32,760 bases of DNA, taken from NCBI GenBank assembly GCA_017412025.1, contig JAFQOY010000169.1:1-32760 (forward strand), given 5' to 3'. The stretch comes from Clostridia bacterium (lineage in GTDB: Bacteria > Bacillota_A > Clostridia > Christensenellales > Aristaeellaceae). Under the pieces are notes generated by a model. That model saw only the letters and a list, made by a program, of their open reading frames with translations, ran no database searches and was not told the DNA's origin. Of this stretch, positions 1 through 32,760 are shown one piece after another. The position numbers and the translations under genes are program-made. Position 1 is the stretch's first letter. Each line of letters starts with the position of its first letter.

Positions 1-1
1 G

Positions 2-217
2 CGCATGTCCTGGGCGCACATTCAGGAGCTGAACCTCCAGGAGGAAGACGCTGAGCACGACTGCTACTTCTATGTCGGCAAGTCTACGGCGATGTCCATC
101 CGTCCGGGCATGTTCTACATCATGTTCCCCAGCGACGGCCATAAGCCGGGCTGCCATCAGGAGTTCCCCAAGCACTACCGCAAGGTCGTCGTGAAGCTTC
201 CGGTGATCGAAAACTAA
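2..217 (+). CDS. YhcH/YjgK/YiaL family protein (DUF386), C-terminal part
   Basis: This is the 3' end of a gene that begins before the window; the reading frame is open to base 2, so the Met at base 5 need not be the start. The visible 71 residues match the second half of the roughly 150-residue YhcH/YjgK/YiaL cupin-like family, with the typical run RPGMFYIMFPSDGHKPGC followed by a basic stretch ending in VVVKLPV. Family members (E. coli EbgC, YhcH, NanQ) act in the cytoplasm on sugars, for example as sialic acid anomerases or as a beta-galactosidase partner. The substrate cannot be read from this part. The gene is followed 8 nt later by a clear terminator, so it ends its transcription unit. 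Confidence 0.75.
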   Translation, partial: RMSWAHIQELNLQEEDAEHDCYFYVGKSTAMSIRPGMFYIMFPSDGHKPGCHQEFPKHYRKVVVKLPVIEN

Positions 218-225
218 ACCCTCAC

Positions 226-254
226 AAAAGCCGCAGCGTTTTGCGGCTTTTCTT
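226..254 (+). terminator. Intrinsic terminator of the YhcH-family gene
   Basis: A 10-bp perfect stem (AAAAGCCGCA at 226-235 with TGCGGCTTTT at 242-251) closes a six-base loop and runs into a T-rich tail. It lies directly after the stop codon at 217. Confidence 0.85.
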
Positions 255-300
255 GCTTATTGGGAATTGCGTAAACCCCTCCGCCGCTTACGCGGTCCAT

Positions 301-379
301 CCTTTCAGTGGAGTGAAGGGCTGCTTGCCAAACCAGGCTCCCCTGAAAGGGGAGCTGGCGCAAAGCGCCTGAGGGGTTG
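301..379. repeat. Double-hairpin intergenic repeat, copy 1
   Basis: Two adjacent perfect hairpins are visible: GCTCCCCT (337-344) with AGGGGAGC (348-355), then GGCGC (357-361) with GCGCC (365-369), followed by TGAGGGGTTG. A GTGC/GCAC pair follows. The same layout (CCCC hairpin, AGCTGG linker, second hairpin) recurs at 7166-7211. It appears to be a REP-like mobile or scattered repeat rather than a terminator, because no T tract follows. It sits just upstream of the flavoprotein gene. Confidence 0.55.
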
Positions 380-428
380 AAGTGTGCAAAGCGCACTTTC
401 TTGTATAACAGATCAGGAGGAACAACCA

Positions 429-1259
429 TTGTTTGATATCGCGGTGATCGGCGCGGGGCCTGCGGGCTACAGCGCCGCCGTCAATGCCAGAAAGAGGGAA
501 AAGTCCGTCGTCATCATCGGCGGCAACGCGGGCTGGCTTTCCCGGGCGGAGCGGCTTGACAATTATCCGGGGCTTCCGGGCGTTTCCGGCCCGGCGCTGC
601 TGGAGGCGATGCGCGCGCAGGCGCAGGCGATGGGCGCGCAGACGATGGGCGGCGTCGTGCATCAGATCATTCCGATGGGCGAAAGCTTCGCCATGTCTCT
701 GGGGGCGGATTTTGTGGAGGCGAAACGGGTCATCCTGTGCACCGGCGCGAAGCAGCCGCGCCTGCTGCCCGGGGAGGAAAGGCTGCTCGGGCGCGGTGTG
801 AGCTACTGCGGCACATGCGACGGCATGCTGTATCGCGGAAAGAACGTCGCCGTCATCGCGCAGTCGCATGAGGCTGTACAGGAGGCCAATTTCCTCGCCG
901 GGCTTTGCGCAGGCGTGACCTATTTCGGCAGTGCGGACGACGCGCTGGACAGCTGTATTGCCGTGCGGGGAGAAAAGCCGCAGGAAATCCTGGGCGATAC
1001 CCGTGCTGAGGGGCTGAGGGCGTCGGATGAAGCATTTGCATTTGACGGCGTGTTCATCTTCAGGGAGGCGATGGCGCTGTCTTCGCTGCTGCCGGGGCTT
1101 GAGATGGACGGCGCGTTTATCCGCGTCGACCGCAGGATGCGCACGAGCGTGGAGGGCGTATATGCTGCGGGCGACTGCACCGGCCTTCCGCTGCAGGTGG
1201 CCAAGGCCGTGGGCGAGGGCTGCATCGCCGCGCTTGACGCGTGCGCGTCGCTTGCCTGA
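429..1259 (+). CDS. Thioredoxin-reductase-like flavoprotein lacking NADPH motifs
   Basis: Chosen start is the TTG at 429, 6 nt after AGGAGGAA (415-422); this gives 276 aa and places the FAD motif GAGPAG at residues 8-13, as in thioredoxin reductases. The redox-active CGTC is at 127-130 and the C-terminal FAD motif GDCTGLPLQ near 249. The central domain is short and lacks both NADPH signatures: the GGGxSA turn is replaced by AQSHEA (about 144-149) and the HRRxxxR arginines by FGSADDA. This matches what is known of the ferredoxin-linked, pyridine-nucleotide-independent thioredoxin reductases (FFTR/DTR type). The electron donor is therefore inferred to be ferredoxin or another protein, not NADPH. 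A degenerate NADPH enzyme or an unrelated disulfide reductase remains possible. No thioredoxin gene is adjacent. Confidence 0.8.
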   Translation: MFDIAVIGAGPAGYSAAVNARKREKSVVIIGGNAGWLSRAERLDNYPGLPGVSGPALLEAMRAQAQAMGAQTMGGVVHQIIPMGESFAMSLGADFVEAKRVILCTGAKQPRLLPGEERLLGRGVSYCGTCDGMLYRGKNVAVIAQSHEAVQEANFLAGLCAGVTYFGSADDALDSCIAVRGEKPQEILGDTRAEGLRASDEAFAFDGVFIFREAMALSSLLPGLEMDGAFIRVDRRMRTSVEGVYAAGDCTGLPLQVAKAVGEGCIAALDACASLA

Positions 1260-1303
1260 GGACTGAAAATACGCAGAAAATATTGACAATAGCTCAGTTT
1301 TTC

Positions 1304-1333
1304 TTGCGGTATGGCTATCCGTTATGATATAAT
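1304..1333 (+). promoter_or_regulatory. Sigma-A promoter for the 1375-3149 pair
   Basis: TTGCGG (1304-1309), an 18-nt spacer and TATAAT (1328-1333); the -10 is extended (TGA before TATAAT). A TTGACA at 1283-1288 is too far from this -10 to be its -35. Confidence 0.6.
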
Positions 1334-1374
1334 CAATAGTAGAATATACCGATTTGCGAAGGGAGGGATCGCGG

Positions 1375-1779
1375 GTGCGCACGATCGAGACCGGCCGCGC
1401 AATTGTGGATATCATTGCATGGCCGGAGGACAGGCCCTGGCCGGGCCGCTATCAGACATCCAGCCAGATTGAACGGGGTGTCTGCACGCTTACGCTTTCC
1501 CCGGAGATTTTCCACAACGCGGCGAAGGCCAACACCGCCTACCGCCGCTTTGCGCAGAAGATCCGCCGGGAGGGTATGGAGCCGCCGAATGTGGTTTTCC
1601 GCAATCTGGCGTCCCGCGCTTCGCAGAATGTGTTCTGCATTCTTACGACGACGGAATCGGTGTTCAATTCCGCCTGCACGATCGGCAGGATGTATGTCGT
1701 GGAATCCGGCATTGACGAGCGCAGACGGCTGTGCGGCATCCTGCTTCGCAGCGACATGCCGGAGAAAGAGGCTCTATGA
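1375..1779 (+). CDS. Hypothetical protein, 134 aa, coupled to rsmF-like gene
   Basis: I do not recognise this protein. The GTG at 1375 is preceded by GGGAGGG (1361-1367) and gives 134 aa; an upstream in-frame TTG at 1354 has no ribosome site. It has no signal peptide or membrane segment. It is a mixed alpha/beta soluble protein with a basic middle (AQKIRREG near residue 58) and two Cys in its second half. Its last codon overlaps the next gene by 4 nt (ATGA), so the two are translationally coupled. This suggests, but does not prove, a role connected with RNA modification. Confidence 0.7.
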   Translation: MRTIETGRAIVDIIAWPEDRPWPGRYQTSSQIERGVCTLTLSPEIFHNAAKANTAYRRFAQKIRREGMEPPNVVFRNLASRASQNVFCILTTTESVFNSACTIGRMYVVESGIDERRRLCGILLRSDMPEKEAL

Positions 1780-3149
1780 CAAGTTTACCGGAAGCATATG
1801 TGATCCAGATGAAACGCCTGCTCGGTGAAGCAGGCTTTTTTGCGTATGAAAAAGCGCTTGAGCAGAGCGCGGAGCGCGCGCTGCGCATCAATCTGCTGCT
1901 CTGTCCGGACGGCGTGCCGCCGTGTGAGATTGAAGGGCTGGGCAAGCCTGTGCCGTGGGCGAAGGGCGCGTATTTTGTCGAGGGCGACGCGCGGCCGGGG
2001 CTTTCTCCGCTGCACGAGGGCGGGCTTTACTATCTGCAGGAGCCCAGCGCCCTTTCCTCCGCCGGCGCGCTTGATCCGCAGCCCGGCGAGCGGGTGCTCG
2101 ACCTGTGCGCCGCGCCGGGCGGAAAGAGCACGCAGCTTGCCGCGCTGATGGGCGGACAGGGGCTTATCGTGTGCAATGAACCGGTGCCCTCGCGCGCGCA
2201 GATTCTCTCGCGCAATATCGAGCGCATGGGTGTTCCCCATGCCGTTGTGACCTGCGCGATGCCGGCGCAGCTCGCGCCGCGTTTCCCGGCATACTTTGAC
2301 CGCATCATGGTCGACGCGCCGTGCTCGGGCGAGGGCATGTTCCGCAGGCAGATTGAGGCGAGGGACGAGTGGAGCGAGAACGCGCCGCGCGGCTGCGCGG
2401 AGCGCGCGCTGGAAATCCTTGAGGAGGCGGCGAAGATGCTGCGTCCCGGCGGGCTGATGGCGTATTCCACCTGCACATTCAACGACACGGAAAACGAGGG
2501 CGTGCTTGCCCGGTTCTTTGCCGCGCATCCGGAGTTTTCGCCGGAAGGCTTTATGCTCGAGGGGCTCCCGTCGGGCGAAAAGGGCTATGTGCACCTGTAT
2601 CCGCACGAGATCCGCGGCGAGGGGCATTTCGTGTCGCTGCTCAGAAAGAGCGAAGACGCGCCCGGTGCGGAGCAGGAGACGGAGAGAAAAAAGGCGCCGG
2701 GCAGGGAGAAGCCGGCGCGGGGAAAGACGCCTGCGCCAAAGGCGCAGCCCGGTATGGAGCTGCCGGACGTGCTTGCGCCCGGCGTGCGCTTTGAGCGCCT
2801 GCATACGGCAGGCGGCTGCCTGTGGGCGCTGCCGCAGGGGCTTGACGATATCGGCAGGCTTTCCGGCCTGCGCGTGCTGCGGACAGGATTGCTGCTGGCC
2901 AGGCAGGAGGGAAAGCGGACGGAACCGGACCATGCGCTGGCAATGGCGCTGCGCCCGCAGCAGGCGGCGCGCACGGCAGAGCTGACGCAGGAGCAGGCGG
3001 CGCTGTATCAGGCGGGCGAGACGCTCGACCTGGGCGATCTGCCGGCGGGCTACACGCTGCTCACGCATCAGGGCGTGTCGCTGGGCTTTGGCAAGCAGGC
3101 GGGCGGCCAGATGAAGAACCATTATCCCAAGGGCCTGCGCAGACGCTGA
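1776..3149 (+). CDS. rsmF: RsmF/NOL1-NOP2-Sun type rRNA cytosine-C5 methyltransferase
   Basis: A 457-aa SAM-dependent RNA methyltransferase. The SAM-binding motif LDLCAAPGGKST is at residues 108-119. The two catalytic cysteines of the m5C family are present: Cys183 in APCSGEGM and Cys233 in STCTF. After the Rossmann domain there is a Lys/Pro/Glu-rich linker (about 300-330) and then a C-terminal PUA-like domain ending in GGQMKNHYPKGLRRR, the usual RsmF/YebU layout in Firmicutes. It methylates a cytosine in rRNA; the exact position cannot be told from sequence. The ATG at 1776 overlaps the stop of the preceding gene and has GGAGAAAGAGG just upstream. Confidence 0.88.
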   Translation: MTSLPEAYVIQMKRLLGEAGFFAYEKALEQSAERALRINLLLCPDGVPPCEIEGLGKPVPWAKGAYFVEGDARPGLSPLHEGGLYYLQEPSALSSAGALDPQPGERVLDLCAAPGGKSTQLAALMGGQGLIVCNEPVPSRAQILSRNIERMGVPHAVVTCAMPAQLAPRFPAYFDRIMVDAPCSGEGMFRRQIEARDEWSENAPRGCAERALEILEEAAKMLRPGGLMAYSTCTFNDTENEGVLARFFAAHPEFSPEGFMLEGLPSGEKGYVHLYPHEIRGEGHFVSLLRKSEDAPGAEQETERKKAPGREKPARGKTPAPKAQPGMELPDVLAPGVRFERLHTAGGCLWALPQGLDDIGRLSGLRVLRTGLLLARQEGKRTEPDHALAMALRPQQAARTAELTQEQAALYQAGETLDLGDLPAGYTLLTHQGVSLGFGKQAGGQMKNHYPKGLRRR

Positions 3150-3158
3150 TTGCGGGTA

Positions 3159-3187
3159 TTCCGTTTTGCACATCGTTCGTGTATAAT
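3159..3187 (+). promoter_or_regulatory. Probable promoter for the GNAT-HAD-RluA operon
   Basis: A perfect TATAAT at 3182-3187 with only a weak -35 (TTCCGT at 3159-3164, 17-nt spacer), placed just after the stop of the rsmF-like gene. Confidence 0.5.
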
Positions 3188-3252
3188 GGACGCACGGCGT
3201 TTTGCCGGATAGGACGAAGAAGGGAGAGCGCCGCGGCGGCGCAAGACATGCG

Positions 3253-3846
3253 ATGTTCAGACTAAACCCTTACGGCCTGTTTGCCATGCCGATGCTTGAA
3301 AGCGAGCGGCTCATCCTTCGGCGGATCGCCATGCGGGACGCGAAGGATATTTTTGCCTACAGCAAAGACCCGGAGGTTGCGCGCCATGTGCTCTGGTCCG
3401 CGCAGAAGGAGCTTTCCGAGGCGAAGGAATACTGCCGCTACATGATGAAGCGCTACCGGAACGACGAGCCTGCCAGCTGGGGTATCATCGAAAAGAAGAC
3501 GGATACGCTGGTCGGCACGATCGGCTATATGGATTACAGCGAGGACAACGCGAGCGTGGAGGTCGGCTATTCGCTGGCCAGATGGATGTGGAACGGCGGA
3601 TACATGACCGAGGCGCTGCGGCGTGTGATCGCCTATACGTTTGAAAGCATGGATATCAACCGCATCGAGGCGCAGCATGAGACGGATAACCCGTCCTCCG
3701 GCCGCGTGATGGAGAAATGCGGCATGAGAAAAGAGGGCGTCCTGCGCCAGCGGCTGTACAATAAGGGCGCATACAGGGACGTTGCGCTGTACGCGATTCT
3801 CAGAGAAGACTATGAAACAGGGAAAAAGCAGGGGATATTTGAATGA
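3253..3846 (+). CDS. GNAT family N-acetyltransferase, RimJ/RimL type
   Basis: The 197-aa product has the RimJ/RimL layout: LESERLILRRI near the N terminus, EVGYSLARWMWNGGYMTEA (acetyl-CoA loop region), then NPSSGRVMEKCGMRKEG, and RDVALYAILREDY at the end. Such enzymes transfer an acetyl group from acetyl-CoA to a protein N terminus or a small amine; the substrate is not readable here. The start is uncertain: ATG 3253 is chosen, ATG 3286 (MPMLESERL) is equally compatible with the family, and neither has a good ribosome site. The stop overlaps the next gene by 4 nt. Confidence 0.85.
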   Translation: MFRLNPYGLFAMPMLESERLILRRIAMRDAKDIFAYSKDPEVARHVLWSAQKELSEAKEYCRYMMKRYRNDEPASWGIIEKKTDTLVGTIGYMDYSEDNASVEVGYSLARWMWNGGYMTEALRRVIAYTFESMDINRIEAQHETDNPSSGRVMEKCGMRKEGVLRQRLYNKGAYRDVALYAILREDYETGKKQGIFE

Positions 3847-4643
3847 TCAGACTGATTGCAAGCGATATGGACGGGACGCTGCTTGACAGCCGGAAGCGGA
3901 TGCCGGAGGGGCTGTTTGACGCGGTGAGAAAGCTGAAGGCGCAGGGCAGGACGTTTGTCGTGGCCAGCGGCAGGCAGTATTTCTCGCTGAGGCAGGACTT
4001 TAAGGAGATCGCCGGAGAGATTGTATTCATTGCGGAAAACGGCGCGCTCATCGTGGAAAACGACAGGCAGCTGTTTCTTGACCCGATCGACAGGGATACG
4101 GTGCTCCATATTCTCAGGGAAACGAGGTCTCTTGATGAGGTCTATCCCGTCGTGTGCTGCGCGGGCGGCGCGCTGGTGGAGGCGGGCTCGCCTCAGTCGT
4201 TTATCGGCGGCGTGAAGCAGTACTACGAGGATACGCAGGTTGTGCCGGATCTGATTGCTGCCTGCGAAAAGCTTGAGGATGTGTGCAAGGTGGCCTTCTT
4301 TGACGAGACGCAGGCGAAGACGCGCGCGCTGCCTGCGCTTGAACGTCTGCTTTCCGACCGGCTGCAGGTGATCTACTCGAGCGAGCAGTGGGTGGATGTG
4401 ATGAAGCCGGGCGTCAACAAGGGGCGCGCGATGCAGATGCTCCAGAAGATGAAGGGCGTGACGCGCGCGGAGTGCATGGCCTTCGGCGATTATCTCAACG
4501 ACTATGAGCTGCTTGAGAGCGTTGAGGAAAGCTATGCGATGAAAAATGCGCTTGACGAGGTTAAGCGCGTCGCCAGATACATTGCGCCAGGCAACGACGA
4601 AAACGGCGTGCTGCGCGTGCTTGAGGAGAGATTTTCACTGTGA
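3843..4643 (+). CDS. Cof-type HAD-IIB phosphatase
   Basis: A 266-aa cytoplasmic haloacid-dehalogenase phosphatase. Motif I is DMDGTLLDS with nucleophile Asp8 and acid/base Asp10; the Lys of the NKGRAMQML segment and the metal-binding FGDYLNDYELLE motif near the C terminus complete the active site. The long insert between them is the C2b cap typical of Cof/YidA/YwpJ proteins, which dephosphorylate sugar phosphates and cofactors such as FMN or PLP. It overlaps both neighbours by 4 nt (ATGA and GTGA), so the three genes are translated together. Confidence 0.88.
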   Translation: MIRLIASDMDGTLLDSRKRMPEGLFDAVRKLKAQGRTFVVASGRQYFSLRQDFKEIAGEIVFIAENGALIVENDRQLFLDPIDRDTVLHILRETRSLDEVYPVVCCAGGALVEAGSPQSFIGGVKQYYEDTQVVPDLIAACEKLEDVCKVAFFDETQAKTRALPALERLLSDRLQVIYSSEQWVDVMKPGVNKGRAMQMLQKMKGVTRAECMAFGDYLNDYELLESVEESYAMKNALDEVKRVARYIAPGNDENGVLRVLEERFSL

Positions 4644-5614
4644 AATCAATCACTGCAGACAGGACGTGGGACGGGCGCAGGCTGACGCGCCTGATGCAGA
4701 AGGCGCTGCCGTCCGCGCAGGCGGGGCAGATTCGGAAGTTTCTGCGCCTTGGCCGCGTCCGCGTCAACGGAAAAAAGGCGGACGGGGAGACGGTCGTGCA
4801 CGAGGGCGACGTGATCGATCTGTATGTGGAAGATGCGTTCTTTGAAGAGGCGCAGCGCGAGGATCCGTTCTATTCCAGGATTCATCCGAAGCTGACGATC
4901 CTCTACGAGGACGCGCACATCATGCTGCTTGACAAGCGTGCAGGCCTGATCTGCCATCCCGATGAGGGCGAAAAGGTGCACACGCTGCTGACCTATGCGC
5001 AGGCCTATCTGTATCAGAAGGGCGAGTGGAACCCGAAGACGGGCTTTGCGCCGGCGCTGTGCAACCGGATCGACCGCTTTACCGCAGGCGTCGTCATCCT
5101 GGCCAAGACGCAGGAGGCGCTGCGGGCGATGGATGAGAAGATCCGGACGCATGAGGTGCAGAAATACTACCTGTGCATCGTGCATGGAAAGATGAAATAT
5201 CCGGACGGTACGCTGCGCCACTTCCTGATGAAGAAGCCGGAGCAGAAAAAGGTAACCGTGCTCAAAAAGAACGAGCCCGGCAGCAAAGAGGCGATCACCT
5301 ATTTTCAGGCGATTGACGAGCGGGACGGTCTTACGCTGTGCGAATGCCTGCTGGGCACGGGCAGAACGCACCAGATCCGCGCGCAGTTTGCCGCCATCGG
5401 CCATCCGCTGCTGGGAGACAACCAGTACGGCAATGCAAAGCAGAACGAAAAATACGGCCGGAAAAACGGACAGGCGCTGTGCGCATACCGGCTGATCTTT
5501 GATTTTGAGGGCGACGCAGGCTGCCTTTCCGGCCTGCAGGGGCGGGTATTTCAGGTGCGCGATGTGCCGTTTGTGCGGGAATACTTCCCGGATGTGGTGA
5601 TTCCCGAGCCGTAA
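4640..5614 (+). CDS. RluA-family pseudouridine synthase
   Basis: A 324-aa protein with an N-terminal S4 RNA-binding domain (about residues 14-62, IRKFLRLGRVRVNGKKA) followed by the RluA catalytic domain. The catalytic aspartate is Asp145 in NRIDRFTAGVV; the later GRTHQIRAQFAAIGHPLLGD motif is diagnostic. It isomerises uridine to pseudouridine in 23S rRNA (RluC/RluD-like), but the target site cannot be assigned. The GTG start at 4640 overlaps the stop of the HAD gene. Confidence 0.9.
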   Translation: MKSITADRTWDGRRLTRLMQKALPSAQAGQIRKFLRLGRVRVNGKKADGETVVHEGDVIDLYVEDAFFEEAQREDPFYSRIHPKLTILYEDAHIMLLDKRAGLICHPDEGEKVHTLLTYAQAYLYQKGEWNPKTGFAPALCNRIDRFTAGVVILAKTQEALRAMDEKIRTHEVQKYYLCIVHGKMKYPDGTLRHFLMKKPEQKKVTVLKKNEPGSKEAITYFQAIDERDGLTLCECLLGTGRTHQIRAQFAAIGHPLLGDNQYGNAKQNEKYGRKNGQALCAYRLIFDFEGDAGCLSGLQGRVFQVRDVPFVREYFPDVVIPEP

Positions 5615-5639
5615 AGCCCGATACGAAGGAGGTGCGCGG

Positions 5640-7157
5640 ATGCGCAGTGACGTTTGGAAAAGAAGCGGGGGCAGGCGCGGTCAGCTGGTTTATATCGGCA
5701 TGACGCTTGCGCTTGCCGTCGTCTTTTCGCTGATTTTCTATACCTGCAATTCGCCGCTCGGCCCGGCAGTCGGCAGCGACAACGCCATGTACCTGACGAT
5801 GGGCACGGCGCTCGCCAGGGGCTATGCGCCGTATACGCAGATCTTTGACCACAAGGGGCCGCTGCTGTTCATCCTGCAGGCGATTCCTCAGCTCTTTACG
5901 TCCGGCTATTCGACGCTTGCGGTGTTTGTGCAGGAGGTGCTGTTCCTCTTTGCCTGCCTGCTTGTGCTGGGCAGGATGGCGCGGCGCACGGGCGTGAGCC
6001 GGTTTGCCGTGCAGATGATCTATCTGGCGGTGTATGCCCGGCTGACGGACGGCGGAAACCTGACGGAGGAATACTCCAACCTCTTTACCCTGATCGGCCT
6101 TGACGCGATGCTCTCGGTCTTTGACGATGGAGACGGCCTGGGCGGCAGGGATGCAAGGGCGCTCTTCAGGCCCGCGCTGGCGCTGGGCGTAACGGCGATG
6201 CTCAGCTTCATGCTGCGCGCCAACAATGTGCTGGTGACGGTCTGCGCCGTGGGCGCTGTGGCGCTGTGCATGCTGCCGGCGCGCCGGTTTGCCCAGCTTG
6301 GCGTATGCGCGCTGGGCGTGCTGGCGGGCTGCGCGCTGGCTGCTGCGCCGATTGTCGCATGGCTGATGCGCTATGGCGTGCTGGGCGATGCGTTCTACGG
6401 CGCGATCATCCACAACATGATGTATGCCGACACGGGCGACGTGCCCAGAAGCTACATGCTCTTTCACATGCACTACGGGCATTATGCGATCTTTATCGCC
6501 GTGCTGACCTGCCTGGGCGCGCTGGCGTATTACATCCGCACGCGCCGCATTCCGCTGGCGCTGGCGATGATGGCCGGCGCGGCGGCGGGCGGCTTTGCGG
6601 CGTTCATTTCCCACAAGTTCTATTATCACTATCAGATGCTCGCCGTGCCGATGGCGGCGCTTGGCGGCATGCAGCTGCTGGCGCTCTTTGGCGGCTTTGG
6701 CGCGAGGGGCCGCAGGGCGGCTGCCTGCGCCGCGTGCGCTGTCTGCGCGCTGTGGCTTGGCGTGTACGGAGCGGACGTGAACGCCGTGAGGCGGAACGAT
6801 CATGCCGTCATGCAGAACGTGGCGCATGACGCGCTTGCATTGTATGATCAGGTGCCCGAGACGGAGAGGGATAGCTTCCTCGCCTACCGCGTGGAGCCGA
6901 AGTGGTATGTCGGCGCGGAGGCGCTGCCCTGCATGCGGTTTTATTTCCTGCAGGAGATCCTGGCGCAGGCCGACCCGATGGTGATGGACGAGATTGTGCA
7001 CACCTTTGAGACGGAGCCGCCGAAGTGGATCGTGCTGTTTTACAACCGCGAATTCGGCCCGCCGTATGACGCGCGTATGGCGGAGATCTTCGAGAAGAAC
7101 TATGCGTTTGTGGACGCCGTAGGCGAATACCAGCTGCTGCGGCTGAAGGCGGAATGA
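5640..7157 (+). CDS. Multi-pass membrane protein, GT-C glycosyltransferase (GT39/PMT_2-like)
   Basis: A 505-aa integral membrane protein with about ten or more hydrophobic segments. After the first membrane helix it carries GSDNAMYLTMGTALARGY and then FDHKGPLLF, which match the acidic first extracytoplasmic loop and the DHKxP motif of the ArnT/PMT_2 group. These enzymes move a sugar from a lipid-phosphate donor onto an acceptor outside the cell. Its C-terminal soluble tail (about 410-505) contains EPPKWIVLFYNREFGPPYD, as in other members. The start ATG follows AAGGAGGTG (5628-5636). It is probably the last gene of the 3253 operon or the first of a three-gene glycosyltransferase run. Donor and acceptor are unknown. 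Confidence 0.75.
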   Translation: MRSDVWKRSGGRRGQLVYIGMTLALAVVFSLIFYTCNSPLGPAVGSDNAMYLTMGTALARGYAPYTQIFDHKGPLLFILQAIPQLFTSGYSTLAVFVQEVLFLFACLLVLGRMARRTGVSRFAVQMIYLAVYARLTDGGNLTEEYSNLFTLIGLDAMLSVFDDGDGLGGRDARALFRPALALGVTAMLSFMLRANNVLVTVCAVGAVALCMLPARRFAQLGVCALGVLAGCALAAAPIVAWLMRYGVLGDAFYGAIIHNMMYADTGDVPRSYMLFHMHYGHYAIFIAVLTCLGALAYYIRTRRIPLALAMMAGAAAGGFAAFISHKFYYHYQMLAVPMAALGGMQLLALFGGFGARGRRAAACAACAVCALWLGVYGADVNAVRRNDHAVMQNVAHDALALYDQVPETERDSFLAYRVEPKWYVGAEALPCMRFYFLQEILAQADPMVMDEIVHTFETEPPKWIVLFYNREFGPPYDARMAEIFEKNYAFVDAVGEYQLLRLKAE

Positions 7158-7165
7158 CAAAAAAA

Positions 7166-7211
7166 CTTTCCCCTTTGGGGAAGCTGGATTTGCCGAAAGC
7201 AAAGACGGATG
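7166..7211. repeat. Double-hairpin intergenic repeat, copy 2
   Basis: Hairpin TTCCCC (7168-7173) with GGGGAA (7177-7182), linker AGCTGG, then hairpin TTTGC (7189-7193) with GCAAA (7199-7203) and the tail GACGGATGATT. The order is the same as in the repeat at 301-379. It fills the gap between two glycosyltransferase genes and can be read through as a false N-terminal extension of the second. Confidence 0.55.
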
Positions 7212-7276
7212 ATTTTCCGTGCCGCAGCGCGGGAAATCAAGGAACACGTAAACAAAGCGACAGGGAGGAAAAAGCC

Positions 7277-8800
7277 GTGAACGGACACAACGTCAAGACG
7301 AAGCTGCTGCTGACGGGCATGGGCTTTTTCCTGTTTGCCGCAGCGGCCACGCTGATCAACGCGCTCCTTCTGCCCTATGCATACCGGCGCTTTGGTTATC
7401 CGAGGCTGGTGGTGCTTGCCTGCTTTGTGCTCGCTGCCGCCGGCTTTGCCGCGCTGGGCAGAGCGCTTGCGCGCACGGAGGAAGAGCGGCTTGAGCGCTT
7501 TGTGCGCAGGGCAGTTCCGGCGTTCCTGGGCGTGCTCTTTGCGGCGCAGGTGCTGATTGGCTACCTGCTGGAGTATACGCCTGCGGGCGACAACTTCATG
7601 CTCTTCAACGGCTCCAGGATGCTGGCGCTGGAAGGGGATTTTTCAAACTATCCGGACTTCGGATTGTATCTGGCGCGGTTTTCCAATCAGTGGGGCTTTC
7701 TGCTGATGATGACGGGCGCGTTCAGGCTGCTTGCCGCGCTGGGCGTCACGCGGTTTTTCATGGCGTTTGTCGTGATTCTTGCCGCGCTGCACAGCGTCGG
7801 CTTTGCGTCGCTGCTGTCCATCGCCCGGCGCATCCGCGGCGCGCGCGGACAGGTGATGATGATGGCGGTGATGGCGCTGTGCCTGCCGCTGTGGCTGTGC
7901 GCGTCTGTGCTCTATACGGATACGTTCTCGATGCCCTTTGTGATCCTGGCGCTTGACTTTGCGCTGCGCGCCGCGCAGGCGGAGGATGGGAAGCGCCAGA
8001 TCGGCTTTGCGCTCGCCTGCGGCATATCGGCGCTCGTCGGCGGGCAGATCAAGATGACGGTCGCCATCGTGCTGATGGCGGCGGTGATCGTCTGGGCGCT
8101 TTCCATGCGGCCGCTGCGCGCGGCGCTGTGCGCGCTGCTGTGCGCGGCGCTGATGCTCTCCGGCGGGCAGATTGTCCGGCGGACGATGCTTGCCCATGTC
8201 ATCGATCCGCAGGTGCATGCGCAGCAGCACACGCCGACGATCCACTGGATCATGATGGCGATTCCCACGGGAGACAATCCGTATGGCCTCAACACGGGCG
8301 ATTATGGCATTACATGGGGCATGATGGACGAGGGCGCGACGCGTGAGGAGGTCATGGATTCCATCCTGACCCGGATGAAGGACCGCATCTACACGCTGCG
8401 CTATCCGGACAGGCTGGCGGCGGCGGCGTTTTCCAAGAACGCCTCCGCGCTGTGCGACGGCACGTTCGGCCTGTCGGAGATGCTTGATGACAAGCCTGTG
8501 CGCGAAAATGCGCTGTCCGCCCTCGTGCTGGAAGGGCGAAGGCTCTATCCGTATTACGGGGCGCTGTGCACGGGCATATACATGGCGCACATGCTCTTTG
8601 CGCTGCTGGGGTGCCTGCGCGATATCAGGGCGCGCGATGCGTCGCTGTCTCTCGCGTATATCGCGATGTTCGGCATGATGCTGTTTCTGATGATCTGGGA
8701 GGCGCGCAGCCGGTATCTGCTCAGCTTTGTGCCGGTGCTGCTGCTGCTCTCCTGTGCGCTTCTGTCGCGCATGCCGGGGAGGAAAGAGAATGAAGAATAA
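7277..8800 (+). CDS. Multi-pass membrane protein, putative GT-C glycosyltransferase, paralog A
   Basis: The GTG at 7277 with AGGGAGGA (7262-7269) is chosen; a longer frame from ATG 7154 would translate the intergenic repeat and is rejected. The 507-aa product is a polytopic membrane protein whose first helix begins KLLLTGMGFFLFAAA and whose first outer loop carries AGDNFMLFNGSRML, placing an acidic residue where GT-C enzymes have their catalytic Asp. Its later loop has IYTLRYPDRLAAAAF and DGTFGLSEML. All these segments align with the next gene, so the two are tandem paralogs. The role is inferred to be transfer of a lipid-linked sugar outside the membrane. Substrate unknown. Confidence 0.7.
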   Translation: MNGHNVKTKLLLTGMGFFLFAAAATLINALLLPYAYRRFGYPRLVVLACFVLAAAGFAALGRALARTEEERLERFVRRAVPAFLGVLFAAQVLIGYLLEYTPAGDNFMLFNGSRMLALEGDFSNYPDFGLYLARFSNQWGFLLMMTGAFRLLAALGVTRFFMAFVVILAALHSVGFASLLSIARRIRGARGQVMMMAVMALCLPLWLCASVLYTDTFSMPFVILALDFALRAAQAEDGKRQIGFALACGISALVGGQIKMTVAIVLMAAVIVWALSMRPLRAALCALLCAALMLSGGQIVRRTMLAHVIDPQVHAQQHTPTIHWIMMAIPTGDNPYGLNTGDYGITWGMMDEGATREEVMDSILTRMKDRIYTLRYPDRLAAAAFSKNASALCDGTFGLSEMLDDKPVRENALSALVLEGRRLYPYYGALCTGIYMAHMLFALLGCLRDIRARDASLSLAYIAMFGMMLFLMIWEARSRYLLSFVPVLLLLSCALLSRMPGRKENEE

Positions 8801-10286
8801 AACAGGGATCGCAAAGCTGCTTTTGCTGACGGGCATGGGGCTGATGATCCCGTGCTATCTGTTTACGGCGGGCAATACGCTCCTTGCGCCGTGGACGCTG
8901 TATGACCGCAATCGCGCTTTGCTTGCCGTGCTGACGGCGATGTGCGCGGCGGGGCTTCTTCTGGCGCTGCGCGCGGCGGACCGGCACGAAGCGTTCTGCG
9001 CCCGGCACGAGAGGCGCATGCTGGTCGCTGCCGCCGCGTTTTATTTCGCTGTGCAGATGATCATGGCGCATGCGCTGCGCTATGCGCCCAAGACGGACGC
9101 GGAGCAGTGCTTCACCGCCGCGCAGCTGATCGTGGATACGGGCACGTTCGGCAACGTCGAGCGCCCGTGGGTGTATTTTACACGCTATCCGTTCAACCTC
9201 GGCTTTGTCTATCTGCTCGCCGGGATATTCCGCCTCTTCGGCGCGCTGGGCTGGGCGGACAGGTATATGCAGGCGGTGCTGGTCAACAGCCTGCTCTTTA
9301 CCGCAGGGCTTGTGTGCGCGGCGCGCGCGGCAAGGCGCATGGGCGGCGTGAGGGCGCAGACGAAGCTGCTGATGCTCTTTGCCTCCTGTCTGCCGTTTCT
9401 GTACTGCACGGCGGAACTGTATACCGATGCGTTTTCCCTGGCGTTTCCGCTGATGACGCTCTATCTCTTCTGCCGCGTGCGGGAGGCGAAGACGGCGCGC
9501 GCACGTCTGCTGTGGGCGATTGCGTTTGCGCTTGCCGCCTTTGCCGGGTCTCAGATCCGCTTTACGGCGGTCATTGCGGCGATTGCCTGCGTGATTGCGC
9601 TTGCGTTTGAAAAGCGATGGCGCGCTGCGCTGCTGTGCGGCGCGCTGACGGCGGCCGTGCTCATGGGCGGCGGCGCGCTGGTGGATGAGTATACCTATGC
9701 CCGCCACCTTGCAAGGGAGGACGTCAGGCAAAACGAGCTGCCGCGGCTGCATCACATCGCCATGGGGCTCCCTGTTCAGGTGGACGAGGGCTATGGGCAG
9801 TACGGCGAGGGCGGCTGGCTGATCTTTTCCACCTCGTTTGAGGATCCGCAGGCGCGCAGGGAGGCGCTGCTTGAGGAGGTCATCGACCGGGTGTACTATC
9901 TGCGCTATCCTTCAAGGCTTGTGCACATGATGTCGCGCAAGCTCATTTCCACGTTTGGCAACGGCACGTTCCTGCTCAATGAGATCATCGAGGCGGATGC
10001 GCCGCAGGCGGATAACGCCGTCAAGCAGGTGATCTTTGAAACGGGCGCGCTGTACCCTCTGTATTATCACCTGTGCACGGCGATGTTTGCCGCGCACATG
10101 CTGCTTGCCTGCGCGGCCTGCGCGCAGGCGCTCAGGCGCAGGGACGTATCGGCTGCGCCGGTGTTTATCGCGCTGGTGGGCGTGTTCCTGGTGCTGTGCG
10201 CATGGGAGACGCGGGGCCGGTATTTCTTCCAGTATCAGCCGGTGCTGCTGATGGCGGCGGCAATGGTACGCACAAAAAGCGCATAA
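8790..10286 (+). CDS. Multi-pass membrane protein, putative GT-C glycosyltransferase, paralog B
   Basis: The ATG at 8790 lies inside the end of the previous gene (11-nt overlap) behind GGGGAGGAAAG (8777-8787), giving 498 aa. It shares with its neighbour the N-terminal LLLLTGMGL helix, a first outer loop with an acidic residue (KTDAEQCFTAAQ), and the segments VYYLRYPSRLVHMM and NGTFLLNEII. A PMT_2-like helix bundle with about ten membrane segments is visible. The coupling to the upstream paralog suggests the two act in the same cell-surface polymer or lipid decoration pathway, possibly together. The family assignment is from overall pattern only. Confidence 0.68.
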   Translation: MKNKTGIAKLLLLTGMGLMIPCYLFTAGNTLLAPWTLYDRNRALLAVLTAMCAAGLLLALRAADRHEAFCARHERRMLVAAAAFYFAVQMIMAHALRYAPKTDAEQCFTAAQLIVDTGTFGNVERPWVYFTRYPFNLGFVYLLAGIFRLFGALGWADRYMQAVLVNSLLFTAGLVCAARAARRMGGVRAQTKLLMLFASCLPFLYCTAELYTDAFSLAFPLMTLYLFCRVREAKTARARLLWAIAFALAAFAGSQIRFTAVIAAIACVIALAFEKRWRAALLCGALTAAVLMGGGALVDEYTYARHLAREDVRQNELPRLHHIAMGLPVQVDEGYGQYGEGGWLIFSTSFEDPQARREALLEEVIDRVYYLRYPSRLVHMMSRKLISTFGNGTFLLNEIIEADAPQADNAVKQVIFETGALYPLYYHLCTAMFAAHMLLACAACAQALRRRDVSAAPVFIALVGVFLVLCAWETRGRYFFQYQPVLLMAAAMVRTKSA

Positions 10287-10294
10287 TGCGAAGG

Positions 10295-10320
10295 CCTGCA
10301 GAAGAAACGCTGCAGGTTTT
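10295..10320 (+). terminator. Probable terminator after the glycosyltransferase genes
   Basis: CCTGCAG (10295-10301) pairs with CTGCAGG (10310-10316), followed by TTTT. The T run is short, so it may be leaky. Confidence 0.6.
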
Positions 10321-10465
10321 CGGTTATAGACGGGAAGAAAGACGGGAGTTTTATCATCGGCGGGATGAAAAACCGGCAGGAATCAAACAGGCGCTGAAGA
10401 ATTACATTTAAGTTACCCTTATTTCATTTCGGGAGATGGGATGCTTCGTGACGGAAGGACTGGAA

Positions 10466-13400
10466 ATGCTGCGGCGCATCACGCCGCAGGAGGAATATAC
10501 CGCGGGACTGCAGATCTACAGACAGGGCGGCGTGCATCCGCTGGAGGAGGAAAACGGCTTTCTGCGCTATGTGGTCGACGGCGATCCGAGGCGCGTGGTG
10601 CGCGTGGCAGCCGGCAGCCGGCTGAGCGGCCGGTGCTCGTGCGATTTCTTCGGCAACGTGCATAAGCCCTGCCGCCATCTGGCGGCGGCGATGATGCTGG
10701 CCATGTCAAGCGGTACGATTGAGGAGATGCGCCGCCGGAAGGCGAGGGAGAATGCGTCGCTGCTCATGGGCACGCTGCGCGCAGCGCTGCCGATGGAGAC
10801 GCCGCTTGAGCTGGAGATCACGCTTCACCTGATCGGCGAAACCGGCATGCGCGTCTCCCTGCGCGTGGGGCAGGAGAGGATGTACGTCGTCAAGTCGATG
10901 GCGCAGTTTCTTGACGCGCTGACGAAAAAGGAAAGCATGGCCTTTGGCAAGGGCTTTATACTGGAGCCGCAGTGGATGGGCTTTGAGGGCGTGGACGCCA
11001 AGATCATCCGCCTGCTGCAGGATGCGGCGTATATCGCGGGGCTTGAGGGAAAGCTGGTGCACACGGGCGTGGAGGCCAAGTATCTGCCCGTGGCAGACAG
11101 GCTGGCGACGCGCCTTCTGCAGCTGCTGATGGCCCGTCCGTTCAGGATCTGCTTCGGGGATGAGGTGATCCCCGTGCCCAGCGTGTTTGAGGGGCAGGCG
11201 GAGCTGCTCTTCGGCGTGACGAGAAGCGGGCGCGAGCTGGAGGTGCGCGCGCAGATGCCCGGATCGCTCCGGATGCTTGACCCGGACGGCAGGTTTGTCT
11301 TCTGCGAGGGGGACGTGCTGCGCCTGCCCAGGGCGCAGAGAGAGATCGTGCGCGTGATGCTGGCGGCGGGCAGAGACGGACAGGCGTCCTTCCGCTTTGA
11401 CGCGCAGCAGGGAACACGCGTGATTTCCGAGCTGCTGCCGGCGCTGGAGCGTGCGGGAACCGTCACGCTTGACGGCGCGCTGGCGGAGCGGATTGTGCGA
11501 AGGGAATTGAAGGTCAGGGCATACTTTGACCGGGAAGAGCGCATGGTAACGGCCAAAATGGCGTTTGTCTACGGGGATGAGGAGATCGATCCGTTTGCGC
11601 CGACCGCGCCCAAAACGGAGGAGGAAGAACGCATCCTGATGCTGCGCGACGCCGCAGGCGAGCGCGCTGCGCTTGACCTGATGGCGGCTGCGGGCTTTCG
11701 CATGCAGCGGGGCAAGGTCATCCTCGCCGGGCAGGAGATGGTCTATCGCTTCCTGACGGAGGGGATATACGAGCTGCAGAAGACGGCGGAGGTATACTGC
11801 TCGGATGAATTCAGAAGGCTGACGCCGCGCAGACCGCATTTCACCGGTACGCTGCGCATGCAGGACGGCGTGCTGCAGCTGCAGATGCTGGAGGGCGGAG
11901 AGCCGACGCCGGAGATCATGGCGATCCTGCAGGCGCTGCGCGACAAGAAGAAGTATTTCCGCTTAAAGGACGGGTCCTTCCTCGACCTGACGGACATGGA
12001 CGAGTGGCGCGAGCTGGCTGAGGCCGCCGCAGGCACGGAAAAGGAACAGGAAAAGCAGGAGGACGAGGCGCGCGGCGTCGTGCAGCTGGCGTCCTTCCGC
12101 GCGGCCTATATGATGAGCCTGCTGGAAGGCGGGCGTGTGCCGGTGACGGCGGAAGGCTCCGTGAAGGAATTTGTGGCGAGCATGGACGAGGAGGGCGATC
12201 CCTGTCCGCAGGCGCTCAGCGATACGCTTCGCCCGTACCAGAAGCGCGGCTTTATGTGGATGCAGGCGCTTGACAGGCTGCACATGGGCGGTATCCTTGC
12301 CGACGACATGGGCCTTGGCAAGACGCTGCAGATGATCACGCTGCTGCTGTGGGCCAAAGAGAAGGGCGGCGATGCGCGTCCGTCGATCATCGTGGCGCCG
12401 ACGTCGCTGGTGTACAACTGGACGGCGGAGATCAGGCGCTTTGCCCCGCAGATCCGCGTCGCCGTCGGCGAGGGCGCGCAGCAGGTGCGCGCGCAGACGA
12501 TTGCGAGGCTGACGGCGGATGAGCCGGATATCGACGTATACGTGACGTCCTATCCGCTGATCCGGCGCGACATTGCGCAGCTTTCCCGGATTGCATTCCG
12601 GTTTGCGATCCTTGACGAGGCGCAGTATATCAAAAACGCGATGAGCGTGGGCGCGGGCGCGGTCAAGCAGCTCAGGGCGCAGACGCGCTTTGCGCTGACC
12701 GGCACGCCGATGGAAAACCATCCGGGCGAGCTCTGGTCGATCTTTGATTTTGTGCTGCCGGGCTATCTGCTGTCCTTTGCGCAGTTCATGCACAGGTTTG
12801 GCACGGGCGAGGAGACGGACGTGCTCAGGCGGCGCATCCGTCCGTTCCTGCTGCGAAGGCTCAAGGGCGACGTGCTCAGGGAGCTGCCGGAGAAAAACGA
12901 GATTGAGATGATGGCGGACATGACGGAGGAGCAGCGCAGGGTCTATCAGGCCAGCCTGCTGCGCCTGAAGCCGCAGGTGGAAAACATGATCGGCGGCAGA
13001 AACCGCATCGAGGTGCTCGCCGCGATTACGGAGCTGCGCCAGATCTGCGGCCATCCGTCGCTGGTGCTCAGCGACTATGCGGCCTCAAGCGGCAAGCTCG
13101 ACCTGCTGCTGGATATCCTGCCCGGCGCATTGGAGGCCGGACATCGCGCGCTGATTTTCTCGCAGTTTACGCGCATGCTGAAGATCCTCAAGCGCAGGCT
13201 GGAGGCCGTGGGCATCCAGTGCCTGTATCTGGACGGCGAGACGCCGCCCAGGCGCCGCATGGAGCTGGTGGAGCAGTTTAACGGGGGAGAGGGTCAGGTG
13301 TTCCTGATCTCGCTCAAGGCGGGCGGCTCGGGCCTCAATCTGGTGGGCGCGGATACGGTGATTCACTTTGATCCGTGGTGGAACCCGGCGGCCGAGGACC

Positions 13401-13597
13401 AGGCGACGGACCGCGCGCACCGCATCGGGCAGAAGCACACGGTCAACGTCATCCGCCTGATTACGCGCGGGAGCATTGAGGAGCAGGTTGTGCGCCTTGG
13501 CGAGCGCAAGCGGGAGCTGTTTGACCAGATGATCACGGCGGGCGAGGCCATGCCCACCCAGCTGACGCAGGAGGACATCCGGGCGCTGTTTGACTAG
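10466..13597 (+). CDS. SNF2-family helicase with SWIM zinc finger
   Basis: A roughly 1040-aa protein of the bacterial SWIM/SNF2 type. The N terminus has a SWIM finger (CSC, then PCRH; about residues 57-71), followed by a long helicase-associated region. The ATPase core starts with LRPYQKRGFMWM, Walker A DDMGLGKT (near 612), the Walker B box DEAQ (near 716), and ends with helicase motifs V-VI (SLKAGGSGLNLVGAD, DRAHRIGQ). Such proteins move along DNA and remodel protein-DNA complexes; their partner in bacteria is poorly known. The start is uncertain: ATG 10466 is preceded by GGAAGG at a 7-nt distance, GTG 10448 and ATG 10436 lie upstream in frame. It appears to be transcribed alone. Confidence 0.9.
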   Translation: MLRRITPQEEYTAGLQIYRQGGVHPLEEENGFLRYVVDGDPRRVVRVAAGSRLSGRCSCDFFGNVHKPCRHLAAAMMLAMSSGTIEEMRRRKARENASLLMGTLRAALPMETPLELEITLHLIGETGMRVSLRVGQERMYVVKSMAQFLDALTKKESMAFGKGFILEPQWMGFEGVDAKIIRLLQDAAYIAGLEGKLVHTGVEAKYLPVADRLATRLLQLLMARPFRICFGDEVIPVPSVFEGQAELLFGVTRSGRELEVRAQMPGSLRMLDPDGRFVFCEGDVLRLPRAQREIVRVMLAAGRDGQASFRFDAQQGTRVISELLPALERAGTVTLDGALAERIVRRELKVRAYFDREERMVTAKMAFVYGDEEIDPFAPTAPKTEEEERILMLRDAAGERAALDLMAAAGFRMQRGKVILAGQEMVYRFLTEGIYELQKTAEVYCSDEFRRLTPRRPHFTGTLRMQDGVLQLQMLEGGEPTPEIMAILQALRDKKKYFRLKDGSFLDLTDMDEWRELAEAAAGTEKEQEKQEDEARGVVQLASFRAAYMMSLLEGGRVPVTAEGSVKEFVASMDEEGDPCPQALSDTLRPYQKRGFMWMQALDRLHMGGILADDMGLGKTLQMITLLLWAKEKGGDARPSIIVAPTSLVYNWTAEIRRFAPQIRVAVGEGAQQVRAQTIARLTADEPDIDVYVTSYPLIRRDIAQLSRIAFRFAILDEAQYIKNAMSVGAGAVKQLRAQTRFALTGTPMENHPGELWSIFDFVLPGYLLSFAQFMHRFGTGEETDVLRRRIRPFLLRRLKGDVLRELPEKNEIEMMADMTEEQRRVYQASLLRLKPQVENMIGGRNRIEVLAAITELRQICGHPSLVLSDYAASSGKLDLLLDILPGALEAGHRALIFSQFTRMLKILKRRLEAVGIQCLYLDGETPPRRRMELVEQFNGGEGQVFLISLKAGGSGLNLVGADTVIHFDPWWNPAAEDQATDRAHRIGQKHTVNVIRLITRGSIEEQVVRLGERKRELFDQMITAGEAMPTQLTQEDIRALFD

Positions 13598-13622
13598 GCG
13601 GATGCGCCTGCGGCGATGGCTG

Positions 13623-13652
13623 TTGACGGGTTTTGCATGCCTGTCGTATAAT
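13623..13652 (+). promoter_or_regulatory. Sigma-A promoter for the HAD-RadC-DUF218-RsmG run
   Basis: TTGACG (13623-13628), 18-nt spacer, TATAAT (13647-13652), 25 nt before the start codon of the next gene. Confidence 0.75.
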
Positions 13653-13677
13653 AAAGCAAAAGACAAAAGGAGCGCTC

Positions 13678-14319
13678 ATGCACATTATATGGGACTTTAA
13701 CGGCACGCTGCTCTTTGACGCGCAGCTGGGCGTGGATGCGGACAATCATGTTTTCAGGGAACTGGGGCTTCCGCCGATCACGATGGAGGATTACCGCAGG
13801 CACATGACCATGCCGGTGCGCCATTTCTATACGGCGCTGGGCGTCGACCTGAACGTATACAGGTATGAGACGATCAGCCGCATCTGGCTGGATTATTTCA
13901 ACCGGCATGCCGTGGGCGTCGGGCTTGTGCCGGGCGCGCTTGAGCTGGTGAAGCGGCTTTATGACGCCGGCATTCCCCAGTCGATCCTGTCGGCGTCCTA
14001 TGTGGCGTCCCTGCGCGAGCAGTGCGCCGCGCTGGGGCTTGAGCCGTATATGGCGCGCATCGACGGGCTTGGCGACGAGAGCGCGCAGAAAAAGACGGAT
14101 ATCGGCCGCGTGCAGATGGAGCGTCTGGGCCTTTCGGGGGAGGACGTCGTGCTGGTTGGAGACATGGTCGCCGATGCGGAGCTGGCCGAAGCGCTCGGCG
14201 CGCGCTGCGTGCTCGTCCCGTGGGGACACAACGATACGCAGCGCCTTGAAAAGACAGGGGCGCCCGTAGCGCACACGATGGATGAACTGGAAAGCATGCT
14301 GCTTTCGATGCAGAAGTAA
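13678..14319 (+). CDS. HAD-family hydrolase with DxN motif
   Basis: A 213-aa phosphoglycolate-phosphatase-like HAD protein starting at ATG 13678 after AAAAGGAG. Motif I reads WDFNGTLLFD: the nucleophile Asp6 is present but the usual second Asp is Asn8. The cap domain follows, then motif II (ILSAS), a Lys in the KKTDIGRVQ segment and motif IV VLVGDMVADAELA. In normal HAD phosphatases the second Asp is the general acid/base, so the reaction or rate may differ; a group of HAD proteins with DWNGT/DFNGT motifs exists. It is first in a run leading into radC, with a 15-nt gap. Confidence 0.83.
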   Translation: MHIIWDFNGTLLFDAQLGVDADNHVFRELGLPPITMEDYRRHMTMPVRHFYTALGVDLNVYRYETISRIWLDYFNRHAVGVGLVPGALELVKRLYDAGIPQSILSASYVASLREQCAALGLEPYMARIDGLGDESAQKKTDIGRVQMERLGLSGEDVVLVGDMVADAELAEALGARCVLVPWGHNDTQRLEKTGAPVAHTMDELESMLLSMQK

Positions 14320-14334
14320 ACGGAGGCATACGCC

Positions 14335-15183
14335 ATGGCAGACGGACAGGATGAACGCAAAGACGGGAAAGCGGCGAAAAAGTCGATCCATGCCGGACAC
14401 CGGGAACGCATCCGCGAGCGGTTCCGCGTCAGCGGTCTGGAATCATTTTCCGAGCATGAGGTGCTGGAACTGCTGCTGATGTACGCCATTCCGCAGCGGG
14501 ACGTCAATCCCCTGGCGCATGAATTGATTGCGCGATTTGGCACGCTGAGCAACGTGCTGGACGCAGACGAGAGCGAGCTGATGCGCGTGCCGGGCGTGGG
14601 CGGCAACGCGGCGGTGCTGCTGACGATGATGCCGCAGCTGATGCGCCGCTATCAGATGAGCCTGAGGGGCGCAAAGCCGGAGATTACCAATTTTCACGAG
14701 GCGCGGGCATACTGCATGCCGCTGTTTCTGGGCGCGAAGGAGGAGCATGCCTATCTGGTGTGCCTGGATCAGAGCGGCCGCGTGCTGCATCTGGCGCTGC
14801 TGCACACCGGCACCATCGACGAGGTGACGCTCTATCCGAGGCTGGTGGTGGAGACGGCGCTGCGCCATCGTGCGTATGCCGTTCTGCTGGCGCACAATCA
14901 TCCGGGCGGCATCGCGGAACCCTCTCAGGCGGACTATGATACGACGGTTTCGCTGGTCAGAACGCTTGCCGGCATTCAGATCAGGCTGATGGATCACCTC
15001 ATCTTCGCGGACGATCAAGCGTATTCGATGATCCGCGCCAGCCAGTTTGTCGATCTTGCGGCGGATGAAAACTTCAGCTATGTCGTCAGAAGCCAGAATG
15101 TGCCGGGCAGGCGCGGTACGCTGCGCGAGGAGGCGGACGAATGGATTTACCTGACGGCGGAGGATCTTCGGGGACAGGAATAA
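14335..15183 (+). CDS. radC: RadC family (UPF0758) JAB-domain protein
   Basis: A 282-aa protein starting at ATG 14335 behind CGGAGG. The first 110 residues contain helix-hairpin-helix-like segments (ELMRVPGVGGNAAVLL). The C-terminal JAB/MPN domain has the metal motif AHNHPGGIAEPSQAD, that is HxHPxG followed by S and D. Once thought to act in DNA repair, the RadC family has no firmly known job; the JAB fold suggests a metal-dependent hydrolase or nucleic-acid binding. The C-terminal tail beyond the JAB domain is about 50 residues. It lies 15 nt before the DUF218 gene. Confidence 0.9.
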   Translation: MADGQDERKDGKAAKKSIHAGHRERIRERFRVSGLESFSEHEVLELLLMYAIPQRDVNPLAHELIARFGTLSNVLDADESELMRVPGVGGNAAVLLTMMPQLMRRYQMSLRGAKPEITNFHEARAYCMPLFLGAKEEHAYLVCLDQSGRVLHLALLHTGTIDEVTLYPRLVVETALRHRAYAVLLAHNHPGGIAEPSQADYDTTVSLVRTLAGIQIRLMDHLIFADDQAYSMIRASQFVDLAADENFSYVVRSQNVPGRRGTLREEADEWIYLTAEDLRGQE

Positions 15184-15198
15184 AAGGAGATTGCGCAA

Positions 15199-15789
15199 TT
15201 GAGGATCACAGTAAGGAGACTTCTGATGGGAATGCTTGTGCTGGCGTTTCTTTGCATTGTCTGCGCTGCCGGGCTGATGGGATTCGTCTATTACAAGGAG
15301 ACGCATCTGCCGCCGCTGGGCGATTCGGACGTCATCATCGTGCTTGGCGCGCAGGTGAAGGCGGACGGCACGCCGTCCGTGGCGCTTGAGCGCAGGCTGA
15401 CGGCGGCGCTTGAAAGCTACCGGCAGGACAGGCAGCTGATCATCGTCTGCGGCGCGCAGGGCGCAAACGAGCCGCGCGCGGAGGGCGATGTGATGCGCGA
15501 CTGGCTGCTTGAGCGCGGCGTGCCGGAAGAGGACGTGGTTGCGGAGACGGCGTCGTTCAACACGAGGGAAAACCTGACATATGCCCGGGCGATCATGGAA
15601 AGCCGGGGGCTCAGCGAGGCGCTGATTGTAACCAGCGACTATCATGTTGCGCGCGCGCTTGAATTGTGCCGTCAGACAGGCATACCGGCCACGGGCAAGG
15701 GCAGCCCGTCCAAGCCGGAATACTTCCTCAAAAATCACTTCAGAGAGGGGCTCAGCTGGATCAAACTCTGGCTGGAGAGCATGCTATGA
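15199..15789 (+). CDS. YdcF/SanA-like DUF218 membrane-anchored protein
   Basis: The TTG at 15199 follows AAAAGGAGA at a good distance and gives 196 aa. A single N-terminal membrane helix (about residues 8-30) is followed by a DUF218 domain: DVIIVLGAQV, ERRLTAALESY, SFNTRENLTYA and VTSDYHVARAL. Proteins of this type (SanA, YdcF, ElyC) face outside and have been linked to envelope integrity and lipid carrier metabolism; the chemistry is not settled. Its stop overlaps the rsmG start by 4 nt. Confidence 0.85.
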   Translation: MRITVRRLLMGMLVLAFLCIVCAAGLMGFVYYKETHLPPLGDSDVIIVLGAQVKADGTPSVALERRLTAALESYRQDRQLIIVCGAQGANEPRAEGDVMRDWLLERGVPEEDVVAETASFNTRENLTYARAIMESRGLSEALIVTSDYHVARALELCRQTGIPATGKGSPSKPEYFLKNHFREGLSWIKLWLESML

Positions 15790-16502
15790 ACAGGGAAAGA
15801 CTGACAAACGGGCTGGAAGCGATGGGCGTCGCCTTTGATCAGCGGGCCGTTGAGCGCTTTGAGGCGTTTCACGCGATTCTGGACGAATACAACCGGAAGA
15901 TGGATCTGACGGCGGTGCTTGACGAGAACGAACGCGTCGACCGGCATGATCTGGACAGCGCGGCGCCGCTGGCCAAAGGCCTGCTTGCGCCGGATGCGAA
16001 GGTGATCGACGTGGGCACGGGCGCAGGCTTTCCGGGCATGCCGCTGCTGATTCTGCAGCCGGAGATGGAGATGACGTTCCTTGACGCGCTCAACAAGCGC
16101 ATTGCGTTCCTTGAGGACGCTTTAAAGAGGCTGGGGCTTCGGGCCTGCTGCCTGCATGCGCGCGCAGAGGACGCCGCAAGGATGGCGCAGCACAGGGAGA
16201 TGTACGACGCGGCGGTATCGCGCGCGGTGGCCTCAAGCGCGACGCTGCAGGAGCTGACGCTGCCGTTCGTCAAAACCGGCGGCCTGGCCATTGCCTGGAA
16301 GGGCCCCGGCGTCCATGAGGAGATGGACGCAGCCAGGCGCGCGGCGTTTGTGCTGGGCGGCACGGTGCGCGGCGTGGTCGACGCGCCTGTGCCCGGCAGG
16401 GACGACTGGGCGCACTGCCTGCTGCTGACCGAAAAGACCGGAAAAACGCCGAAGGTCTATCCGCGCAAGGCGGGCACGCCGGGCAGAAAGCCGCTGGCAT
16501 AA
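15786..16502 (+). CDS. rsmG: 16S rRNA (guanine-527-N7) methyltransferase RsmG
   Basis: A 238-aa SAM methyltransferase with the GidB/RsmG layout: an N-terminal helical part containing AFHAILDEYNRKMDLTAVLD, the SAM motif VIDVGTGAGFPGMPLLIL (near residue 75), then AVSRAVASSATLQEL and a C-terminal KAGTPGRKPLA tail seen in Firmicutes proteins. It forms m7G527 in 16S rRNA. The ATG at 15786 overlaps the previous stop codon (ATGA). Unlike the common arrangement beside mnmG or parA, it sits here after radC and a DUF218 gene. Confidence 0.93.
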   Translation: MNRERLTNGLEAMGVAFDQRAVERFEAFHAILDEYNRKMDLTAVLDENERVDRHDLDSAAPLAKGLLAPDAKVIDVGTGAGFPGMPLLILQPEMEMTFLDALNKRIAFLEDALKRLGLRACCLHARAEDAARMAQHREMYDAAVSRAVASSATLQELTLPFVKTGGLAIAWKGPGVHEEMDAARRAAFVLGGTVRGVVDAPVPGRDDWAHCLLLTEKTGKTPKVYPRKAGTPGRKPLA

Positions 16503-16523
16503 TAAAGAAAAACTTACCAGAGG

Positions 16524-16585
16524 AATTCCCTCATGTCTTTTTGAAAAGCAGCGCAGACTGTTTGCAAAAAGGAGATGAGGGAATT
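16524..16585 (+). promoter_or_regulatory. Long inverted repeat overlapping the ribosome site of the BofC-like gene
   Basis: AATTCCCTCAT (16524-16534) pairs perfectly with ATGAGGGAATT (16575-16585); two G-T pairs could extend it. The 40-nt loop holds a second small stem (GTCT/AGAC at 16535-16538/16555-16558) and the purine-rich AAAAAGGAG at 16566-16574. The 3' arm ends right at the TTG start and is followed by TTTTGTTTT. It could be a weak terminator for rsmG or a fold that hides the start of the next gene; the sequence does not decide between these. Confidence 0.5.
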
Positions 16586-17218
16586 TTGTTTTCCTATGTG
16601 ATGCAATCGCCATACCGTTTTCTGCTGGCGGCAGGGCTGATTGCCGCGCTGCTCTGTCTGTTTCCCGTGAAGGTGGACGCGCCGGAAAGCGGCCCGGCGA
16701 TGCGCGCCGGAGCGCTCTCCGGCGCAGAAGCGATGGCCCGGAGCACGAAGCAGCCCGCACATGCTGCAGCGCAGGAGGAACCTGTACATGCGGATCTTTC
16801 CGCCCGGACGACGGATGGATGCCTGCTGCACAGGACGATGTACTACGCGCTTTGCGGGCACAGCGTACAGCGCAGGGAGCCGCTTCCGCAGGCGCTTGTG
16901 GGTCTGTCGCGCATGGCGCTTGAAGCGCAGCTGGAGGAGGTGATTCCGCGTGCAGCGGTGACAGGATTTTCCTCCGTCGAGGTGGATGTGACGCAGAATA
17001 TGGATATCCCCTGTCCGCTGCACTGGGTGCTTGCCGCCGGAGAGGACGGCATGCTTGCCGTCATGCAGAACAGGATGGGCGAGACGCTTGACGTTGTGCG
17101 CAGGACGGATATCCCGCTCCGGGAAATCCGGGAGGAGGAGCGCGCCGCGCTGACGTCGGGAAGAGTATTCGACGATGTGCAGGCGCTTGAAGGATATCTG
17201 GAAAGCCTGAGCAGTTAG
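16586..17218 (+). CDS. Putative secreted/anchored protein with BofC C-terminal-like domain
   Basis: Start is uncertain; the TTG at 16586 gives 210 aa, while GTG 16598 and ATG 16601 also keep the signal segment. An N-terminal hydrophobic stretch (about 9-26) acts as a signal peptide or anchor, followed by an Ala-rich linker. The second half has YALCGHSVQRREPLPQALVG, then FSSVEVDVTQ, a CPLHWVL stretch and a final RRTDIPLREIREEE with a closing VQALEGYLESL. This order resembles the BofC C-terminal domain (Cys-Gly-His, then DIPxxxL). BofC acts in the forespore-to-mother-cell checkpoint of Bacillus sporulation; the function in Clostridia is less clear. The call rests on my memory of the domain pattern and needs a profile search. 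Confidence 0.55.
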   Translation: MFSYVMQSPYRFLLAAGLIAALLCLFPVKVDAPESGPAMRAGALSGAEAMARSTKQPAHAAAQEEPVHADLSARTTDGCLLHRTMYYALCGHSVQRREPLPQALVGLSRMALEAQLEEVIPRAAVTGFSSVEVDVTQNMDIPCPLHWVLAAGEDGMLAVMQNRMGETLDVVRRTDIPLREIREEERAALTSGRVFDDVQALEGYLESLSS

Positions 17219-17292
17219 TTATATTCCGATACGGGATAGAGCGGAGAAAGTGACATTTGGGGCAAAGGCGCGTATCGTTGAGCGGTTTTCTG

Positions 17293-17331
17293 TTGTGGAA
17301 CAAGCATTGCGCTGGTACAATGGCGTTACCA
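17293..17331 (+). promoter_or_regulatory. Promoter of the TetR gene with possible overlapping operator
   Basis: TTGTGG (17293-17298), 17-nt spacer and TACAAT (17316-17321) with an extended -10 TGG. A small dyad, TGGTA (17313-17317) and TACCA (17327-17331), spans the -10 and could be an autorepression site; five-base arms are short, so this part is weak. Confidence 0.55.
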
Positions 17332-17398
17332 ACAAGGAAGAACACGCGGCGCGGAAAAGCAGCGCGCGGCGCACAGGCATATCAAGGAGGAATATACG

Positions 17399-17968
17399 GT
17401 GCGTGTCGTCAAGAAACCGGAAGAGCGCAGGGCAGAGATGATTGAAGCGGCTGCAAAGCTGTTTGCACAGCAGGGTTTTGTCAGGACGTCGGTGGCGGAG
17501 ATTGTGACCGCGGTTGACGTGGCCAAGGGACTGTTTTACTATTACTTCACGACCAAGGACGATATGGTGAAGGCGGTCGTCGAGGGCTACTGCAGCTATC
17601 TGGGAACCATGGCAGACGGAATTGCCCAGGGCGGAGGAAGCGCGCTTGAAAAGATTGAGCGCCTGATGTCCCTTGAGGCATGGGACAGGTGCTTTACCGA
17701 ACCGCTGATTGCAGATCTCTGCCTGCCGCAGCACGCGGCGCTGTACTGCGATATGTGCGACCGGGTGTATGACCATATGAGACCTGCGCTTGAAAAGATC
17801 CTTGCGCAGGCGCTCACAGAGCGCGGCGAGGAGACGCTGGACGCTCAGCGTATTGTGGGCGTCGGGCTTTACGGCATCCTGATGATGGCGCGACGCGGCA
17901 GTCTGAGCATGAAAGACGCACGGCATATGGTGAAAAAGCTGGCAGGCTTTGCCGAGAAGGCGTCCTGA
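17399..17968 (+). CDS. TetR/AcrR family transcriptional regulator
   Basis: A 189-aa regulator starting with GTG 17399 behind AAGGAGG (17384-17390). The N-terminal helix-turn-helix reads SVAEIVTAVDVAKGLFYYYF (residues 31-50), the classic TetR signature, preceded by IEAAAKLFAQQGF. The remaining 130 residues form the ligand domain, with a Cys-rich patch (DRCFTEPLIADLCLP, YCDMCD) that might sense a metal or redox signal, though this is speculation. It is followed by a terminator and then the fumarate-reductase-like gene in the same direction, so it may control that gene or its own only. Confidence 0.88.
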   Translation: MRVVKKPEERRAEMIEAAAKLFAQQGFVRTSVAEIVTAVDVAKGLFYYYFTTKDDMVKAVVEGYCSYLGTMADGIAQGGGSALEKIERLMSLEAWDRCFTEPLIADLCLPQHAALYCDMCDRVYDHMRPALEKILAQALTERGEETLDAQRIVGVGLYGILMMARRGSLSMKDARHMVKKLAGFAEKAS

Positions 17969-18039
17969 AGCGGCGTTGCTGCAGGACAAGCCTCTTTGTG
18001 AATAGATATGGTTTTCCTCCCTCCCGTGAAAAACAGAAT

Positions 18040-18081
18040 GCAAAGAGCCGGGCCGCTGCGTAAAAGCAGCGGTTTCTTTGC
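18040..18081 (+). terminator. Intrinsic terminator after the TetR gene
   Basis: CCGCTGC (18053-18059) pairs with GCAGCGG (18066-18072), followed by TTTCTTT; an outer GCAAAGA/TCTTTGC pair (18040-18046 with 18075-18081) extends it. It isolates the TetR gene from the next promoter. Confidence 0.75.
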
Positions 18082-18156
18082 ATCTTGTACACATGTAAAA
18101 AGTTAGGAAGAACAAACGTTAAAAATGCTGAAAATACAAAAAAGAACAGAATGACA

Positions 18157-18185
18157 TTGACAATCCATTCACAGATATATACAAT
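18157..18185 (+). promoter_or_regulatory. Strong sigma-A promoter of the fumarate-reductase-like gene
   Basis: Perfect TTGACA (18157-18162), 17-nt spacer, TACAAT (18180-18185). The predicted leader is only about 28 nt and contains AAGGAGG (18201-18207). High expression fits the codon bias of the gene. Confidence 0.85.
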
Positions 18186-18219
18186 AAGATGTACTGCAAG
18201 AAGGAGGTATTTTTTCATC

Positions 18220-20052
18220 ATGAAAAAGCTTGCATCTATTCTTCTTTCCCTGCTGATGGTGATCAGCATGGTCGCCGGCGCGTCCGCTGAGACGTTCACC
18301 GGCGAGGACGCCGGCATTGGCCCGGTCGTCGTTACCCTCACTGTCGAAGGCGGCCAGATCACCGCTGCGACCGTGGATACTTCTAACGAAACCGTCGGCA
18401 TCGGCGCGCATCTGGGCGAGGCGTTCGCTCAGGAGATCGTCGCTGAGCAGACTGCGGATGTGGACGACGTCTCCGGCGCGACCGTGACCACCAATGCGGT
18501 CGAGGCTGCGGCGAAGAAGGCCATGATCGCTGCCGGCCTGATGGAGGATGACTCCGTGGCCGCTGCCGACACGGCCTGCGATATCGTGGTCATCGGCGCG
18601 GGCGGCGCGGGCATGGCTGCTGCGCTGCAGGCGGCGGATCTGGGCGTTGAGAACATCATCGTGCTGGAGAAGACCGGCTCTACCGGCGGCAACACCTCCC
18701 GCGCGACCGGCGGCATGAACGCTGCCAAGACCGTCGCTCAGGACAAGAACGAGTGGAAGGACGCCACCACCGCCGCTGTGGAAAAGACCATCGCGGGCGC
18801 GAAGGCGAACTATCCGGCTCTGGCCGATCTGACTGCCAAGGTTGAGGAGCAGTTCGAGGCTTACAAGGCCAACCCGACCGGCTACTTCGACTCTCCGGAG
18901 CTCTTTGCGCTGGATACCATGGTTGGCGGCAAGGGCATCAACAACCTCGACCTGGTCATGACCATGGTCAACAACTCCGCCGAGGCCATTGACTGGCTGG
19001 CGACCAAGGACTCCAACCTGGTGTCCGTCGGTTCCTTCGGCGGCGCTTCCGTCATGCGTATCCACCGCGCTCTGACCGCCGAGGGCAAGACCACTCCGGT
19101 CGGCGCTTACCTGGTCAAGACCCTGACTGCGGCTGTTGACGCCGAGAGCAAGGTCGATCTGCGCATCAACAACGCTGCGACCGAGCTCGTCGTCACTGAC
19201 GGCAAGGTGACCGGCGTGAAGGTCACTTCTCCGACCGGCGATTACACCATCACCGCGAAGGCCGTCATCCTGGCCTCCGGCGGCTTCGGCGCGGACCTTG
19301 AGCGCGTGGCTGCTTATCAGCCGAGCCTCGATGGCTTCGTGACCACCAACTCCACCGGCATCACCGGCGACGGCATCGACATGGCTGTGGCCATCGGCGC
19401 TGCGACCGTGGATATGGAGCAGATCCAGATCCATCCGTCCGTCTACACCGAGACCTCTGCCCTGATCACCGAAGGCATCCGCGGCGACGGCGCGATCCTG
19501 GTCAACCAGGGCGGCAAGCGCTTCGTCAACGAGCTGGAGACCCGCGACGTCGTGTCCGCTGCTGAGCTTGCTCAGGAGGGCGGCTATGCCTGGACCATCG
19601 TCGACCAGAAGATGATGGACGCTTCCTCCACCTACAACGGCTACTACACCAAGGGCTACGCCGTTAAGGGCGAGACCGTTGCCGAGCTGGCCGCTGCGAT
19701 GGGCACCGACGCCGCCGTGCTTGAGGAAACCCTCAACGCCTGGAACGCCGCCGTGGCCGCCCAGAAGGACGAGGAGTTCGGCCGCATGTCCTTCGCCAAT
19801 CCGCTCGATACCGCTCCGTACTATGCTGTGAAGGTTGCCCCGGGCATCCACCACACCATGGGCGGCGTGAAGATCAACACCGCGGCTGAGGTTCTGACCG
19901 AGGCCGGCGAGGCGATCCCGGGCCTGTATGCTGCTGGCGAAGTGACCGGCGGCGTGCACGGCGCGAACCGTCTGGGCGGCAACGCCGTTTGCGACATCAT
20001 CGTTTACGGCCGCATCGCTGCCAAGAGCGCTGCTGATTACATCGCGAAGTAA
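18220..20052 (+). CDS. Secreted FMN-binding/FAD fumarate-reductase-like flavoprotein
   Basis: The ATG at 18220 gives 610 aa; the upstream frame is untranslated leader. A signal peptide (1-23, cleavage after ASA) is followed by an FMN-binding domain with SGATVT at 85-90, where Thr90 is the expected covalent FMN site added by ApbE. The FAD domain starts at GAGGAG (126-131). The Shewanella soluble fumarate reductase residues His365, Glu378, Arg381, Arg402, His504 and Arg544 correspond to His405, Glu418, Arg421, Arg442, His544 and Arg584 here, all with the same offset of 40, so fumarate is the likely substrate. It has no heme domain and no LPxTG or lipobox. Such enzymes reduce fumarate or related acids outside the membrane with electrons from the cell. 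Other substrates (urocanate, methacrylate) are less likely. Confidence 0.9.
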   Translation: MKKLASILLSLLMVISMVAGASAETFTGEDAGIGPVVVTLTVEGGQITAATVDTSNETVGIGAHLGEAFAQEIVAEQTADVDDVSGATVTTNAVEAAAKKAMIAAGLMEDDSVAAADTACDIVVIGAGGAGMAAALQAADLGVENIIVLEKTGSTGGNTSRATGGMNAAKTVAQDKNEWKDATTAAVEKTIAGAKANYPALADLTAKVEEQFEAYKANPTGYFDSPELFALDTMVGGKGINNLDLVMTMVNNSAEAIDWLATKDSNLVSVGSFGGASVMRIHRALTAEGKTTPVGAYLVKTLTAAVDAESKVDLRINNAATELVVTDGKVTGVKVTSPTGDYTITAKAVILASGGFGADLERVAAYQPSLDGFVTTNSTGITGDGIDMAVAIGAATVDMEQIQIHPSVYTETSALITEGIRGDGAILVNQGGKRFVNELETRDVVSAAELAQEGGYAWTIVDQKMMDASSTYNGYYTKGYAVKGETVAELAAAMGTDAAVLEETLNAWNAAVAAQKDEEFGRMSFANPLDTAPYYAVKVAPGIHHTMGGVKINTAAEVLTEAGEAIPGLYAAGEVTGGVHGANRLGGNAVCDIIVYGRIAAKSAADYIAK

Positions 20053-20066
20053 TCTTTGATTACACG

Positions 20067-20098
20067 ATCCCTTCCGGATTTTCCGGGAGGGATTTTTT
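20067..20098 (+). terminator. Intrinsic terminator of the fumarate-reductase-like gene
   Basis: A 12-bp stem with one G-T pair (20067-20078 with 20082-20093), TTT loop and TTTTT tail, 14 nt after the stop codon. Confidence 0.9.
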
Positions 20099-20107
20099 GT
20101 ATCCGCA

Positions 20108-20137
20108 TTGTTTGTGTGTTTTCCGGCGTGCTATAAT
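20108..20137 (+). promoter_or_regulatory. Promoter of the fucU-like gene
   Basis: TTGTTT (20108-20113), 18-nt spacer and TATAAT (20132-20137) with an extended -10 (TGC). Confidence 0.7.
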
Positions 20138-20206
20138 ACAGGCAGAAACAGGCGCAGCGAACGATAAAAACTGCGCGTAAATGACGACAGAAAGCGAGGA
20201 AACATT

Positions 20207-20641
20207 ATGCTGAAGGGAATCTCTCCGATCATCAGCCCCGAACTGCTCAAGATCATCGCTGAAATGGGCCATGGCGACGAGCTCGTTATCTCCGACGGCA
20301 ACTTCCCCGGCACGTCCATCGGAAAGCGCTGCGTGCGCTGCGACGGACATGGCGCGGCGGAAGTGATGCGCGCGGTGGTGCAGCTTTTTCCGCTGGATGA
20401 CTTTGTGAAAAAGCCGATGGCGGTCATGGAAGTGCCGGAGGGTATGTTTAAGGAAAACAAAGCGCCGATCTGGGAAAAATTCCGCGAGGCGGCGGATACC
20501 GACATGCCCAGCGCCGAGTTTGACATGATGGAACATGATGCGTTCATCGAGCGTGCGAGAAACGCCTATGCCGTCGTGCAGACGGGCGAGACGGCGCTGT
20601 ACGGAAACATCATCATCCGCAAGGGCGTCGTGAGGCTGTGA
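20207..20641 (+). CDS. fucU: RbsD/FucU-family sugar mutarotase
   Basis: A 144-aa cytoplasmic protein matching the RbsD/FucU family over its full length: MLKGISPIISPELLKIIAEM, then GHGDELVISDGNFP with the conserved His and Asp, and an ending YGNIIIRKGVV. The length and the N terminus fit L-fucose mutarotase (FucU), which interconverts the alpha and beta forms of L-fucose; RbsD (ribose pyranase) is the alternative. It stands alone between terminators, with no fucose kinase, isomerase or transporter beside it, so the sugar is inferred only. The ATG follows GCGAGGA. Confidence 0.85.
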   Translation: MLKGISPIISPELLKIIAEMGHGDELVISDGNFPGTSIGKRCVRCDGHGAAEVMRAVVQLFPLDDFVKKPMAVMEVPEGMFKENKAPIWEKFREAADTDMPSAEFDMMEHDAFIERARNAYAVVQTGETALYGNIIIRKGVVRL

Positions 20642-20676
20642 GCCAATCCCACTGAAGAAAAAAGCTTGAGCATGTG

Positions 20677-20707
20677 AAAAAGCCCCGTCCGCAGCTGCGG
20701 ACGGGGC
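20677..20707 (-). terminator. Terminator of the COG2509 gene (perfect 26-bp palindrome)
   Basis: A perfect palindrome at 20682-20707 (arms GCCCCGTCCGCAG) is followed on the minus strand by TTTTTC (20677-20681). It sits between convergent genes; on the plus strand the following bases are only weakly T-rich, so it may also stop fucU transcription. Confidence 0.85.
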
Positions 20708-20717
20708 GCGGTATATT

Positions 20718-22088
20718 TTACAGTTTGCCTGCGATATCCCTTGAAACGTGCACGCCGCTGGCGGACGCATGGGAGAGGGAATGCGTGATGCCGCTGCCGT
20801 CGCCGATGATGTACAGACCTTTGTGGCGGGATTCCAGCTGCTCGCTGACCTCCACCTCCATGTTGTAGAACTTGACCTCCACGCCGTAGAGCAGCGTGTC
20901 ATCGTTGGCTGTGCCGGGCGCCACCTTATCAAGCGCGTAGATCATTTCGATGATGCCATCCAGAATGCGCTTGGGCAGGACGAGGCTGAGATCGCCGGGC
21001 GTGGCGCTCAGCGTCGGGGTGATGAAGGCCTCTTCCATGCGGTTGGGCGTGGAGCGGCGGCCGCGGATCAGATCGCCGAAGCGCTGAACGATGACGCCGC
21101 CGCCAAGCATGTTGCTCAGACGGGCGATGGATTCGCCGTAGCCGTTGGAGTCCTTGAAGGGTTCGGAGAAGTGCTTGGCAACCAGCAGGGCGAAGTTGGT
21201 GTTCTCCGTCTGGCGTGCCGGGTCTTCATAGCTGTGTCCGTTTACGGTGATGATGCCGTTGGTGTTTTCGTTGACCACCGCTCCCCGGGGATTCATGCAG
21301 AAGGTGCGCACCCTATCGCCGTATTTCTTGGTGCGGTACACGATCTTGCTTTCGTAGAGCTCGTCGGTCAGATGCGCAAAGACGGCGGCGGGCAGCTCCA
21401 CGCGCACGCCGATATCCACACGGTTGGACTTGGTAGGGATGGCCAGATCACGGCAGACCTGCTCCATCCACTTGCTGCCGATGCGGCCGACGGAGACGAT
21501 GCAGTTTCTGCAGCTGTAGGTCTGGTCGGCGCAGACGATTTCATATCCGCCCTCAATGGCCGACACGGACTGAACCGGCGTATCGAAGAAGAAATGCACT
21601 CTGTCCTTCAGATCGGCATACAGGTTTTCAAGCACCACATAGTTGATATCGGTGCCCAGATGGCGCACGGAAGCGTCCAGCAGATGCAGATCATTCTGGA
21701 TACAGAGCGTCTTGAAACGTGTGCCTGCTGTGGAATAGAGTTTCGTGCCCTCACCGCCATAGCGCATGTTGATTGCGTCCACATAGTGCATCAGATCAAG
21801 CGCATGCTTTTTGCCGATATACTCATACAGCGTGCCGCCGAAATCGTTGGTGATGTTGTACTTTCCGTCGGAAAAAGCGCCCGCACCGCCAAAACCGCTC
21901 ATGATGGAGCAGCTTTTGCAGCTGATGCAGGATTTGATTTTCTCCCCGTCGATGGGGCAGCGGCGCCTGTCAAGCGCATGGCCAGCTTCAAATACGGCGA
22001 TGTTCAGGTCGGGCCGCAGCTGAATCAGTTCGTATGCGGAGAAAATGCCGCCGGGGCCTGCGCCGATGATGATGACGTCGTAATTCAT
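20718..22088 (-). CDS. COG2509-type FAD-dependent dehydrogenase
   Basis: A 456-aa flavoprotein with an N-terminal FAD motif IIIGAGPGGIFSAYEL (residues 6-21). It carries a cysteine cluster (C42-P, then CISCKSC near 54-60) followed by GFGGAGAFSDGKYN, a stretch typical of the uncharacterised COG2509 dehydrogenases. The C-terminal motif GLYIIGDGSGITHSLSHASASG contacts the flavin. The substrate of this family is unknown; the cysteines may bind a metal or act in redox chemistry. The ATG is 8 nt from AAGGAG (22097-22102, minus strand). It has its own promoter and terminator. Confidence 0.85.
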   Translation of the reverse strand: MNYDVIIIGAGPGGIFSAYELIQLRPDLNIAVFEAGHALDRRRCPIDGEKIKSCISCKSCSIMSGFGGAGAFSDGKYNITNDFGGTLYEYIGKKHALDLMHYVDAINMRYGGEGTKLYSTAGTRFKTLCIQNDLHLLDASVRHLGTDINYVVLENLYADLKDRVHFFFDTPVQSVSAIEGGYEIVCADQTYSCRNCIVSVGRIGSKWMEQVCRDLAIPTKSNRVDIGVRVELPAAVFAHLTDELYESKIVYRTKKYGDRVRTFCMNPRGAVVNENTNGIITVNGHSYEDPARQTENTNFALLVAKHFSEPFKDSNGYGESIARLSNMLGGGVIVQRFGDLIRGRRSTPNRMEEAFITPTLSATPGDLSLVLPKRILDGIIEMIYALDKVAPGTANDDTLLYGVEVKFYNMEVEVSEQLESRHKGLYIIGDGSGITHSLSHASASGVHVSRDIAGKL

Positions 22089-22216
22089 GTGATGAACTCC
22101 TTGATAGCCGAATGATTTTGATGAAACGCTCGTACCGCGCCGGTGATCGGCGCCGGCAGATACAGGCGCTGGACATCCTGGTTATGCGAAAAAACGGACT
22201 TTATGCTCCTGAACGG

Positions 22217-22245
22217 ATTATAGCAAAAAAAGAAAGCGCGGGCAA
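22217..22245 (-). promoter_or_regulatory. Promoter of the COG2509 gene
   Basis: On the minus strand TTGCCC (22245-22240), 17-nt spacer and TATAAT (22222-22217) with extended -10 TGC. The leader of about 120 nt has small GC-rich inverted repeats (near 22138-22160) but no riboswitch I recognise. Confidence 0.75.
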
Positions 22246-22283
22246 GGGGGCGCTGCCGAAGGAATCGGGATCATCCGGCGCAT

Positions 22284-22317
22284 AAAACAGCCCCATCCGG
22301 CATGCCGGATGGGGCTG
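22284..22317 (-). terminator. Terminator of glgP (perfect 30-bp palindrome)
   Basis: Perfect palindrome 22288-22317, arms CAGCCCCATCCGGCA, followed on the minus strand by TTTTA. Its arms share GCCCC-TCCG with the palindrome at 20682-20707. Confidence 0.85.
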
Positions 22318-22347
22318 AAGCTTTGTTTATCCCGCAAGAAGTGCAAA

Positions 22348-24813
22348 TCAGTTCTTCTTGGTCAGGGTCGGCAGGTGCCAGATCATGTCGTTGTACTCCT
22401 TGATCGTGCGGTCGGAGGAGAACACGCCGGACTTAGCGACGTTGATGATCTCCTTCTTCGTCCAGGCCTTCTGATCATGATAGTCATGATCCAGACGGCG
22501 CTGAGCGCCCTGATAGGAGCCGAAGTCCTTGAGCACCAGATACGGATCGGCCAGACCGCCGTTGTCGGAGAAGACCAGCGCGCGGAAGAGACCCTCGAAC
22601 ATCTTCGGGTTCTCCGGCGTGAGGCTGCCGTCAAAGAGCATGTTCAGCGCGCGGCGCAGCTCGGCGTTGGTCTCGTAGATATCCAGGCTGCGGTAGGTGC
22701 CGGCGGCGTAGAGCGCCTCGACCTCATGGGAACGCATGCCGAAGATGTAGCAGTTCTCCTCGCCCACCAGCTCAGCGATCTCAACGTTCGCGCCGTCGAG
22801 GGTGCCGATGGTCACAGCGCCGTTCATCATGAACTTCATGTTGCCGGTGCCGGAGGCCTCCTTGGAGGCGGTGGACAGCTGCTCGCTGACCTCGGAGGCC
22901 GGCATGAGCATCTCGGCGGTGGAGACGTTGTAGTTCTGCAGGAACGCGATCTTGATCAGCTGGCTCGCGCGCGGATGCTTGGCGATCTTGTCGGCGAGCA
23001 CGTTGATGAAGTGGATGATCTCCTTCGCACGGCGATAGCCCGGAGCAGCCTTCGCGCCGAAGATGAAGGTGCGCGGCGCCATGGTGTAGTTGGGATCGTC
23101 GCAGATGCGGTTGTAGAGGACAAGGATGTGCAGCGCGTTGAGCAGCTGACGCTTGTACTCATGCAGACGCTTGACCTGCACGTCGAACATGGTGTCCGGA
23201 TTGAGCGTGAGGCCCTGATGACGGTTGATCCAGCGGGAGAAGCGGGCCTTGTTCTCGTACTTGATCTTGGCGAACTTCTCCTGGAAAGCAGCGTCGTCGG
23301 CCAGCGGGAGCAGCTTTTCAAGCTCCATGGTGTCCTTGCGCCAGCCCGGGCCGATGGATTCGTCCAGCAGCGCGGAGAGCGCCGGATTGGCAAGCATCAG
23401 CCAGCGGCGCGGGGTGATGCCGTTGGTGATGGCGCAGAACTTCTCCGGCATGATCTTGTAGTAGTCGGCGAAGGTGGAGCGCTTGAGGATGTCGCCGTGC
23501 AGCTGGGAAACGCCGTTGACAGCGTGGCTGTAGGCGATGCACATGTTGGCCATGTGCGCCTGATCGTAAGCGAGGATCGCCATGTGGCCGATGCGGTCCC
23601 ACTCGCCCGGGAAGCGGTCAAACAGCTTCTGGCACAGGCGGCGGTTGAGCTCCTGCATGATCTCGTAGATACGCGGCAGGGTCTCGCGCATCATGCTCTC
23701 CGGCCACTTTTCAAGCGCCTCGGCCATGATGGTGTGGTTGGTATAGGCGACGGTCTTCGTGGTGATGCGCTCGGCGGCCTCCCACGGCAGATGCTCCTCG
23801 TCCACCAGGATGCGCATCAGCTCCGGAATGACCATGGCCGGGTGCGTATCGTTGATGTGGAAGGCGACCTTCTCCGGCAGCAGATCCATGTTCGCGCCGT
23901 AGATGCGCTTGAAATCCTTGAGCGCATACTGCAGCGTGGAGCTGACGAGGAAGTACTCCTGCATCAGGCGCAGCTTCTTGCCGTTGTAGGTGTTGTCTTC
24001 CGGATAGAGGACCTTGGAAATCTGGGCGGCGATGGAGTCGCTGTCCTCGGTGGAGCCGTTATAATCGCCGGCGGAGAACTTCTGAAGGTTGAAGTTCTTG
24101 GGCAGCACGGCGCTCCACATGCGCAGACGGTCGACAACCTCGTTGTTGTAGCCCAGGATCGGCAGATCATACGGGACGGCGATGACGTCCTCGGTGCCAT
24201 GCAGGGAGACGTAATGCTTGCCGCCCATCCAGTTGTTTTCGATATGGCCGCCGAAACGGACGGTTACAGCGTCGCGCTGGGTGGGAATCTCCCAGGAATT
24301 GCCGTAGGTCAGCCACTCGTCCGGCACCTCAACCTGCTGGCCGTCGACGATGCGCTGACGGAACAGGCCGTACTCGTAACGGATGGTGCAGCCCATGGCC
24401 GGCAGATCCAGCGTGGCCAGGGAGTCAAGGAAGCAGGCAGCCAGACGGCCCAGACCGCCGTTGCCCAGCGCCGGTTCCGGCTCCTCGTGAAGCACGCCGC
24501 GCAGGGTCAGGCCCAGCTCGTTGAAGGCTTCTTCGTATTCCTTGGTGGAGCAGAGGTTGAGCAGGTTGTTATGCAGCCAGCGGCCGGTGAGGAACTCGAT
24601 GGAAAGATAGTACAGGCGCTTGGCCTTCTCTTCACGGCGGGCTTCCTTCTCAAAGCGCCACTTCGTCATGATCTGATCGCGGACGGTCGAGGCGACAGCC
24701 GCGTAGATCTGCTTGGGCGTGGCTTCCTCAATGGTGGTGCCGTAATAGCGCAGCAGCTTGTTGAGGATGGACTCTTTGATGGTGTCCTTGTTGTATTCGC
24801 TCATCAGAGGCAT
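22348..24813 (-). CDS. glgP: Glycogen/starch phosphorylase
   Basis: An 821-aa enzyme of normal length for GT35 phosphorylases. The N-terminal RRYYLSIEFL-like segment (KRLYYLSIEFLTGRWLHNNL), EPALGNGGLGRLAACFLDS, and HINDTHPAMVIPELMRIL are all family signatures. The PLP lysine is in EASGTGNMKFMMNGAVTIGT. It cleaves glycogen with phosphate to give glucose-1-phosphate in the cytoplasm. The ATG at 24813 is 9 nt from AGGAGGG (24829-24823); an ATG three codons downstream is also possible. No other glycogen genes are adjacent. Codon use (ATC, AAC, ACC) suggests high expression. Confidence 0.96.
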   Translation of the reverse strand: MPLMSEYNKDTIKESILNKLLRYYGTTIEEATPKQIYAAVASTVRDQIMTKWRFEKEARREEKAKRLYYLSIEFLTGRWLHNNLLNLCSTKEYEEAFNELGLTLRGVLHEEPEPALGNGGLGRLAACFLDSLATLDLPAMGCTIRYEYGLFRQRIVDGQQVEVPDEWLTYGNSWEIPTQRDAVTVRFGGHIENNWMGGKHYVSLHGTEDVIAVPYDLPILGYNNEVVDRLRMWSAVLPKNFNLQKFSAGDYNGSTEDSDSIAAQISKVLYPEDNTYNGKKLRLMQEYFLVSSTLQYALKDFKRIYGANMDLLPEKVAFHINDTHPAMVIPELMRILVDEEHLPWEAAERITTKTVAYTNHTIMAEALEKWPESMMRETLPRIYEIMQELNRRLCQKLFDRFPGEWDRIGHMAILAYDQAHMANMCIAYSHAVNGVSQLHGDILKRSTFADYYKIMPEKFCAITNGITPRRWLMLANPALSALLDESIGPGWRKDTMELEKLLPLADDAAFQEKFAKIKYENKARFSRWINRHQGLTLNPDTMFDVQVKRLHEYKRQLLNALHILVLYNRICDDPNYTMAPRTFIFGAKAAPGYRRAKEIIHFINVLADKIAKHPRASQLIKIAFLQNYNVSTAEMLMPASEVSEQLSTASKEASGTGNMKFMMNGAVTIGTLDGANVEIAELVGEENCYIFGMRSHEVEALYAAGTYRSLDIYETNAELRRALNMLFDGSLTPENPKMFEGLFRALVFSDNGGLADPYLVLKDFGSYQGAQRRLDHDYHDQKAWTKKEIINVAKSGVFSSDRTIKEYNDMIWHLPTLTKKN

Positions 24814-24885
24814 AGGTTTAAACCCTCCTAAAGGTTTTCAGCGCGGCGTGTGCCGACGCTCGATGGTTGATTTGATCTATGCAAA

Positions 24886-24904
24886 CGTCCTTGAGGAAAG
24901 GACG
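24886..24904 (-). promoter_or_regulatory. 5' leader hairpin of glgP
   Basis: A perfect 7-bp stem CGTCCTT (24886-24892) with AAGGACG (24898-24904) and a five-base loop, lying about 10-30 nt after the -10. It would form at the 5' end of the glgP mRNA and may stabilise it. This role is inference. Confidence 0.45.
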
Positions 24905-24914
24905 ACTGGCGTTC

Positions 24915-24943
24915 ATTATAACATAGAAGAATTTGGGTGACAA
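24915..24943 (-). promoter_or_regulatory. Promoter of glgP
   Basis: On the minus strand TTGTCA (24943-24938), 17-nt spacer and TATAAT (24920-24915), giving a leader of roughly 100 nt. Confidence 0.8.
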
Positions 24944-25174
24944 GGAAAAAGCTTGCGATTATTAGGTATTTTTGATCTTTTTATGTTTAAAAACGTCATT
25001 TTATAAAGAAAAACCGAACGTTCGCCCCAATATTATCCCCAATTTTGGATGTTTGATGCGCATGAACGTGCATTCCCGTCGTCTTCCCGGGAAGGATGCG
25101 CTGCTGAGCAATCTATGCGGAAGCGGCGCAGAATGTGAATGCGCCGCCTGCCGCAGACAGGAACAGAGGGCAGC
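24944..25174. other. Intergenic stretch between glgP promoter and murA terminator
   Basis: About 230 nt, AT-rich on its left side. Apart from a 10-base palindrome CGAACGTTCG at 25015-25024, I see no gene, RNA or repeat here. Open frames crossing it are shadows. Confidence 0.5.
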
Positions 25175-25206
25175 AAAAAACGTCTCTTTCCGGAAGGAAG
25201 GAGACG
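25175..25206 (-). terminator. Terminator of murA
   Basis: An 11-bp stem with one G-T pair (25206-25196 with 25191-25181 on the minus strand), a four-base loop and TTTTTT (25180-25175), 8 nt after the stop. Confidence 0.9.
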
Positions 25207-25214
25207 CTGAAAGC

Positions 25215-26486
25215 TTATTCGTATACGCGGGAGATGCTGGCGCCCAGCCCCTGGAGCTTGTCCTCCAGATGCTCGTAACCCCTGTCGATGAAGTGCGTAT
25301 TGCTGATCTCCGTCGTGCCCTGCGCCATCAGGCCGGCGACGACGAGCGCAGCGCCTGCGCGCAGGTCGCTTGCCTCCACGGCGGCGCCGTGCAGCTGCGG
25401 CACGCCCTCGATGACGGCTGTGCGGTCGAAGATCCGCACGCGCGCGCCCATGCGCTCCATCTCCATCAGATGGCGGAAGCGGGACTCGAAGATGTTTTCC
25501 ACGATGGTCGACGTGCCGGTGGCCGTACACAGCAGCGCGCTCATGGGCTGCTGCAGGTCGGTCGGGAAGCCGGGATAGACCTGCGTCTTAAAGGTGACGG
25601 CGCGGTGGCTGCCCACGGAGCAGACGCGGATGGAGTCGTCGCGCTCGTAGACGCGCGCGCCCATTTCCAGCAGCTTGGCGGTCAGCGCCTCCATATGCGT
25701 GGGGATGCAGCCGTTGATGGTGACGTCGCCGTGCGTCGCAGCGGCGGCGATCATCAGCGTGCCGGTCTCAATCTGATCGGGAATGACGGCATAGGGGCGG
25801 CGGCTCTGCAGGTTCTGCATGCCGCGGATACGGATGACGTCGGTGCCCGCGCCCTTGACCTTGCAGCCCATGGAGTTGAGGAAGTTGGCGGTATCGACGA
25901 TATGCGGTTCCTTGGCGGCGTTATAGATGGTGGTTGTGCCCTGCGCCATGGATGCGGCGAGCATGACGTTGATCGTGCCGCCGACGGTGACCATGTCCAT
26001 GAACACGTCGCCGCCTGCAAGGCCGCTCTTCGCCTGAGCGACGACCTCACCGCGCTCGGTCTCCACCTCTGCGCCGAGCATGCGCATGCCCTTGATGTGC
26101 TGATCGATCGGACGGCGGCCGATGTTGCAGCCGCCGGGCAGCGGCACCCTCGCCGCGCCGAAGCGTGCAAGCAGCGCGCCAATATAGTAAGAAGATGCGC
26201 GCATCCGGGAGCACAGGTCAAGCGGCACGTCGGTGCGGTTGATTGTGCTGGAATCAACCTCCATGACGCCTTCCTTCGGATCCCAGAGTACCTTTGCGCC
26301 CAGATAGCGCAGCGTTTCCGCAGAGACGTTGACGTCCTCGATGTTGGGCAGGTTTTCGATGATGCAGGGCGTCTGGCTCAGAATGGCGGCAGGAATGATG
26401 GCGACTGCGGTATTCTTGCCGCCGCTGACGCGGACGGAACCCTCCAGCCGCTGCCCACCGGTGATGAGCATTTTCTCTTCTGCCAT
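25215..26486 (-). CDS. murA: UDP-N-acetylglucosamine 1-carboxyvinyltransferase
   Basis: A 423-aa EPSP-synthase-fold enzyme that carries out the first committed step of peptidoglycan synthesis, adding enolpyruvate from PEP to UDP-GlcNAc. The substrate-binding Lys24-Asn25 pair is in VSGGKNTAV and the catalytic cysteine is Cys120 in LPGGCNIGRRP, so the protein should be sensitive to fosfomycin. The ATG at 26486 is preceded by GAGGAGG on the minus strand; a longer in-frame version from 26567 would overlap the promoter. Firmicutes often have two murA copies; which one this is cannot be told. Confidence 0.95.
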   Translation of the reverse strand: MAEEKMLITGGQRLEGSVRVSGGKNTAVAIIPAAILSQTPCIIENLPNIEDVNVSAETLRYLGAKVLWDPKEGVMEVDSSTINRTDVPLDLCSRMRASSYYIGALLARFGAARVPLPGGCNIGRRPIDQHIKGMRMLGAEVETERGEVVAQAKSGLAGGDVFMDMVTVGGTINVMLAASMAQGTTTIYNAAKEPHIVDTANFLNSMGCKVKGAGTDVIRIRGMQNLQSRRPYAVIPDQIETGTLMIAAAATHGDVTINGCIPTHMEALTAKLLEMGARVYERDDSIRVCSVGSHRAVTFKTQVYPGFPTDLQQPMSALLCTATGTSTIVENIFESRFRHLMEMERMGARVRIFDRTAVIEGVPQLHGAAVEASDLRAGAALVVAGLMAQGTTEISNTHFIDRGYEHLEDKLQGLGASISRVYE

Positions 26487-26538
26487 GCGTGTGCCTCCTC
26501 TGCCCTTTCGGGTCAAATGTCGGTATTTTAACTCATAC

Positions 26539-26567
26539 ATTATACACGGATGAACGCGCTTTGGCAA
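26539..26567 (-). promoter_or_regulatory. Promoter of murA
   Basis: On the minus strand TTGCCA (26567-26562), 17-nt spacer and TATAAT (26544-26539). Confidence 0.8.
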
Positions 26568-26583
26568 GACCTCTGCATTTTGC

Positions 26584-26805
26584 TTATTCTGCGGGGCTGG
26601 CGTATTCGATGAGTTCGTGAATGTCGGTTTTCAGGTACCAGCATAGTTTGCAGATGAGTGCGGCATCAATGCGCTGAAACTCATTGCGGCAATAGCGGTT
26701 CAGATTGGAGCGCGGGATATCCAGATCTTTGCAGAGCTGATTTTTTGAAATATGCTGCTTTTTGAGGATGTCTTCAATATGAAGAGTCAGTTTTCCATAA
26801 TCCAT
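26584..26805 (-). CDS. Small XRE/Cro-type DNA-binding regulator
   Basis: A 73-aa one-domain regulator (74 aa if the ATG at 26808 is used; the second ATG is better spaced from GAGGG). The helix-turn-helix is KNQLCKDLDIPRSNLNRYC (about residues 20-38), followed by FQRIDAALICKLCWYLKTDIHELIEY, the normal closing helices of the HTH_26/XRE group. It has four cysteines and no other domain. It is divergent from the 81-aa gene across an AT-rich region with a perfect dyad, its likely operator. This layout resembles repressor switches of plasmids, phages and small mobile units, but no such element is otherwise visible. Confidence 0.85.
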   Translation of the reverse strand: MDYGKLTLHIEDILKKQHISKNQLCKDLDIPRSNLNRYCRNEFQRIDAALICKLCWYLKTDIHELIEYASPAE

Positions 26806-26816
26806 CATGATCCCTC

Positions 26817-26845
26817 TTTACTTTGTTTGGATTATTATATATAAT
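26817..26845 (+). promoter_or_regulatory. Overlapping divergent promoters between XRE and 81-aa gene
   Basis: Rightward: TTTACT (26817-26822), 17-nt spacer, TATAAT (26840-26845). Leftward -10 TATAAT is at 26839-26834, with a poor -35. The two would compete for polymerase. Confidence 0.5.
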
Positions 26846-26861
26846 GACTGCATATCCAATA

Positions 26862-26879
26862 ACTCACTATTTAGTGAGT
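26862..26879. promoter_or_regulatory. Perfect dyad, probable XRE operator
   Basis: ACTCACTA (26862-26869), TT, TAGTGAGT (26872-26879): 8-bp perfect arms, 18 bp in all. It lies in the early transcribed leader of the 81-aa gene and near the -35 of the regulator, the right place for a two-way repressor site. It also would form a hairpin in mRNA. Confidence 0.6.
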
Positions 26880-26911
26880 CCTTAAATAATGATGGAAGGA
26901 GAGGGATAAAT

Positions 26912-27157
26912 ATGAGAAAAAGGATTGATGAAAAGAGAGAATTGCTCAGACGGAAAATTGAGGAGCTGTCTGAGGAGCATCGCCGCGCGGTGATCTGGGC
27001 AATTGAGCACTATCATGAAATTGAGAGAATGTGCAGGAGCGAGCCAATGACGCAGGAACAGAGGAAGATGCTGCTTGAACAGGCGGAGAGAAACAATGAT
27101 CCGTATTTGCTGGTGCTGATTATGATGGAAAAGACAATCAATGAACCGAAGCAATAA
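26912..27157 (+). CDS. Small helical hypothetical protein, 81 aa
   Basis: I do not recognise a family. The ATG at 26912 follows GGAGAGGG; an upstream in-frame extension to 26807 covers the promoter and is rejected. The product is highly charged and almost all helical: KRIDEKRELLRRKIEELSEEHRRAVIW looks like an amphipathic or coiled-coil helix, and the C-terminal part (NNDPYLLVLIMMEKTI) is hydrophobic. G+C content is lower than in neighbouring genes. Divergent pairing with the XRE regulator suggests the two form a regulated unit. Confidence 0.7.
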   Translation: MRKRIDEKRELLRRKIEELSEEHRRAVIWAIEHYHEIERMCRSEPMTQEQRKMLLEQAERNNDPYLLVLIMMEKTINEPKQ

Positions 27158-27202
27158 AAATCGGAAATTGAGGGATGAAAATAGCGGACGGGCACGTTTC
27201 TA

Positions 27203-27211
27203 TGATATAAT
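27203..27211 (+). promoter_or_regulatory. Extended -10 promoter of the FHA-SEDS-PBP cluster
   Basis: TGATATAAT (27203-27211) with no clear -35. The same TGATATAAT sequence occurs at 1325-1333. Confidence 0.55.
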
Positions 27212-27273
27212 CGATGGGAATATACTTTCCTGTCGGGCGCACCTGCCCGGGGAATTCGGGGAGGCGGAAGCGG

Positions 27274-27936
27274 ATGACACAGGCGTGGTATCGGGTAGCA
27301 TCGATGTGCTTTGGCTATGTGAGCGCGGGCGTCATCGCGCTGATTGTGCTGTTTTCGATACGCAAATATATTGCAGACCGCGCGCTCTGGCAGCGCGTGC
27401 GCCGGAATCTGCCCAGCGCTGGCGCTGTGGGCGCGCTGTGCGTGCTCAGCGGCGGCCGCCGCCTGAGCGCAGGGGAGGAAATTCCCGTGCCGTATGAGGG
27501 GACGATGGGGTCCTCGCACAGCTGCGACGTCTGCATCCCCGTGCGCAAGGTGCACATGCGGTCCGCCTTTTTCTGGGTGGAGAAGGACGGGCTGCACATG
27601 GTCGCGCTGCACAGAGACGGCTTTCTGGTGGACGACGTGGTTGTGGAGCCGGGCGATGAGGCTGTGCTGCACGACGGAGCCGTACTGCGCGTGGGCGATG
27701 CGAAGATGGTGCTGCGCATGTATGAAAGCCGCGGCGGCAGGATGACGCTGGACGGGCCGTATGTCACATCCAAGCGCCGAAGCAGCGCGCAGAAGGGACG
27801 CGGCGACGGCATCGGCGCACCGGGCAGAGCTGAGGAGCGGCGGGAAAAGAAGCTGGAAAAGAAGCTGCGCATGAAGCAGGACAAGGAACAGATGCAGGAG
27901 ATGAAAAAGAGGCGCGGCAGGCAGGCACGGGGGTGA
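27274..27936 (+). CDS. Membrane-anchored FHA-domain-like protein
   Basis: The ATG at 27274 with GGGGAGG (27258-27264) gives 220 aa. One membrane helix (about residues 11-28) is followed by an FHA-like domain: GTMGSSHSCDVCIPVRKVHM, then DGFLVDDVVVEPGDEAVLHDGAVLRVGD, which has the expected strand pattern and the phosphopeptide-binding Ser/His region, though the usual GR start is GS. The C terminus is a basic coiled-coil-like tail (EERREKKLEKKLRMKQDKEQ). FHA domains bind phosphothreonine. Its place just upstream of a SEDS/PBP pair mirrors FHA-RodA/FtsW-PBP clusters of Gram-positives, suggesting regulation of wall synthesis by phosphorylation; no kinase gene is in the window. Confidence 0.72.
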   Translation: MTQAWYRVASMCFGYVSAGVIALIVLFSIRKYIADRALWQRVRRNLPSAGAVGALCVLSGGRRLSAGEEIPVPYEGTMGSSHSCDVCIPVRKVHMRSAFFWVEKDGLHMVALHRDGFLVDDVVVEPGDEAVLHDGAVLRVGDAKMVLRMYESRGGRMTLDGPYVTSKRRSSAQKGRGDGIGAPGRAEERREKKLEKKLRMKQDKEQMQEMKKRRGRQARG

Positions 27937-27940
27937 GGCA

Positions 27941-29686
27941 ATGGCTTTGAAGAAAGAAGTTTTTAAAGCAAGGCCCAAACGCGCAGCTGCAAGGACGGCT
28001 GAGAATCCGGACAGACAGGCGGCCGTGAAAGCGGCAGAGAAGAGGGCTGCAGAAAAGAAGGCTCCAGAAAAGAAGGACACAGACAAGAAGGCTGCAGAAA
28101 GAAAAGCCGCAGAGAAGAAGGCGGCGGGAAAGAGACGGGCTGCGGACAAGCCGGAAGAAAAAAAGCCGACGACCAGGAAGACGGAGAACCGGAAAACGGC
28201 AGACAGGCAACCTGGGATCGGAAAGACGGCGGAAAAAAAGCCGGAAGAAAAGAAGAGCGCGGAAAAGAAAGCTGCTCCGCCCAAAGGGCGCGGGACGAGC
28301 GCGGCAGAAAAGAAAACCGTGCGAAAGCGGGCAGTGGTCAAAGAGGCGGAAAAGAAGCCGATCCCGCGCCGGGAATCCGGCCGGGAAAGACGCAGACGGG
28401 AGAAGATGGACGCCGTTTACCGCGACCGCAGGCGTGCGGTCAGCCGGGGCGCGGACATGAAAACAATCCTGATCGCGCTGCTGACGGCGCTTTTTGAAGG
28501 ATTCGGGCTATTGCTGTGCGCCGTGCGCACGCCGGGCGTCTTTGACACGCAGGCGCTGACGCTGCTGGCGGTCATGGCGCCGCTGTGCATGGCGACGGCG
28601 CTGGTTCTTCCGCGCCTGCTGCCGATTGACCCGCTGCTGATGGCGCTGACCAATTTTCTCTGCGGCGTGGGCGTGGTGATCCTCTACACCGTATCGCCTG
28701 AACGCGGCGCAAAGCAGGCGGCATATTATGTGCTGGGTATTGCGGCGATGATCGTCGTCAGCCTGATCGTGTTTCATAAGCGGCGCTTCAAGGGGCTTGC
28801 GATGCTGTCAATGGTGCTGGGGATCGGCGCGCTGATTCTGCCGCTGGCGTTTGGCGAGTGGTCCGGCGGCGCCAAAAACTGGGTGCAGCTGCCGTTTATC
28901 GGATCGTTCCAGCCGAGCGAGCTGGTCAAGCTTTCTCTGGTGCTGTCGATGGCGTATTACTTCAGCGCGCACAGAACGGTCTTTCAGATGATGCCGGCGA
29001 TTCTCTTTGCCGGCGCGTGCCTGCTTCTGCTGATGCTGCAGCGGGATCTGGGTACAGCGCTGATCTACTATGCGACGACGCTTGTGCTCTTTTATGCGGC
29101 GTGCGGCAACGTGCCGCTGACGGTGATCGGCCTTGGCGGCGGCGCGGCAGCGGCCGTGCTTGGATACAGAATGTTCGCGCATGTGAAGGTGCGCGTGGCC
29201 ATGTGGCGCAACCCATGGAGCGATCCGCTTGACAAGGGCTATCAGATCATTCAGGCGCTGCTGGCCATCGGCTCGGGCGGTCTGTTCGGCGTGGGGCTTG
29301 GGCAGGGGACGCCGGATATGATTCCTGCGTATTATAACGACTTTATCTTTGCCGTCATCTGCGAGCAGCTGGGGCTGATCTTCGGCCTGCTGGTGATGGC
29401 GGTGTATGTGCTGCTGGTGCTGCGGGGCGTGTCGGTCATCTCCCGCGCGCGGCGCTCGTTTGACATGCTGCTGGGGTGCGGCGTGCTGGCGATGCTGGCC
29501 ATTCAGACGCTCATGATTGTGGGCGGCGTCATCAAGATGCTGCCGCTGACGGGCGTGACGATGCCGTTTATCAGCTACGGCGGCTCCTCGCTTCTCTCCT
29601 GCATGATGATGATCGGGATTCTCAACGGCATCAGCGCCCGGGCGCAGCAGGACATGGAGGACGATATTCTGGGAATCAAAGAATAA
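27941..29686 (+). CDS. SEDS-family peptidoglycan polymerase (FtsW/RodA/SpoVE) with Lys-rich N-terminal tail
   Basis: A 581-aa protein. Residues 1 to about 172 are a soluble Lys/Ala/Glu-rich tail with many near-repeats (AAEKKAPEKK, KAAERKAAEKK); membrane segments start at about residue 174. The SEDS core has all expected motifs: FQPSELVKLSLVL, QRDLGTALIYY with the catalytic-type Asp, KGYQIIQALLAIGSGGLFGVGLG, DFIFAVICEQLG and MPFISYGGSSLL. It polymerises glycan strands from lipid II with a partner class B PBP, which is the next gene. Whether it serves division, elongation or spore cortex is not clear. The start at 27941 is 4 nt after the FHA stop; ATG 28457 would remove the tail but has no strong ribosome site. 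Confidence 0.9.
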   Translation: MALKKEVFKARPKRAAARTAENPDRQAAVKAAEKRAAEKKAPEKKDTDKKAAERKAAEKKAAGKRRAADKPEEKKPTTRKTENRKTADRQPGIGKTAEKKPEEKKSAEKKAAPPKGRGTSAAEKKTVRKRAVVKEAEKKPIPRRESGRERRRREKMDAVYRDRRRAVSRGADMKTILIALLTALFEGFGLLLCAVRTPGVFDTQALTLLAVMAPLCMATALVLPRLLPIDPLLMALTNFLCGVGVVILYTVSPERGAKQAAYYVLGIAAMIVVSLIVFHKRRFKGLAMLSMVLGIGALILPLAFGEWSGGAKNWVQLPFIGSFQPSELVKLSLVLSMAYYFSAHRTVFQMMPAILFAGACLLLLMLQRDLGTALIYYATTLVLFYAACGNVPLTVIGLGGGAAAAVLGYRMFAHVKVRVAMWRNPWSDPLDKGYQIIQALLAIGSGGLFGVGLGQGTPDMIPAYYNDFIFAVICEQLGLIFGLLVMAVYVLLVLRGVSVISRARRSFDMLLGCGVLAMLAIQTLMIVGGVIKMLPLTGVTMPFISYGGSSLLSCMMMIGILNGISARAQQDMEDDILGIKE

Positions 29687-29726
29687 CGCTTCCCCGCACG
29701 GAGGAAGCGGCGGAAGCTTCACGCGC

Positions 29727-29737
29727 AAGGGGGTGAT
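29727..29737 (+). promoter_or_regulatory. Ribosome binding site that points to an ATC start
   Basis: AAGGGGGTGAT matches the 3' end of 16S rRNA almost fully. It is 3 nt from the in-frame ATC at 29741 but 30 nt from the first ATG at 29768, too far for normal initiation. Confidence 0.6.
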
Positions 29738-29740
29738 ACT

Positions 29741-31150
29741 ATCAAGGTAATCAAGCGGCGGATTCATATGCTGACGATGCTGATGCTCGCGCTGTTTGGC
29801 CTGATGGCGGCATACTTCTGCTATTCGGTCTATTTTTACGGCGGCAGATGGATGGGCAATCCGCATAATCCGCGCATCTCCAGCCAGAAGCAGGAGGTGA
29901 TCATGGGCACGGTCACGGACAGGGACGGAACGGTGCTGGCCTATACCGACGAACAGACGGGCAGGCGGAAATACCATGGGAGCCGCGACACGCGCATGGC
30001 TGTTTCTCAGGTCATCGGCGACAGCGGCGGCAAGGCGTCGGCGGGCGTGGATACGTTCCACGCACAGTACATGCTGGGCTTCAGATCCAGCGTCTTTGAG
30101 CGCGTGGCCGACGCGCTGACGGGAACGCCTCAGCGCGGTGACGACATCTGCCTGACGATCTCCGAGCGGCTTTCACGCTATATCAGCGAACAGTTTCCTG
30201 AGGGGAAGCGCGGCGCAGTCGTCGTGCTCAATTATAAAACAAACGAGATTCTCTCGATGGTATCCATGCCGCAGTTTGATCCCATGAATCTGGAAGCGGC
30301 GCTTTCTGACGAGGAGGCGGGCGCGCTGATCAACCGCGCGACGCAGGGTCTGTATCCGCCGGGATCGACGTTCAAGATTGTTACGCTGGCGTCTGCGCTT
30401 GAGAATCTGCCGGATCTTCAGGACTTCGCCTTTGACTGCACGGGCTATTACCCGGTGGGCAATTATTCGGTGACGGAAAAGGAAGGGCACGGCTTTCAGT
30501 CGCTGTCCGACGCCTTTGCCAGCTCGTGCAATACGGCGTTTGCCGCGCTGTCGCAGGAGCTGGGATACGGCATGCTGGGACAGACGGCGGAGAAGCTCGG
30601 ATTCAATGAGAACTTTCTCTTTGGCGATCTGATCGTGTACAATTCGAGCTATCCCATCGATTACCTGAGTCCGGAGGATCTGGCGTGGTCGTCGATCGGC
30701 CAGGGGCGCGTGCTGACGACGCCGATGCATATGGCGCTGATCGCTTCGGCGATCGCCAATGGGGGCGTGATGCACGAGCCGCACCTGCTGCGGGAGATCA
30801 CCACGGCGCAGGGCGCGCGGCAAAAGCTGCCGGGCAGCTTTGAGGGCGTGCGCGTGCTGGAGGAAAGCGCGGCGGAGAGAATTGAACGGGAGATGATCCG
30901 CGTCGTCAAATCCGGAACGGGTTCGCGGGCTGCGCTTGGAAACGGCTACATCGTCGCCGGAAAAACCGGCTCGGCGGAGGTCAGCAACGATAAGAGCGTC
31001 GAGTCGCATGCGTGGTTTGTCGGCTATATCACCAATGACAACGCCCCGTACGCGGTATGCGTGCTGGTGGAAAACGGAGGTTCGGGCGGCGGCGTGGCTG
31101 CGCCGCTGGCCAGAAAGACGCTGCAGAAGGCCGTCAATCTGGGCCTTTGA
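29741..31150 (+). CDS. Class B penicillin-binding protein (transpeptidase), likely ATC start
   Basis: A 469-aa protein if begun at ATC 29741 (460 aa from ATG 29768). From the ATC it starts with a basic IKVIKRRIH before the single membrane helix, which is the usual N terminus of this class; there is no ATG, GTG or TTG between the SEDS stop and 29768. The dimerisation part is short and lies at about 45-150. The transpeptidase motifs are STFK (Ser200, ATG numbering), SCN (253-255) and KTG (399-401). It cross-links peptidoglycan outside the membrane and is the expected partner of the SEDS protein. It is followed by a 37-nt gap and then a solute-binding gene. Confidence 0.9.
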   Translation: MKVIKRRIHMLTMLMLALFGLMAAYFCYSVYFYGGRWMGNPHNPRISSQKQEVIMGTVTDRDGTVLAYTDEQTGRRKYHGSRDTRMAVSQVIGDSGGKASAGVDTFHAQYMLGFRSSVFERVADALTGTPQRGDDICLTISERLSRYISEQFPEGKRGAVVVLNYKTNEILSMVSMPQFDPMNLEAALSDEEAGALINRATQGLYPPGSTFKIVTLASALENLPDLQDFAFDCTGYYPVGNYSVTEKEGHGFQSLSDAFASSCNTAFAALSQELGYGMLGQTAEKLGFNENFLFGDLIVYNSSYPIDYLSPEDLAWSSIGQGRVLTTPMHMALIASAIANGGVMHEPHLLREITTAQGARQKLPGSFEGVRVLEESAAERIEREMIRVVKSGTGSRAALGNGYIVAGKTGSAEVSNDKSVESHAWFVGYITNDNAPYAVCVLVENGGSGGGVAAPLARKTLQKAVNLGL

Positions 31151-31187
31151 CACGGGGACGATGAATCAAAGACAAAGGAGGCCTGTT

Positions 31188-32291
31188 ATGAGAAAATGGA
31201 TGACCGGACTGGCAGGATTATGCATGCTGGCGCTGTGGGCAGGCGCATCGCTGGCGGCGGGCGTGACGCTGCATGTGCTGACGCCGTTTGCTGATATGGA
31301 TTTTGCCGCGCAGGGCTATATGGATATGATCACGGCCTGGGAAAGCGAAACGGGCAACGTGGTGGAGGATTATTCCGGCCTGCCGGACGAGGCGCTGATG
31401 GCGCAGCTTGGGGAGCTGATTGAATCGGGCGCGGCGGACGTCGTCGTGCTGCCGGTGGGCTCCGGGCTGACGGTCGGCGAATTGGTGAGCGCAGGAGAGC
31501 TGGAGCAGGCGATGGAAGGCGGCGTGCGGCGCTTTTCTTCCATGAAAGAGGAGGACGGCAGCATTCTGCTGACGCCTGTGCGCATGTACTGGGAAGCGCT
31601 GTATGTGAATACGGATGTGCTGGAAAAGTACGGCATTGCCGTGCCCAGGACGTTTGAACAGCTGCTTGCGGCCTGCGCGCTGCTTTCCCAGAATGGCGTG
31701 ACGCCCATCGCCAATGCGCTGTGCGACTGGAGCGAGATTGTGCTCAACTGCGCGGCGCTTGCCGGCGCGGATGCGGCGCAGTACGGACAGGAGGCGTCGC
31801 TTGAGGGCGCAAAGAACGTGCTTGAGATGCTTGTTCAGGTCGGCGCCTTTGGCGGAGATCCGTGGAATGTATCGGACGCGGACATGGAACAGGCGTTTCT
31901 TTCCGGCGAGGCGGCGATGCGTTTTGACGCGGACAGTCTCGCGTATATGGTGGATGAATCGCGGCTGGATCAGACGGTTGTGACGGCTGTGCCGGTGATG
32001 CATGGCACGACGGGCGATGTGATCGTGGGCGTGCCGACGTTCGGCGCGGCGATTACGCGCAGCTGCTGGCAGGATGACGCACGGTTTGAGGCGGCGCTGT
32101 CGCTGCTGGGCAGGATGCTCTCCGGCGATGGATTCAGGGCGCTGTGCGCGCCGGTGGGCGGAGAGCTTGGTCGGAGCATTGCGCAGATGACGGCCGACGC
32201 CAAAGACTGCAGCGGCATTCTCTATGACATGAACCCGGACGGCTTTGACGCATGGGCGGAAAAGACCGTTGCCTCGCTGATGGGCAGGTAA
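31188..32291 (+). CDS. Extracellular solute-binding protein (ABC transporter type 1)
   Basis: A 367-aa secreted protein starting at ATG 31188 behind AAAGGAGG. It has a signal peptide (about 1-24, ending ASLAAG) with no lipobox cysteine, so anchoring to the membrane is not evident. The body has the family 1 pattern: VTLHVLTPFADMDFAAQGYMDMITAWESETGNVV, RMYWEALYVNTDVLEKYGIAVP, and later FLSGEAAMRFDADSLAYMV. It would bind a sugar or other small solute and hand it to an ABC permease, but no permease or ATPase is in the window. It follows the PBP closely and may be co-transcribed. Confidence 0.82.
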   Translation: MRKWMTGLAGLCMLALWAGASLAAGVTLHVLTPFADMDFAAQGYMDMITAWESETGNVVEDYSGLPDEALMAQLGELIESGAADVVVLPVGSGLTVGELVSAGELEQAMEGGVRRFSSMKEEDGSILLTPVRMYWEALYVNTDVLEKYGIAVPRTFEQLLAACALLSQNGVTPIANALCDWSEIVLNCAALAGADAAQYGQEASLEGAKNVLEMLVQVGAFGGDPWNVSDADMEQAFLSGEAAMRFDADSLAYMVDESRLDQTVVTAVPVMHGTTGDVIVGVPTFGAAITRSCWQDDARFEAALSLLGRMLSGDGFRALCAPVGGELGRSIAQMTADAKDCSGILYDMNPDGFDAWAEKTVASLMGR

Positions 32292-32304
32292 AAAACGGAC
32301 ATAT

Positions 32305-32584
32305 AAAAAACAGGGCTTTGCGGCCCTCAGACCGTCAACAAAGTATTGTTGACGGTCTGTCGCTGCAAGTCTGCTAACGCATACTTGCAGCGGATAAAAC
32401 ATCATTTTCTTGTACGCTGCGCGTACGGCCAGAAAATGATATAGGAAGCGGCTTGTAGCCGCTCCTCGCACCGCGCATGTCGCTGCTGCGGATTTCATAT
32501 GAAGGGGCTGCAGCCCCTTCATGCATCCCCAAAGTTTAAAACAGACTTTATTGATAATCTGAGGGCTTTGCGGCCCTGTTTTTG
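32305..32584. repeat. Structured intergenic element with inverted terminal hairpins and nested palindromes
   Basis: Ends: AAAAAACAGGGC and GCCCTCAGA on the left (32305-32331) are the inverse of TCTGAGGGC and GCCCTGTTTTT on the right (32558-32583). Inside, in order: 14-bp hairpin at 32328-32359 (loop AGTA); 10-bp CGCTGCAAGT/ACTTGCAGCG (32361-32392, 12-nt loop); 10-bp ATCATTTTCT/AGAAAATGAT (32401-32440) holding GTACGC/GCGTAC; GCGGCT/AGCCGC (32448-32462); and a perfect 24-bp palindrome (32499-32522). Both end hairpins have outward T tracts on the appropriate strand, so each also acts as a terminator. It lies between convergent genes. It may be a MITE-like repeat or a structured RNA; no transposase or coding frame is seen. 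Confidence 0.7.
32562..32583 (+). terminator. Right-end hairpin, terminator for the rightward operon
   Basis: AGGGC (32562-32566) with GCCCT (32573-32577) followed by GTTTTT. The equivalent left-end hairpin (32312-32327) has a T run on the minus strand (32310-32305) and would stop leftward transcription. Confidence 0.65.
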
Positions 32585-32595
32585 TATGCGCATAT

Positions 32596-32760
32596 TCAGC
32601 AGAATGCGAATCCGACGAGCGTAAGAAGAAGCAGCAGCACTGCGCAGCAGAAGATGCAAAGAAAGATGCCTTGTGCAATGTCGCCCGCCATCGGCGGATG
32701 CGTTTTGGTTTCGTCCTCTGCGACGCCCAGCGTGCTCAGCAGGAGCGTGCGCGCGTCGGA
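32596..32760 (-). CDS. C-terminal end of a small membrane protein (partial)
   Basis: An open frame on the minus strand runs from the window edge to a TGA at 32598-32596; the visible 54 residues end with DIAQGIFLCIFCCAVLLLLTL, a C-terminal membrane helix followed by VGFAFC. It was not marked by a start codon because the gene begins outside the window. Its location just beyond the terminal hairpin of the element, with leftward termination at 32305, supports a real gene. I do not recognise a family. The chance of a shadow frame is moderate. Confidence 0.5.
   Translation of the reverse strand, partial: SDARTLLLSTLGVAEDETKTHPPMAGDIAQGIFLCIFCCAVLLLLLTLVGFAFC

Follow-up and report, generated by a model that had tools for sequence, protein, structure and literature searches.

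The named repeat nearest in behaviour to the element described here is YPAL, or RU-2, of Yersinia, a palindromic and gene-less sequence of about 168 bp with target duplications of 3–26 bp (PMC2229807). According to the available parts of that report, its targets span or adjoin regions of dyad symmetry, filled and empty sites have been compared, and an effect on upstream transcripts is possible (PMC2229807). In Streptococcus pneumoniae, BOX, RUP and SPRITE are structured, non-autonomous repeats that are over-represented between convergent genes. BOX is modular, and the ends of RUP and BOX resemble those of the insertion sequences IS630 and ISSpn2, respectively (PMC3049150). ERIC and Correia/NEMIS elements are likewise structured, are co-transcribed with their neighbours, and can alter mRNA processing or stability (PMC10969869, PMC2229807). 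Among insertion sequences, IS1630 of Mycoplasma fermentans, a member of the IS30 family, is flanked at four copies by duplications of 16, 23, 25 and 26 bp (PMC3317919).

The DNA considered here, referred to as the window, is a stretch of 32,760 nucleotides from a Clostridia bacterium. Close to its right-hand end, positions 32305–32584 consist of one insertion, namely a 234-bp element between two direct copies of a hairpin (Table 1). This is very probably a MITE-like, non-autonomous mobile element, probably driven by IS30, that inserts into terminators and duplicates them, and some of its copies have possibly become 3' UTR elements at a later stage. In its target behaviour the element is like IS1630. 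Unlike IS1630, an autonomous insertion sequence whose ends measure 27 bp, the window element is gene-less, has a core of multiple hairpins, and belongs to Clostridia. The likeness to YPAL is one of described behaviour; the inverted repeats of YPAL are internal, unlike those of the window element, and the accessible text on YPAL names no partner transposase (PMC2229807). Structure and a preference for the 3' ends of genes are held in common with BOX, RUP and SPRITE, but the duplication of a whole terminator, as found in the Clostridia element, is not mentioned in the available portion of their description (PMC3049150). The hosts of ERIC and Correia/NEMIS differ from those of the Clostridia element.

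Table 1. Features at and around the insertion site in the window, with the basis for each
Feature	Positions	Strand	Basis
RodA/FtsW-type cell-cycle protein gene (context)	27941..29686	+	Pfam PF01098, E 1.8e-72
Penicillin-binding protein transpeptidase gene (context)	29768..31150	+	Pfam PF00905, E 3.5e-57
Extracellular solute-binding protein gene, the nearest one upstream of the element	31188..32291	+	Pfam PF01547, E 6.6e-13; relatives L001–L006
A tract (AAAAAAC) of the original bidirectional terminator, at the left copy	32305..32311	.	Sequence
Left target-duplication copy, terminator hairpin AGGGCTTTGCGGCCCT	32312..32327	+	Direct repeat, 100% identical to 32562–32577
Mobile element proper, 234 bp	32328..32561	+	Limits set by the flanking duplication; R1 match inside
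Left terminal inverted repeat CAGACCGTCAACAAAG	32328..32343	+	12/16 match with right end
Hairpin P0, 14-bp stem, built by the left end	32328..32359	+	Palindrome pair in sequence
Hairpin P-A, sequence very variable among copies	32361..32392	+	Stem 13/14; alignment helix 1
Hairpin P-B (ATCATTTTCT..AGAAAATGAT), 10-bp stem plus inner stem	32401..32440	+	Palindrome pair; fold
Hairpin P-C, one-base asymmetry (GGA-A-GCGGC..GCCGCTCC)	32444..32465	+	Sequence, fold, alignment helix 3
Hairpin P-E	32466..32491	+	Alignment helix 4
Hairpin P-D (ATGAAGGGGCTGCAGCCCCTTCAT)	32499..32522	+	Palindrome pair; alignment helix 5
Right terminal inverted repeat CTTTATTGATAATCTG	32546..32561	+	12/16 match with left end
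Right target-duplication copy, same terminator hairpin AGGGCTTTGCGGCCCT	32562..32577	+	Direct-repeat search
T tract of the original terminator, at the right copy	32579..32583	+	Sequence; same split in 58 repeat-bearing copies
3' end of convergent gene, cut by the window end	32596..32760	-	Frame translated; same protein end in L001; BLASTN L003, 73%

An initial annotation, made from the letters of the window alone, had pointed to a dense packing of perfect stems, and the stems of P0, P-A, P-B, P-C and P-D are indeed perfect or nearly so. The hairpins follow one another in the order P0 (at the end), P-A, P-B, P-C, P-E and P-D. The same annotation had taken the two outermost hairpins for inverted copies of each other. 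They are in fact direct and identical copies of the target, and appear inverted because each is itself a palindrome. Its remark that both end loops read TTTGCG in the same orientation was correct, and this is a clue that the end hairpins arose by duplication of the target. The true inverted ends, which match imperfectly (CAGACCGTCAACAAAG versus CTTTATTGATAATCTG), lie just inside the hairpin copies.

At the filled site the A tract stays with the left hairpin and the T tract with the right one. Removal of the element and one hairpin in a script, with the flanks joined, gives AAAAAACAGGGCTTTGCGGCCCTGTTTTTG, a single bidirectional terminator, and the joined 55-nt stretch folds as one terminator at -21.6 kcal/mol. 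In the empty state, the single terminator expected at this site would be AAAAACAGGGCTTTGCGGCCCTGTTTTT. The 280 nt as they stand fold at -141.2 kcal/mol on the + strand (z -11.6) and at -144 kcal/mol on the - strand (z -12.3), with none of 200 shuffles as low in either case.

The convergent setting given in the initial annotation is borne out by the stop of the - strand gene at 32596–32598, opposite the end of the + strand gene at 32291, and by the same protein end at this place in locus L001. The start codon of the upstream gene, which encodes a solute-binding protein, was picked by eye. Relatives of this protein were found in six metagenome-assembled Clostridia, at 54–65% identity. The convergent neighbour is also present at two of these loci (L001 and L003), where an ordinary short terminator, and no element, lies between the convergent genes. 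Further upstream, the N terminus of the RodA/FtsW-type protein is extended by about 170 residues rich in lysine and alanine (27941–28450), with a weak histone H1-like Pfam match below the family cut-off.

The element is found in five of the six genomes by BLASTN (E<=0.01), with up to 27 matches in one of them, although these counts include some palindrome echoes on the opposite strand, and the match in genome G005 is just 20 bp of the left end. A covariance model, R1, was built from an alignment of 16 copies. It gave 53 matches in the same six genomes (E<=0.01), again in five of the six and again with some reverse-strand echoes. The match in the window spans 32361–32530 and scores 183.7 bits, the window copy being one of the 16 sequences from which R1 was built. 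In a sample of 200 genomes from one Clostridia family, that of G001, relatives were detected in 95 (E<=1e-3). At E<=1e-8 they occur in 59 of these 200 genomes by hand count, compared with one of 299 genomes across the phylum, which is G001 itself; 14 candidates per genome were scored in the family sample and 9 in the phylum sample, so that both figures are lower bounds and not strictly comparable. As far as sampled, the repeat appears confined to one lineage.

Neither the window nor 20 copy-bearing loci gave a match at gathering score to any Rfam family. The TD-1 RNA (RF03155) aligned weakly with two hairpins and the UAUAGGA that follows them, at 22.6 bits (E 0.14) and far below its gathering score of 64.5, and was taken as a chance match. 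In the open-access literature no publication was recognised as describing this repeat family, which does not prove that it is unpublished. The initial annotation had named two outcomes that would tell against it, a solitary copy whose stems are not conserved in relatives, or a known family; neither occurred, since relatives hold many copies and no Rfam family reached gathering score in the sequences searched.

For the analysis of insertion sites, matches below about 50 bits were excluded (23 of 128, then 9 of 86) and duplicates were merged, leaving 101 and later 177 copies. These copies and their genomes come mainly from the best-scoring matches and are a non-random sample; a few copies are mutual orthologues, and the counts are therefore not counts of independent events. 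A direct repeat (score at least 12) flanks 25 of the 101 copies of the first set and none of 505 mispaired flanks. In the enlarged set it flanks 58 of 177 distinct copies; among controls it occurs in 9 of 885 flanks mispaired at random and in 57 of 1728 mispaired within the same genome. The 58 duplications are 12–44 bp long, differ in sequence at each site, and are usually a terminator hairpin: a perfect stem of at least 5 bp is present in 74% of repeat units and in 11% of shuffled units. A is enriched before the left copy (3.9 versus 2.1 of 8 nt, p 2e-8) and T after the right copy (4.2 versus 2.2 of 8 nt, p 1e-6): these terminators were split in the same way as that in the window. Between the duplications the element measures 170–326 bp. 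No direct repeat was detected in the other 119 of the 177 copies, and age or another mode of insertion must account for these.

Empty sites are available for comparison at two places. The filled site L139 (genome G180) reads terminator, element, terminator, and the orthologous L211 (G139) has one terminator and no element, with flanks 93% identical on both sides. The gap between pgk and tpi is filled in G140 and G003 (L243, L040) and empty, at 10–15 nt, in G001, G101 and G002 (L292–L294), where the flanks are 84–92% identical; no target duplication was detected at this site. Judged by sequence, the element is thus a MITE in all the respects tested, being short and without a transposase gene or any other, with terminal inverted repeats, target duplications and an empty site. 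In the same terms, its duplications of inverted repeats are of variable length, as in IS1630. The terminal inverted repeats are recognisable in other copies, for example at 14/16 positions in L186 (G099), as counted from the sequence. The initial annotation had listed a non-autonomous mobile repeat among several readings of the locus; it is strongly supported by copies at unrelated loci and by the inverted ends, the duplications and the empty site.

A candidate for the autonomous partner is encountered in genome G045. An IS30 element of 1189 bp (L153, 1408–2596) has perfect inverted ends of 39 bp, GGGTGTTGACAAAGTCAACACCC followed by TTCGAAAAAATGAAAA, and its transposase is assigned to IS30 by NF033563 (286.7 bits), with the Pfam domain HTH_38 above and rve just below cut-off. 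The first 27 bp of these ends occur 54 times in G045 (at most 3 mismatches) and are absent from a control. Among these loci, the first 20 match exactly; 17 lead into the repeat, one into the IS30 gene, and two to the end of a contig. At 15 of the 20 the motif directly abuts a hairpin (stem score at least 7), compared with 0.3% of 1000 shuffled flanks. In G045, then, the IS30 insertion sequence and the repeat have common ends, and these lie next to terminator hairpins. In the copies of this genome, P-A resembles the inner arms of two IS30 ends set back to back, an appearance by which the repeat would have arisen through loss of the inside of an IS30-like element.

By these sequence comparisons, the ends of the repeat are shared with a resident autonomous insertion sequence in one genome, G045, and descent from IS30 is supported in that genome only; the family as a whole is probably IS30-driven. 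IS30-family genes above the family cut-off (E<=1e-30) were detected in 15 of the 200 genomes. At 18 IS30 loci (L152–L169) the gene was located by tblastn in 17, and 400 bp was available on both sides in 10. Long inverted ends were found at one of these ten, L153, and are absent from L152 (G140). Short inverted ends occur at L167, L162, L161 and L165 (scores 15, 13, 11 and 11), and at L155 the left end is shared and the locus is cut by the contig end. In three further genomes (G052, G099 and G101), 20 loci with the end motif were fetched and 16 have an R1 match (E<=0.01). Two of the remaining four, L173 and L178, hold just P0 and the P-A hairpin, L177 has a different interior, and L189 is another element that shares the ends; no transposase was recognised in the inspected stretches of these four.

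Several observations concern other sequences with such ends. In L011 (G005) and L189 (G101) a different element shares the left end (CTCAGACCGTCAACAAAG or CTCAGACCGTCGACAAAG), which follows a hairpin resembling a terminator and leads into CCCATGTTTTGCAAGTCAAAACATGGGC and then unrelated sequence; this is possibly another passenger of the same transposase. In L177 (G052), at about 1450–1710, the end motif CAGACTGTCGACAAAG lies between two similar GGAGGGGCC hairpins with another interior, perhaps a further passenger.

By sequence, the element in the window occupies what had been a single bidirectional intrinsic terminator separating the convergent genes. In the proposed course of events, a transposase of the IS30 family would recognise the ends, made of P0 and the adjoining arm of P-A. 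It would read the target hairpin and cut one strand at each foot, the two cuts lying on opposite strands; the hairpin would then be duplicated by repair. Since the hairpin is copied, with the A tract on the left and the T tract on the right, both neighbouring genes should still have a terminator on the far side of the element, and the mRNA of the upstream gene should be lengthened by roughly 250 nt of structured sequence. With less certainty, transcription of the upstream gene would after insertion run on into the element, making it the 3' UTR, and a subset of copies might then have been retained for their hairpins, for example because these block 3'-to-5' decay.

Whether copies have a preferred orientation depends on reliable gene calls. 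Genes were called by a self-trained pooled codon model, and in a Pfam check 10 of 10 sense cases and 9 of 10 antisense cases were supported, the tenth having no Pfam match. A two-group codon model was dropped, having failed for high-GC genomes, as was an amino-acid gene model that collapsed onto shadow frames. Between tandem genes, 60 of 77 copies are sense to the upstream gene and 17 are antisense. Divergent genes flank only 4 of the 123 copies with both neighbours called (54 of the 177 have no call on at least one side). Tandem copies with a duplication are divided into 12 sense and 7 antisense (p 0.36), and those without into 48 and 10 (p 5e-7); a restriction of the bias to duplication-less copies was not established (Fisher p 0.11). 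The median distance to the stop codon is 24 nt for copies without a duplication (n=87), which include a cluster at 5–8 nt, and 71 nt for copies with one (n=37).

The upstream genes sampled are unrelated to one another. Sense copies lie behind the genes for tpiA, glucose-6-phosphate isomerase and ribosomal protein L27, as identified by Pfam, and behind genes that we take, from their protein sequences and not from a family search, to encode EF-Tu, pgk, glutamate dehydrogenase and seryl-tRNA synthetase. Copies follow pgk, again recognised from sequence, in G003, G140, G162, G130 and G183, and follow tpiA in G017 (by Pfam) and G183. A copy conserved between pgk and tpi throughout the family was considered and is unsupported: the element is present at 2 of the 30 loci with the closest PGK, and the pgk site is therefore not generally conserved.

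The interior hairpins differ in sequence between copies and keep their pairing. In an RNAalifold consensus of 16 copies, 14 of 42 pairs have both partners changed in at least one sequence; shuffles give 5.9 +/- 1.5 such pairs, and slid versions 1 to 4. In P-A, 95.3% of cells are paired and 6 of 12 pairs have two-sided changes; in P-C, 100% are paired and 4 of 9 pairs have such changes. In four closely related pairs of filled orthologous sites (core identity 93–99%), changes fall on 10 of 550 positions that are paired and on 17 of 206 that are not (p 8e-5). In two of these four pairs the core is far less changed than the flanks (1/192 and 1/195 positions; p 2e-4 and 1e-3), and in the other two this difference is absent (p 0.73 and 0.87).

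A different picture is given by three distant pairs at the pgk site (core identity 71–78%, a distance at which alignments are uncertain), where paired sites are unprotected. Changes at paired and unpaired positions number 24/118 versus 12/47, 36/120 versus 12/43, and 24/108 versus 13/40, and broken pairs number 9, 3 and 11, beside 4, 15 and 3 double changes by which pairing is preserved. Within stems, G.T mismatches do not significantly outnumber A.C mismatches (18 versus 12, p 0.36), and there is thus no strand asymmetry. Between copies of the single genome G162, P-A is completely different, a pattern as compatible with replacement or arm correction as with selection. A long structured RNA, another reading offered in the initial annotation, therefore holds in part: the stems covary and are kept in the four close pairs, but the symmetry of mismatches and the three distant pairs argue against selection acting on RNA. 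The third reading offered there, a chromosome-organising repeat, is not called for.

Could the family be a stationary RNA? A 3' UTR element acting in cis, as a stabiliser or sponge, and spread by duplication of genes or operons instead of by transposition, would agree with the sense bias in tandem gene pairs, with the cluster of copies just past stop codons, with the covariation, and with the filling of the same pgk-tpi gap in five genomes. It is nonetheless very improbable, given the duplicated terminators, the split A and T tracts, the ends shared with IS30, the empty sites, and the lack of relationship among the upstream genes sampled. The empty site with its single terminator refutes this explanation as a full account, although it may survive as the later fate of some copies. 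Far harder to set aside, with a chance only a little short of even, is that the interior hairpins are maintained by mutation, through arm-to-arm templated correction of quasi-palindromes or through conversion between copies, and that the element is purely selfish and has no cellular function. Near-perfect stems with no significant G.T excess are in keeping with such a process, and the wholesale difference of P-A in G162 looks more like replacement than stepwise change. Conversion could also give the two close pairs in which the core lags far behind its flanks in divergence. Against a purely selfish element stand the excess of sense copies and the many duplication-less copies within a few nt of a stop codon.

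The identity of the transposase is a separate matter. It is unlikely, although not to be neglected, that most copies are moved by a transposase outside the IS30 family and that the IS30 element of G045 merely borrowed the repeat ends. IS30 genes are detected in far fewer genomes (15/200) than the repeat is (95/200), and the end sequences differ strongly between genomes. However, repeats break assemblies: in 14 of the 20 loci fetched from G045 the sequence runs out within 300 bp of the motif, and insertion sequences may therefore be missing. Duplication of a hairpin over a variable length has, moreover, been reported for an element of the IS30 type, as far as the accessible text of that report goes (PMC3317919).

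An IS30-driven mobile element that duplicates terminators remains the preferred reading. The choice of target is made visible here: terminators of any sequence are chosen and copied, and termination in the host should therefore be kept. With so many natural insertions available, and an empty counterpart for some of them, the way in which a transposase recognises a hairpin, as opposed to a sequence, would be open to test. In addition, given that pairing is kept despite sequence change and that copies favour the sense orientation, some may have become 3' UTR elements. A bolder proposal, possible but doubtful on the sequences compared, is that this transposon family delivers ready-made 3' UTRs, and that sense copies behind housekeeping genes are kept for the pairing of their stems regardless of sequence and so become mRNA stability elements throughout the lineage. 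Through this family one could test whether an entire class of 3' UTR elements can originate from mobile DNA. It also represents a widespread structured repeat, lacking a gathering-level match in Rfam, in a Clostridia group for which the six records named here are all metagenome bins.

Individual copies show further variation in target and core. In L187 (G099) the ends are intact and no clear hairpin is present at the site, which has perhaps a 6-bp duplication, AGATTT; targets may thus not be terminators alone. A second repeat (TTCCGGGAAACTCRCATAG ... CTTGCGATTTCCG) apparently sits in the loop of P-C in L015 (G001) and L029 (G006). In L186 and L188 (both G099), the internal hairpins are replaced or joined by a module, GAAAACAGTCCCCCGGACTGTTTTCCGGGCGCTTCGGCCCC, and the core is therefore modular.
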